This document shows, one piece after another, positions 1 through 64,000 of a stretch of DNA of 64,000 nt (position 1 is the first letter of the stretch; every line of letters begins with the position of its first letter). The translations under genes and the position numbers were made by a program. The notes under the pieces are model-generated. The model was given only the letters and a program-made list of their open reading frames with translations, did no database searches and was not told where the DNA came from. Origin of the DNA: Succinivibrio dextrinosolvens (GTDB lineage: Bacteria; Pseudomonadota; Gammaproteobacteria; Enterobacterales; Succinivibrionaceae). The stretch is from the NCBI RefSeq assembly GCF_011065405.1, contig NZ_CP047056.1:2068747-2132746 (forward strand), written 5' to 3'.

Positions 1-1148
1 ATCTGGCCAAAAAATCCTATCAACAGGGTAAAAAAGAGGTTCAGACTCTGGAGGCATTTGCCAAAGAGCTGGGGCTTGATAAGCTTGAGCCTTGGGATAT
101 CTCCTTCTATTCAGAGAAACTTCGTCAGAAGAAGTACTCATACTCTGAGGAGGAACTGCGTCCTTACTTCCCTGAGGACAAGGTTATCGCCGGTATGTTC
201 GAGTGTGCCCACCGTCTTTACGGCATTACCTTGAAGCAGCGTTATGGTGTTGATGTCTGGAATGAAAATGTTAAGTGCTTTGATGTTTACGAGGATAAGT
301 TCGGATCCATAATCGGCACACTGTTCATGGATCTGTATGCCCGTCCAGGCAAGAACGGCGGAGCATGGATGGATGAATGTCTGACCAGACGTTACCGTTC
401 AGACGGTGTGCTGCAGCTTCCTGTAACCTATCTTGTCTGCAACTTCAGCCGTCCTGTTGGCAGAAAGGTGTCTCTTCTGACCCACGATGAAGTTGTAACC
501 ATGTTCCACGAGTTTGGTCACAGCCTGAACCATCTGCTTACCAAGATTGATATTGCTGATGTATCCGGTATCAATGGTGTACCTTGGGATGCGGTTGAGC
601 TTCCAAGTCAGTTCAATGAGAACTTTGCATGGCAGGAGGAGGTACTAAACTTTCTGTCCTCAAATGTAACTACTCACGAGCCACTGCCTAAGGAGAAACT
701 TCAGGCTCTGTTAGATGCCAAGAATTTCGAGTCTGCAATGGCAATGCTGCGACAGATTGAGTTTGCTCTGTTTGATTTCAGAATTCATCTTGAATATGAC
801 GAGAAGAAAGGCGGACGCATATTTGAAATCCTGAATGATGTGAAATCCAAGGTTGCGGTTACTCCTCAGTTTAAGGACAGCCGTTTCCCTAACAACTTTA
901 CTCATATCTTCTCAGGCGGATATTCTGCCGGCTACTACAGTTACAAGTGGGCTGAGGTTCTGGCTGCCGATGCCTTCTCCAAGTTTGAGGAGGATGGTAT
1001 CTTCAACAAGAATACTGGCAGAGACTTTCAAGATCTGATTCTGGCCTCAGGTGGAGCCTATGATCCTATGAAGAACTTTGAGGAGTTCAGAGGCAGAAAA
1101 CCTGAAGTTGATGCTCTGCTCAAACAGAGCGGAATTGAGGCAGAATAA
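1..1148 (+). CDS. prlC: Oligopeptidase A, C-terminal part (5' end outside window)
   Basis: M3-family zinc metallopeptidase of the cytosol that degrades oligopeptides, including cleaved signal peptides. The frame is already open at base 3, so the gene enters from the left and only about 380 C-terminal residues are present; the Met at 195 is internal. The zinc motif HEFGH lies at 507-521, followed by the SQFNENFAW segment that carries the third zinc ligand region of the family. The C-terminal FSGGYSAGYYSYKWAEVLAADAF stretch is typical of M3A enzymes (seen as FSGGYSAGYYSYKW then AEVLAADAF). Termination is at a TAA at 1146-1148, followed by a hairpin. The family assignment is firm; OpdA rather than Dcp rests on overall similarity. 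Confidence 0.93.
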   Translation, partial: LAKKSYQQGKKEVQTLEAFAKELGLDKLEPWDISFYSEKLRQKKYSYSEEELRPYFPEDKVIAGMFECAHRLYGITLKQRYGVDVWNENVKCFDVYEDKFGSIIGTLFMDLYARPGKNGGAWMDECLTRRYRSDGVLQLPVTYLVCNFSRPVGRKVSLLTHDEVVTMFHEFGHSLNHLLTKIDIADVSGINGVPWDAVELPSQFNENFAWQEEVLNFLSSNVTTHEPLPKEKLQALLDAKNFESAMAMLRQIEFALFDFRIHLEYDEKKGGRIFEILNDVKSKVAVTPQFKDSRFPNNFTHIFSGGYSAGYYSYKWAEVLAADAFSKFEEDGIFNKNTGRDFQDLILASGGAYDPMKNFEEFRGRKPEVDALLKQSGIEAE

Positions 1149-1155
1149 AACAAAA

Positions 1156-1190
1156 ATCCACTTCGGATTTTTCCAGAGTGGATGTTTTTC
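1156..1190 (+). terminator. Rho-independent terminator of prlC
   Basis: The arms ATCCACT (1156-1162) and AGTGGAT (1177-1183) form a 7-bp stem, followed by GTTTTTC. It lies 8 bases after the prlC stop codon. Confidence 0.65.
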
Positions 1191-1281
1191 TTGTTTTGAT
1201 AGCGATAACAATTACTCACCGCAGGAGGAACGCCTGCGATAAACAGGTAGTTTCAGTTTTCTTTCAGCTCTGAATCAGTTT

Positions 1282-1737
1282 TTACAGATCTTTTATCATG
1301 TAGAAGGTGTTAGGCTTTGGCTTAACATCTTCTCCTTCATACACTTCAAAACCGTGTTTCTTGTACAGATTTACTGCAGCGGTAACACTTAGCGGGGTAT
1401 TCAGAATTACTTCTGCAAAACCAGCATCCTTGGCTTTCTTCAGTAGCTCCGTTAAAAGAGTATCTCCCAAATGCTGGCCTCGTGCCTCACGTCTTACATA
1501 CATTCTTTTGATTTCACATCTTTCATTGCTTACTTTCCTGAATGCGGCCATACCCTGGAATTCATCTTCGTCCACAGCAACGATTAAGTCTCCGTAAGGT
1601 GGAAGATATTTATTCTCGACATCATTCAGTTCAGACTCGAAATGCTGAAATGCGGCATCCTGATTAAGATTCATTGCAGAATCTACTATCATTTTTTTTA
1701 CTTGAGGCAAGTAGCTCTTACCATCTATAATTTCCAT
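1282..1737 (-). CDS. GNAT-family N-acetyltransferase
   Basis: A 151-residue protein of the GCN5-related acetyltransferase fold. Motif A, which binds the acetyl-CoA pyrophosphate, is visible as MYVRREARGQHLGDTLL (about residues 77-93), followed by the usual helix and the late strand/helix NLYKKHGFEVYE. The substrate cannot be read from sequence; similar single-domain proteins act on small amines, amino acids or protein N-termini. The start is supported by an AGGAG box about 5 bases upstream. The gene lies downstream of rnb on the same strand but is separated from it by a strong terminator, so it is probably transcribed alone. Confidence 0.8.
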   Translation of the reverse strand: MEIIDGKSYLPQVKKMIVDSAMNLNQDAAFQHFESELNDVENKYLPPYGDLIVAVDEDEFQGMAAFRKVSNERCEIKRMYVRREARGQHLGDTLLTELLKKAKDAGFAEVILNTPLSVTAAVNLYKKHGFEVYEGEDVKPKPNTFYMIKDL

Positions 1738-1790
1738 AAATACTCCTGTATGTTTTTGTTATCTATCATTTTGTATTTTAAATATAATTA

Positions 1791-1824
1791 AAAAAAAAGC
1801 TTCAATTTCTTGAAGCTTCTTTTT
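1791..1824 (-). terminator. Terminator of rnb
   Basis: The perfect 9-bp arms AAGCTTCAA (1797-1805) and TTGAAGCTT (1810-1818) enclose a 4-base loop. On the minus strand the hairpin is followed by a run of T (the A tract at 1791-1798), so it ends rnb transcription 23 bases past its stop. T-rich sequence on the other side would let it work in both directions. Confidence 0.8.
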
Positions 1825-1846
1825 AAAAATGCGATTTTAGCCGGCT

Positions 1847-3853
1847 TTATTTGCGCTTTGGCATAACTTTAGCCTTTTTGGCAGAGTATGGATCTGGTAG
1901 CATCAGGCCACCGACGCTTTCACAAGGAGCCGCAATAATTGAACGGGTCTTCTTGTTGATCTCAACTACCTTCAAGGCTATCTTATCGCCTAATCTGTAC
2001 ACTAGATTCTGATTAACATAGATCTCACCAGCATCACCAAGCAGCGTCAGCGCATCCTTATCATCAGACATCATTGAGAAAGGAACAAAGACCATAGCTC
2101 CGTTTGCCTCAAGAATAGCCTTGAATCCACCTCTTGAAACTTCAAAGATTGAAGCATCAAATCTGGTTTTCTTCTCAATTTCAGGTTCGAGAAACTCTAC
2201 ATACAGCCAGTCTTTTACATCTCTTTCAGCCAAGCGGTTGGTTCTTCTGGCTTCATTCATGATCTTTAGAAGATTCTCATCAGGCATGGTGATCTGCTCT
2301 TTATGCTCGATCATGGATTTTAGAAGACGGTGGTTTACCATATCTCCGTATTTTCGGATTGGGGAGGTCCAGGTTGCATAGTTGTAAACACCTAAAGCAT
2401 AGTGAGGACCAGGTTTGATGGAAATCTCTGAGAATTCCTGAAGTTTTCTGATACGGCTGTCCAGATAGTCATTGTTATTCTCAATGGCAAATCTTCTGAT
2501 AGCGTTGTACTCTTCAATCTCACCTAGCTTTTCCTCATTGAAAGGACAGTTTTCCTTCTTCAGAAGTTCAATCAGATCCTTTTTCTTCTGCATATCAAAG
2601 CCCTTGTGCAGATTGAAGATACCGCTATTAAGCTTCTGTGCAAGGAAATTTCCGGCTGCAATATTGGCAACGATCATTGATTCTTCAACAATACGGTTGG
2701 CAATACGGCGGAAGTTTACCTCGATATGATCAAGTGAGCCATCATCTTTAAGAACGAAATCATAATCAGGCTTATTCTTGAAGGTGGCTGCATGAGTTGC
2801 ACGATATTTATCGCGACACTCTGTAAATTTTATAAGTTTCTCCAGAATTTCTTTGATTTCATCGGTTGGGACATAATCTGAACCTTCAACCTTCTCAAAG
2901 AAATCAGAAACCTTGTTGTAGGCAAGTTTGCCGTGAGACTTGATGGTTGCCAGCTTGAACTCGGTTTTATCAGAGAGCAGAGTTCCATCCTTGGCAACGG
3001 TCATGATTCCAACTAAGGCTGGTCTTAATTCATTCTCACGTAAAGAGCAGAGGTTCTGAGAAAGAATTCTTGGCAGCATTGGAATATCTCTGCCTGGCAG
3101 ATAAATAGAGAATGCTCGGTGAGATGCACTTTCATTTTCAGGCGTATTCTGCTCAATGTATCCGGTTGGATCGGCAATGGCAACATACAGCTTGTAATCC
3201 TCTTGGTTCTCCTCAATATACAGTGCATCATCCATATCCTCGGTATGCTCTGAGTCGATGGTAACGAAAGGAATTGCAGTCATATCCTCACGAGGAAGAT
3301 CTTTCTCTTTGAATTCAAATTCTGAATCCTCTGGTTCCTGAGTTGGAAGATCATATTTTCTTAAACTTACAAGCCAAGGTGTCTTTGGATCATCCTTTTT
3401 ACAGATAAGCTCATCCAGAGAGGCTCTGAACTCTTTTTTCTGCAGAGCATGGCCTTTAAGATTACAGATAACCCAGTCGCCATTGTTGAGTTTTACTGAC
3501 TGATCCTTGCGTCTGTCATCCGCAGCAATCTTAATGTTGATATTTGGATGATCAGGAATAATGAACAGTTTCCCTGAAACAAAAAGTACCTTTGCCACGA
3601 ATCTGGTCAGGTATGGCTCGACTAGCTTTTCAGGTATAGCTTTGTTTTTGTCGCCTTCCTTTTCAATAATGGCCACAACCTTATCGCCGTTAACCACATT
3701 CTTCATGTCGTTAGGGGCAATAAAATATGAATCTCTGTCTACCTCAAGAAAACCGAAAGCTCGATCGGTGGACTTGATATAGCCTTCTTTTCTGACTTTT
3801 TCTTTTTCAAAGGTGTTTTTCAGCTGTCTTAATGCTGGATCGTCAAATAACAT
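1847..3853 (-). CDS. rnb: Exoribonuclease II
   Basis: A processive 3'-5' exoribonuclease of the RNB family that degrades mRNA in the cytosol. Domain order is two cold-shock domains (about residues 1-190), the RNB catalytic domain with the metal-binding cluster TIDSEHTEDMDDALYI, and a C-terminal S1 domain (about 560-650). The open frame extends a further 41 codons upstream, but that extension is hydrophobic and unlike the family. The Met at 3853 begins MLFDDPALRQLKNTF, which lines up with the E. coli RNase II start, and has GGAGAG upstream. This gives 668 residues, close to the 644 of E. coli. It lies divergent from the prenyltransferase pair. Confidence 0.95.
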   Translation of the reverse strand: MLFDDPALRQLKNTFEKEKVRKEGYIKSTDRAFGFLEVDRDSYFIAPNDMKNVVNGDKVVAIIEKEGDKNKAIPEKLVEPYLTRFVAKVLFVSGKLFIIPDHPNINIKIAADDRRKDQSVKLNNGDWVICNLKGHALQKKEFRASLDELICKKDDPKTPWLVSLRKYDLPTQEPEDSEFEFKEKDLPREDMTAIPFVTIDSEHTEDMDDALYIEENQEDYKLYVAIADPTGYIEQNTPENESASHRAFSIYLPGRDIPMLPRILSQNLCSLRENELRPALVGIMTVAKDGTLLSDKTEFKLATIKSHGKLAYNKVSDFFEKVEGSDYVPTDEIKEILEKLIKFTECRDKYRATHAATFKNKPDYDFVLKDDGSLDHIEVNFRRIANRIVEESMIVANIAAGNFLAQKLNSGIFNLHKGFDMQKKKDLIELLKKENCPFNEEKLGEIEEYNAIRRFAIENNNDYLDSRIRKLQEFSEISIKPGPHYALGVYNYATWTSPIRKYGDMVNHRLLKSMIEHKEQITMPDENLLKIMNEARRTNRLAERDVKDWLYVEFLEPEIEKKTRFDASIFEVSRGGFKAILEANGAMVFVPFSMMSDDKDALTLLGDAGEIYVNQNLVYRLGDKIALKVVEINKKTRSIIAAPCESVGGLMLPDPYSAKKAKVMPKRK

Positions 3854-4017
3854 TATTAATATGCTCTCCGAAAAAATATCAGCGTGAATTATACATGGAT
3901 AGCGCATTCTTTTCACAAAAATTAAAAAAAACGCCAAAAGTAATTTAAAATAGAAAAAAGATATCAGAAAAATCAAATAATAATCATTTTTGAATTAGAA
4001 AAGAAATTACTTGTACA

Positions 4018-4962
4018 ATGCTTAATGATCAGATAAACACCAGAATCCGTTTTAATTCTTACGCCTTTGCCCTTACAAACTGTATTCTCGGCTGTGCTCT
4101 TGGTTTTTTCTATGGTCATGTCACCTTTGAAACTATAATTACCGCCATTTCTATTTCAATTACGGGTGTCAGTGTACTGGCCCTGTGCAACTATTCTATT
4201 GATTACTCCAGAGCCTATAAGCTGCATCTTAAGGATAAAAAGAATGGTATTATTTCTCCGATCATGGTTGGAGACCTTCCGGTTACCCAGCTTCGCAAGC
4301 GCATGGCCATCATGACCCTTATTGCCACTGTATTCGGTGCCATTGCCATCTATATTGCTCTGGGATCAAACATCCAGGTGCTTTCCTGGTTTATCTTTCT
4401 GTGTGTAATGTGTGTTTTGGCAACCCTCTTTTACAATGTTTCCGCCTTATACCTGTACAGAGGTCTAGGTGCGATTGCAATTTTTCTGCTGTTCGGAATG
4501 GCCTCTGTGGTCTGTGCACAGTTTCTGATTGTTGCTGCCAGTCATTCCACCATTGATATCTACCCTGATACTATACTTCTGGCGTTCTCCTCAGGTGCAG
4601 CCTCTTTGATGATTCTGTACGGACGTTCCATCCGAATGATGGTGAATGATACTCCTAATGTAATCAGGAAATCATTTGTGCTTTCATTTGGCTACAAAAT
4701 TACCTCCATTTATCTCTTAGCACTGCTTTTAGCCAATATTTTCTTCTCGGTTTTAGCCTGTGTATCTTCCCACAGACCTATTGAGGCACTTCTGCTGCTG
4801 ATTGGCTTTATTCCTATGTCATATCAGGTATACACCATTCTCCGTCACATGAAGATGTCGGTAATTCTTAAGCAGAGTTTCAACAATCTGATGTCCTACT
4901 GCTGTATAAATAATCTTGTATGGGTTATTATCCTTACAGTAGATTACTGGTTATATAACTGA
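4018..4962 (+). CDS. MenA-like membrane prenyltransferase paralogue with degenerate active site
   Basis: A 314-residue polytopic membrane protein, about nine hydrophobic segments, with the UbiA/MenA architecture and clear similarity to the next gene (shared TNCxxGCALGFxYG near the N-terminus and LPVTQLRKxM/SLTQLRKAM). The first Asp-rich motif, NFADDYGDA in the neighbour, reads NYSIDYSRA here, so two of three acidic residues are lost. The second motif, DIEEDRTTGKKT in the neighbour, reads MMVNDTPNVIRKS. It is intact as an ORF and not obviously decaying. It is therefore probably catalytically dead or altered, perhaps a regulatory or structural partner of MenA. The RBS is weak. The fold is clear; the function is not known. 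Confidence 0.75.
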   Translation: MLNDQINTRIRFNSYAFALTNCILGCALGFFYGHVTFETIITAISISITGVSVLALCNYSIDYSRAYKLHLKDKKNGIISPIMVGDLPVTQLRKRMAIMTLIATVFGAIAIYIALGSNIQVLSWFIFLCVMCVLATLFYNVSALYLYRGLGAIAIFLLFGMASVVCAQFLIVAASHSTIDIYPDTILLAFSSGAASLMILYGRSIRMMVNDTPNVIRKSFVLSFGYKITSIYLLALLLANIFFSVLACVSSHRPIEALLLLIGFIPMSYQVYTILRHMKMSVILKQSFNNLMSYCCINNLVWVIILTVDYWLYN

Positions 4963-4985
4963 TTCTTATTATTTCTGAGTTTTTT

Positions 4986-5924
4986 ATGATGTCTGACTGG
5001 TTAAGTGAATTACGAATTAAAACTCTTCTTTTGTCCTTCACCAATTGCGCAGTGGGCTGTGCTCTTGGTTTTTATTACGGTGTTGTCTCTCTATATACTG
5101 TGGCTGCAGCAGTATTGATTCTGGCAACAGGTGTGCTGTTGCAGATTCTTAGCAACTTTGCAGATGATTATGGTGATGCCCTAAAGGAAGCTGACAGTGA
5201 AAAACGAATAGGCCCAATTCGAGCCGTGATGATTGGTTCAATCTCTCTGACTCAGCTGAGAAAGGCAATGGGAACAGTTACCGTAGCCGCAACTATCTGC
5301 GGAATGATTGCGCTTTATATGTGTCTTGGCCACGATCTTCAGGCTTTATCCTGGTTTGTGTTTCTTGGTGTGCTGGCTATTCTGGCTGCAATCTTCTATA
5401 CCATCGGTTTTGCCTACGGCTATAAAGGCTTTGGTGATATTGCCGTCTTTATATTTTTTGGCCTTGCAGCAGTAATTGGTTCTCAGCTTCTGGTTCTTGG
5501 GGCCAGCGGTCAGCCTGTGGATATTTTCCCTGATTCCATTTACCTTGCCTGTGCTATCGGTATCCATTCTGTAATGATTCTGCATATCTCAGCTATGAGA
5601 GATATTGAGGAGGACCGGACTACCGGCAAGAAAACAGTGGCTGCAAGACTGGGTCATAGGCTCTCAGCTCTTTATCTTGCAGTAATGTTTGTTGTTTCTT
5701 CGATGCTGTCAATTGGGGCCTGTCTGACCTCTCACAAGCTCTGGGAGTGTTCTATTCTGGCTGTAGCTTTGATTCCTCTTCTGGCCTCAACCTATAGAGC
5801 CTTTATTCACTGCATGGATGGTAATAAGGTTGCAAAAGAGCGTAAGTACAGCCTAATCGGCATTGCCATTCACAATGTCGCCTGGATTATTATTCTTGTG
5901 ATTGATTTCTGGGTTTATTACTAG
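4986..5924 (+). CDS. menA: 1,4-dihydroxy-2-naphthoate octaprenyltransferase
   Basis: An inner-membrane enzyme that prenylates 1,4-dihydroxy-2-naphthoate to demethylmenaquinone, consistent with anaerobic respiration on fumarate. It has both UbiA-family Asp motifs: LSNFADDYGDALKEAD with the MenA-specific RIGPIRA following, and DIEEDRTTGKKTVAARLG in the second half. Length is 312 against 308 in E. coli, with about nine membrane segments. It follows its degenerate paralogue after 23 bases with no clear ribosome site of its own, so translation may be coupled. Two Met codons are adjacent (4986 and 4989). A hairpin terminator follows. No other men genes are in the window. Confidence 0.88.
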   Translation: MMSDWLSELRIKTLLLSFTNCAVGCALGFYYGVVSLYTVAAAVLILATGVLLQILSNFADDYGDALKEADSEKRIGPIRAVMIGSISLTQLRKAMGTVTVAATICGMIALYMCLGHDLQALSWFVFLGVLAILAAIFYTIGFAYGYKGFGDIAVFIFFGLAAVIGSQLLVLGASGQPVDIFPDSIYLACAIGIHSVMILHISAMRDIEEDRTTGKKTVAARLGHRLSALYLAVMFVVSSMLSIGACLTSHKLWECSILAVALIPLLASTYRAFIHCMDGNKVAKERKYSLIGIAIHNVAWIIILVIDFWVYY

Positions 5925-5946
5925 AGAAAAGAGCGTAAAGCGAGTT

Positions 5947-5971
5947 TTAGATTAAAAATCTAATTTCTTTT
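5947..5971 (+). terminator. Terminator of the menA pair
   Basis: TTAGATT (5947-5953), loop AAA, AATCTAA (5957-5963), then TTTCTTTT. It is an A/T-rich but perfect 7-bp stem just after menA. Confidence 0.6.
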
Positions 5972-5979
5972 CAGGTCAA

Positions 5980-6008
5980 ATTCTTCCTATGCGTCGCATA
6001 GGAAGAAT
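5980..6008. repeat. Perfect 13-bp inverted repeat
   Basis: ATTCTTCCTATGC (5980-5992) and GCATAGGAAGAAT (5996-6008) with the 3-base spacer GTC. It sits between the menA terminator and the end of the large effector gene, in a convergent intergenic gap. No T run follows on the plus strand. It could be a back-up bidirectional terminator, a protein-binding site or a REP-like element. Confidence 0.6.
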
Positions 6009-6063
6009 GTAGTGCTGGTTGATTATCTTTGCCGCCGGAAGACCCCTTGCCATGGGGAGCAGG

Positions 6064-9000
6064 TCAAAGTGTCAGTTCTGGCATTTCAAGCATAATCTCA
6101 TTTCCAATTCTATTTAGCGGATCTCCTCCTCTATCGTAAGACCTCGAATTATCCTTATTCTCAGGATCTTCATCATTATTGCGTTGCGGCTCAACGTAAT
6201 CCTGAATTTTCTCCATAACACTAATCAGAGGCCCAGATGCATTTAAATATTTTTTAGGAGCAAAGAGATCGTCATCCTCTTTATTATCCAGCCTGTCAGC
6301 ACGGCTCTTGTCTGCTATCTGCTTGAAAATTAGCTGAATGTTGTTAATCAGTTGTCTAATACCGCCATTTTTGTTGGTAACATTTTTTACAAGCTGTTCA
6401 CCATATTCTGTTAAGCCTGCTGCATCAAGATCGCGTTTTGCATTTTTAACTGCATCAAGCACAGTCTTAGGCATTGTTTCCTTTCTGTTGCCGTTAGCTT
6501 CTCCGCCTCTGGAAATTGAGGTTAAGAGAGAACCGAAGTGAAGTATAGATTCCTTCCAGTCCCCATCAACGGCAGGTCTGGTCTGCATTCCTGGAGTACG
6601 GGATTCTTCAATTTCATGTTCCTTGATTGTACTGTGATAAATGCCGTGAGTTTCTGGTTTTAAATAAAGTCTGCGTGGCTGTGGTGGACGATCCAGTTCA
6701 GGAATAGCGAAGAATTGGAAAGTTTTCATGTCTCCAAAAAGTCCACTCATACCTGCTGGAATATCAAAGCCTCTAGGCATATTCATATGCCCGTCTATAT
6801 AATTATGGTGATATGCCGTGGCATGTGTTGAGGTTCTAAAGTAAATATCCTTTGAGTTATTTAGCCACTGGTATAATCTACCTTCAGGATCTACAACTGA
6901 AAAGGCTCCTCTTTCCAGATATTCACCTTTAGTTAAGGCAATAGCATGCAGTGCCAGAACAAGATTGGCTGCATTTCTAGGTGTAGTCTTGTGCTGATAT
7001 CCTTTTCCTGCAAGTACATCTTGAATAATTTTGTTTCCTTTTTCGATTCTCGCTGTCAGGATTGCCTTTAATTCGTTGATAGTTTTTGGTTGTAAAGCTA
7101 AAGGTGTTTCCTTAAGCATTGCCTCATAGTGCTGTTTGCGCAGAGTAACTCTCTTGCCTTTAAGCATCACATCCAGCGTCTCAGGTATATTGAAATTCAG
7201 CCCTTTCTGATTGTTTACTAGGGGAGCCTCAACTAAAGGAGATTTGTAGTTTTTAGCCTCTAAAATACCATCATGTCCGGACTCTCTTGCAACAGATTCC
7301 TCTGGGTGGGTAATTCGCATTACATTTTTTTCACTTAGAACATTAAAGAAAGTTTCTCTGTTAGCTTTTGAAACTTTAATTGTTGCTGTTCCATCTGCCT
7401 CTATCTTTAATTCGCCATGAGCTGAATGAACAATTGGGGTGAGTAATTTCTTTGCGGCTTCAGATAAAGGCTCATCACAGTTATAGACGATATTATTTCC
7501 TTCAACATGTGCATTCCACGCAACCCTGGTCTCTGGTATTACCTGAAGATGCTCTAAAGGAACAGTACCGTTTTTACTTATCCAGGTAGTTGGAGAAGTT
7601 AATTTCTCAAGATTTTCTATGGTTTCAATTGCATTCTGCTGAATTTGAGCTCCATCGTCGCTTAGTGCATCGTATAGATGCAGCTGGCTGTCTGAAACAT
7701 TTAATATTTTCTGCAGAGAGTAATTAAATTCTTTCTCCTTAGCTTCGATATCAGCAATTATCTTGGTACGAATTTTTGCTTCAGCTTTTGATATCCCATT
7801 TTCATTAGGGTTGAAAGCCTCTTTATACTGTCTGAACAGAGTATCGATTGCTCCTGAATTTTTAATTTCACGAAGATTTACAACACCCTGCAGTTTTGCA
7901 AAACGTGTATCATCATCAAAGATAGAGAAGTTATTGAAACGTGGTTTTTTTAATAATCCATAGTTAACCTTGAAAGAAAGATTATCCTCTACCTCAAGAT
8001 ACTTTCCGTTTCCCTCAAGAGAATGACCAGGATCAATTGCAAAGAATTTTCCGTTGATCAATCCCTTGTTCTGACCTCTTGAGCCAATAGCATCACGATC
8101 TGCTGTAACTAGGAAAAATGCCTTATATTTACCCAATTTTTCCAAAGCATAAGGGTAATCTTTGGGCTTAACCAGCTGTCCGTCCTTAATAAATCCAGAT
8201 TCAAGATCCTTGTAGCCGTTTGCAAACTTTGCTTCAAGCATAATCTTAGGATGACCATCAGAATACTTTCCTCTGACAATTCTCAATTCCTGAGTTGGGA
8301 TCCCCATGATTCGGGAAATATCATTGGCAAGGGCTTCAGTAACAGCTGAGGCCGATATGTCATCAGCCTTCTTTGTGACATTCAGTCTGTAAAATTTTCC
8401 AAATTTACGATTGATAGCTACTCGTTCCGGTCTTCTGAATTTACCTGCATGTGCAAGATCTTTCTTATAGAGGCGATCGTTTTCGTTATAGTCAAGCTTG
8501 ATAATATGACTATCGGAAAATTTTTTGAATACAGGTGACATACCGTATAAATCGCTTCCAGGTTTAACTGCAAGTACTGCGTCTCGGATTTGAATAAAAA
8601 GACGATTCTTTAAAAGATCCTGTGGAATTTCTCTCCATTTTTCAGGATCATGCAAAGGGAAGTTGTTCTCAAAAGCTTTATAGATTTCACTTTTTTTATT
8701 CTGTAATCCAATTTCAATTACGCTTTCAGCAATAGCTGACATAACTGCGGGATGACGATAGCCGCAGAGCATAATCTGCTCTTTAATAGGAAGATTGGCA
8801 CAGGCTTTTTCTAATTTTGGATCCTCTGCTTTAAGTCTGTTGAGGATTTGAATACTTTTTTCAGAGTCATATTCCTTGGAAAAACTGATAGAATCTTTTA
8901 GTGACCAGTCATTCTTATAAATAAATCCTGGCTCTACTCCGTTGTCCTTAATCTTTTGCAGCAGTATTGGATTGGTTTTAGAATTATTGATTCTTAGTCC

Positions 9001-9654
9001 AATACCAATTTTGCCGCTTTTTAATTTATCTTCAACGGAAGTATCCTTTCCATCCAGAATTGTTTTCAGATCTTTTAGTCCTGTTGGTTCATTATCAGTC
9101 ACATCGACATTTATACCGCGAGCAATTCCTAGAGATTTCATCTCAAGCTGCATGTTTTCGGTTACAGTGTCTATTTCAGATCTGATACGAGCAGAAACAC
9201 CCTTGTACAGTTCAATCTGATTTCTAAAATCCGACATCTTAATATTCAAAAATGGATTTTTTTTAATGTTGCCTCTGATCTGAGTTCTTACATCTTTAGG
9301 AAGAGATCTGAATAATGGATCTGTATCTAACTGACGACTAATCTCATTTGTGAAAGCTCTTTTCTTTATAAGGTCAATCTTGGACAGAGTCTTTGATATA
9401 TCACATGCACGCAGAGATTTCTTTGCCTTGAATCTTAAAGCTAAGGTGCTGTCAAAAACTGTTTCTCCAAAAACTCCATATCTCTTAGAGAGAGCCTCTC
9501 TAAAAGCTTTCATGGTTGCAAAATTCGTTGATGACTTTGCAGAAAACAACACTCCACCGAGTTTTACCTCACCTTTTTTTCCAATTTCCACGTCTCTGGA
9601 TCCAAATATTGTGGAATTAGAAGCGTTGATAAAAGATTGTAACTTGTCAGTCAT
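6064..9654 (-). CDS. Large probable type III secretion effector with PI-kinase/HipA-like motif
   Basis: About 1196 residues, mostly hydrophilic, with no signal peptide or membrane segment. The upstream gene resembles a CesT-type secretion chaperone, which suggests an exported substrate. A central region (about 405-600) reads like a kinase of the PI3/4-kinase or HipA-like fold: a candidate nucleotide-binding Lys in KFGKFYRLNVTKK, a helix EALANDISRIMGIP, then ADRDAIGSRGQNKG and FFAIDPGHSL, comparable with the DRHxxN and HIDFGH motifs of lipid kinases. A second unnamed module spans about 825-1015 (YFRTSTHATAYHHNYIDGH). The tail is Asn/Asp-rich. AGGG is better spaced for the Met at 9654 than for the Met at 9660. 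The effector call rests on context; kinase activity is inference. Confidence 0.6.
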   Translation of the reverse strand: MTDKLQSFINASNSTIFGSRDVEIGKKGEVKLGGVLFSAKSSTNFATMKAFREALSKRYGVFGETVFDSTLALRFKAKKSLRACDISKTLSKIDLIKKRAFTNEISRQLDTDPLFRSLPKDVRTQIRGNIKKNPFLNIKMSDFRNQIELYKGVSARIRSEIDTVTENMQLEMKSLGIARGINVDVTDNEPTGLKDLKTILDGKDTSVEDKLKSGKIGIGLRINNSKTNPILLQKIKDNGVEPGFIYKNDWSLKDSISFSKEYDSEKSIQILNRLKAEDPKLEKACANLPIKEQIMLCGYRHPAVMSAIAESVIEIGLQNKKSEIYKAFENNFPLHDPEKWREIPQDLLKNRLFIQIRDAVLAVKPGSDLYGMSPVFKKFSDSHIIKLDYNENDRLYKKDLAHAGKFRRPERVAINRKFGKFYRLNVTKKADDISASAVTEALANDISRIMGIPTQELRIVRGKYSDGHPKIMLEAKFANGYKDLESGFIKDGQLVKPKDYPYALEKLGKYKAFFLVTADRDAIGSRGQNKGLINGKFFAIDPGHSLEGNGKYLEVEDNLSFKVNYGLLKKPRFNNFSIFDDDTRFAKLQGVVNLREIKNSGAIDTLFRQYKEAFNPNENGISKAEAKIRTKIIADIEAKEKEFNYSLQKILNVSDSQLHLYDALSDDGAQIQQNAIETIENLEKLTSPTTWISKNGTVPLEHLQVIPETRVAWNAHVEGNNIVYNCDEPLSEAAKKLLTPIVHSAHGELKIEADGTATIKVSKANRETFFNVLSEKNVMRITHPEESVARESGHDGILEAKNYKSPLVEAPLVNNQKGLNFNIPETLDVMLKGKRVTLRKQHYEAMLKETPLALQPKTINELKAILTARIEKGNKIIQDVLAGKGYQHKTTPRNAANLVLALHAIALTKGEYLERGAFSVVDPEGRLYQWLNNSKDIYFRTSTHATAYHHNYIDGHMNMPRGFDIPAGMSGLFGDMKTFQFFAIPELDRPPQPRRLYLKPETHGIYHSTIKEHEIEESRTPGMQTRPAVDGDWKESILHFGSLLTSISRGGEANGNRKETMPKTVLDAVKNAKRDLDAAGLTEYGEQLVKNVTNKNGGIRQLINNIQLIFKQIADKSRADRLDNKEDDDLFAPKKYLNASGPLISVMEKIQDYVEPQRNNDEDPENKDNSRSYDRGGDPLNRIGNEIMLEMPELTL

Positions 9655-9688
9655 ACACATACCCTAAATTTAAAGTAATGTTGTTTGT

Positions 9689-10159
9689 TTATGAGAGTAG
9701 CCCGATATTGTTTAGTTCTTTCTGTTCTTCTGCTTTATGTACATTTTCATCAAACAGGTTTATTCTATCTATCCAGATATCGCAAAGCTGCATAATTTGT
9801 TCAATGCAGCGAATAAATCCTTCAATATCTTCAGCAGCATCATCACCATCAAAGAAATAATTGTAAATTAACGTATCTGTTGATGGATCAAGTGTGAAAT
9901 AACCTCCGGATGTTTCTTTTCCGAAAAGTGCTCCTGCCATAAGATCTCTATAAACGGCACTAGGAGTATTCCTTTCAAGTGTACAAACCTCAACAAAACA
10001 GAGAAACCTTCGAGTGCCTTCAATATACTGAAAATTAACGTTGTATTTGTCGTCAACTCTCATAGAAACCAGCCCTTCCTCATCAGCTGTAAATGAGTCG
10101 ATTCCTGTAAATTTTCTGACTTCTGAAATGAAAGATTTGTATTCTGCTAAAGATTTCAT
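9689..10159 (-). CDS. CesT/Tir-like type III secretion chaperone
   Basis: A small acidic 156-residue protein lying 34 bases upstream of the large effector gene, co-directional. The layout matches the CesT family: an N-terminal helix, paired strands (GLVSMRVDDKYNVNFQYIEG), a middle strand pair (GGYFTLDPSTDTLIYNYFF) and a C-terminal helix (IEGFIRCIEQIMQLCDIWIDRI). Such proteins bind as dimers to the N-terminal part of one effector and keep it secretion-competent in the cytosol. AGGGG precedes the ATG. No secretion-apparatus genes are in the window, so the machine must be elsewhere. Assignment is by fold-like pattern and neighbourhood, not by a diagnostic motif. Confidence 0.6.
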   Translation of the reverse strand: MKSLAEYKSFISEVRKFTGIDSFTADEEGLVSMRVDDKYNVNFQYIEGTRRFLCFVEVCTLERNTPSAVYRDLMAGALFGKETSGGYFTLDPSTDTLIYNYFFDGDDAAEDIEGFIRCIEQIMQLCDIWIDRINLFDENVHKAEEQKELNNIGLLS

Positions 10160-10210
10160 TATTACCCCTGTTTAAAAAAAATGGCAGACGAACCTGTACA
10201 AGAATTCTAA

Positions 10211-10239
10211 TTTATAACTACAGTTTTAAAAATTGGCAA
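10211..10239 (-). promoter_or_regulatory. Probable promoter of the chaperone-effector operon
   Basis: On the minus strand TTGCCA (10239-10234) and TATAAA (10216-10211) are separated by 17 bases, about 50 bases upstream of the chaperone start. The region is AT-rich. No terminator for trkH was recognised between 10344 and this site. Confidence 0.45.
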
Positions 10240-10343
10240 TATTCAATTTTTACTTAACTGTCACAACTTTTTTGGGGGTTGAGAAAGTTTTTTTTGCGAG
10301 GAGGAAACTAATCAAATTAAAAGAAGAAAGAGTATTAGTAAGC

Positions 10344-11798
10344 TCAAAGTTTATAGAATGTTCTGGTAAAGCACAGCAGTACAGGTAGAATCTCAAGACG
10401 CCCTAAAATCATGTCACAGCTGAAAAGCAGACACAGAGCATCTGAAATCTGGCTGAAGTTGGTGGATGGGTTTAAGGTTGTACCCATGGCAGGACCAATG
10501 TTTGACAGACAGGAGATGGTTGCGGTTACCGAGTCTCCAAGATCAAGTCCGAGAATAGAGGCGATAACTGAGGAAACTGCAAGCAGGGCAATATAGGACA
10601 CCATGTAGGTGATAACTGCTGACAGGGTTCCAGGATCAATAACCTTGCCCTTGAATCTTGGTTCACTGACAATATGTGGATGGATCAGTTTTAACAGCTG
10701 ACTCTTGTACATGGAATAGCATATCTGTAGACGGAAGGTCTTGATACCACCAGAGGTTGATCCTGAGCATCCTCCGATTGCCAGAATAAAGAGGAATGCC
10801 ATGGAGGCAAAATGATTCCACAGGGTGAAATCCTCCAGACCGAAACCGGTCGTGGACGTGATAGCAACCACGTTGAACAGAGAGATTCTGAAGGCCTTTT
10901 CTATACTGTAATCATTCTTGAATACCAGTGATACCGCAACACTTACGGCAATAACCAGATTGATCATCAGAAAGCCTCTCACCTGCTGATCTTTGAAGAA
11001 CTGCAGATAGTTACCTGCAAGCGAGGACAGAATCAGCATGAAAGGACAGCTTGAGATAAACATGAAGATGATTGCTGTGTACTGAATAAACGGTGTGGTT
11101 CCGTTCATGGACATATCAGTAGGAGTCATACCTCCGGTTGCCACTGTACTCATGGCGGTAGTTACTGCTCTGAACAGATCGAAGCCGCCTACAACATATA
11201 GAAATGTACATAGTCCCAGGATGGCAATGTACCAGATGATAAGTGACAGTGCCATAATCTTAATGTGAGGTGTATATTTTGCAGAATCATCAAATGAGCT
11301 TGATTCCGTTCTGAAAATGCTCATTCCTCCCATTGCTGAGATCGGAAGAATGATAACCGCCAAAGCAACGAATCCGACGCCTCCCACATACTGCAGAATT
11401 GCTCTCCACAGCAGGATGGCATTAGGTCTTGAATCAAGATTGGTAATTACAGTTGATCCTGTAGTCGACAGAGCGGAGCAGGATTCGAAGATCGCTTTGT
11501 AGATATTGATATCAGGCAGATCATAGTAAAAGGGAATTGCCGAAATCAGGGATACTATTACCCACAGAGAGGTTGTAAACAGGAACAGCACTCGCAGAGA
11601 TGGATACTGTCCTGCTTTTTTTCCTATTAGATACAAGATAAAGCTGATGAAGATACTTATACCGCCTGTAAAGTAAAAGGCAGTACCGCCTCTTGCCTCG
11701 TTGATATGAGCGTATATCGCCGGAATGAAGGTAATCAGTCCGAATACGAATAAGGCGGGAGTAAGTAGCTTGGCTACCAGTCTGAAATCTACAACCAC
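10344..11798 (-). CDS. trkH: Trk potassium uptake membrane subunit
   Basis: The ion-conducting inner-membrane subunit of the Trk K+ uptake system, working with TrkA. The 484 residues match the family, with four pore-loop repeats visible: ALSTTGSTV, ATGGMTP, ITSTTGFG and CLSNIGPAMG. The start is a GTG at 11798 giving MVVDFRLVAKLL, which aligns with the TrkH N-terminus; it overlaps the trkA stop by 10 bases, so translation is coupled. Having trkH directly behind trkA differs from E. coli, where the two are unlinked. Confidence 0.95.
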   Translation of the reverse strand: MVVDFRLVAKLLTPALFVFGLITFIPAIYAHINEARGGTAFYFTGGISIFISFILYLIGKKAGQYPSLRVLFLFTTSLWVIVSLISAIPFYYDLPDINIYKAIFESCSALSTTGSTVITNLDSRPNAILLWRAILQYVGGVGFVALAVIILPISAMGGMSIFRTESSSFDDSAKYTPHIKIMALSLIIWYIAILGLCTFLYVVGGFDLFRAVTTAMSTVATGGMTPTDMSMNGTTPFIQYTAIIFMFISSCPFMLILSSLAGNYLQFFKDQQVRGFLMINLVIAVSVAVSLVFKNDYSIEKAFRISLFNVVAITSTTGFGLEDFTLWNHFASMAFLFILAIGGCSGSTSGGIKTFRLQICYSMYKSQLLKLIHPHIVSEPRFKGKVIDPGTLSAVITYMVSYIALLAVSSVIASILGLDLGDSVTATISCLSNIGPAMGTTLNPSTNFSQISDALCLLFSCDMILGRLEILPVLLCFTRTFYKL

Positions 11799-13201
11799 GA
11801 TGGAATCCAGAATGAATCAGGTCTGAACATTTTAACAAGCTTACGCATCTGAGTATGATCGTCTAGGAAGGCAATGACATGATCCTTCTGGGCAAACACA
11901 AAATTCTCGTCAATTCGCACAAACTTTCTGTCTCGTTTTACAAGACCAAGTGTAACACCTTTTGGCAGGTTCAGATCAGCAGCTTTCTTGCCGATAATCT
12001 TTGAGCTTGACTTGGTGCCTTCGAGCATAAACTCAATGGCCTCTGCTTTTCCCTGCCTGAAAAGACTTACCGACTCAACACCTTCCTGTCTGATAGAGGT
12101 TAGCATTGCGGAAATAATGGATTCCTTTGGCAGAATTACGGTTCCGATTTCACTGCGCTCGTTGTCGGTCAGCTGAAGATACCCCTCAGATTTGATAATT
12201 GCTGCAGTCTCAACGTTATGCATTCTTCGCATAATCAGTGAAGACATGATATTGGTTTCATCGGTAGGGGTTGCTGCAATATATAGATCAGTCTTGTCTA
12301 GATTTTCCTCAAGAATGAAATCCATATCTGTTGGATCTGCGTTGAAAACCTGTACAGAAGAACTGTGAAGATTAATTGCAGAACGCTTTGCTCTCTGAGG
12401 ATCAGCCTCAATAAGCTTAATGCTGTAGTTTTCAGAAAGAATTCTTGCCATGTAATCGGCAATATGAGTGCCACCAGCAATAGTGATATATCTTTTGGAA
12501 ACCGGCAGGGATCTGAAAGCTCTTAAATGATGCTTGATGTTTTCTCTGATGCAGCAGTAGAAAACCTCATCTCCCTCAACGAAAACTTCGTTTTCCATTT
12601 TGGAAACGTATTTTTCTCTGCCGTTTTCATCTTTTCTGTAGATAGCCATTACTACTGCATCAGCTGCATCGAATTTATTGAAATCTGCAACCAGTTTCCC
12701 ACAGAGCTTGCCGTCCGCTGTAACCTTGGTGCTTACAACTACAAGAGAACCGTTACAGAAGGCTCCGTAGGCGTTAATTCCTGGGAAATCCACCTTGGCC
12801 TTGATAATCTTGGTGACCTCATCCTCTGTGGCAATGATATGATCGATTGGAATTCCATCCTTGCCAAAAAGAGTATTTCTCTCCTCAAGATAGTCATGAG
12901 CACGCAGACGGGCAATTGTTCTGGTGGTTTTAAACAGGAAATGTGCAACTGAACAGGCGGTAATATTGGTTTCATCGTCTGAGGTGGTTGCCACCAGCAG
13001 TTCTGTATTCTTAGCTCCTGCCTTACGCAGTGTTTCTGGAGATGCAGGATTGCCTACCACAACACGAAGATCAATACGGTTGGCAATCTCAGCCAGCTTG
13101 TCTGATGCAGTATCCGCAATAGTCACTGCATGACCGGCATTAACAAGGTATTTTGCAAGCTCTAAACTTACATCACCGGAACCTAAAATAATGATCTTCA
13201 T
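11789..13201 (-). CDS. trkA: Trk potassium uptake peripheral NAD-binding subunit
   Basis: A cytosolic gating subunit that binds NAD(H) and nucleotides and controls TrkH. It has two RCK modules, each a Rossmann domain (MKIIILGSGDVSLELAKYL at residue 1 and ITIAGGTHIADYMARIL at about 240) followed by a TrkA-C domain. Length 470 compares with 458 in E. coli. It starts 6 bases after the rsmB stop and overlaps trkH, at the downstream part of the def-fmt-rsmB-trkA-trkH operon. Confidence 0.95.
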   Translation of the reverse strand: MKIIILGSGDVSLELAKYLVNAGHAVTIADTASDKLAEIANRIDLRVVVGNPASPETLRKAGAKNTELLVATTSDDETNITACSVAHFLFKTTRTIARLRAHDYLEERNTLFGKDGIPIDHIIATEDEVTKIIKAKVDFPGINAYGAFCNGSLVVVSTKVTADGKLCGKLVADFNKFDAADAVVMAIYRKDENGREKYVSKMENEVFVEGDEVFYCCIRENIKHHLRAFRSLPVSKRYITIAGGTHIADYMARILSENYSIKLIEADPQRAKRSAINLHSSSVQVFNADPTDMDFILEENLDKTDLYIAATPTDETNIMSSLIMRRMHNVETAAIIKSEGYLQLTDNERSEIGTVILPKESIISAMLTSIRQEGVESVSLFRQGKAEAIEFMLEGTKSSSKIIGKKAADLNLPKGVTLGLVKRDRKFVRIDENFVFAQKDHVIAFLDDHTQMRKLVKMFRPDSFWIPSWL

Positions 13202-13207
13202 ATATGG

Positions 13208-14578
13208 TTATTCTTTAATAAATCTTGTGTAGAAGAATCCGTCAGCGTTTAATTCACCTGGAAGTCTCTGATAAGACTCAACTTCATTCCCATTCATTAT
13301 AAATGGAAGAAGCTTTGCATCAGTATGACGGTTTAAAAAACTTCTAACCTGCTCAATATTTTCTCGTTTCAGAATAGAGCAGGTAGTATAGACAAGGATG
13401 CCTCCTTTTTTAAGTTTGGCAAAGGCATTATCCAGAATCTTCTCCTGGGTCTGTACCAGTTTTTCAATATCTTTCTGTCTGCGGAGCCATTTAATGTCAG
13501 GATGTCTTCTGATGACACCTGTTCCTGAACAAGGGGCATCCACCAGAATTCGGTCAAATTCTCCTTCAATGCCGTTGAGAGACTCTGAGGCATCTATCTG
13601 TTTTAAAACAGGATTTCTGTTAAGTCTGGATAGACCGCGCCTGGTTTCCTCAAGGCGTTTCTCATCAATATCGCAGGAAATAAGATCAATATCCTTTGCC
13701 AAATCAAGGATATGTGCAGATTTGCCTCCAGGAGCTGCACAGGTGTCCAGTACTCTCATACCGTCTTTCAGGTCTAAAAGCGGTGCTGCCATCTGGGCAG
13801 ATATATCCTGAACGGCAACATAGCCCTGTTCAAAGTAAGGAAGTCTTGAGACGTGTTCTGGCTCATCGAGAAGAACAGCTGAAGGACACTGCTCAACAGC
13901 ACTCGCCCCAATCTCTTTTTTCTCAAGGCTCTTCAAGTAATCCTCGGTGGAGATTTTTGAGTTCTCTACACGCAGATACATTGGAGGATGAACATTGGAG
14001 TTCTTCATGATCTCCAGTACCTCATCTTCAGTGTAGGTAGAAGATAGCTCATCAAATAGCCATTTTGGGAAAGAGTGCTCAACACATGGATCTGAACTGT
14101 GAACCAGATGAGCTCCCTCTCGCAGGAATCTTCTTAAGACTGCGTTTACAACACCGGTGAACTTCCTGCACTTTATTAAATCACAGGCGCCAACGGTTGC
14201 TGCAACTACCGCATGAGCAGGAGAACGGGTAAAGATAATCTGGTACAGAGCACAGATTATCAGAGTTCTTACCTGATTGAATCTCTGGTTGATTCCTCTG
14301 TCCAGAAGCTCTGAGGCGGTGGTGGACAGCAGTCTTTTATGACGCAGGGTTCCGTAGACTATTTCCTGTACAAAGGCTCTGTCTCTGTCATCGAGATCCT
14401 TTGTATACATAGGCAGAGCGGTACTAAGTGAATTACCTTCCTCAACTGCATTTACACACAGAGCGGCAGCTGCTCTTGACTGAGATCCTGAGGCAATTAC
14501 CGGCTTTGAAAAAGAAGGTTTGCGTTTTGTATTAGAAGGACGTGACTTGTATGGTCCTTTTCTTTGAATATCAGACAA
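13208..14578 (-). CDS. rsmB: 16S rRNA (cytosine-967 C5)-methyltransferase
   Basis: A SAM-dependent enzyme that makes m5C967 in 16S rRNA. An N-terminal NusB-like RNA-binding domain (about 30-165) precedes the Rossmann methyltransferase domain with VLDTCAAPGGKSAHIL, DAPCSGTGVIRRHPDIKW (first catalytic Cys region) and TCSILKRENIEQV (second Cys). Length 456 against 429 in E. coli; the extra residues are a basic N-terminal tail. The start overlaps the fmt stop by 8 bases. Confidence 0.95.
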   Translation of the reverse strand: MSDIQRKGPYKSRPSNTKRKPSFSKPVIASGSQSRAAAALCVNAVEEGNSLSTALPMYTKDLDDRDRAFVQEIVYGTLRHKRLLSTTASELLDRGINQRFNQVRTLIICALYQIIFTRSPAHAVVAATVGACDLIKCRKFTGVVNAVLRRFLREGAHLVHSSDPCVEHSFPKWLFDELSSTYTEDEVLEIMKNSNVHPPMYLRVENSKISTEDYLKSLEKKEIGASAVEQCPSAVLLDEPEHVSRLPYFEQGYVAVQDISAQMAAPLLDLKDGMRVLDTCAAPGGKSAHILDLAKDIDLISCDIDEKRLEETRRGLSRLNRNPVLKQIDASESLNGIEGEFDRILVDAPCSGTGVIRRHPDIKWLRRQKDIEKLVQTQEKILDNAFAKLKKGGILVYTTCSILKRENIEQVRSFLNRHTDAKLLPFIMNGNEVESYQRLPGELNADGFFYTRFIKE

Positions 14579-15512
14579 ATCTATTTCCTACACTAAAAAC
14601 ATCTTTCTTTGATCTTGCAATGTCAGCAGCCTTAACCGGACCCTTTCCTGGAGCCTGAATGGTTATAAGCTTGATCTGGCCGTGGGCACAGGCAACATTG
14701 ATTCCCTCTTTATCGACACTGACAATACTGCCAGGCTCAAGGCTGCTGTCTTCATTTACAACAGCAGTATCAAAGAGTTTGTATTTGACATCATTCAGGG
14801 TTGAGGTTGCAACTGGCCAAGGATTTAAGCCTCGGATAAGACGGCTTACAGCTTTTGCATCCTGATTGAAGTTTACAGAAGCTTCCTCTTTTGAAATCTT
14901 GGCTGCATAGGTAACCTTAGACTCATCCTGAGGAGTTGTAGTTGCTGTACCGTCAAGAATAGAAGGCAGAATGTCGATAAGAGTTGAAGCTCCTAAGGCT
15001 GCAAGACGGTCAAACAGAGTGCCTGAGGTATCCTCATCAGTGATTTTGGTGGTGGCAATCTTAAATACATCACCGGCATCCAGCTTAAGGCCGATCTTCA
15101 TGATGGAAACGCCGGTTTCTTCCTCTCCGTCTAAAAGAGCTCTCTGAATTGGAGCTGCGCCGCGGTATTTTGGAAGAATGGACCCATGAACATTGATACA
15201 GCCAAGCTTTGGGGCATCAAGAATTCTCTGTGGAAGAATAATGCCGTAGGCAACCACAATGCAGAGATCCGCATTTAAGGCCTCAAACTGCTGGATATCT
15301 TCCTCGTTTTTGAAGTTAACCGGAGTATAGACTTCAATGCCTGCTTCAAGTGCTACCTTTTTAACATCTGAAGGACATAGTTTGTGACCGCGACCTGCAG
15401 GACGGTCTGGCTGGGTATATACAGCAACCGGTCTGATGCCTGCCTTTAGCAGTTCCTGAAGATGAACTGCGGCAAAGTCAGGAGTACCTGCAAAAATAAT
15501 TCTTTTATCCAT
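14571..15512 (-). CDS. fmt: Methionyl-tRNA formyltransferase
   Basis: Formylates initiator Met-tRNA using 10-formyl-tetrahydrofolate. It has the formyltransferase core with catalytic SILPKYRGAAPIQRAL (Asn/His/Asp site region), the N-terminal IIFAGTPDFAAVHLQELL and a C-terminal OB-like domain. Length 313 matches the family (315 in E. coli). It lies 9 bases after def and overlaps rsmB. Confidence 0.96.
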   Translation of the reverse strand: MDKRIIFAGTPDFAAVHLQELLKAGIRPVAVYTQPDRPAGRGHKLCPSDVKKVALEAGIEVYTPVNFKNEEDIQQFEALNADLCIVVAYGIILPQRILDAPKLGCINVHGSILPKYRGAAPIQRALLDGEEETGVSIMKIGLKLDAGDVFKIATTKITDEDTSGTLFDRLAALGASTLIDILPSILDGTATTTPQDESKVTYAAKISKEEASVNFNQDAKAVSRLIRGLNPWPVATSTLNDVKYKLFDTAVVNEDSSLEPGSIVSVDKEGINVACAHGQIKLITIQAPGKGPVKAADIARSKKDVFSVGNRFV

Positions 15513-15521
15513 TTTCTCTAG

Positions 15522-16055
15522 CTACTCTGCTGCTGCCATTCTTTCTTTTTTCAGTTTCTCAAACTTCTTTTTCAGACGATCTCTTTTCAGTCTTGAAAGC
15601 TTATCAATGAACAGCTTTCCTTCAAGATGATCAATCTCATGTTGCAGACAGATTGCAAACAGACCGTCTACGTTTTCAAAAACGCAGTGGTTGCCCTGAA
15701 GATCCTGATATTCAACCGTGGCTCTTTCAAATCTTTCAACGGTATCCTGATAGCCTGGAACACTCAGACAGCCTTCCTGTGACTCAACCTTTTCTCCTTC
15801 AAGCTTCTTGATGACAGGGTTGATGATTACCAGTTTGTTGTTGCCCTGTGAGCCATCCTCCTCAGGGATATCAATAACTACAATACGTTTGTTTACACCG
15901 ACCTGAGGACCAGCTAGACCGATACCCTCAAACTCATACATGGTATCGAACATATCATCGGTAAGAGTCTTGAGCTCCTCATTGAATTCTGTAACCTCTG
16001 TGCAAGGTTTTCTTAGGATATCATCTGGATAAGTAATTACTTCGCGAATAGCCAT
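15522..16055 (-). CDS. def: Peptide deformylase
   Basis: A metal-dependent enzyme that removes the N-formyl group from nascent proteins. All three family motifs are present: GIGLAGPQVG, EGCLSVPG (metal Cys) and QHEIDHLEGKLF (two metal His and catalytic Glu). The C-terminus is Lys/Arg-rich, as in gammaproteobacterial enzymes. An in-frame ATG also exists at 16061, but AAGGA abuts it directly and is correctly spaced (6 bases) for the ATG at 16055, which gives MAIREVITYPDDILRKP as in E. coli. First gene of the operon. In its leader a 7-bp inverted repeat (ACTCCTT 16080-16086, AAGGAGT 16094-16100) could form a hairpin. Confidence 0.96.
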   Translation of the reverse strand: MAIREVITYPDDILRKPCTEVTEFNEELKTLTDDMFDTMYEFEGIGLAGPQVGVNKRIVVIDIPEEDGSQGNNKLVIINPVIKKLEGEKVESQEGCLSVPGYQDTVERFERATVEYQDLQGNHCVFENVDGLFAICLQHEIDHLEGKLFIDKLSRLKRDRLKKKFEKLKKERMAAAE

Positions 16056-16332
16056 TGTCATTCCTTTATGTAGACAAACACTCCTTATATGTAAAGGAGT
16101 AATCCAAACTTAAAACTTCTCTTTTTTGTAAACAAAACAATATATTCAGAGAAAACAGTCGCGCTAATTTTACCATTGAAAAGTCTATTTTGCGCATTTT
16201 CCGGGATTCTCCTGCAAAAAGAAATCGTCGTTTCAGAAAAAAGCTTATGTATTAGAGAGTTATCTCGGCGCAAACTTTAAAAATTTTACTTTTTTGCTAC
16301 GAGAAATAATCCATGTCAAATTAAGTAGTAAA

Positions 16333-16902
16333 ATGTGCGCCATGAAAGATTATTCTCAGTACGATCATTTAAAGGAAGGGGATGCCTGTCCCTTATGCGG
16401 ACAGAAACTGGTTTTAAGACATTCCAATCACGGTGATTTTCTGGGCTGCTCAGATTATCCGTCCTGTTCATTCCTAAAACCTGTAGCTGTATCTCACTCG
16501 GTTATTACTTTAGGTGAGGTTGGGGCTCCCTGCCCATCCTGTGGTGAACCGCTATTAGTCAAGAAAGGCCGTTTCGGTATCTTTATCGGCTGTTCAAACT
16601 ATCCTGAGTGTACCTATGTGCATAATCCTCAGGAGAGTGTGAAGATTACCTGTCCGGTCTGCAGAAAAAGTGAACTGCACCAGCGTACATTATGCTCCGG
16701 ACGTGTTTTCTACGCATGCGGTAATTTCCCGGACTGTAAATTTTCGACTCCGGGCAAGCCAGTAGAGCGCGTCTGTGAGGTATGCTCCTTTCCTCTGATG
16801 TTTGAAAAGAAATTCAAAAGAGGTATAGGGCTTGTCTGTGCAAATGCTCTATGTGAGAGCAGAAAGAAACGCAAGCACATAATCATTCGTCCTAACTCTT
16901 AA
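16333..16902 (+). CDS. yrdD: YrdD-type topoisomerase zinc-finger protein
   Basis: About 189 residues made of repeated C4 zinc ribbons of the topoisomerase I C-terminal type: CPLCGQKLVLRHSNHGDFLGC, then CPSCG...FIGCSNYPEC, CPVC...ACGNFPDC and a final CEVC...CANALC. Such proteins bind single-stranded DNA; E. coli YrdD has the same four-ribbon build, and its role is poorly defined. The frame opens at 16294, but Met at 16333 or 16342 fits the family better; no strong RBS decides between them. Divergent from def, as part of the conserved aroE-tsaC-yrdD-def neighbourhood, but smg and dprA, which sit between in E. coli, are absent. Confidence 0.85.
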   Translation: MCAMKDYSQYDHLKEGDACPLCGQKLVLRHSNHGDFLGCSDYPSCSFLKPVAVSHSVITLGEVGAPCPSCGEPLLVKKGRFGIFIGCSNYPECTYVHNPQESVKITCPVCRKSELHQRTLCSGRVFYACGNFPDCKFSTPGKPVERVCEVCSFPLMFEKKFKRGIGLVCANALCESRKKRKHIIIRPNS

Positions 16903-16943
16903 GCGTGATACAATTCACAGAGTTTTTTTAGGAGATTTCACTG

Positions 16944-17453
16944 ATGTCTAACGCTTTTGTATCAATTATTATGGGCTCTGATTCTGATTTACCTCTACTT
17001 GAGAATACCATGTCCATTCTAAAGGGCTTTGGAATCCGCTATGAGGCCAGAGTTGCATCAGCTCACCGTACCCCTGATGTTGTATCCTCATATGTTGCAG
17101 ATGCAGAAAAGAGAGGCTGTGCTGTATTCATCGGTGCCGCAGGTTTAGCAGCTCATCTTGCCGGTGCCATTGCCGCAAGAACCACAAGACCTGTAATCGG
17201 TATTCCTTGTGACGGAGGTCCTCTAAGCGGCATAGATGCTTTATACTCAACTGTTCAGATGCCTGGCGGAATCCCTGTTGCAACAGTAGCTGTAGGCAAG
17301 GCCGGAGCAAAGAACGCTGCTTATCTTGCAGCTCAGATCCTTGCTTTAACCGATCCTGAGATTGATGCCAAGGTTAAGGCTGACAGAAAGGCAGCCAGTG
17401 AAGAAGTAATGAAGAAAGATCAGAAACTTCAGGAAAAACTTGTAAATATCTAA
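16944..17453 (+). CDS. purE: N5-carboxyaminoimidazole ribonucleotide mutase
   Basis: Class I PurE, converting N5-CAIR to CAIR in purine biosynthesis. The signature IIMGSDSDLPLLENTMSIL and VASAHRTPD are present, as is the GAAGLAAHLAGAIAARTTRPVIG core. Length 169 fits. TAGGAG lies 9 bases upstream of the ATG. There is no purK next to it; instead purE begins an operon with tsaC, its stop overlapping the tsaC start (TAATG). Confidence 0.95.
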   Translation: MSNAFVSIIMGSDSDLPLLENTMSILKGFGIRYEARVASAHRTPDVVSSYVADAEKRGCAVFIGAAGLAAHLAGAIAARTTRPVIGIPCDGGPLSGIDALYSTVQMPGGIPVATVAVGKAGAKNAAYLAAQILALTDPEIDAKVKADRKAASEEVMKKDQKLQEKLVNI

Positions 17454-18058
17454 TGTCTACTATATTTACTGACAGTATTGAACAGGCAGCTTCAGTTATA
17501 GCTTCAGGCGGTGTTATTGTATGCCCGTCTGAAGGTGTATACGGAATAAGCTGCTCTGTTTTTAATGAGGCGGCAGTAAAAAGAATTATTGCCGTTAAAC
17601 ATAGAAGCTCAACCAAGGGCCTTATCATTGTTGACAGCTCACTTGAATACCTCAGAGAATACCTTGATGAGTCAAGAGTTGACGCCAGAGCAATGGCTTT
17701 AATGGATGGTATGTGGCCAGGTCCTCATACTTTTGTGGTTCCGGTGGTTGACGAATTTAAGAATGCAGCGGTAAGAGATGATCACACTGCTGGTGTAAGA
17801 ATCTCCGCTTTCAGACCGTTTGCAGAGCTCTGCTCAAAGGCCAAGACTCCTATAGTCTCAACCAGTGCCAATATATCCGGGGAGAATGCTACAAGCGATC
17901 TTGAATCCATTGATCCCCGCATAACCGATAATGTTGATCTGGTTTTAACCCTACCTTGTGGTGGACTGTTAGCTTCAACCTCTATCTACAACACATTAAC
18001 ACATACCCTGATAAGACAGGGACCGATGTGGGACGAAAAACTTAAGAAAATATCGTAA
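17453..18058 (+). CDS. tsaC: Threonylcarbamoyl-AMP synthase
   Basis: YrdC/Sua5-family enzyme that makes L-threonylcarbamoyladenylate for the t6A37 tRNA modification. The pocket motifs are seen in GGVIVCPSEGVYGISC, IIAVKHRSSTKGLI and TPIVSTSANISGENA. At 201 residues it is the short TsaC form without the Sua5 C-terminal domain. Translationally coupled to purE and 28 bases ahead of aroE. TcdA, which acts later on t6A, is also in this window at 43.9 kb. Confidence 0.93.
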   Translation: MSTIFTDSIEQAASVIASGGVIVCPSEGVYGISCSVFNEAAVKRIIAVKHRSSTKGLIIVDSSLEYLREYLDESRVDARAMALMDGMWPGPHTFVVPVVDEFKNAAVRDDHTAGVRISAFRPFAELCSKAKTPIVSTSANISGENATSDLESIDPRITDNVDLVLTLPCGGLLASTSIYNTLTHTLIRQGPMWDEKLKKIS

Positions 18059-18086
18059 TCCTCTTACAATACAATAAGGTGCAAAG

Positions 18087-18902
18087 ATGAGTAATACTGA
18101 TAAATATGCTGTTCTTGGAAATCCGATTGAACATTCGATGTCTCCTCTTCTGCACGAGTTTTTTGCACAGAAGACCGGACAGGATCTGAGCTATGGCAGG
18201 ATCCTGGTTGAAACCGGTACCTTTGAGAAAACTGTAAGAGATTTTTTTAAAAACGGTGGTCGCGGCTGTAATGTTACTGTGCCATGTAAGCTTGATGCCT
18301 ATAAGCTTGCAGACAGTCTAAGTGATTATGCAAAGGCTGCTGGTGCAGTGAATACTCTGAAGGTAATGGAAGATGGTTCCATCTACGGTGATAACACTGA
18401 TGGACGCGGGTTAGTCTATGATTTAAAAAGACTTTCCTGTCCTCTTGCCGATGCCAGAATTCTGATTATCGGTGCCGGTGGTGCCGCAAAGGGAATTCTG
18501 CTGCCTATCCTTAATGAGGCTCCAAAAGAGATTGTAATTGCCAACAGAACCGTATCCAAGGCTCAATCTCTCTCCTCCCTGTATTCTGATAAGGTAAAAG
18601 GCTGTGGTTTTGATGAGCTTGAAGGTTCATTTGATCTGATTATTAACGCCTCTTCAACCTCCCTAAGCGGAGAACTTCCTCCAATAAAGGATGAAATAAT
18701 AGAGAAAGCTCAGGCTGTTTATGATTTAATGTATTCCAAAACTGCACTGACAACCTTTACACAAAAGGCCTTATCATTAAATGTTCCAAAGGTCAGTGAC
18801 GGATTTGGAATGCTGATAGGGCAGGCTATCCTGAGCTTTGAGCTCTGGAGAGGTGTAAAGCCTGATTTTGATTCCGCTATTAAAAAGTTTCGCCCATGCT
18901 AA
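18087..18902 (+). CDS. aroE: Shikimate dehydrogenase (NADP)
   Basis: Reduces 3-dehydroshikimate to shikimate in aromatic amino acid synthesis. Substrate-binding GNPIEHSMSPLLH, catalytic-Lys motif GCNVTVPCKLDAY and NADP loop IIGAGGAAKGILLPIL followed by NRT are all present. Length 271 (272 in E. coli). AAGGTG precedes the ATG. It overlaps rsmJ by 7 bases. Confidence 0.95.
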   Translation: MSNTDKYAVLGNPIEHSMSPLLHEFFAQKTGQDLSYGRILVETGTFEKTVRDFFKNGGRGCNVTVPCKLDAYKLADSLSDYAKAAGAVNTLKVMEDGSIYGDNTDGRGLVYDLKRLSCPLADARILIIGAGGAAKGILLPILNEAPKEIVIANRTVSKAQSLSSLYSDKVKGCGFDELEGSFDLIINASSTSLSGELPPIKDEIIEKAQAVYDLMYSKTALTTFTQKALSLNVPKVSDGFGMLIGQAILSFELWRGVKPDFDSAIKKFRPC

Positions 18903-19660
18903 AAATTCAGATTGAAGATAATTCTCCTTTTAAGGAATCTGCTCAGGCAGTAATGGCTTTCATTGAAAGTCATGCTCTGAGCTTTGAGAATGATCTTCTA
19001 CTGAAGGTCGGACAGAAGATCGTGCTTGAGCTGTCTGATGATTCAATAACTCCTCAGGACTTTGAGATTGATCTGTTCAGAGATAAACTTCTGTGGAGAC
19101 TGGCTCACAGTGGAAAAAACTCGGAGGCTGTTTGCAGAGCGGTAATCGGCAAAACAGTAAAGCCTCTGGTGTTTGATGCTACCGCAGGTCTTGGACGTGA
19201 GAGTATTATTCTGCAGTCAGCTGGCTGTCAGGTTTACATGTTTGAACGTAATCCTGTGATCTGGCTGCTTTTAAAATCTGCTATGACTCATGCAGAGAAT
19301 AATACCGAAATTCTTTCTTCTCTTAAAAACGGTCTTCCTCATCTGACCTCTTTAGGTTCTGTTGCAGAGCAGCTAAATCGCGGTGAGAAATTACCAGAAC
19401 CTGATGTAATTTACTACGATCCTATGTTTCCTCAGAGAACCAAAAGTGCTCTGGTGAAAAAGGATATGAGAGTATTTCATGAGATTGTAGGCTTTGATCA
19501 GGATACCACCGAGTATGCTAATTTTCTTCTGACGGTGGCAAAGCATCATCTGGTGGTTAAACGTCCATCCAACGAACCACCGCTGGAACTGAATCTCAGA
19601 AGAAGCAGCTTTGTTGACGGCAAGGCCTGTCGTTTTGACTGCTACTTCTGCGGAAACTAG
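18896..19660 (+). CDS. rsmJ: 16S rRNA (guanine-1516 N2)-methyltransferase
   Basis: SAM-dependent methyltransferase for m2G1516 of 16S rRNA. The family motifs VFDATAGLGRESIILQSAG, FERNPVIWLLL, YYDPMFPQRTKSALVKKDMR and VVKRPS are all visible. Length 254 fits. Last gene of the purE operon; its TAG stop lies in a CTAG shared with the stop of the convergent gene. Confidence 0.93.
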   Translation: MLKIQIEDNSPFKESAQAVMAFIESHALSFENDLLLKVGQKIVLELSDDSITPQDFEIDLFRDKLLWRLAHSGKNSEAVCRAVIGKTVKPLVFDATAGLGRESIILQSAGCQVYMFERNPVIWLLLKSAMTHAENNTEILSSLKNGLPHLTSLGSVAEQLNRGEKLPEPDVIYYDPMFPQRTKSALVKKDMRVFHEIVGFDQDTTEYANFLLTVAKHHLVVKRPSNEPPLELNLRRSSFVDGKACRFDCYFCGN

Positions 19661-20418
19661 TCGTTAAGAGCCTCGAAACCTGCGCTGTAGAACATAGCAA
19701 GATTCTGCTTGTTTCCTCTGATATAGTTATACAGTTCCTGTGTTTTCTCTGATTTGTCAGTAGTTATGATGTAGTAGTAGACAGGAGAATAGTACTCATG
19801 AGGAACATACCAGTAAGAACCGGTAGTCTGACCGTTCTTCATAATCAGAGGTTTTGTAATAAAACCAGTCTGAATGTTGTTGTTTTTCAGTAGCGAGAAG
19901 ATCTGATACTCGTGTTCTGCACGGTAGATGGCATTCTTCTTTTTAAGATATTCAGTAGGAAAATCCTTTCTCTTTACAATCTCAGTTGCTGCAAAACCTA
20001 CTGTGGTGAGACTGTCTTTTGGAAGAGCCAGTGATTTTAGTTTCTTGTTAATGATAACGTTAATGTTATCCTTTAGCAGAAACTTATTGTTAGACCATAG
20101 GATCAGAGGAGCCTTAACAAGTCTTGCGACACTGTTCTGGGTAATTTTTCCTTCCTTGATTAGATTTGAAGGTAATCTTTCCTCATTGGTGATAATCACG
20201 TTGCATTTGCCTCGATAATAAATGGCTCGTGACTCAATATCCTGCATGGTACCAAAATAGCTGTTAAAGGTAATCTTAGAATCCTCTCTTATCCCTTCAA
20301 CTGCTGAGTAAACCTGAGGAACTCCGCAGACCTCAGGAACATCATCTGAGGCGTTTACTGAAGTGAATACTGCAGAAAGCAGTAGTAATACGGTTTGTTT
20401 GATAATTCTGGTTTGCAT
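19657..20418 (-). CDS. ModA-like periplasmic solute-binding protein
   Basis: A 253-residue secreted protein: a signal peptide (basic RIIKQ, hydrophobic TVLLLLSAVFTSV, cut near NAS-DD) and then a type II periplasmic-binding fold resembling molybdate/tungstate-binding ModA (FGTMQDIESRAIYYRGKCNVIITNEERLPSNL, then APLILWSN). No modB, modC or modE lies nearby, so the partner permease is elsewhere or the protein serves another oxyanion or role. The usual ModA ligand residues cannot be confirmed by eye. It overlaps rsmJ convergently by 4 bases. Confidence 0.6.
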   Translation of the reverse strand: MQTRIIKQTVLLLLSAVFTSVNASDDVPEVCGVPQVYSAVEGIREDSKITFNSYFGTMQDIESRAIYYRGKCNVIITNEERLPSNLIKEGKITQNSVARLVKAPLILWSNNKFLLKDNINVIINKKLKSLALPKDSLTTVGFAATEIVKRKDFPTEYLKKKNAIYRAEHEYQIFSLLKNNNIQTGFITKPLIMKNGQTTGSYWYVPHEYYSPVYYYIITTDKSEKTQELYNYIRGNKQNLAMFYSAGFEALND

Positions 20419-20630
20419 AGAAAGTTTTCAATTGTAATGGTGAATTTGTGCGTTATTTATTTTAGTGCTTAAAACTTAGATTTAGCCTAACATCTTGATT
20501 TTTATACAGGACGCAATTATACCACAGGACTTTGCCTCATAATCCAGAGGCTTTGATGACAATTGAAGGGCTTCTTTTAACTGCCATGAATGCAGAACTC
20601 GTTGATCTGTAAGAGTTATCTGCTGTTTTT

Positions 20631-22499
20631 TTATTTGAAAAGTTTTTTCTCACACAGGATCAGTCTCTTTGTAATCTCCTCGCTTGAACCAGCTCGTCTT
20701 AATTTGTCAGCAAATCCTGGTTCACTTAAGATTAGTGACAGGTTTGCGAGAATGCTGATATGAGATTTTCCGTCATCAGGAACGGCAATCAGGAAGAACA
20801 GATCACAAGGTTTGTTATCTAGAGCTCCGCAGTTAATAGGTCTTGAAAGTGATGCAACTGCTACTGCAGAACGGTTAACAAAAGAACCTCTGGCATGAGG
20901 AATAGCAATTCCGTGGGCAATTCCTGCCGGATTCTGTTCCATCTTCTCTTTAATTGCCTTTAGGAAATCATGTTTTGAGTTGATAGCTCTGACCATAGAC
21001 AGTCTGTCGGTCAGTACATGAATAATCTCATCTAAAGACTGTGCCTTAAGGTTATAGATTACGCTGTTTTCATCAAGGGCGTATCTAACGGAGTTCAGAT
21101 TTGATTTTGTTGTGTTTCTGTTTTTTCCGAAGTGGTTGATGGCATTGAGGATGTTTTCAAAGAAACTGCCGTGAAGTTTATAGTAATGGGCATAGATAAC
21201 CATCATGCCGATGGTGCATACGCACACCACAACCATACAGATATTAACAGAATTGAATAGCAGATTCTTATCAAGTCCTGATGATGTAAACAGGGAAGCA
21301 TACGCAGAACCCTGAGTTGCGAAAATCATAGCGGCCAGAGAGCCGAATTTTGCGGATACAATCTGGACAGAGAAATTCATACATTCAGAACGACATCCAA
21401 ACTTGAATTCTCCATAATCAATACAGTCTGCAGTCATAACTGTAGTTGAGGCTTGAGACAGACAGAATCCCAAAGCGAGCAGACAAATTAGGAAGCTAAG
21501 TGATCCCATGGTAAGTCTGGCTGTAGTATGCATTGCATAAAGAATCAGAAATGAAAGCAGAATCAGCAGAGTTGAGAATATGAAAATCTGTCTGCGAGAT
21601 GTGTATTTAACCAAATGGTGGAATGCGCAGTATGTCAGCAGACTTACAACCAGCCATGGAATCTGGATATAGAAAAAGATCTCGTCATCGGAAGGTACGT
21701 GATGAATGGCGATGGCAAAGAAGTTCTGATAACCCACAAAAACACATAGACAGGTCTGCTGAAGCAGTGTCAGGAAGAAAATAATCATCAGCTGATCATT
21801 TCCAAAGAAAGTTGAGGCGGCCTCTTTTGCTCTGACTACCTTTCGCTTTGGTTCTTCCATGTCGAAGAATACATAGAACAGAATCGCACTTATAAATGTA
21901 ATTCCTGCCACATACCAGGAGACGCTTCTGAACAGATTTTCATTGAGTGAAGAGTAAATATGATCAGGTACTCCCTGATCCTGATAAATAAAGAAATATG
22001 CCAGAAGCATAATCAGAACGAAGCCCGCAACAGCAGATGCTCTGCCAATTGCACAGATAATCTCACGGGTTCTGTGGTCTGAACCGAAAATTGAGGTTAG
22101 AGACCAGGAAGGAATATCTATGAGAGAAAAGGTCAGAGCCCACATCAGGTACATGAAGATGGCGTAGATCACCTGTACAGACTGATGCATATATGGCATA
22201 TCAAACATCTGAAGCAGGACGGCGGCATTAAGGATTCCACCAACCAGCACGGTCATTCTGAACTTGTTGTATTTAAACACATCGGCACATAAATCAATAA
22301 GCATGCCGATAAAAGGCTCTTTGATAACATCAACGAGCTTAATAATCAGGAAGATTGGAATGATATATATGGATGAAAGATCCAGAACTGTTGTCAGATA
22401 CAGATAGTAAAAGGACAGCACGAACATATAGATCGCATCTCTGGCAAAGCCAACGATGGCATATGGAAGTGCCCATTTCAAGGATACCTGATTGTTCAT
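20631..22499 (-). CDS. GPH-family sugar symporter fused to a fructose-type PTS EIIA domain
   Basis: 622 residues. The first about 450 are a 12-segment major-facilitator transporter of the glycoside-pentoside-hexuronide type (MFVLSFYYLYLTTVLDLSS, then KLVDVIKEPFIGMLID, and later TADCIDYGEFKFGCRSECMNF). The last about 140 are a PTS EIIA domain of the fructose/mannitol class with phosphorylation site GIAIPHARG (His near residue 535). LacS of streptococci has a similar plan but with a glucose-type EIIA. Inference: sugar uptake, at the inner membrane, tuned by HPr or FPr phosphorylation. The substrate is unknown. Alone in its transcription unit, behind the glmS terminator. Confidence 0.85.
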   Translation of the reverse strand: MNNQVSLKWALPYAIVGFARDAIYMFVLSFYYLYLTTVLDLSSIYIIPIFLIIKLVDVIKEPFIGMLIDLCADVFKYNKFRMTVLVGGILNAAVLLQMFDMPYMHQSVQVIYAIFMYLMWALTFSLIDIPSWSLTSIFGSDHRTREIICAIGRASAVAGFVLIMLLAYFFIYQDQGVPDHIYSSLNENLFRSVSWYVAGITFISAILFYVFFDMEEPKRKVVRAKEAASTFFGNDQLMIIFFLTLLQQTCLCVFVGYQNFFAIAIHHVPSDDEIFFYIQIPWLVVSLLTYCAFHHLVKYTSRRQIFIFSTLLILLSFLILYAMHTTARLTMGSLSFLICLLALGFCLSQASTTVMTADCIDYGEFKFGCRSECMNFSVQIVSAKFGSLAAMIFATQGSAYASLFTSSGLDKNLLFNSVNICMVVVCVCTIGMMVIYAHYYKLHGSFFENILNAINHFGKNRNTTKSNLNSVRYALDENSVIYNLKAQSLDEIIHVLTDRLSMVRAINSKHDFLKAIKEKMEQNPAGIAHGIAIPHARGSFVNRSAVAVASLSRPINCGALDNKPCDLFFLIAVPDDGKSHISILANLSLILSEPGFADKLRRAGSSEEITKRLILCEKKLFK

Positions 22500-22523
22500 A
22501 AAAATGAATTGATATTGTGTGTT

Positions 22524-22563
22524 TAAAAAAATATTGGCCTTCGATCTGAAAAGAGGGAAGGCC
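22524..22563 (-). terminator. Terminator of glmS
   Basis: On the minus strand the arms GGCCTTC (22563-22557) and GAAGGCC (22542-22536) form a 7-bp stem followed by AATATTTTTTT. It lies 22 bases beyond the glmS stop. Confidence 0.75.
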
Positions 22564-22584
22564 GTTAATTGTATAGGTTAATTA

Positions 22585-24414
22585 TTATTCTACAGTAACT
22601 GATTTTGCCAGGTTACGAGGCTGATCAACATCGGTACCGTTGATAACAGCACAGTGATATGAAAGTAACTGCAGTGGAATCGTAAATAAAATAGGCTGCA
22701 GAATTTCTGGACAGTCTGGCAGAGACAGCATGTTGGTCTGACCGTCTGACTTAATGACGGTGGTTCCTGACTTGAAAATATAAAGCTGTGCTCCACGTGC
22801 TCTGACTTCTTCAACGTTGGAGATAAGCTTATCCATTAGTGAGTTGTCTGGAGCAACCACTACTACAGGCATTCTCTTGTCAATCAGTGCAATAGGACCG
22901 TGCTTCAGTTCGCCAGCAGCATAACCTTCAGCATGGATGTAGCTTATTTCCTTTAGCTTCAATGCTCCTTCAAGGGCAATTGGGTACATAACACCGCGGC
23001 CTAGGAACAGGCAGTGATGTTTGCCAGAGAACTGCTCTGACAGCTCGGAAATGGTCTTGTCACAGGAAAGGAATTCCTCTGCAAGAGAAGGTAGTTTGCG
23101 AATTGCTTCGACGATTTCATGATTCTTTTCAGCACTGATTGAACCGTTCTGCTTGCCGATAATCAGAGCAAGGATCAGCAGTGACAGCAACTGAGTGGTG
23201 AAAGCCTTGGTTGAAGCAACTCCGATTTCTGCACCTGCCTTGGTAAACAGAGTGAAATCAGACTCACGTACTAAAGAGGAGCCGTTTACGTTACAGATAG
23301 ACAGTGTCTTGGTGTAATTCTGTTCTTTAGCAAGTCTTAATGAGGCCAGAGTATCTGCAGTTTCACCTGACTGTGAAATTGTAATGAACAGGCTGTTATC
23401 TCTTACAACGGCTTTTCTGTAACGGTATTCTGATGCAATCTCAACATTGGTGGAGATTCCGGTTAACTCTTCGAGCCAGTATCTTCCGACAAGTCCTGCG
23501 TGGTATGAGGTACCGCAGGCTACAATCTGAATGCTGCTGATGTCACGGAAGGTGTTTTCATCTGCACCTACAACTGTCTCTAAAGAGATATCGTCTCCGT
23601 TTAATCTGCCTAACAGAGTGTTTCTTAAAGACTGAGGCTGCTCGTAAATCTCTTTCTGCATGAAGTGGCGGAACTTGCCTTTTGAAATGCTTTCTGCATC
23701 AAGATCGGACTCAACAACCTGCTTTTCAATGATGTTTCCATCAAGATCGAATACCTTGACCTCGTCGGTAGTTAATACGGCGATCTCATTTTCCTCAAGA
23801 TAAATGAATCTGCGGGTAACAGGCAGCAGAGCCAGAGTGTCTGAGGCAATAAAGTTCTCACCGATACCAAGACCGATAATCAGAGGTGAACCGGAACGGG
23901 CAGTATATAGTTTGCTAGGATCGTTCTTGTCGATAAGAGCAAGACCGAAAGAGCCTTTTACTTCCTTTAATGCTTTCTTGAAAGCTTCAAAAATAGATGA
24001 GCTGTTCTTTAGGTGGCTGTGGATCAGGCATACCAGAACCTCAGTATCTGTCTGAGACTTGAACTGATATCCCTTTTTCAGTAAATCTTCCTTTATGGTG
24101 GCGAAGTTTTCAATGATGCCGTTGTGTACCAGAGCCAGATTCTCACAGATATGAGGATGTGCATTTGCCTCTGATGGAATGCCGTGGGTTGCCCATCTGG
24201 TGTGTGCAATACCGATAAAGCCTGGACAGCCTTTCTCTTTTACAGCTTCCTTAAGATTCTTAACTTTGCCGGTGGTTTTGATACAGTGCTGAACGCCGTC
24301 ACTGATAGTACAGATACCTGCACTGTCATAACCGCGATATTCCAGTCTTGAAAGACCTTCTAACAGAATCTGAGATACGTTACGCTGAGCAATAGCACCA
24401 ACAATTCCACACAT
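22585..24414 (-). CDS. glmS: Glutamine-fructose-6-phosphate aminotransferase
   Basis: Makes glucosamine-6-phosphate, the first step to UDP-GlcNAc for peptidoglycan and LPS. An N-terminal class II glutaminase domain begins MCGIVGAIAQ (Cys2 nucleophile after Met removal), followed by two SIS sugar-isomerase domains (SQSGETADTLASLRLAK at about 350) and the conserved C-terminal DQPRNLAKSVTVE. Length 609 equals E. coli. It lies downstream of glmU but is separated by a terminator and a 226-base gap. No glmS-ribozyme-like core was recognised in the leader. Confidence 0.97.
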   Translation of the reverse strand: MCGIVGAIAQRNVSQILLEGLSRLEYRGYDSAGICTISDGVQHCIKTTGKVKNLKEAVKEKGCPGFIGIAHTRWATHGIPSEANAHPHICENLALVHNGIIENFATIKEDLLKKGYQFKSQTDTEVLVCLIHSHLKNSSSIFEAFKKALKEVKGSFGLALIDKNDPSKLYTARSGSPLIIGLGIGENFIASDTLALLPVTRRFIYLEENEIAVLTTDEVKVFDLDGNIIEKQVVESDLDAESISKGKFRHFMQKEIYEQPQSLRNTLLGRLNGDDISLETVVGADENTFRDISSIQIVACGTSYHAGLVGRYWLEELTGISTNVEIASEYRYRKAVVRDNSLFITISQSGETADTLASLRLAKEQNYTKTLSICNVNGSSLVRESDFTLFTKAGAEIGVASTKAFTTQLLSLLILALIIGKQNGSISAEKNHEIVEAIRKLPSLAEEFLSCDKTISELSEQFSGKHHCLFLGRGVMYPIALEGALKLKEISYIHAEGYAAGELKHGPIALIDKRMPVVVVAPDNSLMDKLISNVEEVRARGAQLYIFKSGTTVIKSDGQTNMLSLPDCPEILQPILFTIPLQLLSYHCAVINGTDVDQPRNLAKSVTVE

Positions 24415-24588
24415 AAAAAAACAAATCCTTACAAAAAATTTTTCCTAATTTCGTGATCAGCTTGGTATTTTATCAGAATTTTTGCTGAAATTTGCAGTTA
24501 AAAATTTGCTTTGTGTATTGAACTGAATGGGAATAGGCAGGAAATGATGTATAACTTATTCACTTTTCAGAGAAAAGCTTGAAAACTG

Positions 24589-24623
24589 AAAAAAATAAGC
24601 GCCAGCTTAAAAAGATCTGGCGC
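24589..24623 (-). terminator. Terminator of lgt-glmU
   Basis: GCGCCAG (24599-24605) and CTGGCGC (24617-24623) form a GC-rich 7-bp stem. On the minus strand it is followed by TTATTTTTTTC. Confidence 0.8.
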
Positions 24624-24640
24624 CTGTTTTTGGGTAGAAA

Positions 24641-26032
24641 CTACTTTTTGATCTTGCGAGGTCTTGGGTAGTTGTCAATTACAGTAGCCTGAGCACGGGT
24701 AATGATTAAAGCGCCTTCCTCAGACTTGATTCGGTGGGTAACGGTGGTTCCTGCACCAATGGTAACCCCGGACTTTACGGTAACCGGAGCCACCAGCTGA
24801 GTGTCTGATCCCACGAATACATCGTCACCGATTACGGTCTTGAACTTGTTTGCTCCATCATAGTTGCAGGTGATGGTACCAGCACCGATATTAACATCCT
24901 TACCGATTTCAGCATCACCAAGATATGACAGGTGTCCTGCCTTGGTACCGACTCCTAGGTGAGCCTTCTTGCACTCTACGAAGTTGCCTACGTGTACATT
25001 GTCCTCAAGTACATTACCAGGACGCAGTCTTGCAAATGGTCCGATGGTAGCAGCCTTCTTAATCTCGGAATCCTCAAGTACAGAGTAAGGAGAGATTACA
25101 GAGCCATCGCCGATGGTGCAGTTTCTGATAACACAGCCGGCACAGATCTTAACGTTATTGCCTAGCACCACCTTTCCTTCAAAGATACAGTTGATGTCGA
25201 TGAATACGTCATTACCGCAGGTTAATTCACCGCGGACATCGATACGCTCTGGATCTGCAAGAGTAACACCTTCAACCATCAGTTTCTCAGCCTGAGTTTT
25301 CTGGTAGAGTCTTTCAACAAAGGCGAGCTGTGGCTTTGAATTAACACCGGAGAGAATATCAAAATCAGGAGCAATCAGAATGTTTACTGCTTTGCCCTCA
25401 GCTGAAAGCTGGCCAGATAAATCGGTCAGGTAGTATTCACCCTGAGCGTTGTTGTTCTTAAGTTTAGGCAGATACTCTTTCAGAACTGAAGCCTTGCAGA
25501 CAATCATGCCGGTGTTGACCTCGGTTATCTTTTTCTGCTCGTCACTAGCATCCTTTTCTTCAACAATGGCCTTAAGCTTGTTGTCATTGCCACGGATGAT
25601 TCTGCCGTAGCCAAATGGATTTGGTGCAATGGCACTCAGTACGGAGAGCTCATTGCCATCAAGAGAGGCGATAAGATCCTTTAAAAGGTCTGCTGGGGTT
25701 AATGGAGTGTCACCGTAAAGTACCAGCACGTCTGAATCATCAGCAACCTTTGGCATAGCACAGTTAACAGCATGACCGGTACCCAGCTGCTCTGTCTGAA
25801 CAGAAATGGTTACAAGCTTTCTTAATTCCTCTGGAAGCTCGTTTATCATCTGCTCTACTTTTTCGGCCATGTGTCCGATAACTACATGAATTGCCTTAGG
25901 ATTTAAAGCAGCAGAGGTTCTGATTACATGCTCAAGCATAGGACGGTCTGCAACCTTGTGTAAAACTTTTGGAAGTGCAGAGTGCATTCTTTTGCCTTTG
26001 CCGGCTGCAAGAATTACGATTTCTAATGACAT
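24641..26032 (-). CDS. glmU: Bifunctional GlcNAc-1-P uridyltransferase / GlcN-1-P acetyltransferase
   Basis: Makes UDP-GlcNAc. The N-terminal nucleotidyltransferase domain has LAAGKGKRMHSALPKVLHK. The C-terminal half is a left-handed beta-helix of hexapeptide repeats with the acetyltransferase site region (VHVGNFVECKKAHLGVGTKAGHLSYLGDAEIG, given as VHVGNFVECKKAHLG and GTKAGHLSYLGD). Length 463 against 456 in E. coli. Starts 3 bases after the lgt stop, so the two form an operon. Confidence 0.96.
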   Translation of the reverse strand: MSLEIVILAAGKGKRMHSALPKVLHKVADRPMLEHVIRTSAALNPKAIHVVIGHMAEKVEQMINELPEELRKLVTISVQTEQLGTGHAVNCAMPKVADDSDVLVLYGDTPLTPADLLKDLIASLDGNELSVLSAIAPNPFGYGRIIRGNDNKLKAIVEEKDASDEQKKITEVNTGMIVCKASVLKEYLPKLKNNNAQGEYYLTDLSGQLSAEGKAVNILIAPDFDILSGVNSKPQLAFVERLYQKTQAEKLMVEGVTLADPERIDVRGELTCGNDVFIDINCIFEGKVVLGNNVKICAGCVIRNCTIGDGSVISPYSVLEDSEIKKAATIGPFARLRPGNVLEDNVHVGNFVECKKAHLGVGTKAGHLSYLGDAEIGKDVNIGAGTITCNYDGANKFKTVIGDDVFVGSDTQLVAPVTVKSGVTIGAGTTVTHRIKSEEGALIITRAQATVIDNYPRPRKIKK

Positions 26033-26035
26033 TTT

Positions 26036-26827
26036 TTACATACCTTTCTTTAGTTTGGAATTCTTTCGTACTGAATAAATGATGACTGCAATGCCCACCA
26101 GTATAAACGGTATGGACAGCAGCTGTCCTACATTGAAGATGGCGTTGGTAGAGTAGTCCGCCTGTTCAACCTTGAAAGGCTCAATTGCCATTCTGGCAGT
26201 GAAGGTTAAGGTTAGCAGCAGACCTACAATCAGTCCCTGTGGACGGTTCTTTACAAACACATAGATAGCCATCAGGATCAGAAATACTGCAAAGTAGGCG
26301 ACAGCCTCATAAAGCTGAGCCGGATGACGGGGGAAGCTCTCTCCCAATCTTACAAAGATCACTCCGAAATCTGTATTTGTTGGGATCCCCAGAATCTCTG
26401 AGTTGAAGAAGTTGCCGACACGGATAAGCGAACATACTAGCGCGATAGGCACACACAGCATATCTCCCAGTTCAAGGAATCTGTATTTGTTTTTGCGCAG
26501 GAAAATCAGGACTGCGATCACCACGCCCAATGAACCGCCGTGGCTTGCAAGTCCACCCTGCCAGATTTTGAGGATTTCAACTGGATGTGCCAGATAGAAA
26601 TCAGGTTCGTAGATAAGACAGTGGGCCAGTCTGGCACCGATGACTGTTCCGACAAAAATATACAACAGTAGTTTGTCCAGATCCTCGGTTTTGTAATTTT
26701 TCTGTTTAAAAAACAACTGCATAATGATATAGCCGAGGATAAAGCCGAATGAAAAGTACAGTCCATACCAGCGTATAGACAGAGGTCCTGCTGAAAAAGC
26801 TACAGGATCTAAGTTGTTAATAAACAT
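26036..26827 (-). CDS. lgt: Prolipoprotein diacylglyceryl transferase
   Basis: An inner-membrane enzyme that adds diacylglycerol to the lipobox Cys of prolipoproteins. Seven membrane segments; the signature region GNFFNSEILGIPT and the HPAQLYEA motif are present, as is the N-terminal SIRWYGLYFSFGF. The frame allows a start at 26839 (MGIKMFINN), but TGGGA upstream is better spaced for the Met at 26827 (263 residues); both are possible. Operon with glmU. Confidence 0.93.
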   Translation of the reverse strand: MFINNLDPVAFSAGPLSIRWYGLYFSFGFILGYIIMQLFFKQKNYKTEDLDKLLLYIFVGTVIGARLAHCLIYEPDFYLAHPVEILKIWQGGLASHGGSLGVVIAVLIFLRKNKYRFLELGDMLCVPIALVCSLIRVGNFFNSEILGIPTNTDFGVIFVRLGESFPRHPAQLYEAVAYFAVFLILMAIYVFVKNRPQGLIVGLLLTLTFTARMAIEPFKVEQADYSTNAIFNVGQLLSIPFILVGIAVIIYSVRKNSKLKKGM

Positions 26828-26883
26828 TTTTATTCCCATTTTGGTAGAATTAGACGCGTGTATTTTAGCAGTTTTTAACGATT

Positions 26884-27339
26884 ATGATTAATATTGAAGC
26901 AACTCAAACTTTTTTTTCCGGTTTAGGTCTGGCATTCTGTATTCTAAGCTTTATCCTGGTATTTATTCCTTCTAAGACCAAATTCGGCATCATTTCCCTT
27001 TGTCTTGGAAATGTTCCTCTATGGTCTGCCATTGTTATGCCAAAATCTCTGGCTCCTTTTATGGATTTTTTCCATGTAGATCAGTCAGCTGACCTGTTTG
27101 TGACAGGCTGTATCGCGGGTGTTGTCTGTCTTGTTCTATGGTATTTTTTGACCGGAAAAATAATGGGATTATATAAAGAGAAATTCCATAAAGACTCAAG
27201 GAATCAGAGTGAAGCAGCCAAGTCCACTTCAGATCGAGATTCAGAGGTCAATAATGGTGCAGATAATTCAGATTCACAGAATAATGCAAATGCCAATCCG
27301 CACCTTTTTGACAATCTGAAGGTCAACGACAAAGAGTAA
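26884..27339 (+). CDS. Small inner-membrane protein of unknown function
   Basis: 151 residues. About three hydrophobic segments fill residues 10-95 (SGLGLAFCILSFILVFIP, FGIISLCLGNVPLWSAIVM and LFVTGCIAGVVCLVLWYFL), followed by a low-complexity polar tail rich in Ser, Asn and Asp (about 105-151). I do not recognise a family. It is divergent from lgt and lies 16 bases ahead of the phosphopantetheinyl transferase, probably in the same transcript. Confidence 0.65.
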   Translation: MINIEATQTFFSGLGLAFCILSFILVFIPSKTKFGIISLCLGNVPLWSAIVMPKSLAPFMDFFHVDQSADLFVTGCIAGVVCLVLWYFLTGKIMGLYKEKFHKDSRNQSEAAKSTSDRDSEVNNGADNSDSQNNANANPHLFDNLKVNDKE

Positions 27340-27355
27340 CCATCCTTTAAATAAG

Positions 27356-28075
27356 ATGAAGATTATTCTCTCCACTATTGAAGATGCCTATGCAGAAAGT
27401 CATGTCCTCAAAAAAGAGTGGCATGATTTCGCCTCCTCTTTTTCCTTTAACCGTCAGAAAAGTTTTCTGGGAGGAAGAGCTCTGCTGCAGGAGAGTCTGT
27501 CAGAGTTTTACGGTGTAGATTCTCTTCCCCAGATTACTACACTCTCTCATGGTAAGCCTGTATTTTTTGAAAGCAGATATCCTTTCTTTAATATTTCCCA
27601 CAGTTCTAAACTGATATGTCTTGCCATAGGTGACAGAGAACTCGGACTTGATGTAGAGTACATCAAGCCTCGCCGTAATATTGAAGGTCTTAAAAAGAGA
27701 ATCCTTTCAGATGAGGAGTATGAGTATTTTGAAAGACTTGGCGAGGCTGATCAGTTAACTCTATTTACTTCTCTGTGGACTTTAAGAGAGTGTCTTATCA
27801 AGGTCTCAGGTCGTGGCCTGGTGGATATCAGCTCTATTGCCGCAGATATAGAACAGAGAACCTTTGATTATTTCTCTGTCCCTGAGGGCACCGAGGTGAA
27901 TATCATCAGACTTGATTCTGTGCAGAATCATGATGGAGCAGCCTTCCTCTCCTACAGTTCAAGAGCAGGGGTGGAGAGTGACTTCTATGTATTCAGGAAA
28001 GGCAGAATAATAAGAACCGACAACCCTGAAATACTGTACCGTTATCTGAAGTCCAATGTTAGTAGGCAATCTTAA
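27356..28075 (+). CDS. 4'-phosphopantetheinyl transferase (Sfp/AcpT type)
   Basis: Transfers phosphopantetheine from CoA to a Ser of carrier proteins. Family motifs are in order: FFNISHSSKLICLAIGD, the Mg-binding LGLDVEYIKPRRN, and the helix SLWTLRECLIKVSGRGL (the W-T-x-[KR]-E-[CA]-x-x-K form). At 239 residues it is the two-subdomain Sfp type rather than the short AcpS. Carrier protein not identifiable here. It ends 17 bases inside the convergent dnaE 3' end. Confidence 0.88.
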   Translation: MKIILSTIEDAYAESHVLKKEWHDFASSFSFNRQKSFLGGRALLQESLSEFYGVDSLPQITTLSHGKPVFFESRYPFFNISHSSKLICLAIGDRELGLDVEYIKPRRNIEGLKKRILSDEEYEYFERLGEADQLTLFTSLWTLRECLIKVSGRGLVDISSIAADIEQRTFDYFSVPEGTEVNIIRLDSVQNHDGAAFLSYSSRAGVESDFYVFRKGRIIRTDNPEILYRYLKSNVSRQS

Positions 28076-31000
28076 CGCTGTCTACACCAGCCATATCACG
28101 AATACCCTCAACCAGATCATCTGATGGCAGGAATCTGAATTTATCATCACGAAGCTGAATCAGTTTGTTATCGATAATGAGTCTTAAGGAACATCCGGAG
28201 ATGACATCATCTGGATTTTCCGCCTTTTTGGCATTAACTTCCTTGACATCAAGCTTGTTTCTCATCAGGATTTCATCAATGTAGGAGATGTTTTCATTGA
28301 GCACATGACTGGTGAAATTCAGTGTCAGCTTACTGGCTCGGTGCATTCGCAGAGTTTCAAGTGTATCAAAACTTGTGATTCTCATTCTGGTGGAGCCGTT
28401 TTCCGGATCCATGGTCAGCCAGCCGTCGAATACCATAATCAGCGGAGTTGGAATATCCTCTCCTTTTGCAGTCTTCTTTCTAAGCTCTTTTTTCTCCTCA
28501 AGATCATCCATAATTCTGATCATCTTGTCGGCATTCTTTCCAAAGAGCAGAGTTTCAAAGGTTGCAGTTCCGTCATCAAGAGTAATGATAAAGAACTTCT
28601 TGGTTGGATCTTTCTTTGACGGCATACAGCTTGCGCCGATGACCACACCGCCGATAACCACATGATTTGGACTGTCTGGTGTGCCCGGCAGCATATTGTT
28701 TAAGGTGGTATCTCCGCAGTATTTAACCAGTTCGGCCTTGTAGCCGTCGATTGGATGTCCGGAAAGATACAGACCTAACAGAGCCTTTTCATGGAACAGT
28801 CTTACCTTGTCAGACCAGTTACGGACCTGAACGTAGTTAGGTTTAACGTTCTGATCATCAAGGGCTGCAAAGAGATCCATCTGTCCTGTGGCCAGATTGT
28901 CTGATTTCTGCGAGGCATATTTGATTGCCGTAGGAATTGAGGCCAGCATTTGAGCGCGGTTAGGTCCTATACTGTCCAAAGCTCCACTTTTTACCAGGGC
29001 TTCCAGGGTACCTTTAGATAGGAAATTGGTACCTACACGGTAAACAAAGTCAAAGAAATCTGAGAACTTTCCGTGGGCCTCACGCTCTTCCACAATATGA
29101 TCCACCAGTCTCTCACCGATACCTTTAATAGCGGAGAAGCCGTAGATAACATTGCCCTGAAGATCAACACCGAAACGGAATTTACCGATATTCACATCTG
29201 GTGGATTTACATCTACACCCAGACGGTGACATTCACCGATATAGGCAATCAGTTTCTCTGTCTTCATACAGTCGGCGGTCATCATGGCGGCCAGGAACTC
29301 AGCCGGGTAGTGAACCTTAAGATAAAGAGTCCACCAGGCTACAAGAGCGTAAGCTGCAGAGTGTGACTTGTTGAAGCCGTATGCCGCGAACATTTCCACC
29401 TGGTCGAAGATCTGGCCCATGATTTTCAGATCTTTACCTTTTTTCTGGCATCCTCTGTTGAAAACGTCACGCTGTGCGGCCATTTCGGCAGGGATCTTCT
29501 TTCCCATGGCACGGCGCAGAATATCCGCACCGCCCAGAGAGTAGCCTGCGAGCACCTGAGCAATCTGCATAACCTGCTCCTGGTACACGATAACTCCGTA
29601 GGTGGAATCAAGGATAGGTTTTAAATCCAGATCCTGTGCCTCAGGAAGCGGATAGCTTACAGGCTCGGTGCCGTGTTTTCTGTTTACGAAGTGATCCACC
29701 ATTCCGGAATTTAGAGGACCAGGACGGTACAGGGCCACCAGAGCCACAAGATCATCAAAGCGGTCAGGCTGCATTTTACCGATGAGCTTACGCATACCTG
29801 TGGATTCCAGCTGGAATACTGCAGTAGTTTCCGTCTCCTGAATCATCTTGTAGGAAGCTTCATCCTCATAAGGGATAGCGGCAATATTAATAGGGGGCTT
29901 GCCCTGTCTTGCAAGTTTGGCGTCGATCATCTCCTTTGCATCGTCAATGATGGTCAGGGTGGTCAGACCCAGGAAGTCAAACTTAACCAGACCAGCGTGC
30001 TCAACATCCTTTTTATCGTACTGAGTGATCGGACGTCCGTCAGAATCCAGCATCAGCGGGGCGAATTCAGCAATTCGGGTTGGGGAGATAACCACACCTG
30101 CTGCATGTTTACCGATACTTCTGATAACACCTTCAAGTCTTACAGAAACGTCTATAAGTTCAATTGATTCCTTTTCGTCGTTAGCTTTGGCGCGTTTGTA
30201 GAATTCCAGAAAATCAGGTGATACAGATTCACAGGGATTACCTTTCTTATCAATACCGAAACAGGCCTTGAAAGTAGTGCCTGGAGTTTCAGGAATCAAT
30301 GCAGCAACACGGCGCACCTGTCCTAGCGGTACTCCGATTGCACGGCCCACCCCCTGAATAGCAGCCTTAGGGGCCAGAGTACCGAAGGCGGCAATCTGTG
30401 ATACTGCTGTACGGCCGTAGTGATCCACAACGTGCTGCAGAGTCATCTGACGTTTTCTCTGACAGAAGTCCACGTCGAAGTCAGGCATAGATACACGCTC
30501 AGGATTCAGGAATCGCTCGAACAGCAGATCAAAGCGCAGAGGATCGAAGTCAGTAATGGTTAGAGCGTAGGCTACAAGTGAACCGCCGCCTGAACCACGT
30601 CCAGGTCCTACAGGTACACCATGAGCCTTGGACCACTGAATAAATTCCATCACGATAAGGAAATAGCCAGGGAAATCCATGGTGATGATAACGTTAAGTT
30701 CGGTTTCCAGTCGCTTCTCGTAGATAGGTCGTTTCTCTTCTCTCTCCTTTTCATCTGGGAAGAGGAATTCCAGTCTTTTCTCAAGTCCCTCATGGGCCTT
30801 CATTCTAAGACAGTCAGCAGTTGAGAGTTCACCGGTGTCATAACGTGGCAGACGTGGTACATCAAGCTCAATTTCCACGTTGCAGCGTTCGGCAATACGG
30901 CGGGTATTGATGATGGCTTCAGGGAGATCTGAGAAAAGTTCTGCCATCTCCTCAGGAGATCTCATATACTGCATTGGAGAATAGGTACGGGCGTTTTCGC

Positions 31001-31727
31001 GCGAACCTTTTGAGCAGCCCTGCTGGATGGAAACACGAATATCGTGAACATAGTAGTCAGTAAGTCCGTCAGCAGGGACTTCATCCGGTCCCATCAGAAA
31101 ACGGGTATCATTGGTGGCAACAGGACAGAAACCATATTCAATGCAGTAGTTTAGAGCTGCGATTTCAAACTGACCTTCGCCCTCTCGGTTGGTTCGGGTG
31201 ATTTCAAAACAGAATCTGTCGCCGTAGTATTTCTGATAAAGAGCAAGACGTTCTTTGATTTTACCCTTTTCATCTTCTCTAAGAAAAGCGCCGATATCTC
31301 CCCGGAAACCGTTTAAAAGGATCAGTCCCTCTGAGTATTTCCACAGATCATCAACAGTGCAGACCACATCGGTAATATCTGGTGAGCCGGTATTTACCCA
31401 GGCATCGGAGAGAATATCGTATAGATTCTGTTTACCCTGACGGTTTGTTGCCAGAAGGGTAACAGTAAAGATTCTTTCAGGATCACCTGGTTTAGTGTTT
31501 TCCTTTACCTGAAGATCTGCGCCCATGATTGGTTTGATTCCGGCACCGTAACAGGCGTTATAGAATCTGACAAAGCCCGCCATATTATTGTAGTCGGTGA
31601 CAGCAATAGCCGGCATATGAAATTTTGAGGCTCTTTTTACAATATCACCCACGTTCTGCAGACCGTCATTGATGGAATAGCAGGAGTGAACATGAAGCGG
31701 TACGTAAGTTAATTCTCTATCAATCAT
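28059..31727 (-). CDS. dnaE: DNA polymerase III alpha subunit
   Basis: The replicative polymerase catalytic subunit. N-terminal PHP domain (YVPLHVHSCYSINDGLQ, AIAVTDYNNMAGFVRFYNA), polymerase core with PGRGSGGGSLVAYAL, the catalytic acidic motif PDFDVDFCQRKRQ and VKFDFLGLTTLTI (third acidic residue), then helix-hairpin-helix and OB domains. Length 1222, about 60 longer than E. coli. Here it is not next to the lpx/rnhB genes of the E. coli dnaE locus. Convergent and overlapping with the phosphopantetheinyl transferase. Confidence 0.97.
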   Translation of the reverse strand: MIDRELTYVPLHVHSCYSINDGLQNVGDIVKRASKFHMPAIAVTDYNNMAGFVRFYNACYGAGIKPIMGADLQVKENTKPGDPERIFTVTLLATNRQGKQNLYDILSDAWVNTGSPDITDVVCTVDDLWKYSEGLILLNGFRGDIGAFLREDEKGKIKERLALYQKYYGDRFCFEITRTNREGEGQFEIAALNYCIEYGFCPVATNDTRFLMGPDEVPADGLTDYYVHDIRVSIQQGCSKGSRENARTYSPMQYMRSPEEMAELFSDLPEAIINTRRIAERCNVEIELDVPRLPRYDTGELSTADCLRMKAHEGLEKRLEFLFPDEKEREEKRPIYEKRLETELNVIITMDFPGYFLIVMEFIQWSKAHGVPVGPGRGSGGGSLVAYALTITDFDPLRFDLLFERFLNPERVSMPDFDVDFCQRKRQMTLQHVVDHYGRTAVSQIAAFGTLAPKAAIQGVGRAIGVPLGQVRRVAALIPETPGTTFKACFGIDKKGNPCESVSPDFLEFYKRAKANDEKESIELIDVSVRLEGVIRSIGKHAAGVVISPTRIAEFAPLMLDSDGRPITQYDKKDVEHAGLVKFDFLGLTTLTIIDDAKEMIDAKLARQGKPPINIAAIPYEDEASYKMIQETETTAVFQLESTGMRKLIGKMQPDRFDDLVALVALYRPGPLNSGMVDHFVNRKHGTEPVSYPLPEAQDLDLKPILDSTYGVIVYQEQVMQIAQVLAGYSLGGADILRRAMGKKIPAEMAAQRDVFNRGCQKKGKDLKIMGQIFDQVEMFAAYGFNKSHSAAYALVAWWTLYLKVHYPAEFLAAMMTADCMKTEKLIAYIGECHRLGVDVNPPDVNIGKFRFGVDLQGNVIYGFSAIKGIGERLVDHIVEEREAHGKFSDFFDFVYRVGTNFLSKGTLEALVKSGALDSIGPNRAQMLASIPTAIKYASQKSDNLATGQMDLFAALDDQNVKPNYVQVRNWSDKVRLFHEKALLGLYLSGHPIDGYKAELVKYCGDTTLNNMLPGTPDSPNHVVIGGVVIGASCMPSKKDPTKKFFIITLDDGTATFETLLFGKNADKMIRIMDDLEEKKELRKKTAKGEDIPTPLIMVFDGWLTMDPENGSTRMRITSFDTLETLRMHRASKLTLNFTSHVLNENISYIDEILMRNKLDVKEVNAKKAENPDDVISGCSLRLIIDNKLIQLRDDKFRFLPSDDLVEGIRDMAGVDSVKIAY

Positions 31728-31988
31728 TTATATGTTTTTCTTGAATTTTTTTATGAGGCAGGCGCCATTTACTATCTTTTTTCAGTTCACCATTCTAGCA
31801 GATTTTGCATTTGCATTTTCTGAATACAACTCAGAGTTTTCAAGAAAAAGGCTCAAGAGGATGACTATTTTGATTTTTTCTGATTAAATGGCGTTTTTGT
31901 GCAAGAATTTGCTCGGATTGTGCAGACGTATTTTTAAGTAAACAACTATAATTTTAATATAAGGAGTAAAAACAGAGAGGTCTGTTCT

Positions 31989-32168
31989 ATGAAGCTTTGC
32001 AGATTGATTATTCTGTCTGTCATGTTGTTCCTCTTTGGACTGACAGCTCCTGCCTATGCAAAAATAACCGTGACCGTGGCCCATACCCATGTGGAAACAC
32101 ATCCTCAGCACAAAGCTTTTCTTGTATTTAAAAACTATATTGAAAATGAACTTGGTGAGCGCTATGAA
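31989..32168 (+). pseudogene. TRAP transporter solute-binding protein DctP, 5' fragment
   Basis: The first 60 residues of a DctP-family periplasmic binding protein: signal peptide (MKLCRLIILSVMLFLFGL, ending APAYA) and mature start KITVTVAHTHVETHPQHKAFLVFKNYIENELGERYE. The next codon is TAG at 32169-32171, produced by inserted DNA. The remaining 268 codons begin at 35873. Joining GCTATGAA to ATCCAG gives ERYEIQIYPNG, the normal family sequence, so the gene was intact before the insertion. No dctQ or dctM genes are nearby. Confidence 0.85.
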
Positions 32169-32308
32169 TAGTATGTAGAGAATGGAAATAAATTTACGGA
32201 CGCAATTTCCAGACTCTAGGTACTTCAAAATAAGCTTGTATTCCTAGGTTCATCATAGCTTTGATTGAAGTTGTAATCAACAGACATTTAATCGGAGCTA
32301 CCTTTCAT

Positions 32309-33421
32309 ATGAAACCTAAGCTTAGTGATTATGAACTTGCAACCATTGCTTACCATCGTGACACGCTTGGAGTAAATCTTGTTGCTGTTGATGTGGCAAG
32401 CAGAGTTATGCAGGTCTGTTACTATGACAGCGATAAGAAGCTGCTCAAAAACTTTCAGCTTACCCGCAGTAAATTCTTTGAATTTGTGGACAAGGCAACA
32501 GGGCCTATGCTTTTCGGAATAGAAGCCAGTGGTTCTTGCAACTACCTTAGCAGATATTTTGAAAGCAAAGGTCATCAGTGCAGAATAATTCCGGCATCAA
32601 AGGTCAAAGCGTTCTTAAAACTTGATAAGAACGATAAGATTGATGCTACAGGAATATTCAAGGCAATGCTGTCCTCGGTTGAAAGTATTCCTGCAAAGAG
32701 TCTTGAAAATCAGTTACTCATGAACCTTTTTACAATACGAGACCAGCTTTTAAAACAGCATACCCAGTGTCTGAACGCAGCTCACGGTATTCTGTATGAG
32801 CACGGTATCGTGACAGGCAGCGCTTGTGTTGCATCCTCTGGAAAAATCATCCAGGGTTTTACAGATGCACAGGAGTCATTTGAACATGCTCCTATGGCTT
32901 CATCTCATTTTTCTGTCATCAAGACTGCTGTATTTAATAGTCTTGATAACCTTAAGGAGCAGATTGAAACAATCAATAAGTACTTATTAAAGTATGGAAG
33001 CTCGAATAATACCTGTCTTAATCTTGCAACTATTCCTGGTGTAGGAATACAGACAGCAGTGGCATTGAATGCGGCTATGGGTGATCCTGAAAGATTCCAT
33101 GGTGCCAGAGAGTTTGCAGCCTATGTGGGAGTGACCCCGATTATTACCGGGAGTGGCGGAAAAATTACCGTTATGGGGATTCGTAAATCAGGTATTCGCT
33201 CACTTAAGAAGAGCCTTTATATGGGTGCTATGGTCTATCTATCCAATGCCATGAAAAACGGTACAGAATCGTCATGGGTAAAGGATAGGCTTAAGACCAA
33301 GAGAAAGAAAGTCATTATCTGTGCCATTATGAATCGCCTTGCCAGAATCGCTTATGCGGTAGCAAAGAACGGAGAGACCTTTGATGAAACACGATGTAAT
33401 CTGATAAAAAAACTGAGGTAA
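32309..33421 (+). CDS. IS110-family DEDD transposase (first copy)
   Basis: About 370 residues. The N-terminal RuvC-like DEDD domain shows VAVDVASRVMQVC (Asp), FGIEASGSCNYLSRYF (Glu) and KNDKIDATGIFKAM (Asp-Asp). The C-terminal Transposase_20 domain shows LATIPGVGIQTAVALNA and YVGVTPIITGSGG with the serine-containing core typical of the family. The frame opens at a TTG at 32261, but the ATG at 32309 is likelier. IS110 enzymes recombine circular intermediates into targets and are guided by an element-encoded bridge RNA. Apparently intact. Confidence 0.88.
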   Translation: MKPKLSDYELATIAYHRDTLGVNLVAVDVASRVMQVCYYDSDKKLLKNFQLTRSKFFEFVDKATGPMLFGIEASGSCNYLSRYFESKGHQCRIIPASKVKAFLKLDKNDKIDATGIFKAMLSSVESIPAKSLENQLLMNLFTIRDQLLKQHTQCLNAAHGILYEHGIVTGSACVASSGKIIQGFTDAQESFEHAPMASSHFSVIKTAVFNSLDNLKEQIETINKYLLKYGSSNNTCLNLATIPGVGIQTAVALNAAMGDPERFHGAREFAAYVGVTPIITGSGGKITVMGIRKSGIRSLKKSLYMGAMVYLSNAMKNGTESSWVKDRLKTKRKKVIICAIMNRLARIAYAVAKNGETFDETRCNLIKKLR

Positions 33422-33907
33422 TACTCGGTACTGTTTAATAACCATCATAAGTGAATGTGCTAAAGCTTCCTGCGTCCGTGGAGCTGTTGCACCATGAATT
33501 TTGTTCAGATTGCATTCTGAAGGCTATTGTATAGGTCGACCGGATAGCTTTTTTAACTTGCGCTGTGATTTGTCCATCAATAGTCTTCCAAATGCAGTCT
33601 GAGCTGAACCTCAGGTTCACTGACTGTGGTTTTAAATCGGAGATAGTGATGTCTTTTAACCAACTGATAACATTGAATTGCATTACATGAATTGGCCCCT
33701 ATTTCCGGTTTAAAACTGCAGTTGGGAATTCATTTCAGATTTCTATAAAGATGTAATCCTTAGGAGATTAACCGCGTATATAGTTCTGGTCACATTTGAA
33801 TGGAAAAATTTAAGGCGGAAACTCTTTGACAGAGCTCCGCCTTTTGCAATTCTCTCTTAGGTAAAATTTATATTGCGAAAAAAAACAACTTAAGGAGAAA
33901 ATCGCAA
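33422..33907 (+). other. Non-coding segment between the two transposases
   Basis: 486 bases without a convincing gene. It holds the right-hand copy of a 9-bp inverted repeat (33471-33479) and, near its end, a strong hairpin (33812-33843). In IS110 elements such non-coding ends encode the bridge RNA that pairs with target and donor DNA, so one or both bridge RNAs may be here. Nothing in it was matched to a known bridge RNA. An AAGGAG box sits just before the second transposase start. Confidence 0.5.
33812..33845 (+). terminator. Strong hairpin followed by T run
   Basis: AAGGCGGA (33812-33819) and TCCGCCTT (33836-33843) pair, with an inner CTC/GAG pairing, and TT follows. It lies about 65 bases before the second transposase. 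It could end transcription reading in from the first transposase or be a stem of an element-encoded RNA. Confidence 0.5.
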
Positions 33908-35332
33908 ATGAATACTATCAACAAACTCACCTCTTTTGCAAATGCAATTTATAAAGTTTTAGTAGGTTTGGATCTGGCGTCAAAAGAAATTCAGCTAAGT
34001 CTTGCAGACTTAGATGGAATTGAACACGATTTCAAGCTTAGTCCCAAAAATTTCTTTAAGTTCATCACTGAACATGCTAATCAGAACTATGTTTTTGCAA
34101 TGGAAGCCTGTGGCGGCTCAAACTACTGGGCAACTCTTATACAAAGACTTGGGGCTGAGGTATATATCTTTCCTGCAAAATCCTGTCGAAATCATAACTG
34201 CAGCAAGAACAAGGATGACAGAGGTGATGCCCGTGGTGTCAGAAATGCGCTGCTGATTTATAAAACATATCCGAACTCAGCTACCTTTAAGCACTGCATA
34301 ATCAGAGATGAGGTGAACCGGCAGGAAATGTTTCTGGTTAAAAGCTATTCAGATATTAAAAGCAATATCACAGCCACCAACAGAAATCTGATAGCCTTCC
34401 TCAGAGAGCAGGATGCCCTTAAAGGTTACAGCTATGAGATGACACCATCTCAGACCATAAGATACATCAGAGACTTTATCAGTGAATATGAACATTGTAA
34501 AAACAAGGTAAGCGGACTTTGCAGTTATCTGGAAAGGCAGTGTGCAATGCTTGAGATGTATGCCATCAGCCTTGCAGGAATTGAGAATGAATTCTTTGAA
34601 AAATATGCCAGCACCCACCAGAGCTGTGAAAAATATCAGTCGGTACAAGGCGTAGGTGTTCCACTTGCTGTGGCGGTAAGTGTTTATACTCAGGATAACT
34701 TTGACAGATTCAGAAATGCCAACAGCTTCGTCTCGTTTATGCAGTTAGTACCTGTACATCACGGCACGGGAGGCAAGAACAAGGTTGGTAAACACTCCCC
34801 GGAGGGAAATAAGATTTTAAAGGCGCTTTTCTATGAAGGCGGCAACTCTCTTGTAGTAGCGCATAACAAACTCATTTCCAACAACAAGCTTGAAGACAAG
34901 AAACTAGACTTAAAAGACAAGCGTCTTAAGATTGCATATGCCAAGGATATAGCCAGACAAATCTTTAAGGTGGCAACTGATGCTCCTCTTAAATCTGAAC
35001 CAGCTCAAGAACAGAAAAATGCTCCTGCACAAAGCAATACCTCGTCAGAGATTACTCTTTCAACATCAGATAAAAAGTTCGCACGAAACAAAATCAGTAA
35101 ATTCAGATCGAAGTTAAAGAAACTTGAAAACAGTATTCGCTCAGCGCTTGTTGATCCTGTTCTTTATGAGTTTTTAAAAGACACTGCTGGGGAACAGCTG
35201 CAATCACTCTTGAACAGTATAAAACTCTCGGTAAATGAAAGTACCCCCTGGCAGAACCAGCTTATTGCAGAGATAAAGAGTGGCACAGGATATAACGAAG
35301 ACTGCTCAGTTTATGAGGCAGCTTTGGACTAA
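33908..35332 (+). CDS. IS110-family DEDD transposase (second, divergent type)
   Basis: 474 residues, clearly a different lineage from the first copy. DEDD motifs: VLVGLDLASKEIQLSL, FAMEACGGSNYWATLIQRLG and KNKDDRGDARGVRNAL. Transposase_20 region: VQGVGVPLAVAVSVYT and LVPVHHGTGGKNKVGKHSP. It has an extra C-terminal stretch of about 120 residues rich in Lys/Ser after the usual end, which may be lineage-specific. AAGGAG lies 11 bases before the ATG. Apparently intact. Confidence 0.85.
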   Translation: MNTINKLTSFANAIYKVLVGLDLASKEIQLSLADLDGIEHDFKLSPKNFFKFITEHANQNYVFAMEACGGSNYWATLIQRLGAEVYIFPAKSCRNHNCSKNKDDRGDARGVRNALLIYKTYPNSATFKHCIIRDEVNRQEMFLVKSYSDIKSNITATNRNLIAFLREQDALKGYSYEMTPSQTIRYIRDFISEYEHCKNKVSGLCSYLERQCAMLEMYAISLAGIENEFFEKYASTHQSCEKYQSVQGVGVPLAVAVSVYTQDNFDRFRNANSFVSFMQLVPVHHGTGGKNKVGKHSPEGNKILKALFYEGGNSLVVAHNKLISNNKLEDKKLDLKDKRLKIAYAKDIARQIFKVATDAPLKSEPAQEQKNAPAQSNTSSEITLSTSDKKFARNKISKFRSKLKKLENSIRSALVDPVLYEFLKDTAGEQLQSLLNSIKLSVNESTPWQNQLIAEIKSGTGYNEDCSVYEAALD

Positions 35333-35872
35333 CAGAAAGAATTTATTTAACCGTACAACAATATTTAAATCATTTTGATCATCACCGACAAGATCGCTCC
35401 TAGGAGAAAGCCATAACTTAGTTAAACGCAGACAATCAGAGCCTGATTTGTTTTTTAACAAACTTCTCTGTTTTTAAATTGAAATCGTAAGTATGGCTAA
35501 ATGGCTGAAAGGCACAAGCTCGTGGCAATAAAAATGGTCTTTACCAAAATATTGCAAAAACACATTATATAGAAATCGCGTAAAAGGATCGGCAGTGACA
35601 GTCAGAATCAGAACAACAGGGATAAACGCCATAGCAATAACTTAACACCATGTTTTAATCAATTGATCCAATACATGTCTGCCGTTGCAGATAGTTTTAT
35701 TATTGTCTGAAAAAACATCAAAACAATGATAAAATCTCATACAGTAAAAATAGGAGTTAAGCCTGTCAGGAAAAGGCCTGAGAAAAGATTAAAGGATAAC
35801 GAAATTTTGAAGTTCGTCAAAAGTTCTGCGAACACTGAGAAAATCTCTTGACCTGCGCCAATTCTCTATATA
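35333..35872 (+). other. Non-coding right end of the insertion
   Basis: 540 bases between the second transposase stop and the resumption of dctP. No ORF looks real. It contains CCTAGG (35397-35402), also present near the left end (32243-32248), and short hairpins such as GCCTGTCAGGAAAAGGC. A bridge RNA or element end is expected here, but no boundary motif was recognised. Confidence 0.4.
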
Positions 35873-36676
35873 GAAATCCAGATTTATCCCAACGGTCTTG
35901 CCGGGTCAAACGAGCAGGTATTTTCCCTGGTTAAAATGAACTCGATACAGTTCATGGCCATATCTGCCTCTCTGCTTGAAAATTCTTCCAAACAGTATGC
36001 GATTTTCACTGTTCCATATCTGTTCCGTTCAGAAGAAGTCTACGAGAAATTTATCTGTGATCCTGAGGTGATTGCCGAACTGCAGGCTCAGGAAAAAAGG
36101 AAGTTTTTCAGACCGTTAAGTGCTTTTACCGCCGGAACAAGAAATTTCTATGCCTCTTTTCCTATCAGAACTGTAGATGATCTTAAGGACAGAAACATCA
36201 GAGTGCAGATTGGCCGCAATACAGGTCTGATGATGGAAGCCTTCGGTGCCAACGATTATGTCATGTCCTTCAGAGATGTCTATACGGCACTAAAGCGAGG
36301 TGCGGTAGAAGGTGCTGAGAACAATGAGCTGGCTCTGGTTGACCAGAAACATGGTGAGTTCTGCAAATACTACTCCTATGATGGTCATCAGATGATCCCT
36401 GATATGCTGATTGGTTCCGAGGAATTTCTCTCCAGTTTAAGTCCTGAGGATTATGAGATATTCATGGCAGCTGCCAAGGAGGCCCAGCGAGTTGAAATCA
36501 GGGAGTGGAAATCTCGTGTTAAGAAGGCGATTAAGCAGGCTGAAGATATGGGAGTTTCATTTATAAAGGTTGATTCACAGTCCTTCCGTAATAAGGTTTT
36601 GCCGCTGCATGACAGTCTTCTTACCGATAATCCTGCCATAAGAAAGCTTTATGTTATGACCTTGAAGTATCAGTAG
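35873..36676 (+). pseudogene. TRAP transporter solute-binding protein DctP, 3' fragment
   Basis: The rest of the interrupted DctP gene: EIQIYPNGLAGSNEQVFSLV, then the usual core FYASFPIRTVDDLKDRNIRVQ and GAVEGAENNELAL, ending YVMTLKYQ. Together with the 5' fragment it makes about 327 residues, the normal DctP length. The fragment has an internal Met (35936) but no signal peptide, so any product would stay in the cytosol. A hairpin terminator follows, confirming this as the natural end of the gene. Confidence 0.85.
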
Positions 36677-36712
36677 AATCTTTCTTCCTGGAATTTTTTC
36701 TTAATCGTTTCT

Positions 36713-36746
36713 CCTCGTCAGATGTTTTCCGACGAGGATTGTTTTT
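36713..36746 (+). terminator. Terminator of the dctP remnant
   Basis: CCTCGTC (36713-36719) and GACGAGG (36731-36737) form a 7-bp stem followed by ATTGTTTTTG. It lies between the dctP end and the convergent ilvY end. Confidence 0.75.
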
Positions 36747-36758
36747 GTCTTAAGACAT

Positions 36759-37691
36759 CTACATGATCCCAAGATCGGTTCTGCGACGGGTCAGATCAGG
36801 ACTGAAGCTTGGGGCAAGTCGTCTGGCCAGATCGTGAACAATCTTGATGTTAGGATTCTTGGCGCGATTCTTCAGTGAGCACAGGGCCACACGGAAGTTT
36901 GACCATGGCAGTTCCTTTATTACCACCACATCATTCTTGAATGGAGAGATATCATAGACAAGTCTAGGTACAACAGAAATACCAAAACCTAAGGCTGTGA
37001 TTGACACAATAGCCTCGTGACCTGAAATTTCTGAATAAATATGAGGAGGAACTTCTAGTGTCTGAAAGAACTTTTCAACCTCATAGCGCAGCTGTCCCTT
37101 TTCAGGCATTACAAAAGGGACTCCTGAGAGATCGTTTGAGGTCAGATCATTTTCAGTGTTATAACGGGGCTTTTTTGGTGCAATCAGAATCAGGGGAAAA
37201 GTTACCAGATCAACATAGCGGATGTTATCTGGAATTTCATTTGGCAGAGCACTGATTACAAAGTCGGTATCCGGATCTTCAAGTTTTAAGAGGGCTTCTG
37301 CAGGATCACCTGTTTCAAGTTTGATCTCAAGATTAGGGGCAGTCAGGTGCAGTTCATTGAGTATTCTTGGAATGAACAGATATGAAGCTGTAACCGAGCA
37401 GAAAATCTTAACAATACCGCTGGCAGTCTGCATATTTCCGTTCAGATCATGCTCAAGTTCGGCATAGGCGTTAAGGGTCTTTCTGGCGAATTCTTCAAAT
37501 TTGTGACCGGCTTCGGTAATAAAGATTCCTTTCTTATCACGTATGCACAGTTTGGTGTTAAGCTTTGCCTCAAGCTTGTTCAAGGTTCTGCTCAGGGTTG
37601 AAGGGCTCACTTCACAGAGAGTTGCTGTTCTGGTGAGGTTTGAGGTCTCACATAGCCTTAAGAATGCCGCTGCGTCTTTTAAATCAATCAC
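36759..37691 (-). CDS. ilvY: LysR-type activator of ilvC
   Basis: A cytosolic LysR regulator: winged helix (LRLCETSNLTRTATLCEVSPSTLSRTLNKLE, seen as SNLTRTATLCEVSPSTLSRT) and a periplasmic-binding-like effector domain with IFCSVTASYLFIPRIL, LETGDPAEAL and GHEAIVSITALGFGISVVP. These blocks match E. coli IlvY. In that system acetolactate or acetohydroxybutyrate activates ilvC transcription. Divergent from ilvC with a large palindrome between them. 310 residues. Confidence 0.92.
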   Translation of the reverse strand: MIDLKDAAAFLRLCETSNLTRTATLCEVSPSTLSRTLNKLEAKLNTKLCIRDKKGIFITEAGHKFEEFARKTLNAYAELEHDLNGNMQTASGIVKIFCSVTASYLFIPRILNELHLTAPNLEIKLETGDPAEALLKLEDPDTDFVISALPNEIPDNIRYVDLVTFPLILIAPKKPRYNTENDLTSNDLSGVPFVMPEKGQLRYEVEKFFQTLEVPPHIYSEISGHEAIVSITALGFGISVVPRLVYDISPFKNDVVVIKELPWSNFRVALCSLKNRAKNPNIKIVHDLARRLAPSFSPDLTRRRTDLGIM

Positions 37692-37715
37692 TGTATTTTC
37701 TTCCTGAAACTTGTC

Positions 37716-37740
37716 TTATATTGCAAAAATTGCAATATAA
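37716..37740. promoter_or_regulatory. Putative IlvY operator (perfect palindrome)
   Basis: TTATATTGCAA (37716-37726) and TTGCAATATAA (37730-37740) around AAA: perfect 11-bp arms. It lies 24 bases upstream of the ilvY start and ahead of the ilvC promoter, the position expected for a shared LysR operator. Confidence 0.75.
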
Positions 37741-37751
37741 AATAATTCGTA

Positions 37752-37779
37752 TTCCATTTTATAAAATTTCTGCTATGAT
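37752..37779 (+). promoter_or_regulatory. Probable ilvC promoter
   Basis: A near-consensus -10 box TATGAT (37774-37779) and a weak -35 box TTCCAT (37752-37757) separated by 16 bases. A poor -35 fits a promoter that needs an activator such as IlvY. Confidence 0.5.
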
Positions 37780-37843
37780 TAAAAGCATATACCGCAAGGT
37801 TTAGTTTTTTTAGTTTTTTCTTTTCTATGGTATAGGTCTTAAC

Positions 37844-39331
37844 ATGGCTAATTTCAATTATTTCAATACATTGAATTTACGCGAGAAGTTAGCACAGCTT
37901 GGCTGCTGTGAGCTGATGGATCGCAGTGAGTTTGCTGATGGCTGTAATTTCTTAAAAGGTAAGAAGATTGTAATCATCGGCTGTGGTGCTCAGGGTTTAA
38001 ACCAGGGCTTAAACTTAAGAGATTCCGGTCTTGATGTAAGCTACGCATTACGTCAGTCCGCTATTGATGAGAAGAGAGCTTCCTTCAAGAGAGCAACCGA
38101 GAATGGCTTCAAGGTTGGTACCTATGATGAGCTGATCCCAACCGCTGATCTTGTAATCAATCTGACTCCAGATAAGCAGCATGAGGCTGTGGTTAATGCT
38201 GTTCAGCCTTTAATGAAGTCTGGTGCCTGCCTAGGTTACTCACACGGTTTCAATATGATTGAGTTAGGCATGCAGATTCGTAAGGACATTACCGTAGTTA
38301 TGGTTGCTCCTAAGTCACCAGGTACAGAGGTTCGCGAGGAGTTCCGCCGTGGTTTCGGTGTTCCAACTCTGCTGGCTGTTCATCCAGAGAATGATCCAAA
38401 CGGTGAAGGCTGGGATTATGCCAAGGCCTGGGCTGCTGGTACCGGTGGTCACAAGGCAGGCTGTCTGCGTTCTTCATTCGTTGCTGAGGTTAAATCAGAC
38501 CTGATGGGCGAGCAGACCATTCTTTGCGGTGTACTTCAGGCTGCAACAGTTCTGTGCTATGACCACGCTGTAGCTTTAGGTGCTGACAAGGCTTATGCCT
38601 GCAAGCTTCTTCAGTACGGCTGGGAAACCATCTGTGAGGCTTTAAAGCAGGGCGGCATCACCAACATGATGGATCGTCTTTCAAATCCTGCAAAGATCAA
38701 GGCCTTCCACCTGGCTGAGGAATTAAAGGCTCTGATGAAGACCTTATACCGCAAGCACATGGATGACATCGAGAGCGGTGAGTTCTCCCGCATCATGATG
38801 GAAGACTGGGCAAACAATGACGTAAATCTTCACACCTGGAGAGAGAACTACGCTAAGTGTGCATTCGAGAACGCTCCTGCCTGTGACGAGAAGATTTCTG
38901 AGCAGGAATACTTCGACAAGGGCACTCTGATGGTTGCTTTCTGTAAGGCTGGAATTGAACTTGCTTTCGAGACCATGACCGAGTCTGGTATTTACCCAGA
39001 GTCAGCCTACTATGAGTCATTACATGAGCTTCCTCTGATCGCCAACACCATTGCTCGTCGTCGTCTATATGAGATGAACGTGGTAATTTCTGATACCGCT
39101 GAGTACGGCAACTATCTGTTCGCCAATGCTGCAATTCCTCTATTAAAGGAATTCATGAGCCGTCAGAAGCTGGATGTATTCGGTGAGACTCTTCCTGGTG
39201 ACAACTGCGTTGATAACGTTGAGCTGATCAAGGTTAATGACGCAATCCGCAATCACCCAATTGAGATTGTTGGCCGCAAGCTGCGTGCTTACATGTCTGA
39301 CATGAAGACTGTTGCTGTTGGTAACAACTAA
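37844..39331 (+). CDS. ilvC: Ketol-acid reductoisomerase (NADP)
   Basis: Converts acetolactate and acetohydroxybutyrate to the dihydroxy acids of the valine and isoleucine pathway. Class II (long) form, 495 residues against 491 in E. coli, with the NADP loop [21 protein letters not shown] and the duplicated knotted C-terminal domain (metal-binding [15 protein letters not shown] region, and [15 protein letters not shown]). Strong codon bias towards GAG, AAG and TTA suggests high expression. Divergent from its regulator ilvY. Confidence 0.97.
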
Positions 39332-39367
39332 TTATCAGCTTTACAAAGATTAGTTCAATATATCTTC

Positions 39368-39399
39368 GGATGGGATCGCAGGGTTCCATCCTTTTTTTT
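39368..39399 (+). terminator. Terminator of ilvC
   Basis: GGATGG (39368-39373) and CCATCC (39386-39391) followed by eight T. Clear intrinsic terminator between the convergent ilvC and mutT. Confidence 0.85.
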
Positions 39400-39436
39400 G
39401 AATAAAAAATCAGTATGATATATGATTCGGATATGC

Positions 39437-39826
39437 TTAAAGTGAGTTTTTGAGCTTTTCTATAATAGAGAGATCGGCTTCAAGCCACCTGACCTCGGAC
39501 AGTTCTGAAAGCTTAAGCCATTTTGCGGACATGTGTTCTAAAAGGGAAGGCTCCACACCGTCCAGGGAACAGAGAAAACAGTCCATATGCAGATGAAATT
39601 TAGGATAGTCATACTCAATGGCATCAAAAAACTGCCCAACCTTTATAGGACAGGCTAGCTCTTCCATGATTTCTCTTTTTAAGGCTTCTTCACGGGATTC
39701 TCCTTCCTCGATTTTTCCTCCGGGAAACTCCCACCATCCTTTGTAGTCTCCGTAGCCTCTCTGGGTTGCAAAGATTCTTTTATCCTCACTTACGATAATG
39801 GCTGCAACAACATTAATAGTCTTCAT
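39437..39826 (-). CDS. mutT: 8-oxo-dGTP diphosphatase (MutT, Nudix)
   Basis: Removes oxidised dGTP from the nucleotide pool. 129 residues, with a full Nudix box GKIEEGESREEALKREIMEEL and the N-terminal VVAAIIVSEDKRIFATQRG. Length and sequence match MutT. Its start overlaps the rep stop by 4 bases (ATGA type), so it is the last gene of the tcdA-primase-rep-mutT operon rather than sitting beside secA as in E. coli. Confidence 0.9.
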   Translation of the reverse strand: MKTINVVAAIIVSEDKRIFATQRGYGDYKGWWEFPGGKIEEGESREEALKREIMEELACPIKVGQFFDAIEYDYPKFHLHMDCFLCSLDGVEPSLLEHMSAKWLKLSELSEVRWLEADLSIIEKLKNSL

Positions 39827-41856
39827 AGTATTTCATCCAGCTGGCGCAGGGCCTCATCAAAATCACTCTTGTACTGATCCTCGGAGATGGATGGAGTTTC
39901 TCCTAAAGAATAGTACTCAATATCAGCTGCAGGCAGTTCTCTTAGGAAACGGCTAGGAGATATGGCTGTTGGAATGCCTCGGCGTGAGGAGGTTTCTCTG
40001 GCGAGGAGCATGGTCAGCTCCTTTCTGGCTCTGGTAATACCTACATAGGCAAGACGTCTTTCCTCATCCACATTATCCACATCAGGATTATCATCGGAAG
40101 GCAGCGAATTCTTGTGGGGCAGACAGCCTTCTTCCATGCCAACAAGATAAACATAAGGAAATTCAAGTCCTTTTGAGGCGTGTAGCGTCATCATCTGCAC
40201 CGCATCATTATCCTGGTCGTCATTGTTGCGATCCATCATCTCTCGCAGACCAAGCCTATCTACAGCCTCAACAAAGGAAAGAGTATCTCCGTTCTTTTTA
40301 CCTCGGATTAGATCAGTAATCCAGGTCATCAGCTGTTTAATGTTGTTGGTTTTGATTTCAACTGCTATCTTACTTTCTGTATTGGCCTTGATGTAAGCAT
40401 TGTAGCCGATGAGCTCCACAAGATTTTCGGCAAGTTCAAGATCTTTTTTAGACAGTATGAGAGATCTCATTTTAGTCAGAAGCACCATAAACTCTGTCAT
40501 GGATTTTTTCTGTCTTGGGATCATGTCATTGGAAATATTCGGATTCAGGGCGGTTTCGTATAGAGATTTTCCGCTCTCTTTTGCCTTGGTAAACAGATAG
40601 TTAATGGTCTCTGCTCCGATTCCGCGACGAGGTACATTGATGACTCGAAGCAGTGCCATATCATCAAAAGGGTTACAGATTACTCTGCACCAGCTGAGCA
40701 TATCCTTGATTTCCACCTGTTCAAAGAAACTGGTTCCACCGGAGATAAAGCAGGGAATTCTTGCTGAATGAAAGGCCTTTTCAAGCATCTTGGACTGACC
40801 GTTGGAGCGGTACAGCACTGCATAATCCTTCCACTCGGTGTGATTACGGAACTGATGGGCCAGAATCAGCTGTACAACTCTGTCAGCCTCGTCTGCTTCA
40901 GTTCTAAGTTCCATGATCTTTACCATCTCTCCTTCTGAGGAATTGGTAAACAGAGTCTTGTTGAAGATATGTTCATTGTGGGAGATAAGGGTATTGGCAC
41001 AGTTAAGAATGTGCATGGTGGAACGGTAGTTCTGTTCAAGCTTGATAACCTTAAGATCGGGGAATTCGTGGGCCAGGACCTTGATGTTTTCTGGTCTTGC
41101 GCCTCTCCATGCATAGATGGACTGATCGTCATCACCCACTACGGTAAAGGTTTTATAGTGAGAGGTCAGACATTTCAAAAGCTGATACTGTGTCTCATTG
41201 GTATCCTGATACTCATCCACCAGTACGTATCTGAAGAGTTTTGTATATTTTTCCCTTACCCTGTCATTGTCTCTGAGCAGCAGGGTGGTCTTGAAGATCA
41301 GATCCTCAAAGTCGGCAGCATTGCAGGCTTTTAAGTACTCCTGATAGTCATCATAGATTTCTACTCTGACGGTTCGATCCTCGATATCCTCAGGTCTTTG
41401 AAGATTTGTCTTCCAGTTGCTGATCATTGAGGCGATTTCCTCAACCACATTCTTCTCGGAGTTATCCACCAGAATCTGAGGGTATTTTTCTCTGACGATG
41501 TCTCTTATAACCTTAAGAGAGTCGTACTGATCGAAAAGAGTAAAGTTCTTTGACAGTCCCATCTCCAGATATTCATTCTTGAGGATGGTAAGACCAAGAG
41601 AGTGAAAGGTTGAGATAGTGATTTTTGATGCAATTTCATTACCAAGCTCTTTCTTGACACGATCACGCATCTCTGCGGCAGCCTTGTTGGTGAAAGTAAC
41701 TGCACAGATATTCTGTGGAGGAATATTGTAGCTGTGGATCAGTTTTACGATTTTGGTGGTAATTACGCGGGTTTTGCCAGAGCCGGCTCCGGCTAAAACC
41801 AGGCAGGGACCGCTGATATAATCAACAGCCGCCTGCTGTGCATCATTCAAACGCAT
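39823..41856 (-). CDS. rep: ATP-dependent DNA helicase Rep
   Basis: A 3'-5' SF1A helicase that helps replication past obstacles and in restart. 677 residues (673 in E. coli), beginning MRLNDAQQAAVDYISGPCLV like Rep. Motifs: GAGSGKTRVIT (Walker A), DEYQDTNETQ (Walker B), GDDDQSIYAWRGA and QNYRS. It overlaps the upstream primase gene by 10 bases and mutT by 4, so expression of the three is coupled. Confidence 0.94.
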   Translation of the reverse strand: MRLNDAQQAAVDYISGPCLVLAGAGSGKTRVITTKIVKLIHSYNIPPQNICAVTFTNKAAAEMRDRVKKELGNEIASKITISTFHSLGLTILKNEYLEMGLSKNFTLFDQYDSLKVIRDIVREKYPQILVDNSEKNVVEEIASMISNWKTNLQRPEDIEDRTVRVEIYDDYQEYLKACNAADFEDLIFKTTLLLRDNDRVREKYTKLFRYVLVDEYQDTNETQYQLLKCLTSHYKTFTVVGDDDQSIYAWRGARPENIKVLAHEFPDLKVIKLEQNYRSTMHILNCANTLISHNEHIFNKTLFTNSSEGEMVKIMELRTEADEADRVVQLILAHQFRNHTEWKDYAVLYRSNGQSKMLEKAFHSARIPCFISGGTSFFEQVEIKDMLSWCRVICNPFDDMALLRVINVPRRGIGAETINYLFTKAKESGKSLYETALNPNISNDMIPRQKKSMTEFMVLLTKMRSLILSKKDLELAENLVELIGYNAYIKANTESKIAVEIKTNNIKQLMTWITDLIRGKKNGDTLSFVEAVDRLGLREMMDRNNDDQDNDAVQMMTLHASKGLEFPYVYLVGMEEGCLPHKNSLPSDDNPDVDNVDEERRLAYVGITRARKELTMLLARETSSRRGIPTAISPSRFLRELPAADIEYYSLGETPSISEDQYKSDFDEALRQLDEIL

Positions 41857-43901
41857 GTATAGAAGTTACTCGTTTTGACAAAGAAGGCTGGTCGTCCCTG
41901 CTCATTAATGGTTTTTACTGTAAACTCTCCGCCTTCGGAAATATCCACATTCAGATTCTGAATGCATATACCCTCGGCAGCTTCACGGGCTGACTGATTA
42001 CACAGTAAAATCATGGATACCTTTAGAACCTGGTTTTCGTCCTCTATCTTTCTGATAAGTCCTGCTGCTTCCTGTTCGGTTAGGGCTGTCAGATCCACAA
42101 AGGTCACAAGCTCGGTATTGCCCTGAATAATCATTGAACCAACACCGGTAATCAGCTGAGAGATTAGGTTCTCCTTAGTATATTCGATAAATCTGAGGTT
42201 ATCTCCAAAAGATGCCGAAGCATTGGAGTTGCTGGAATTAATGATTGATTCTAAAGCGTTTCTCTGGCAGTTAAGTGCTGCATATATGCATTTCTTAGAG
42301 CTGTTCTTCATCAGAGAGGCACAGATGCGTCTTAAAACCATTGGATGACCGCATAGAGAATAAAGAGATGGAGAGAATCTCATGGCGGTGAGATCATCAC
42401 TGCTGTTTATATATCTGTAGGCTGGTACGGTACTCTTTAAACCGTCAAGCTTAACGGTCAGCATCTTCTCTAAAGAGGAAAGTCTCTGAGATAGAGTATC
42501 ACGGTCTCTGCACAGAGCCTCATTCAGGTCTTTGTATGGATGTGCTAGATTGATACGGTTGAAGCTCAGTCCTGCCTGGAACATCAGTGCTCCAAGCTTA
42601 TTGGCCGCCTCTTCTCCTGCAGCATCATTATCAAGACATATATAATAATGGTGCTTTACACTGACACTTCGGATTTTGTCCATCAGCTGCTGAATGTTTC
42701 CAACTCCACCTAATGCAACCGCATGCATACCAAGGGTTTCAAGAGAAAGTGCATCCATTTCCCCTTCAGTAATGAATACAGTTCCTTCCTGATCGAGGAT
42801 CTCGTTATTATAGATATTAAAGAAGCCTTTCTTTCTGAATCGGTTCCGAGCGTCTGCAGAAACAGTGTTTCTTGCCACATAACCATGGGTACCGTAAGGA
42901 ATGATTGCAGCCTTCCAGATTACAGAGTCAGGTGAATTCTCACCATCGGCATAGTAGTTATCATCAAAGCCAAGACGGAACTTTACAATAACCTCGTCGC
43001 TAAGCCCTCTTTCCTTGAAGTATCCGGTAGCACCAGCCATTTCACAGCACTTTCTGATATATGCAGAGTAATCATAGGTATCCTCTCGACTGAAGGTCTG
43101 GAAAGGGGACTGTTCAATCTCATTGAGTTTTTGTGTAACCTGAATATTATCTGCGGCAGGTTTCTGTGACTGCAGAGAGGCTGCAATATTCTGGGCCTGA
43201 CCAAAACCGCTGAAGGTTGGTTGGTTAGGTGTATTTGAGGCGGTACTGCCACGGGCGTTAAAAGGATGCAGTCTGGCTTCATCAAAAGGAGAAATGGAAT
43301 TTACGGCTCTCTGAGGAGTAACTCCGCTGGCACTCATGTTTGAAGGATTGAAGTGCTCTCCGTTCAGAAGCCCTGCACCGAATGGTTCTGGCTCAATATG
43401 ACCGAATCGGCTCTCATCAATCTTGGAACTGCCGAAAACATCGTCAGACTTGATGGCATCATTCTGTCCGAAAGGAATAAAGGTATTCTGTTTCTGATGC
43501 TCATCGGCGATCTCGAATACAGGTTCCTTTATATATGGCTTACTGTTCTTGATGTCAGGAGCAGGGGTGTTCTCCTTTTCGGAGTTGAGCTTTGATAGAA
43601 TCGAAACAAAGCCAATTGGAAGTTTCCCTACGTAAAGCTCATAGGCCTTGGCAAACTGCTGTGAAAAGCTTGAAAGATTGTTATCCAGTCCAATCAGATC
43701 AAAGATGTTGTAGCATGTATTGCAGTTAAAGCACTTAACAGTGTTGGTTGCTGCATCATACTTCATTGAAGGAAGATGAGAAGTGTCATTCGGGTTCAGA
43801 CAGCTGAAACTTGCTTCTGTATTGATACCCTTGGCCTTCAGATAATCTGGAAGCTTGCTTAAAAGAAACTTTTTCTTACTTTCAAACTCTTGTTCTAACA
43901 T
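41847..43901 (-). CDS. DnaG-like TOPRIM primase with atypical C-terminal half
   Basis: 684 residues. An N-terminal CHC2-type zinc finger (C34, H42, C57, C60), a low-complexity linker (about 80-265), a DnaG-like core segment (YFKERGLSDEVIVKFRLGFDD) and a TOPRIM domain (VFITEGEMDALSLETLG near 370-390; acidic ICLDNDAAGEEAANKL near 425). The last about 215 residues look like a RecA/AAA-type fold without a recognisable Walker A. It is probably a second primase besides the housekeeping DnaG, which normally lies by rpsU-rpoD. Such Zn-TOPRIM proteins are more common on phages and integrative elements. It lies 10 bases after tcdA and overlaps rep. Confidence 0.75.
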   Translation of the reverse strand: MLEQEFESKKKFLLSKLPDYLKAKGINTEASFSCLNPNDTSHLPSMKYDAATNTVKCFNCNTCYNIFDLIGLDNNLSSFSQQFAKAYELYVGKLPIGFVSILSKLNSEKENTPAPDIKNSKPYIKEPVFEIADEHQKQNTFIPFGQNDAIKSDDVFGSSKIDESRFGHIEPEPFGAGLLNGEHFNPSNMSASGVTPQRAVNSISPFDEARLHPFNARGSTASNTPNQPTFSGFGQAQNIAASLQSQKPAADNIQVTQKLNEIEQSPFQTFSREDTYDYSAYIRKCCEMAGATGYFKERGLSDEVIVKFRLGFDDNYYADGENSPDSVIWKAAIIPYGTHGYVARNTVSADARNRFRKKGFFNIYNNEILDQEGTVFITEGEMDALSLETLGMHAVALGGVGNIQQLMDKIRSVSVKHHYYICLDNDAAGEEAANKLGALMFQAGLSFNRINLAHPYKDLNEALCRDRDTLSQRLSSLEKMLTVKLDGLKSTVPAYRYINSSDDLTAMRFSPSLYSLCGHPMVLRRICASLMKNSSKKCIYAALNCQRNALESIINSSNSNASASFGDNLRFIEYTKENLISQLITGVGSMIIQGNTELVTFVDLTALTEQEAAGLIRKIEDENQVLKVSMILLCNQSAREAAEGICIQNLNVDISEGGEFTVKTINEQGRPAFFVKTSNFYTCV

Positions 43902-43911
43902 TATTCTTCTC

Positions 43912-44655
43912 TTATGCGTTTTGTGTAATTCTGTTTATCATCCAGGATGAAATCAGTAATCCTGCTGAAGCGGTTACGCTCATTGAGGCTCCGAAGGCTG
44001 GAAGATCACCGCTTATGTAACTGTCTTTACATGAGTATATAGGCTTTTCATTAGAAAATGTGCAGCTTATCCTGAAGTTTTTGCCATTGGCAGGAAAACC
44101 GTATTCTTTTCTGAGTCTGGAGCGCAGCTTGGATATCAGCGCATCTCCCTGCGCCTGAGCAATATCACCAATTTTAAGACGGGTAGGGTCGATTCGTCCA
44201 CCGGCACCACCAGCCACGATAAAGTTGGAGTTATTATGGTAGAGGTAATTGGCGATATAAGCCTTTGCATCCAGATCGTCAATACATTCACAGACGTTAT
44301 CACATCTGTCTTTCATAATCTCATCAATATTCTCTGGAGTGAGCTTCTGTGTGATTATTTCTATATCGAGTTCTGGGTTCAGCTCCAGGAGGTGTTCTTT
44401 CATTACCTCAGTTTTTGTTCTGCCCTCAGTATTTACTGTGGTATGAAGCTGACGGTTGAGATTGGTTATCTCAATTATGTCGCTGTCGATAAGGGTTAAA
44501 GAACCAACTCCTGTTCTGCATAGAGCCTCGGTACACCAGGAACCGATGCCTCCTATTCCTACAACGGTGACATGGGAGTTCTGGAGTTTTTCAAAGCCAT
44601 CATCGCCATAAAGTGCTCTGATTCCACGGAAAGCTTTCTTCTTTTCAAATGTCAT
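43912..44655 (-). CDS. tcdA: tRNA threonylcarbamoyladenosine dehydratase
   Basis: E1/ThiF-like ATP-dependent enzyme that cyclises t6A37 in tRNA to ct6A. Signature RGIRALYGDDGFEKL at the N-terminus, adenylate-binding GIGGIGSWCTEALCRTGVGSL, LIDSDIIEITNLNRQ and AGGAGGRIDPTRLKIGDIAQ. 247 residues (268 in E. coli). First gene of the operon that continues with the primase, rep and mutT. Confidence 0.93.
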   Translation of the reverse strand: MTFEKKKAFRGIRALYGDDGFEKLQNSHVTVVGIGGIGSWCTEALCRTGVGSLTLIDSDIIEITNLNRQLHTTVNTEGRTKTEVMKEHLLELNPELDIEIITQKLTPENIDEIMKDRCDNVCECIDDLDAKAYIANYLYHNNSNFIVAGGAGGRIDPTRLKIGDIAQAQGDALISKLRSRLRKEYGFPANGKNFRISCTFSNEKPIYSCKDSYISGDLPAFGASMSVTASAGLLISSWMINRITQNA

Positions 44656-44744
44656 AAAATGGTGCCTGTTCTCTCTGAACGAGTAATATATTAAACAAAA
44701 TTCATTCTTTCTGAAAATTCATTAAGTTATTTTACTTATCTTTC

Positions 44745-44772
44745 TTGCAAGATAAAAGATTATTGTTATAAT
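44745..44772 (+). promoter_or_regulatory. Promoter of the tRNA pair
   Basis: TTGCAA (44745-44750), 16-base spacer, TATAAT (44767-44772), about 32 bases before the first tRNA. A perfect -10 box is expected for a stable-RNA promoter. Confidence 0.7.
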
Positions 44773-44804
44773 AGGCTCTGTGTTCTGCAGAGAGAACAAT
44801 CGAT

Positions 44805-44878
44805 GATCCCGTAGCTCAGGTGGATAGAGTATCGGTTTCCGAAGCCGGTGGTCATGAGTTCGACTCTCATCGGGATCA
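44805..44878 (+). tRNA. tRNA-Arg (CCG)
   Basis: Full cloverleaf: acceptor GATCCCG/CGGGATC, D-stem GCTC/GAGT, anticodon stem TCGGT/GCCGG with loop TTCCGAA (anticodon CCG, reading CGG), T-arm ATGAG TTCGACT CTCAT, discriminator A. The 3' end reads ACAT, so CCA is not encoded, unlike the neighbouring tRNA-Leu and most gammaproteobacterial tRNA genes. Confidence 0.93.
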
Positions 44879-44884
44879 CATGAT

Positions 44885-44969
44885 GCGAAGGTGGCGAAAT
44901 TGGTAGACGCGCAAGCTTCAGGTGTTTGTACCGCAAGGCGTGAGGGTTCGAGTCCCTTCCTTCGCACCA
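44885..44969 (+). tRNA. tRNA-Leu (CAG)
   Basis: Class II tRNA: acceptor GCGAAGG/CCTTCGC, anticodon stem CAAGC/GTTTG with loop TTCAGGT (anticodon CAG, reading CUG), a long variable arm with CGC/GCG pairing, T-arm GAGGG TTCGAGT CCCTT, and encoded CCA. Only 6 bases separate it from tRNA-Arg, so the pair is processed from one transcript. It marks the border between core genome and AT-rich accessory DNA. No copy of its 3' end was seen further right in the window. Confidence 0.95.
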
Positions 44970-45201
44970 CAAATCTCATTTCTTGAAAAATTCTCCCAAC
45001 AAAAAATACCAAAAAATAGTTTCTTATCTATTTGTTTTTCAAATAATTTGTCTAATTATTCATAAATTTTACTTTGTGGCATTTTTAGTTATGTAACGGC
45101 AAAATTCACCATCAAACGTGAATTGAAATTTGGTGAATTTGGTGAGTAGAATTTTGGAGAATATTCCCAAAAATATTAAGTTTTTTTTATTGTAGTCCCC
45201 G

Positions 45202-45270
45202 TATAGAGATCATATAGAGATCTTCTATTTATATAGAGTTATTCTATTGTGGAAAAAAGGCTGTGGATAA
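45202..45270. other. AT-rich region with TATAGAG repeats and DnaA-box-like sites
   Basis: The gene-free stretch 44970-45445 is very AT-rich. It contains TATAGAGAT at 45202-45210 and 45213-45221 and TATAGAG at 45232-45238, then TGTGGAAAA (45248-45256) and TGTGGATAA (45262-45270); the last is a perfect reverse-complement DnaA box. This looks like iteron plus DnaA-box organisation, as in plasmid or element origins, but may be coincidence in AT-rich DNA. No replication gene is adjacent. Confidence 0.35.
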
Positions 45271-45445
45271 ACTCGTAAAAACTTATGTGGTTTTACCTTT
45301 TATCTAGCCTACCCAAGTTTTTCAAAATTGTGTACTAGTTTTTGTGTACTCAAAATTTAGCTTTTAATGTGGCTTACGGGCATGTTTAATCATGTTTGGA
45401 ACAGCAATGGCCTTCCTATACTGGCTCAGGTACATGATACAGCTT

Positions 45446-45709
45446 TCAAGTTTCCTTCTGAGTCTTGGATATTGTCTTTACTGCACTATATCCATCTCCG
45501 AACTCGACCGTTTTAATCCCCTGTAAATCTCTTAGAATTGTTCGTACCGAATGATGAGGTATCTTAACGTCGTTTTCTTTCATCTTTCTTAGAAGGTATT
45601 CAATTCTCATATGAAGTCTCAGTGCAATAAATTCCACAAAGCACTTTCCTGGTAGATTTTCTTCATATGAAGTATTGAATATGTCGTAGCACCTGTGCTT
45701 TGCTGCAAA
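45446..45709 (-). pseudogene. Transposase C-terminal relic
   Basis: The open frame from about 45709 to the stop at 45446 reads FAAKHRCYDIFNTSYEENLP, then GKCFVEFIALRLHMRIEYLL and a basic tail. This resembles the C-terminal end of IS1634/IS4-type transposases, where a FVEFIALxLxxRIE helix follows the last catalytic residue. The catalytic part is missing upstream, so this is a decayed fragment at the start of the accessory region. Confidence 0.55.
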
Positions 45710-45774
45710 ACATAGGTAAATTATTATAAAGCTGAATCTGTGAGAAACTATTTCAAAAATACACAGTACCAGAA

Positions 45775-46947
45775 TTAACCTATTATTTTTTTTATTAAAC
45801 CGAAGAGTCCAATCTTCACTAGTATTTTTTTATATTTGTATTTAGGAGGATAAAGTTTCTCTATAGAATCCCAAAAATTATTATCTCCATTCAGAAGCCG
45901 GTCAAAGAATTGTTTTCTTTGAGGAGAGGCAAATGAAGATTTTTCGACAAGGGGATTATCTTTAAGAACCGAACTGTATTCTAAATTGTGAAGATTCTCT
46001 AATGAGGATTCTGCATAGTTTTTTCCTCTTGTTGTACAAGCGATAATGCAACTAGTTCCTAATGTTCCTTCACCTTTGTATTGGGAATACCAATCTCCTA
46101 AAATTAAATCAATTGAATTATGTATTCCTTTACAATCGCAATGTGCACATGCATTTCTCATAGCAAGATTGTATACAATCGTAGATTCCATCCATTTAGA
46201 GGAAGGAAGGAAGGTAGGTAGGTAGACTATTTCTCCTGATTCATATTCATAGCGACAGTAGCTCTTTTTGTACCCTTCTTTAGACTTATCTCTAAAGTTT
46301 ATTGATACCAATTTGCTGTGATGCTTTGCTTCATCCCACGTTTTAAATGATTCCCATGCTAGAGGTGAAGATACACCATGGCAAATTACAGCAACAATGA
46401 TTGCGTTCTCTCTATATTTTGAAGCTGAACTATTAACAATTAAATTATGAGCTGCCGTTGCCTGACAAGGTGTTCCGGAGAAAACAATTTTATTATTTTT
46501 CTTTAGAGCAATGACAATGTCTTTCAAAACATCACCCATATCCGATTGAACGTATTTCGAGCCTTGTGTGGTAATCAATGTTTGCATTGAATTGCCTACA
46601 CTATGAATTGCCCTTAACTCTTTATTCCATACGCAACCTGCAACTAGTCCTCCCTCATTTATTGCGTGTTTTCCTATTTCAAACCAAGCTGCTCCTGACG
46701 AACTTTTCTTTTTTACATTACTATTCTTAGATGCATAAGTCCAACATCCAGATATATTACGTTTTGATGGAGGATTAAGATGAACACATACTTTATTGCA
46801 CAAATTGCAGTTTATACATTTGTCTTTATCAATGTGAGGAATCAAAAAGCCTTCTTGATTCTTCTGCATGCTAATTGCTTTTTTCGGACATATTGAGTAG
46901 CAGGCTGCGCATCCAGAGCAAAATTCTTCGAAGTCAAAATCAATCAT
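45775..46947 (-). CDS. Fe-S protein of the FrhB/F420-hydrogenase-beta family in a polysaccharide locus
   Basis: 390 residues. An N-terminal 2[4Fe-4S] ferredoxin domain (CSGCAACYSICP and CINCNLCNKVC) is followed by the FrhB-type N and C domains (VFSGTPCQATAAHNL, VICHGVSSPLAWESF and SIDLILGDWY). Such proteins often sit next to polysaccharide pyruvyl transferases, as here, where the start overlaps the upstream gene by 4 bases. The family includes flavin-dependent redox enzymes, and a role in reducing or modifying a sugar precursor is plausible, but the reaction is unknown. Last gene of the polysaccharide operon. Confidence 0.8.
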   Translation of the reverse strand: MIDFDFEEFCSGCAACYSICPKKAISMQKNQEGFLIPHIDKDKCINCNLCNKVCVHLNPPSKRNISGCWTYASKNSNVKKKSSSGAAWFEIGKHAINEGGLVAGCVWNKELRAIHSVGNSMQTLITTQGSKYVQSDMGDVLKDIVIALKKNNKIVFSGTPCQATAAHNLIVNSSASKYRENAIIVAVICHGVSSPLAWESFKTWDEAKHHSKLVSINFRDKSKEGYKKSYCRYEYESGEIVYLPTFLPSSKWMESTIVYNLAMRNACAHCDCKGIHNSIDLILGDWYSQYKGEGTLGTSCIIACTTRGKNYAESSLENLHNLEYSSVLKDNPLVEKSSFASPQRKQFFDRLLNGDNNFWDSIEKLYPPKYKYKKILVKIGLFGLIKKIIG

Positions 46948-48071
46948 TTATCTTTCCTAAATTCAGCTAGAGCGTTCTCCAAAAACTCTAAAGATGCTTT
47001 TCTTAATACTGTCTTTTTATTTCTAACGATCTCAAAATCTGTTTTTGATATTTTTTCGAGATCTATTTCTGCTGTATTTACAAGGTGATCTGATAGTTGT
47101 AACTGATCAAGTAAAGATTTCATTCTTGGATCTGGTGTGTTGTCAGAAACAATTGAGACGAAAGACTTTTCAAAATTAGTCGAAAATGCCGTACCATGAA
47201 ATGAATCTGTTACTACAAAATCAGCATATTTGATCAAACTTAAGAACTCACATGGTCCAACATCCAGTTTTCTTGTTATTCTAGAAAATAAAGCTCTTGG
47301 CGGAGGTGTTATGTTGATTAAAGGAAGTTTTAATATATTTGCTATTTTTTTTGCTGCTGTTACTACTTCATTGCCACATGACCAAGAAAATAAAAGAACA
47401 TATGGATGTTCAATTAGTCGTTTTTGACAGATTAAATCGTAATCCTCTTTATCTAATAGCAAAGTTGGATCTAATGTAATACAAGCATCAACCCCAACTG
47501 AATTTAGAAATTCAACACCAGAATGTTCTCTTACAGATACTGCATCAAAATTTTTTAAAAGAGGAACAATAACGTCACGATATTTAGGAGCTTCCTTAAC
47601 CCATTTTCCAAAAGATGCTGCATAAGATACTCTTTTTTGCTTTTTAGGAAAATTTAGGTAGAACAACAGATTTGCTGCTGGAGCGTCATTTTGACTTAGA
47701 TTCCAGATCTGATCACTGCCACAGATAATACAATCATAGATTGATGCATTTTTTATTACATCTGATTCTTCTCTATAAAGCTTACTTATAGGAAGATGTT
47801 TATTTGTATAACAATCAAATAAAGCTTGTCTCTTTTTTAGCTGAGTTAGATAAGGAACTCGTGTAATTATTTTTATAAATTCTTTTAATCTTCTTGGTGA
47901 GCGACTGAACATTTCTCTACTGGCAAGAAAACGTGCTGTTTCAAAATTAATTATTTCGCAAGAAATTCCCATCTTGTTGATTACAGTCGATAGAGCGTAT
48001 GCTTGTAAACTTGCTCCATAGTTATATCCAGTATGATATGTGAGAATGCCAACTTTATTTTTACTATTCAT
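46944..48071 (-). CDS. Polysaccharide pyruvyl transferase family protein
   Basis: 375 residues of the PS_pyruv_trans family: N-terminal VGILTYHTGYNYGASLQAYAL, ICGSDQIWN, VSYAASFGKW and the C-terminal FVVTDSFHGTAFSTNF. Members such as CsaB and WcaK ketalise sugars with pyruvate from phosphoenolpyruvate, adding negative charge to surface glycans. It overlaps the FrhB-like gene by 4 bases. The pyruvyl donor activity is inferred from the family. Confidence 0.85.
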   Translation of the reverse strand: MNSKNKVGILTYHTGYNYGASLQAYALSTVINKMGISCEIINFETARFLASREMFSRSPRRLKEFIKIITRVPYLTQLKKRQALFDCYTNKHLPISKLYREESDVIKNASIYDCIICGSDQIWNLSQNDAPAANLLFYLNFPKKQKRVSYAASFGKWVKEAPKYRDVIVPLLKNFDAVSVREHSGVEFLNSVGVDACITLDPTLLLDKEDYDLICQKRLIEHPYVLLFSWSCGNEVVTAAKKIANILKLPLINITPPPRALFSRITRKLDVGPCEFLSLIKYADFVVTDSFHGTAFSTNFEKSFVSIVSDNTPDPRMKSLLDQLQLSDHLVNTAEIDLEKISKTDFEIVRNKKTVLRKASLEFLENALAEFRKDK

Positions 48072-48115
48072 ATAGTTTCCCTTTTTTTGTAATACGTGTG
48101 TAATGGTGCAACATA

Positions 48116-49567
48116 TTATTTTTTAGATCTGAGTTGACTGTAGGTATGTAAAACTTTTGTTCTATTTAAATAGCCTACAATAATAAGGGTTAATAAAGAC
48201 ATTAGTCTCAATAGAGGAAAATCGTATAAATAGATTATTAGTCCGCCTAATAGAATGATTAAAAAGGACGTAATAAACAGAAACTTAAAATCATACACAA
48301 GGCTAAATTTTTCGTCATGGCCTATAGACAATCTCAAGAATATATAGTGCATAACTGCCAATAATATATATGAAATTAAAGTGGTGTATGCTGCAGCTAA
48401 ATATCCGAATTTGGGAATGAAGATATAATTTAATAATATATTTGTTAAGGCTGCAATTATCGAGGCAACAGCCACTCCTTTTGTTTTTTCTAAATATATT
48501 TCAACATACATAAATAGAACATAGACGTAAATAAAAAAACAGCCAATCATAATAGCTGGAATGCCGACAACCGCTTCATAGTAGGACTCTGGAGCTGCTA
48601 ATCTTAGAATTTCTGGTCCAATTAGCATAAAAAAAACTGTAAGCATAAACATCATTATTGTTAACGCTTTTGAATTTGTTCTTATATCTATGTAATCTTT
48701 ATTTTTAAGTGAATAGTACAGCCAAGGAGCAAATGCACCATTAATTCCTGTTCTGATTATTGTCATAACCATCGAAATTTGATATACGATGTTATAAATA
48801 CCTGCTTTAGCAGAACCGCAAATATAGCTGATCATTATTCTGTCAGCATGCCCCAAAAGAAGTTCTGATACATAGTGCGGAATAAGAGGAAGTGCCATTA
48901 TCATTGACCACTGCCAATAATTCTTACTAAAAATTGGAGCTTGTTTTTTATAATTACAGAAAAAAAGAAATGAACAAATAAAAGACTCGATGATAACTGT
49001 TACTGCTATTAACGAGAAGCTTTTATCATCCGAAATTATTGTAATTATTACCCCAAAGATTAAACTACAAATTGAATTGGTTAGAGATATGAATACCAAT
49101 TTTTTGTATTCAAATAAGAATCTCTGTTTTTGAGACCAATACTGCAGAGAAGGAAATAAAATAAGATGTAAACACATCAAGATTTGGAATTTAATGGAAT
49201 ATCCTGTTTGATTAGTTATAGATTCATTAAAAATAATAATTATGAAGGAGAATAGAAATCCTAAAAGTAAGGTAAGCCACTGTATGGAAGAGATATAAGA
49301 ATCACGCTCCTTCTCGTATTTTATCATTGCTTTGTTGAAGGTTCCGCTGTATATGTTTAGCGAGGTAAATATGCACAACAAATTAAACCATGATAAAAAA
49401 ACAGCATACATTCCATATTCATCGGCTGTCATGATTCTTGTAAAAATAGGCATACCTATAAATTGCATGCCTCTTTGTATCATGTAGCAAACAATAAACC
49501 ATAAAGAAGCTTTCATGGTTTTGGATGCTCTTTGATACTTATCAACTAATTGCCTAATTATTATCAT
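48116..49567 (-). CDS. wzx: Wzx-type polysaccharide flippase
   Basis: 483 residues with about 12-14 membrane segments of the MOP/polysaccharide_synt fold (MQFIGMPIFTRIMTADEYGMYAVF at the N-terminus, typical of Wzx). Expected to flip lipid-linked repeat units across the inner membrane. Overlaps wzy by 4 bases. AT-rich codon use differs from the core genes to the left. Confidence 0.85.
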   Translation of the reverse strand: MIIIRQLVDKYQRASKTMKASLWFIVCYMIQRGMQFIGMPIFTRIMTADEYGMYAVFLSWFNLLCIFTSLNIYSGTFNKAMIKYEKERDSYISSIQWLTLLLGFLFSFIIIIFNESITNQTGYSIKFQILMCLHLILFPSLQYWSQKQRFLFEYKKLVFISLTNSICSLIFGVIITIISDDKSFSLIAVTVIIESFICSFLFFCNYKKQAPIFSKNYWQWSMIMALPLIPHYVSELLLGHADRIMISYICGSAKAGIYNIVYQISMVMTIIRTGINGAFAPWLYYSLKNKDYIDIRTNSKALTIMMFMLTVFFMLIGPEILRLAAPESYYEAVVGIPAIMIGCFFIYVYVLFMYVEIYLEKTKGVAVASIIAALTNILLNYIFIPKFGYLAAAYTTLISYILLAVMHYIFLRLSIGHDEKFSLVYDFKFLFITSFLIILLGGLIIYLYDFPLLRLMSLLTLIIVGYLNRTKVLHTYSQLRSKK

Positions 49568-50913
49568 TTTTTTATTTCTCTCGCTCTCACGAATAACTTA
49601 CAAAAAACGATAATGTACACAATATAAAGGATATTTATTGGCCGGCTATATGAACGAATTGTGTCCTGATAGAATGTCATTGCCACCATAGCAAATAAAA
49701 AAATATAGCAAGAGGAGAGGTAAACATATTTATTAATGTTTTCCGTTACCAATATTTTTTTATAGATATAGGAAAAGAAGAAATAAAAAAGTGCGACAAA
49801 AATTAGTGCCCCTATAAAACCGAAATCAATATAAGGAGCACAAAGAAAAGTATATTCGTTTCCCGCTCTTTCCGGATAAAATGGGCTCCCCATATTAATC
49901 CATAACCTATCTGTTGGTGGAGTATCTACAATTTCAATTTGATTTAGAAATTTCCAAAAACCATTAAATGTTTTTTCTCCAAAATATCCTACAAATGGTG
50001 TGTGACATAATTCTGGTTCGTAAACAATTCTGCTCATAAGGGCGGTCGTTGATCCAAAATAATATGTCATATAACTAACGAAATCTCGTTCTAAAGTTGT
50101 CCCTTTTACAATATTAGCGCTTTCAAAGAAAATCACGATTACAGAAACTGACAAGAGAATTAATTTTTTTATTAAAATTGAGAGCTTTTTCCTTGGAAAG
50201 TTTTTTCTTTTGTATATAGCGATGAACATTGCAACAATAATACCAAATAGATAACATATGGCTGAACTTCTTTGACCTGAAAAAAAAGTTGCAATCAATG
50301 TTAATATCACTATCGTTAGAGAAATTTTATTTTTTCTCAAATGTTCATGTCTTGTGAATACATTGTGAGAAAATATGACAATATATATGTAACTCGCTAT
50401 ACGAAGTGTGTTGTACACAAGTCTTGCAAGTCCGTCGAAATCACCTTTTTCTTTATTAAATCCAATTGCCTCCCATAGAGAATTAGCGCCTAAGGAGATT
50501 CCTATTTTATAAATACGATAAATATAGATAAAAAAACATAACAGAAAAAATAAAAAAAGAATTTTCTCCCATGAATGAACAATAGTTAATCTATAATTTT
50601 CGTATTTTCCGCTAAATATAAATTGATTGCAGCAGATTTTCATATTTGGTTTGCAATGGGAATTAAAGCTAAAATTACGAACAATATATTCGGTGGTAAG
50701 CATGACAAGAAAACACAATAAAAAAAATAAGAAAGACTTAAAACCGAATACTACATACCATTCATTTGTACAGTAAGCAAAGCTACTTGTTGATACAATA
50801 AATAAAGTTAACGTGACTATGGAGGGCGAGATAACATCCCCATGAAATTTATTCCATGCGATTGCTAGTAAAATACCTTCAAAGGCGATCAAAACGTAAA
50901 TCAAAAATTCCAT
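49564..50913 (-). CDS. wzy: O-antigen/capsule polymerase, Wzy-like
   Basis: 449 residues, strongly hydrophobic, about 11-12 membrane segments with a larger polar loop (about 280-345: TTLERDFVSYMTYYFGSTTA, then GYFGEKTFNGFWKFLN) as in oligosaccharide repeat-unit polymerases. No single diagnostic motif exists for Wzy; the call rests on topology, the loop and its place directly before wzx. Very AT-rich. Confidence 0.75.
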   Translation of the reverse strand: MEFLIYVLIAFEGILLAIAWNKFHGDVISPSIVTLTLFIVSTSSFAYCTNEWYVVFGFKSFLFFLLCFLVMLTTEYIVRNFSFNSHCKPNMKICCNQFIFSGKYENYRLTIVHSWEKILFLFFLLCFFIYIYRIYKIGISLGANSLWEAIGFNKEKGDFDGLARLVYNTLRIASYIYIVIFSHNVFTRHEHLRKNKISLTIVILTLIATFFSGQRSSAICYLFGIIVAMFIAIYKRKNFPRKKLSILIKKLILLSVSVIVIFFESANIVKGTTLERDFVSYMTYYFGSTTALMSRIVYEPELCHTPFVGYFGEKTFNGFWKFLNQIEIVDTPPTDRLWINMGSPFYPERAGNEYTFLCAPYIDFGFIGALIFVALFYFFFSYIYKKILVTENINKYVYLSSCYIFLFAMVAMTFYQDTIRSYSRPINILYIVYIIVFCKLFVRAREIKK

Positions 50914-50940
50914 ACTTTATCCAGACTGTATTTTTTTTAT

Positions 50941-52008
50941 TCAGAATAATTTTTTTAGAGCTGGTTGTTTTTCTGATGCTTTAATAATCGAATATGACAC
51001 AGCAATTGACATCAAAAGTGTAATTCCACCAAGCGCTAAGTTATACAAATAAGGACTGGTATGGATTTTTCTAAGAGCAAAACCGACAAAATACATAATT
51101 TCAAAGTGAATAAAATAAATTAGTCCGGAAATCTTTCTAAGATTTCTTGTTTCTTTTATAGGAGTAAATCTTGATAATTCAATTAGAAGACAGATTAAAA
51201 AATAAGTACTAGGTACTAAAAAGATTTTTAGCTGATTCCCTGTAGCTGCATAATCATAACCGCTTATTACGTATGAAAATCGCACTTCAATAATTCCAAT
51301 AATAAATGATATCAACACCCCCGCAATTGAGGTTCTTATTCCCAAGATAGAATGTTGTTTATATTGTTCTCCGATAAAAACACCTAATGTAATAAATGGA
51401 AATCCAAAAAAAATACCATTACGAATAAAGGCATCAGATACCATAAACTTTCCAAAGTCAGAATAGGAATATATAAATTTAAAAAAATCTTTATCTATAA
51501 GAATTATGTATTTGAAAACTGATGCCATTAAAAACAAAGATAGAGATATTGATAAAATAAGCTTTAATCTATGTTTTAGTAATCTAATAGAAATTACCAA
51601 TAAAATAATCCCTGTTACCCCACCCCACAGGTACCATAAAGGAAAATTACCTAATGCAAACTGTTTTAATGCACTAAAAATGTATTCAGCTCTATCTTTT
51701 GAAAGAAGATATTTGCACAGATGGATTGGTATATACAAAAGACTCCATATTAAATAAAGAGAGAACAAACGAATTGCCATCTTTTTTGATGTGGCAAGAA
51801 TATCTCCCTTTATGCAAAGAAAAAAAACAGTTAGAGCAAAAAAATATGGTACGACCATCCCTCCTAACCACCTATTAAAAAACATTGTTGTATCCCCGAA
51901 TAATTCGAAATTTCCGAAGACAACACAATGACCTAGTAAAATGGTTATAGCCATAAATAAGCGCATATAATCAAGTTCGTGCAGAGAATTATGTGGAATC
52001 ATATACAT
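50941..52008 (-). CDS. Membrane acyltransferase (acyltransferase 3 family)
   Basis: 355 residues with about ten membrane segments. The N-terminal HELDYMRLFMAITILLGHCVVFG has the family's R...H arrangement (normally RxxAxxxVxxxH). It probably O-acetylates a sugar of the surface glycan. The weak RBS leaves the start uncertain between Met1 and Met3. Sits between the GT9 and wzy genes in the operon. Confidence 0.8.
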   Translation of the reverse strand: MYMIPHNSLHELDYMRLFMAITILLGHCVVFGNFELFGDTTMFFNRWLGGMVVPYFFALTVFFLCIKGDILATSKKMAIRLFSLYLIWSLLYIPIHLCKYLLSKDRAEYIFSALKQFALGNFPLWYLWGGVTGIILLVISIRLLKHRLKLILSISLSLFLMASVFKYIILIDKDFFKFIYSYSDFGKFMVSDAFIRNGIFFGFPFITLGVFIGEQYKQHSILGIRTSIAGVLISFIIGIIEVRFSYVISGYDYAATGNQLKIFLVPSTYFLICLLIELSRFTPIKETRNLRKISGLIYFIHFEIMYFVGFALRKIHTSPYLYNLALGGITLLMSIAVSYSIIKASEKQPALKKLF

Positions 52009-52023
52009 ATAGTTAACAGCATT

Positions 52024-53235
52024 CTATTCCTGAAAAAAATTGTGGGATAACTTGTTTATCTGTTCTATTACATCTGAAATTTCTATATCAGAAATACATA
52101 AAGCTTCCTTGTTCGTTTTAATTCTATTAGCGCACTCTTTGTTACCATATCCTGCGTTGTACCCTCTAGTTCTGCACCATCTACAGGATTGGTCTTTAAT
52201 GATTGTTTGGGGTAGTAAATCTCCATCTTCTAAAATATCAACCTGATAAGGGAAGAACAGATTTTTGTCGTAGACTCCTGCTATGCATATTGAAGGGACT
52301 CTGGCTGCAACCGACATATGGACTGTTGCGCTATCATTTCCAATAACAATGTGTGCATGTTGAACAATGGATGACCATTCTGAAAAACTGGTTTTACCAA
52401 TGTGACTAATAATCTTCTCAGAATGTTTTACTTTGTTTTTTAGTTGATTTGCGTATTCTTCCTCACCAGGGGAACCACATAGATGAATATCCAACTCAAA
52501 CTTCTCGATTAAATAGTTTGATATGGATGCATATTTATCTATGGACCAGCATTTTTCTGCTTTTGATGAGCCTGGGCAAATTACTGCATATTTTCCAGAG
52601 ATAATGCGATCTTTTTCTTTTAATATAGGCAATCGGCTTTTGTAATTAGTAAGACCAAGATATCTTATTAGTTCACGGTGCCTTTGTAGCATCATATCTT
52701 CTTTTGCTGGTCTAACAGTTTCGTTATACGCAATTTTTGAAATATAGGCATATAGAAACGGTTTTTTTAAATCTATTGAACGAACGAGTCCTATTTTTCT
52801 TTTAGCATTTACAGAACAGGAAAATATCTCTGCTGATAGGCTTGTTACAGGAACTACAATGGTTCCTGCTTTATTTTTATAGGAATTGATGATTAGTCTG
52901 TAATATTTATAGTCAGATAAGAATTTCTTATAATCCAACTCTTCATATGTAATATCTTCAGGTATAGGCATAGTTTCCATCATAAATTTAAGTATGGAAG
53001 GTCTTGCAAGGAAAATCAGGTTATATCCTTCATTCTTAGGATATAGTTTCGTATATGCCTCAAGAGAACTTTGGATTAAGATTGAATCTCCAAAAATCTG
53101 TTGAAAAACTATAATGACAGTTTTGTTGCTACAAACTTTCTTGTTTAACGTGGATAATAAAACGTTTATGACAATTCTGACTCTTGAAATTATTGCGGGC
53201 ATTTTCATTGCTTTATATTTGTTTTGTTTAACCAT
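52024..53235 (-). CDS. Glycosyltransferase family 9 (heptosyltransferase-like)
   Basis: About 403 residues of GT-B fold. GT9 features: AVICPGSSKAEKCWSIDKYA, the nucleotide-sugar region HLCGSPGEEEYANQL, and HIVIGNDSATVHMSVAARVPSICIAG near the C-terminus. In this context it more likely builds the repeat unit or outer core than the inner-core heptoses. Several Cys near the C-terminus (CRWC...C) may bind metal. Start uncertain: Met at 53235 lacks a clear RBS. Confidence 0.82.
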   Translation of the reverse strand: MVKQNKYKAMKMPAIISRVRIVINVLLSTLNKKVCSNKTVIIVFQQIFGDSILIQSSLEAYTKLYPKNEGYNLIFLARPSILKFMMETMPIPEDITYEELDYKKFLSDYKYYRLIINSYKNKAGTIVVPVTSLSAEIFSCSVNAKRKIGLVRSIDLKKPFLYAYISKIAYNETVRPAKEDMMLQRHRELIRYLGLTNYKSRLPILKEKDRIISGKYAVICPGSSKAEKCWSIDKYASISNYLIEKFELDIHLCGSPGEEEYANQLKNKVKHSEKIISHIGKTSFSEWSSIVQHAHIVIGNDSATVHMSVAARVPSICIAGVYDKNLFFPYQVDILEDGDLLPQTIIKDQSCRWCRTRGYNAGYGNKECANRIKTNKEALCISDIEISDVIEQINKLSHNFFQE

Positions 53236-53256
53236 CGTTGTTAACGACTATTTGAA

Positions 53257-54015
53257 TTACTCGATGTAAGGAGTCTCAAAAAAGTGATCTTTTAAGTAGT
53301 CAGAAAACTTACCTTGATTTTTATTTGTTCTTTCAATTACATAAAACAGCGATACACTTCCAGTAGGCCATATTTTTGATAAGAATCTTGAGATGAATAC
53401 AGGAAAAGGGTAAAAATTCGAACCGTATGTTTTATTTAGTGAAAAGAACTCACCTGCTGTAAAAAATTTTGTGAAGTCTTTTTTTGTAAATCCTCGAACA
53501 TGAGGTCCTAGAGTATGGATGGCAGAAGGTTGTTTTCCTAATAATAAAAGAATTCTATTGTGAAATGACGCTAAATTTGGAACTCCAACAATTAGAATTC
53601 CATTAGGTTTTAGGATTCGTCCGATTTCAGAAAATATATGAAATATCTCTTTTGTATGCTCAAGACATTGGTTCATTATCACGATATCAATTGAAGATGA
53701 TTCATAATCATAATTATCATTCTCAAGATTTATTGACTGTACCGAAACTCCCTGGTTTTGTAGTAAATTAACATTTGGTAAATAGTTTTCTATCGCATAT
53801 AACTCAACATTCTCACAACCTGCAGATTCAGCCGAGTTTTTGGAATTTTGTAAATCAGTCCCTGGTCCTGCACCAAGATCTAGAATTTTTACTGATTTTA
53901 GTTTGTTAACAGAAATATGATTAAAAACAGCTTTTTTTATGATGTTTCTTCCATAATTCTCTATTTCTGTCCCTGTTTTTAATTTCTTAAAAAAATCATA
54001 AAAAAAATCAGACAT
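53257..54015 (-). CDS. SAM-dependent class I methyltransferase
   Basis: 252 residues with a Methyltransf_11-like Rossmann core: motif I VKILDLGAGPGTDLQ (about residue 41), SSIDIVIMNQCLEHTKE (motif II/post II) and LKPNGILIVGVPN (motif III). In a glycan operon it probably methylates a sugar or terminates chain growth. No other domain. Confidence 0.82.
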   Translation of the reverse strand: MSDFFYDFFKKLKTGTEIENYGRNIIKKAVFNHISVNKLKSVKILDLGAGPGTDLQNSKNSAESAGCENVELYAIENYLPNVNLLQNQGVSVQSINLENDNYDYESSSIDIVIMNQCLEHTKEIFHIFSEIGRILKPNGILIVGVPNLASFHNRILLLLGKQPSAIHTLGPHVRGFTKKDFTKFFTAGEFFSLNKTYGSNFYPFPVFISRFLSKIWPTGSVSLFYVIERTNKNQGKFSDYLKDHFFETPYIE

Positions 54016-54038
54016 GACTCATTCTCTCTTAAATAAAT

Positions 54039-55117
54039 CTATTTTAAAAAGTTCAAACTATATATAAATCTGTTTTTCATCGGCCTTACATAAACCTGAA
54101 AAATACTTGCTACAAATATCAACGCTTTTCGTGGAAGCATTTTTGCCAAGGCAAAACACAACAATTTCCATTTCTTACGATTGTCATTCCAAAGAGGAGA
54201 ATCGATCCAAGGCGTTAAATCTTTATAGAAGAGCCATTTGTAGGCATATCTATGTTTACAACCTTTCATCCAAGGTCGTTTGCTCATGAAAGATGATGTA
54301 TAGTGAATAATGTATGGATGTTTAATTGCTTCGATGATTCTTTCTTCAGAATAGTAATCTTTAGGAGGTTTTCTATAGGTAAGTATTTCTTGATAGTTAA
54401 AATCAAAGAAAATGGTTATGGCATTGAACTTAGGATCAATAATTCTGCAGTCTTTAGATAAAACAGCACTTAAAACTCCTTGGTCAGACTGCTGAACTTT
54501 TCCTTTTTTTAATCTTATAAAATCTAGAAGTTTTGTTTCGATCTCGTGACTGCGCCATGACTGTACATCTATAAGTAGAACACCTGAATTGAAGATAGTA
54601 GCAGTTGGATCTAACCCAAGGTTTTTTCTGTAATATTTTGAAAAACAGTCATCAAGTGCTGCAACAACACTATTATTAAGATCTAGTTCCCATAACTCTT
54701 TTAGTGACTTGTTTATAACGATGTCACAGTCTAGATAGATAACTCTGTTTAAATTATCTGGTAATAGAGAGCCAACCATTAAACGAGAAAACTGACTTAA
54801 GCTCCCTCTATCGGTTGCAATATTTATATTTAGAAGATTGTTTAAATTTGGACAATGAAGCCAGCTTATTGGGCTTCGATTGTAATTTGCGGGGATGGAT
54901 TGAAGTTTTTCTTTGTTTTCTTCTGAGATATTTTCGTCAATGACGTAAACATCGATATTTGAGAAATTAGTATTATTTTCGTATAAACTAACAAGACTTA
55001 CACCTAGTATTTCAGCGAATTTGTTATCGGATGAGTATACCACGCTGATTTTATGAGAAAAATTACCTGTTACCCCCCCCCGGTGGCTCTTGTAATATTG
55101 TAACTATTTATATCCAT
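54039..55117 (-). CDS. Glycosyltransferase family 8, probably phase variable (out of frame by one G)
   Basis: The GT8 body has VVYSSDNKFAEILGVSLVSL, the metal-binding DxD motif IYLDCDIVI and NSGVLLIDVQSW, for transfer of a hexose or hexuronic acid onto a lipid-linked glycan. An uninterrupted frame exists only from a GTG at 55043. The natural start appears to be ATG at 55117, behind GGAAAGAGAG: MDINSYNITRATGGG then TAA, because of nine G at 55081-55073. Ten G would give GGG-VTGNFSHKISVVYSSDNK and run into the GT8 frame. As assembled the gene is OFF or makes only a shortened product. First gene of the glycan operon. Confidence 0.82.
55073..55081. repeat. Homopolymeric G9/C9 tract (contingency site)
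   Basis: Nine C on the plus strand, that is nine G in the coding strand of the GT8 gene, 36 bases after its ATG. It is the only G or C run of this length I saw in the window. Slippage to 10 (or 7, 13) restores the frame. Confidence 0.9.
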
Positions 55118-55195
55118 TTTCTCTCTTTCCTTAGTTAGTTTTTTTCATTAATTTACGAAAGCAAATTATTCAGTACTGTATCACTTTTGAAAAAA

Positions 55196-56221
55196 TTAAT
55201 CATCTATGTCTTTTTCTTTTGAGTATTCAATTATTGAATTATCTCTGATAGCGGGTGTATCTGAAAGCTCCTGTAATTTTTGTCGTAAGATATCCTTATT
55301 TGGTAGTTTTAGTTTGTACTCTGAAACCATCATAGGGGATAACGTTCTGCTCATTGCGTATTCAACAACTTCATCATTCTTTGATGCACATAGCAGTAAG
55401 CCTACGCTTGGATTTTCATCATTTTTCTTGATTTGCCTATCTAATCCCTCAAGGTAGAAATCCATTTTTGATATGTACTCTGGTTTGAATTTTCCTACCT
55501 TTAGTTCTATTGCAACCAAACATCTTAGGCTGCGGTGGAAAAACAGGAGATCAATCCTGTAGTCTTCACCTCCAACCTGAATAGGGTACTCTTCTCCAAC
55601 AAAGGTAAAATCCCCTCCAAGTTCCAGGATGAAGTTTTTCATATTTGAAACTAGGGCTTTTCTAAAATCGTTTTCATGAAATGTTTCTGGAAGATTCAGA
55701 AACTCAATTACATATGAGTCTAAAAACGGAGACTGTTTAGATTTTACTGGTTCTGGTAGTAAATTCCCCTTTGACAGCATAAAACGCTCGTAATATCCAG
55801 TATCAATCTGTCGTTCAAGTTGACGTTTACTGTAATTTTCTTTAACAGAGAGTCTTAAATAAAATTCACGTTCTTCCTCTGTTTTGCAACTAGACAAAAT
55901 TAGAATATGGCTAGACCAACTCAATTTGGTAATCAAATCTGATAATTGTTCATTTGTATGATAAGCCTCGTAAAACTGTTTCATTCTGTAAAGGCTTCGT
56001 CTGGTGAATCCCTTGATTCCTGGGAACTGTGACTGAATATAATCCGACAACCTATTCATATAATCATCACCGTAACTGGCGACTTTAGTCTGTTCAGATA
56101 GAACTTTTCCAATACTCATGTACATGATTATAAGTTGAGTATTAACCTGTCTTAAGGCATTTTCACGACTGTCTTTTATTATTTGTAATATATTTGTAAA
56201 AGTCGGATCTAATAGGTTCAT
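55196..56221 (-). CDS. YhcG-type PDDEXK nuclease-domain protein (DUF1016)
   Basis: 341 residues. The N-terminal DUF1016 half (ALRQVNTQLIIMYMSIGKVLSEQ, RMKQFYEAY, LSWSSHILILSSC) precedes a PDDEXK nuclease domain with YRIDLLFFHRSLRCLVAIELKVGKF: the catalytic Asp and E-x-K are present. E. coli YhcG (RhnC-like, DUF1016) proteins are linked to DNA breaks at structured or replicating DNA and often occur in mobile regions. It is preceded by a strong palindrome 22 bases upstream of the ATG and lies 79 bases ahead of the phase-variable GT8, in the same direction. Confidence 0.85.
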   Translation of the reverse strand: MNLLDPTFTNILQIIKDSRENALRQVNTQLIIMYMSIGKVLSEQTKVASYGDDYMNRLSDYIQSQFPGIKGFTRRSLYRMKQFYEAYHTNEQLSDLITKLSWSSHILILSSCKTEEEREFYLRLSVKENYSKRQLERQIDTGYYERFMLSKGNLLPEPVKSKQSPFLDSYVIEFLNLPETFHENDFRKALVSNMKNFILELGGDFTFVGEEYPIQVGGEDYRIDLLFFHRSLRCLVAIELKVGKFKPEYISKMDFYLEGLDRQIKKNDENPSVGLLLCASKNDEVVEYAMSRTLSPMMVSEYKLKLPNKDILRQKLQELSDTPAIRDNSIIEYSKEKDIDD

Positions 56222-56242
56222 GAGTATTTTTTTCCTTTATTC

Positions 56243-56271
56243 AAAAAGTGTCACCACTGGTGACACTTTTT
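56243..56271. promoter_or_regulatory. Palindrome TGTCACCA-n-TGGTGACA, copy 1
   Basis: Perfect arms AAAAGTGTCACCA (56244-56256) and TGGTGACACTTTT (56258-56270) around one C, directly upstream of the nuclease gene. A-rich/T-rich flanks also make it look like a bidirectional terminator, but its position before a start codon suggests an operator or attenuator. Confidence 0.6.
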
Positions 56272-56324
56272 TAGAATATAAAATTTATGTGACAAAACAA
56301 CAAATTGGTAAATTAAGTCATAAT

Positions 56325-56420
56325 AAATACATAGAGCAGGTCTATTGGTTCACAAAATTGAATGAAAAAAAATGTCACCAGTGGTGACACTTTTTTATCC
56401 CACTCTTTTTCTATGTATTT
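56325..56420. repeat. Palindrome copy 2 inside a larger inverted repeat
   Basis: TGTCACCA-G-TGGTGACA (56373-56389) repeats the palindrome at 56243, in opposite orientation and 125 bases away. It is framed by AAATACATAGA (56325-56335) and TCTATGTATTT (56410-56420). The rest of the gap 56272-56595 is AT-rich with no gene; CTATTGGTT also occurs twice (near 56343 and 56443). Confidence 0.55.
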
Positions 56421-56595
56421 TATAGAATTCAATGAATAAAGACTATTGGTTATTTATGGTTTGATAACCAGGAGTAAATCTTGGCTTTCGCAACGACTAT
56501 TCTTTATTTTGAATACCGTTTGAAAATCAATCTGAATTCGAGTGATTAGATGAAAATTTTCTAAAATTCTTCCTAATCGTTATGAATTTTATGGA

Positions 56596-56800
56596 AAAAA
56601 TTGGGCATGACCAATTTTTCTGTAAAACGAACTATACAAAAGTTCTAGTGCAGGATAGGCACTTTCTCCCCAAATGCAACGCATGGTCAAAACTGCCAAT
56701 CCTGCTCTCTGAGGGCAAAATCAAAGAAATTGATTTTGAAAACACAAAAACTGAAGTTTTTTGTCGCAAGAGAAGCTTGCAGTTTTTATTTTGTTTTATA
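56596..56800 (+). other. Structured element, copy 1 (oriT-like site or structured RNA)
   Basis: A series of hairpins. AAAAATTGG/CCAATTTTT (56596-56619). Then the conserved block CTAGTGCAGGATAGGC (56645-56660), whose GCAGGAT.GGCA pairs with TGCC.ATCCTGC (56694-56705) around an inner ATGC/GCAT hairpin. Then GCTC-TCTGA-GGGC (56704-56716), CAAAATCAA/TTGATTTTG (56716-56738), and a terminator-like GCAAG/CTTGC hairpin with a T-rich tail (56766-56798). The same order occurs on the minus strand at 60541-60667. It stands about 140 bases ahead of the zinc-ribbon gene, in the same direction. Confidence 0.6.
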
Positions 56801-56938
56801 AGGGGATTTACTTCTTGCAATTCTTTGCAGTAAAAATTCATATTTGTTTAACAGAATTTACAAGAAAATCTATGTATTTTTGAAAAAAGCATCGTTTTTT
56901 GACGATTTTTGTAAAAAAATGCATGATTGGGTATCAAA

Positions 56939-58372
56939 ATGAGTGAATTTTTTGAAATAAATGAGTTAACAGAAGCTGTCTATGAAGCACTGGCAAGAGA
57001 CTATGAGTCTGACGAGTTTCAAATAAAAGAACTTGTTGATAAATATAATTTAAACCCAATCTATAAGAAAAGAAGTTTGTTTCAACTGCTAAAAAAGAGA
57101 ATTAAATCCGATAAAAAATGCCCAAATTGCGGTGAGTTTATGTATCGCCCTGTAAGAAGTAGAAATGGACAGTATGATTGCTACAAACAGGATGATTATA
57201 TTTGCAAAAAATGCGGTCATTTTAATGACGAAGAAAACTGTGAATGTGATTCATGTAAAGCTAAAAGAAAGAACAAAGAAGAAAGAATAAAAGCTAAGTT
57301 ACAGGAGCTACAAGATAAGGAGGATTTTGTTATAGCCAAAAGACTTTTCCTTGTAGAAAAACGAAAAAATCAAATCCACGCCTTCCTTGTAACCAACACA
57401 AACCAGACACGTTATTTCAAGTTTGAAGAACTATCTTTAAAACATAAAATTTTCATAAGCTGTTTATGTTCAACATTAAAAATGATAAATCAGACTGGTA
57501 TTTTATTAAGCTTAGAAAATCAGGATGCGACTGCTCTTAATTCAATTTTTCCTAGGATGAAGTCATTTTCCCTTTGGTTAAAAGAGTGCATTCATATCGG
57601 ATTGATATCTGTTGACCAAAATTCTCCTTTAGATTCTTTTGTTTTTAATGACGATATAGGCAGTGTTAGTTACATAACAACAAAAGTTAATCTGAAAATA
57701 ATGATAGAGGAACTAAACGATAATGATAATTACATTGAAAATTTAGAAAAAATTAAGACATTGAGTTATTCGTTTTCTAAGGTATCTATCAAAGAGGTCA
57801 AACATTTGTGGTCAGAAATAGGAGCGCAAGAAATTCTGGCGTATATGAATGAACGTCTCATTCATGATCGACTCCTTGAACTTGATGATTCTCTATTTAC
57901 AACGGTAAAACCTGAAATAATAGAAGGTGAAAAAAATTATTTTTCGCACATGATAGAGAAAGGATTATCTATTGCTCAGACTCAGAGTGTTGTTTTTTCG
58001 GCTTTTAGAAATGTAACTGATACCCAACTATATAAGGAATTTCTAACAGAAAGAGGAAAATGTGCAGATTCTTCTGTTAGTCAGCTCGATTATACAAAAC
58101 TGTCCCTAATTAACAGTCTTCAATTCCAAATCTCTGATATTGGAGCAAAGCTTTTGACTGGTCGCAAAGAATTTAAGGGTGGGCATAGACAATTCTCATT
58201 GCGTCAGTCCTCATTGAGCTTTACTTTTTTTGATGTTTTTCTTGGAATGGATAATCTTGTAGATCCTAATGTAGATTTTTTTACAGCCTGCAAAGATGAG
58301 ATTATTCAAGAGTTACTTGAAAATAGAGAATCTGCCAATGAACCTGTTGGTTATGATGAGACTCTAGGCTGA
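56939..58372 (+). CDS. Zinc-ribbon protein of unknown function
   Basis: 477 residues from the ATG at 56939 (a TTG 12 bases earlier is also in frame). The N-terminal segment (about 1-55) looks helical and possibly DNA-binding. A double Cys cluster follows: CPNC at 61-64, CKKC at 89-92 and C-x-C-x2-C at 101-106, consistent with two zinc sites. Then a charged helical linker (KNKEERIKAKLQELQDKED) and about 340 residues with no recognised domain. I do not recognise the family. It is the only plus-strand gene in the element apart from the XRE repressor, and the structured element lies in its leader region. Confidence 0.6.
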   Translation: MSEFFEINELTEAVYEALARDYESDEFQIKELVDKYNLNPIYKKRSLFQLLKKRIKSDKKCPNCGEFMYRPVRSRNGQYDCYKQDDYICKKCGHFNDEENCECDSCKAKRKNKEERIKAKLQELQDKEDFVIAKRLFLVEKRKNQIHAFLVTNTNQTRYFKFEELSLKHKIFISCLCSTLKMINQTGILLSLENQDATALNSIFPRMKSFSLWLKECIHIGLISVDQNSPLDSFVFNDDIGSVSYITTKVNLKIMIEELNDNDNYIENLEKIKTLSYSFSKVSIKEVKHLWSEIGAQEILAYMNERLIHDRLLELDDSLFTTVKPEIIEGEKNYFSHMIEKGLSIAQTQSVVFSAFRNVTDTQLYKEFLTERGKCADSSVSQLDYTKLSLINSLQFQISDIGAKLLTGRKEFKGGHRQFSLRQSSLSFTFFDVFLGMDNLVDPNVDFFTACKDEIIQELLENRESANEPVGYDETLG

Positions 58373-58400
58373 CATAACAGCGCAGTTTCATAGTAGAAAA

Positions 58401-58423
58401 GGTGGAGTATATGGAACTCCATC
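58401..58423. terminator. Possible bidirectional terminator
   Basis: GGTGGAGT (58401-58408) can pair with ACTCCATC (58416-58423), with one G-T pair, between the convergent ends of the zinc-ribbon gene and the RHH gene. T runs are short on both sides. Confidence 0.35.
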
Positions 58424-58432
58424 TTTAAGATA

Positions 58433-59164
58433 TTAAGCCTCCAATAAAAGTTTTACCAGCATGTTACTCTCTGAAAACTTCATATCTTCTGCCTTACGAT
58501 TGATTTTTAGTTCGCTAATGCTTTCGCAGTAAAAGTTCTCAATCTTCCAGAGAGTTCTATAAGCTTCAGTTAAATAAAGCATTCTGTTGTTAGAGAAGTT
58601 CTCAATGACCCTGAAGATGAAATTGGTGATCTTGCTAACCTCATCATCACGAAATCCCTTTGCTTTTAGTAGTCTTTTGAACTCTAAGCTTCTTACCAGA
58701 AGTTGATCTTCATATTGATGATGATTGATGTATGCAAAGGTCTCAATCATTTCTGCAGGACTGAATTTTCCTTGTGAAAACTGAATCTTTCTAAGAAGGT
58801 TCAACTCTAGGTCACGTATCCATCTGGCGTGGCACTGTCTATTTGTTAGTTTGTCAGTTCGACGGTCAAACTCTTCCTGAGAGACCATTTCTCTTTGCAG
58901 AAATTCACTTCTTTTATCGAGAGCCATTTCATAAATTCTACTTACAGCAAGTTCAACAAATTGAGAAGAGCTCAATCCATACTGACGGGCCATATACTCA
59001 AGATTCTCCTTGTTATCTTCAGTACTGTATAATTTCATCTGTATCTTCTTGTCTGTTGATAGAGGACGTCCTGCCTTGCCTCTTGCGCGATGTGGGAATG
59101 CATCTGCACCTAAAACTTCTTCATATTCTTCTGTTTTCTTAACATCTTCTGTTAGTCTGTTCAT
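58433..59164 (-). CDS. Ribbon-helix-helix DNA-binding protein
   Basis: 243 residues. After a basic segment (HRARGKAGRPLSTDKKIQ) a ribbon-helix-helix-like motif is seen: IQMKLYSTEDNKENLEYMARQYGLSSSQFVELAVSR, given as KIQMKLYSTEDN and YGLSSSQFVELAVSRI. The rest is helical with no recognised domain (ends FSESNMLVKLLLEA). It is the third in a row of RHH-type genes read leftwards and is probably part of the same mobilisation or partition module. No catalytic motif. Confidence 0.55.
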   Translation of the reverse strand: MNRLTEDVKKTEEYEEVLGADAFPHRARGKAGRPLSTDKKIQMKLYSTEDNKENLEYMARQYGLSSSQFVELAVSRIYEMALDKRSEFLQREMVSQEEFDRRTDKLTNRQCHARWIRDLELNLLRKIQFSQGKFSPAEMIETFAYINHHQYEDQLLVRSLEFKRLLKAKGFRDDEVSKITNFIFRVIENFSNNRMLYLTEAYRTLWKIENFYCESISELKINRKAEDMKFSESNMLVKLLLEA

Positions 59165-59276
59165 TCTGATTTTTCCTTAAGCCCTTATTGTTTTTGATTT
59201 ATAAAGGACTTTGAAAATAAAATTTTTAAGGATTGTGCTGCCGTTGCAATCAAGCTCGATATATTCTTAGATTTTG

Positions 59277-59894
59277 TTAACCGTAGAATCTTTCACCGGT
59301 GATTAAATCATGATGGTATCGACCTCTATTTATAAGCGCTATGACTTTTTTCGTATGGTCAAGTATTGCTCCTCTTAAATTTTCTGTTTTGTTAATAAGT
59401 CGAGTTAAGAGTTCCTTAATTGTTTGTGCGTCATAGTCATTAAATCTTTTAATATCTATTGCATTAACCTTATGTGCAATCTGATTGAGGTTTACTCCTA
59501 TCATACGGAGCTCTCCGTTTGATTTTTCTAAAGCATCAGCTTCATCAAGCGTATATTGAGGTTCGTTAGCCGTAAAATATCGTATTAAAGCTCTGATAGC
59601 CTGAGTTTTTGATATTCCCATATGACCAGCAAATCTATCTAAGGCAGCAAGTTCATCTCTTCTGAGAATGACTTTGAATTCCTTTTTCTCTTCTGATGAA
59701 AGGTAATCTGCTAAGGCTTTAAGATCTGATGCATCCCACAGCTGTAGTTTATGGGCTTCGATTGCATTTCTGATTAGAGCTGCAGCAAAGGTTGCAGGTC
59801 TAACTTGAAACTGTCTTGACAGCTTTAACCATTCTTCATGATAAGTTCCTAGATTGAGAGATAACTGCTTCCTTTTCTTCTGTATTATTTCCAT
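59277..59894 (-). CDS. MobC-like relaxosome accessory protein (paralogue 2)
   Basis: 205 residues. Two RHH-like units, LSLNLGTYHEEWLKLSRQF...ATFAAALIRNAI and FKVILRRDELAALDRFAGHMGISKTQAIRALIRYF, then the MobC-type segment GVNLNQIAHKVNAIDIKRFN (N-L-N-Q-I-A is the family hallmark). MobC proteins bind oriT next to the nick and help a relaxase. It is related to the next gene upstream along its whole length. No relaxase gene is in the window. Confidence 0.6.
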   Translation of the reverse strand: MEIIQKKRKQLSLNLGTYHEEWLKLSRQFQVRPATFAAALIRNAIEAHKLQLWDASDLKALADYLSSEEKKEFKVILRRDELAALDRFAGHMGISKTQAIRALIRYFTANEPQYTLDEADALEKSNGELRMIGVNLNQIAHKVNAIDIKRFNDYDAQTIKELLTRLINKTENLRGAILDHTKKVIALINRGRYHHDLITGERFYG

Positions 59895-59927
59895 AGTGAG
59901 CCTCTGACCTTGCTTATTTGTTATGTC

Positions 59928-60512
59928 TTATTTTGAAATAGGATTAAGCAGTACTCTGTTTCTTCCTGCATTGACCATATCCCATACGCACTTAGTGTGA
60001 AGTTCAATTTTCTGTTTCATATCTCTGCATTCTCGTCGAACTCTTGTTATAAGACTCTTAATGTCATCGTAATAAACTTCATCCTTAGCCAGAGAATTGA
60101 TTTTCTTTGCCATTTCGTTAAGATTCACAACGCACTTTCTCATACTGACATTTGAGCGGTATACAGCTGAAACTTCGTCGGATGTGAAGTGAGGCTCATT
60201 TGCAACAAACTCTCTTATAATCATCACAAGGGCATCATGACGTTTTACCTTCATTGTTTGTGCAAATCTGTCCAATGCTGCAATTTCGTCTGCTCTTAGT
60301 GAAACCCTCTGCTTAATAACCTTATCAGCCTCGGCATGAGATATTTTTTTTAGATCTGCTATGATTTTTTGGTTATTTAATTTCTCGCATATCATCACAT
60401 CTAACAGAACTTCTCTAGCCATGGTTGAAGGTCTCTGCTTGTATTTTTTGCAGAAATTGATCCAGGCTTCATGCTGATCACCAAGATCAATACTTAATCT
60501 GTTTCTTGCCAT
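59928..60512 (-). CDS. MobC-like relaxosome accessory protein (paralogue 1)
   Basis: 194 residues, a paralogue of the gene at 59277: LSIDLGDQHEAWINFCKKYKQRPSTMAREVLL, then VSLRADEIAALDRFAQTMKV with EFVANEPHFTSDEVSAVYRSN, and VVNLNEMAKKINSL in place of NLNQIAHKVN. AAGGAG lies 6 bases before the ATG. First gene of a leftward three-gene set, preceded by structured element copy 2 and two perfect palindromes that could be its operators. Confidence 0.6.
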   Translation of the reverse strand: MARNRLSIDLGDQHEAWINFCKKYKQRPSTMAREVLLDVMICEKLNNQKIIADLKKISHAEADKVIKQRVSLRADEIAALDRFAQTMKVKRHDALVMIIREFVANEPHFTSDEVSAVYRSNVSMRKCVVNLNEMAKKINSLAKDEVYYDDIKSLITRVRRECRDMKQKIELHTKCVWDMVNAGRNRVLLNPISK

Positions 60513-60540
60513 AAAAACTCCTTAAATCCTGTCGAAAGAA

Positions 60541-60667
60541 CCACGCTTCAGCGTGACCCAAATGGCTTCCATTTTGGGTGTTCCAAAAATTTATTTTTGC
60601 TCTCAGGGAGCAGGTGGCGCTTCGGAAATGGTTACCATTTTCCGGAGTTGCGCCTATCCTGCACTAG
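60541..60667 (-). other. Structured element, copy 2 (oriT-like site or structured RNA)
   Basis: Read on the minus strand: CTAGTGCAGGATAGGC (60667-60652), whose GCAGG..GGCGC pairs with GCGCC.CCTGC around a different inner hairpin CGGAAAATGG/CCATTTCCG; then GCTC-CCTGA-GAGC; CAAAAAT/ATTTTTG; CCCAAAATGG/CCATTTGGG; CACGCT/AGCGTG. The plan is that of copy 1 but the stem sequences differ with pairing kept (GGCA/TGCC against GGCGC/GCGCC). It lies 29-155 bases upstream of the first MobC-like gene and is co-directional. Confidence 0.6.
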
Positions 60668-60695
60668 CCTTTTTGATCTTAAAAAATGTCAATTT

Positions 60696-60750
60696 TTATA
60701 TCCTAGGATATAATTTGCTGGGGCCTTATTATTTATATCCATGGATATAA
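60696..60750. promoter_or_regulatory. Two 18-bp perfect palindromes (putative operators)
   Basis: TTATATCCTAGGATATAA (60696-60713) and TTATATCCATGGATATAA (60733-60750): identical arms TTATATCC/GGATATAA, differing only in the central dinucleotide, centres 37 bases apart. They lie between the integrase end and structured element 2, upstream of the MobC-like genes. An autoregulatory RHH or HTH site is the simplest reading. Confidence 0.65.
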
Positions 60751-60796
60751 TTTTTTATGTCATTTTTTTTGTAAGCCTAAGATTGATAAACTAGAT

Positions 60797-62110
60797 TTAA
60801 TGTTCAGATTTGAATAAAGCTACCTTGCTTAACTGATCTTCAAGATCACTTTTGCATTTGTTCAGAAAATCCTGAGCAGGAGGATCTATAAGATTTTTAA
60901 ATTCATCAGGAAGCTGTGTATAAATGAAATAATTCCATAATCTCATAACAGTGATTCTCTCTTTAAAGTAATCATATTTGTTATAGACTGCTACCAGAGA
61001 GGATTTAGCTTCATGCGACAGGGCATATTCTGCAATCATTTCAGGTACACCAATTTTTGCCATCCATGTTCTTGCAGTTTTTCTTAGACCATGTAAGGTG
61101 ACTTCCTTTTGAGTATTGTTGGTAACAGGATCCTGAACCTGAATTAGTCTTATTGGTTTTTGCAGGGAACTCTTTGCATAAAATACAAATGGGCTTATAT
61201 TTTCTTCTCTGATGCATTGTATTTCCCATCTTTTCAGAAGGGAGGCCACAAAATCAGAAAGCGGAACATCAAATTCACGATTCATTTTCATGTATTCAGC
61301 AGGAATATGTATGACTTTGTTATCGAAATCGATCCAGGTCCACCTTAATTCACTAGCAGAGCCTACTCTTAAGCTTGTCATCGCAACGAAAGTGTAGAAA
61401 ACCTTATGAATATAAGGCTCATTTGTGAGCTTGCTGAAGAATTTATCCTTTAATAATTCAGCCTCAACCCAGGCATAACCTTTTAATTTAGGTTTTCTAT
61501 ATCTCTGAGCGATCAAGCCTTGACTGTTCAGCATGTTCTCACATGGATTTTTATCAATGATGCCGTCAACCACTGCGCTTCTGAGGCATTGATTTAATGC
61601 TTTGATTGCAATACGTTTTGCTCCGGTTGTTTTATCTGTCTTGGAAAGAACAGAATCAACAATCTTAGGATTTATAAGATCTAAAGGAGTTGAGTCTAGG
61701 CCCTTTAGAATCTTTAGTGATGCACGAAGATTATCGTGTCTTTTGTTATTTTTATGAGAGTTGTCATTGCTGTTCGGATCAACTTTAAAGAATGACAGCC
61801 ACATTGAAGAATACGAGCCAAATGTTGGTTTTGAAGATTTCTGCAGCTGCCTTTCATTCTCATCTTTTGCCCTGGTTAACTCTATATTGGCTTTATCACG
61901 AGCTTCTTTTAGAGATAAATCAGGAAATCGTCCCAACAGTTTTTTAGTATCTAAACTGGATGTTCTGATTCTTACGTAAAATGTACATAATCCTTTGGAA
62001 GATACCTCATTAAAGAGGTTTCCGCCACAGTTAATACTGGTTTTCTTGTTTTTAGAGAGTGCGGTTTCAATCTGTTTAATAAATTCTTTATGTGTAATGA
62101 TCTTTTTCAT
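60797..62110 (-). CDS. Tyrosine recombinase (P4-type integrase)
   Basis: 437 residues. An N-terminal arm-binding part (TFYVRIRTSSLDTKKLLGRFPDLSLKEARDKA, of the DUF4102-like type), a core-binding helical domain (about 110-195) and the catalytic domain: first Arg in MTSLRVGSASELRW, HGLRKTARTWMAKIG (H-x-x-R), ALSHE and a Tyr in VYNKYDY near the end. It would integrate and excise the element. Lies 1 base after the 362-residue gene, so they are co-transcribed. The att sites were not found in the window. Confidence 0.88.
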   Translation of the reverse strand: MKKIITHKEFIKQIETALSKNKKTSINCGGNLFNEVSSKGLCTFYVRIRTSSLDTKKLLGRFPDLSLKEARDKANIELTRAKDENERQLQKSSKPTFGSYSSMWLSFFKVDPNSNDNSHKNNKRHDNLRASLKILKGLDSTPLDLINPKIVDSVLSKTDKTTGAKRIAIKALNQCLRSAVVDGIIDKNPCENMLNSQGLIAQRYRKPKLKGYAWVEAELLKDKFFSKLTNEPYIHKVFYTFVAMTSLRVGSASELRWTWIDFDNKVIHIPAEYMKMNREFDVPLSDFVASLLKRWEIQCIREENISPFVFYAKSSLQKPIRLIQVQDPVTNNTQKEVTLHGLRKTARTWMAKIGVPEMIAEYALSHEAKSSLVAVYNKYDYFKERITVMRLWNYFIYTQLPDEFKNLIDPPAQDFLNKCKSDLEDQLSKVALFKSEH

Positions 62111-62111
62111 T

Positions 62112-63200
62112 TTAGGCTCCTATAAGCTTAGTTTCGGTATTAAAACTATCGAAATCTTCACTGGCAGGATTGAAAGAAACGCTTATAGAGTCGTATTCAT
62201 CAAGGTTTGAACAGTATTCGTTATTACAATCTCCTCCTGTATTAGTTTCATTTGCTGCAGTGACAAATTGAGGTGTGTCGTCAGCGTAATTACAAGGTAC
62301 TGTATTATTGGTAGACTCAGTCTGTGATTGTACCTGCTCCTGGTTTTGTGATGCCATGATGTAGGTTGATAATTGAGAATTTCCGTACTTGTTCTGCTCT
62401 CTAATTGTCTTGTTAGATAATTCATTGAAGAACAGATCGTCATACTTATATTCATCAAGAAGGTTCAGTGCTTTCTTCATGAAGGAACTGAAAGAAAAAA
62501 TATGTTTGCTGTTTGGATTGTTAAACATATCTCTTATTCTGGATTTACATTCCTCAAAAGAAGATTTGAGTTTTAATGTCTTAGCGCTTAAAGCTGCACC
62601 CTGCATATTCATTTTTCCTTGAAAATACAGTTTCTCTAAAAACAGCGCATATGCTCTCTCCTTTTTCTTCAGTACATCCAGTTTTTTTTGTGCGTATGGG
62701 TAAAGCCTTACTGAATATTGAGAGCACTTCTTTAGGAATGATGAGGCAAAACTAAAGAATTCAGGATATATAGTAAGGACACATGGTGAATTTCTTTTCA
62801 GATGAAAGAACAGTATTGCTTTATTACAATCAGAAACATATTCATTTATCAGAAGAAATATGTGTCTTAAATGTACTCTTGCAAGTTTGGTCCCTTGCTC
62901 TGTTGGTAAATATAAACTTCTTATAATCTGTTCTGTATTAAGTTTGACTATGAGGTTATCCTTGCTGTTATGCTCATATTTGTTAATACCTGCATAGATA
63001 AGTCTTAATACAACAGGAATGTCATATAGGTTTGGTACACTCAAACCGGACAGTTTTTTATCAACAGTTCTCAAGGTCTTTGAAATCTTTGCTGCTAACT
63101 CAAGATCAATGAGTTTGAATGAGTATTTTGGAATCGTTATTTTTAATGATTTGTCTAACTCATCATTATTATTTATAAGTATTTCATTTATAATAGTCAT
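62112..63200 (-). CDS. Unknown element protein, possibly replication-related
   Basis: 362 residues. Residues 1-270 are mixed helix/strand and basic (KITIPKYSFKLIDLELAAKIS, SLYLPTEQGTKLARVHLRHIF, RAYALFLEKLYFQ); the last about 80 are low-complexity and acidic with many Asn, Gln, Ser and Glu (NQEQVQSQTESTNN). I do not recognise a family. Its position between the AlpA-like gene and the integrase is where integrative elements often keep a replication initiator or excision helper, but nothing in the sequence proves it. Stop and integrase start are 1 base apart. Confidence 0.5.
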   Translation of the reverse strand: MTIINEILINNNDELDKSLKITIPKYSFKLIDLELAAKISKTLRTVDKKLSGLSVPNLYDIPVVLRLIYAGINKYEHNSKDNLIVKLNTEQIIRSLYLPTEQGTKLARVHLRHIFLLINEYVSDCNKAILFFHLKRNSPCVLTIYPEFFSFASSFLKKCSQYSVRLYPYAQKKLDVLKKKERAYALFLEKLYFQGKMNMQGAALSAKTLKLKSSFEECKSRIRDMFNNPNSKHIFSFSSFMKKALNLLDEYKYDDLFFNELSNKTIREQNKYGNSQLSTYIMASQNQEQVQSQTESTNNTVPCNYADDTPQFVTAANETNTGGDCNNEYCSNLDEYDSISVSFNPASEDFDSFNTETKLIGA

Positions 63201-63263
63201 AACTTTTCAAGCTTCCCGGTGCGCAATTTTCCAGAAGGGCATCGGGGAGTTTTCTCCTTTTGT

Positions 63264-63518
63264 CTAGTTTGTTTCTGTCAGTTTCCATAATGGATTGCTC
63301 TTATTGAAGCTATCTGCCCAACTTAAGATTTCATCCCTCTTCCATAGCGGACGCTTGGTTAAATAAAGCTCCTCAGGAAAACCCTTAGATTTTTTCCATT
63401 TATTGAATGTTGCTCGGGTGATACCAAAGATTCTCATTATCTGAATGGTATTCAAGAAGATGTTTTCGTTGAGAAGCTGTATTGGAGAGGTTGAAATTTT
63501 ATCTGTTTTATTTGCCAT
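63264..63518 (-). CDS. AlpA/excisionase-like HTH protein
   Basis: 84 residues with a MerR/AlpA-type helix-turn-helix: NTIQIMRIFGITRATFNKWKKSKGFPEELYLTKRPLWKRDEIL, seen as IMRIFGITRATFNKWKKSKG and PLWKRDEILSWAD. AlpA-like proteins activate integrase expression or serve as recombination directionality factors. First gene of the leftward set with the integrase and divergent from the XRE repressor, the usual arrangement of a lysogeny-like switch. Confidence 0.75.
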   Translation of the reverse strand: MANKTDKISTSPIQLLNENIFLNTIQIMRIFGITRATFNKWKKSKGFPEELYLTKRPLWKRDEILSWADSFNKSNPLWKLTETN

Positions 63519-63529
63519 TTTTATACTTC

Positions 63530-63654
63530 CTTATAAGTTAATTTTTTATAAATACTCTAAAATATAAAATACGTAATTATAATAACTTATAAAATGCTTT
63601 AAATCAATAAAAATATAAGAAAAGCGTTTATATATAGATGTGAAAGGCTTATAA
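63530..63654. promoter_or_regulatory. Divergent control region with three CTTATAA sites
   Basis: CTTATAA occurs at 63530-63536 (within the palindrome CTTATAAG), 63586-63592 and 63648-63654; the last two continue as AAATGC and ATGC. The 208-base gap between the divergent alpA-like and XRE genes is very AT-rich and must hold both promoters. The repeats are candidate repressor sites. Confidence 0.4.
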
Positions 63655-63726
63655 ATGCAAATTACAAACAAATAGAATATAATTAGAGCATGGATAATTT
63701 CTGATAAATATAAATTTCGAGCTTAT

Positions 63727-64000
63727 ATGAACTTTAAAGATTCCGAATTATTTGTCTCTAAGTTGTTGAAAGTAAGACCTAACACTAACTTTGAAGATGA
63801 AGACGATTTAGAAGCCGCTTTTTTCATTTGTATTCGTGATAATACTGATGAATTTAAGGAGCAGTTACGTGCTGTACGAAAGCGACACTCCAAGACACAA
63901 GCGGAGATTGCTAAGTTTTTGGGGGTTACTCAGGCTGCTTATTCTGGATGGGAATCTGGTTCAAGTTTTCCTAAATCTTCATCAATTAAAGAATTAGCTA
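63727..64000 (+). CDS. XRE-family repressor, N-terminal part (cut by window end)
   Basis: Open from ATG at 63727 to the right edge (91 codons seen). After about 45 residues an HTH_3 domain appears: LRAVRKRHSKTQAEIAKFLG then VTQAAYSGWESGSSFPKSSS, the classic Cro/CI pattern. Probably the element's master repressor, acting on the divergent AT-rich control region. The N-terminal extension before the HTH is unusual for a minimal Cro protein. The C-terminal part is outside the window. Confidence 0.8.
   Translation, partial: MNFKDSELFVSKLLKVRPNTNFEDEDDLEAAFFICIRDNTDEFKEQLRAVRKRHSKTQAEIAKFLGVTQAAYSGWESGSSFPKSSSIKELA

Follow-up and report, generated by a model that had tools for sequence, protein, structure and literature searches.

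How can a conserved GT8 gene be made into protein when the start codon that carries a ribosome-binding-site-like sequence in front of it leads, after 15 residues, into a stop? This question arose in a 64,000-nucleotide stretch of the Succinivibrio dextrinosolvens contig NZ_CP047056.1, referred to below as the window. On its minus strand, an AAGGA motif (55128..55132) resembling a ribosome-binding site lies 10 nt upstream of an ATG at 55117, and 36 nt (12 codons) further on comes a homopolymer of exactly nine G (55073..55081), the proposed contingency tract, followed immediately by TAA. Translated through the run, this leader frame (55070..55117, minus strand) yields MDINSYNITRATGGG*, a 15-residue peptide that ends at the stop codon directly 3′ of the tract. 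The GT8 frame itself (54039..55103, minus strand), identified by a PF01501 match and a frame scan, stays open for 354 codons from stop to stop and crosses the tract at offset 2 from the ATG frame. Frame analysis indicated that one in three tract lengths links the leader start codon to the conserved GT8 gene. A first-pass annotation made from this DNA alone had described both arrangements, a ribosome-binding site and ATG leading to a stop right after nine G and a GT8 frame that a changed number of G would restore, and the sequence bears it out on each.

The earliest start codon within the GT8 frame is a GTG at 55041..55043 (minus strand), which has no ribosome site upstream, as the annotation had also said. 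The annotation had further proposed comparing the N terminus with homologues: in the one other copy of the gene that we found (described below) this codon is GTT, and we rejected the GTG as the usual start of GT8 on both grounds. The annotation's additional argument that starting at the GTG would cost the enzyme strand residues holds only in part: there is a loss, but a small one of about two residues, as judged from the alignment with LgtC, which begins at residue 3. Scanning positions 53950-55400 returned no terminators and three promoter-like sites, fewer than the 6.4 expected, and on this basis we propose no promoter.

The product matches the GT8 profile PF01501 with an E-value of 5.2e-39 and 134.8 bits against a cutoff of 24.3, which places it in this family, and its best solved GT8 relatives are structures of Neisseria LgtC (1ss9, 4.7e-18; 1g9r, 5e-18). 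GT8 heads a run of same-strand genes that Pfam and NCBIfam trace to a pyruvyl transferase at its far end. Next in the operon is a methyltransferase (53257..54015), followed by a glycosyltransferase of the GT9 (heptosyltransferase) family (52024..53235) and an acyltransferase 3 family protein (50941..52008), all three assigned by profile search, then an oligosaccharide repeat unit polymerase that is Wzy-like (49564..50913; TIGR04370, 6.7e-28), a Wzx-like polysaccharide flippase (48116..49567; PF01943) and the polysaccharide pyruvyl transferase (46944..48071; PF04230), all on the minus strand. Flanking GT8 upstream, on the same strand, profile search identified a YhcG-family PDDEXK nuclease (55196..56221), which is probably not part of the switch proposed here. 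A GT8 paralogue elsewhere in the same genome is 30% identical and has no G run of six or more around it. At E≤1e-30, GT8 relatives among 394 genomes of the order were matched in this genome alone, and the other 18 genomes of the genus gave no copy at that threshold; the leader region was absent at E≤0.001 from 55 other genomes of the family, a 27-mer from the leader had no match in viral contigs, and a plasmid collection returned weak YhcG and GT8 similarities and nothing stronger.

The length of the run stands out in its surroundings. The second-longest G/C run in the window is five; the expectation for a word of eight G is 0.21 per shuffled window, with two or more such words in 2 of 100 shuffles. 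Word counts over the genome, a single contig of 3,468,545 bases, gave 76 runs of G6, 11 of G7, none of G8, five of G9 and two of G10. Seven runs of at least nine G were thus seen against 0.27 expected (Poisson probability 1.6e-8), the expectation being an extrapolation of the decay from G6 to G7 and not a mutation model; a pessimistic decay ratio of 0.3 still gave 6.6e-4. Nine is also the number from which G/C runs count as phase variable in the excerpted text of PMC5953494 (at least nine). The genus is not alone in having G9 runs: in a search of 60 genomes from the wider order, 52 had at least one.

The further copy of GT8 lies on contig L017 of a rumen metagenome assembly, RUG12035. From window position 55124 to 55054, 71 nt comprising the ATG, the leader, the G9 run and the TAA are identical in the two assemblies, and the flanks differ, so that the tract is G9 in both copies of the locus. 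Across 302 codons the two GT8 genes have a dN/dS of 0.083, with 0.017 before and 0.081 after a frame-breaking 82-nt deletion in the L017 copy; the ratio is rough, as synonymous change in the later part of the gene is high (dS 1.15). By this comparison, the GT8 protein is under purifying selection though both assembled copies are out of frame.

The surroundings of the second copy are shared on one side. Upstream, window positions 55185-59204 align with L017:1-4020 at 97.8% identity over 4,022 bp, a block that includes the YhcG-family gene; beyond GT8, nothing in L017 matches the window at E≤1e-20, which implies that the leader and GT8 head different clusters in the two genomes. Three genomes (G011, G004 and G010) match a core block of 4 kb from the window at 98, 90 and 86%, and the genome holding L017 does not match it. 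We therefore rejected the view that L017 lies in the same species as the window; either the locus has been transferred or the contig is mis-binned. In L017, YhcG and GT8 are separated by an opposite-strand frame of 481 aa (L017:4220-5665), and just 75 nt upstream of the GT8 ATG are common to L017 and the window at that point.

We collected long runs across the genus (sites L057-L106 and the window genome's own loci), obtaining 62 runs of at least nine, 61 of them distinct by flank. On the G strand, 17 of the 61 fell no more than 40 codons into a frame that stays open for at least 150 more, against 53 of 942 short runs of four or five from these loci (Fisher 1.6e-7). The C strand showed no 5′-end excess (4/61, P = 0.34), and the remaining 44 of the 61 lie away from the 5′ end of a long G-strand frame. 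Run length differs at orthologous tracts in two cases, one upstream of a gene (L056, L100 and L119, described below) and one coding, where the frame differs as well. The latter is a pair of acyltransferase genes (L067:2494 in G004 and L095:2450 in G002) with 99.63% identity over 810 bp: in L067 the run is G9 and translation from the ATG stops at 25 aa (OFF), and in L095 it is G11 and the reading continues for 465 aa (ON). All three frame offsets between ATG and gene occur among the tract genes of the genus. Offsets 0, 1 and 2 were found five, four and four times among 21 qualifying tracts, with one ambiguous and six having no ATG within 120 nt; L103, whose ATG reading stops at 10 aa, was left out of the offset-0 count, and some of the ATGs may be chance occurrences, for example at the DnaG primase gene (L105). 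A separate offset list of 13 genes was hand-picked from a 44-row tract table.

We consider a poly-G phase-variable GT8 heading an O-antigen-type operon, assembled in the OFF state, to be the best explanation of this locus, with a probability of roughly 0.8. The ATG at 55117 would be the real start of GT8, and replication slippage would alter the length of the G run and so bring the GT8 frame into or out of register; one length in three would yield enzyme, and the assembled G9, giving the 15-residue peptide, would be OFF. Tract length would be expected to vary within the population at this locus, and the OFF state would presumably cost the surface glycan one sugar, possibly with polarity on the downstream methyltransferase, GT9, acyltransferase, Wzy and Wzx genes. 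The observed basis consists of the anatomy, the leader and G9 shared with a second assembly, the selection on GT8 and the differences at other tracts. Reversible slippage accounts for the anatomy, for selection on a gene assembled OFF, for the length changes at sister tracts and for the spread of offsets, a random switch predicting just such a spread. The first-pass annotation, which had proposed poly-G phase variation of GT8, thus gains support from the L017 leader and run, the dN/dS of 0.083, the L067/L095 pair, the differing run lengths at L056, L100 and L119, and the 5′-end excess. Also in its favour are the surplus of runs of nine or more in the genome with none of G8, the amidotransferase split at L052 and the tract genes that fit surface-glycan work (both described below). 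Against the switch stand the two GT8 copies, both G9, between which no length variation was seen, the frame-breaking deletion in L017, the four of seven tracts in the window's own genome (L051, L053, L054 and L055) that have no evident role, the 44 genus tracts away from a long frame's 5′ end, the many tract genes with no link to the surface, and the commonness of G9 in the order.

A fixed G9 could instead let through a low level of GT8 by ribosomal or RNA polymerase slippage, in which case G9 would not simply mean OFF. Such recoding fits the presence in both copies of nine G with TAA directly after them, and it fits selection on the gene. A fixed site would, however, keep a single offset and a single length, and the occurrence of offsets 0, 1 and 2 rules out a constant recoding site genus-wide; run length also changes between near-identical genes. 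The offset and length evidence comes from genes other than GT8, the slippery site and offset being constant in the two GT8 copies and not among the other tract genes of the genus, and overall we regard recoding as unlikely.

That both copies are frame-broken, the one in L017 with its deletion in addition, is also what one would see if G9 were an old frameshift in a decaying gene; a window copy open for 354 codons and a dN/dS of 0.083 are at odds with long neutral decay, which makes a dead gene improbable. Homopolymers are error-prone on some sequencing platforms, and the true run might have a constant, in-frame length; the independent rumen metagenome assembly reports G9 too, however, and the same error would have to have arisen alike in two assemblies, which we consider very unlikely.

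The best-described cases of poly-G phase variation come from mucosal bacteria, for example Neisseria and Campylobacter, the latter belonging to another class of bacteria. Neisseria lgtC, which encodes the GT8 galactosyltransferase of lipooligosaccharide, resembles the gene studied here in enzyme family and is its closest solved relative; it differs in bacterial group and operon, and at the present locus a short leader ahead of the GT8 domain contains the run. The excerpted text of PMC5953494 includes lgtC among the listed phase-variable LOS genes and gives most lgt tracts as poly-G with 9-15 repeats. Campylobacter poly-G genes are alike in that G/C homopolymer tracts occur both inside and between genes, according to an excerpt of PMC8355987. 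A 5′ tract whose frameshift leaves a very short product has a parallel in Listeria inlA and other homopolymeric 5′ tracts, as described in passages of PMC2831843; in those passages the surveyed tracts are mainly poly-A/T, and poly-G of 7-8 is over-represented in just 9 of 99 genomes. Searches of open-licence PMC papers returned none that dealt by title with phase variation or homopolymeric tracts in Succinivibrio, Succinivibrionaceae, the rumen or assembled genomes. This agrees with the first-pass annotation, which knew of no described example in this bacterial group; the proposed switch is of a well-known type for which we found no published example in the group within that literature. If the phase-variable reading is true, a commensal, rumen-linked lineage would carry switches over O-antigen-type genes, which would suggest that phage, protozoa or competitors, beside host immunity, select for them; glycan types predicted from a single assembly would then be a snapshot of one state.

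A wider reading is that poly-G switches form a whole set in this lineage, with many of them controlling surface-glycan genes and some located in promoters, that a TA(A) 3′ flank is common to the tracts, and that at least one switch, the leader with GT8, moves ready-made between distant genomes and takes first place in different glycan operons. We offer this extension tentatively, with the odds somewhat against it in its full form. In a comparison covering loci L010 and L051-L106, TA follows 35 of the 61 long G runs (TAA in 22) and 66 of 935 runs of four or five (Fisher 7e-22). By genome, the flank is present at 17 of 22 tracts in G007 and at 18 of 39 in the remainder; elsewhere it was seen in 4 of 30 single tracts from 30 other genomes and in 6 of 11 runs of at least eight in the genome holding L017. 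Intergenic runs carry the TA flank as well.

What the tract genes encode was assessed with Pfam on 20 pieces chosen from the 44-row table, two of them with G8 runs. These comprised five acyltransferase-3 proteins (two being the near-identical pair), two sulfatases, two pyruvyl transferases (one above and one below the cutoff), an AlgX-like protein below the cutoff, and one each of a UbiA protein, a DAO oxidoreductase, an AAA_14/DUF4143 protein and the DnaG primase; six had no Pfam match, among them the product of L052, which NCBIfam names. Seven more genes added a glyoxalase, a CesT chaperone and a formyl transferase, along with two weak matches below the cutoff and two without a match; this more mixed picture slightly lowered our confidence in the wider reading. 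Among the 27 tract genes, a surface-glycan role fits five acyltransferases, two sulfatases and one pyruvyl transferase, and many have no surface link, including the DnaG primase, the CesT-type chaperone, the glyoxalase and others without a match. Glycan modifiers are, in raw counts, the largest group of the 27 scanned tract genes and not the whole.

Two further tracts in the window's own genome bear on genes or their upstream regions. At L052, a G10 run divides the gene for an N-acetyl sugar amidotransferase of the WbuX type into two parts (4415-4600 and 3475-4455), with TIGR03573 positions 1-58 before the tract and 62-344 after it. A relative in G004, 88% identical in protein sequence, has an unbroken frame and lacks a G run there. 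The gene sits among NeuB-, NeuC- and NeuD-like genes in a nonulosonate-type cluster.

Promoter-spacer phase variation is a known type of switch, and the tract at L056, which does not concern the GT8 gene, is alike in position. There, TTGAAA and TAAAAT flank a G9 run (L056:4277-4285) that is 75 bp upstream of a gene of 469 aa. The corresponding site has G12 in G011 at 97% identity (L100:2459-2470), G8 in G010 (L119:1700) and G5 in a paralogue within the same genome (L121:1553), the runs lying upstream of related genes between TTGAAA and TAAAAT or TAGAAT, boxes that were assigned by eye. From its placement and changing length, the L056-type run looks like a promoter-spacer switch. The 469-aa gene has no NCBIfam or Pfam match, and we accordingly dropped its candidate assignment as wzz. 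At L053, a G9 run (4540-4548) lies within a reading frame that is short and broken, close to repeated genes, and a 302-aa protein encoded near that tract occurs at L056 too.
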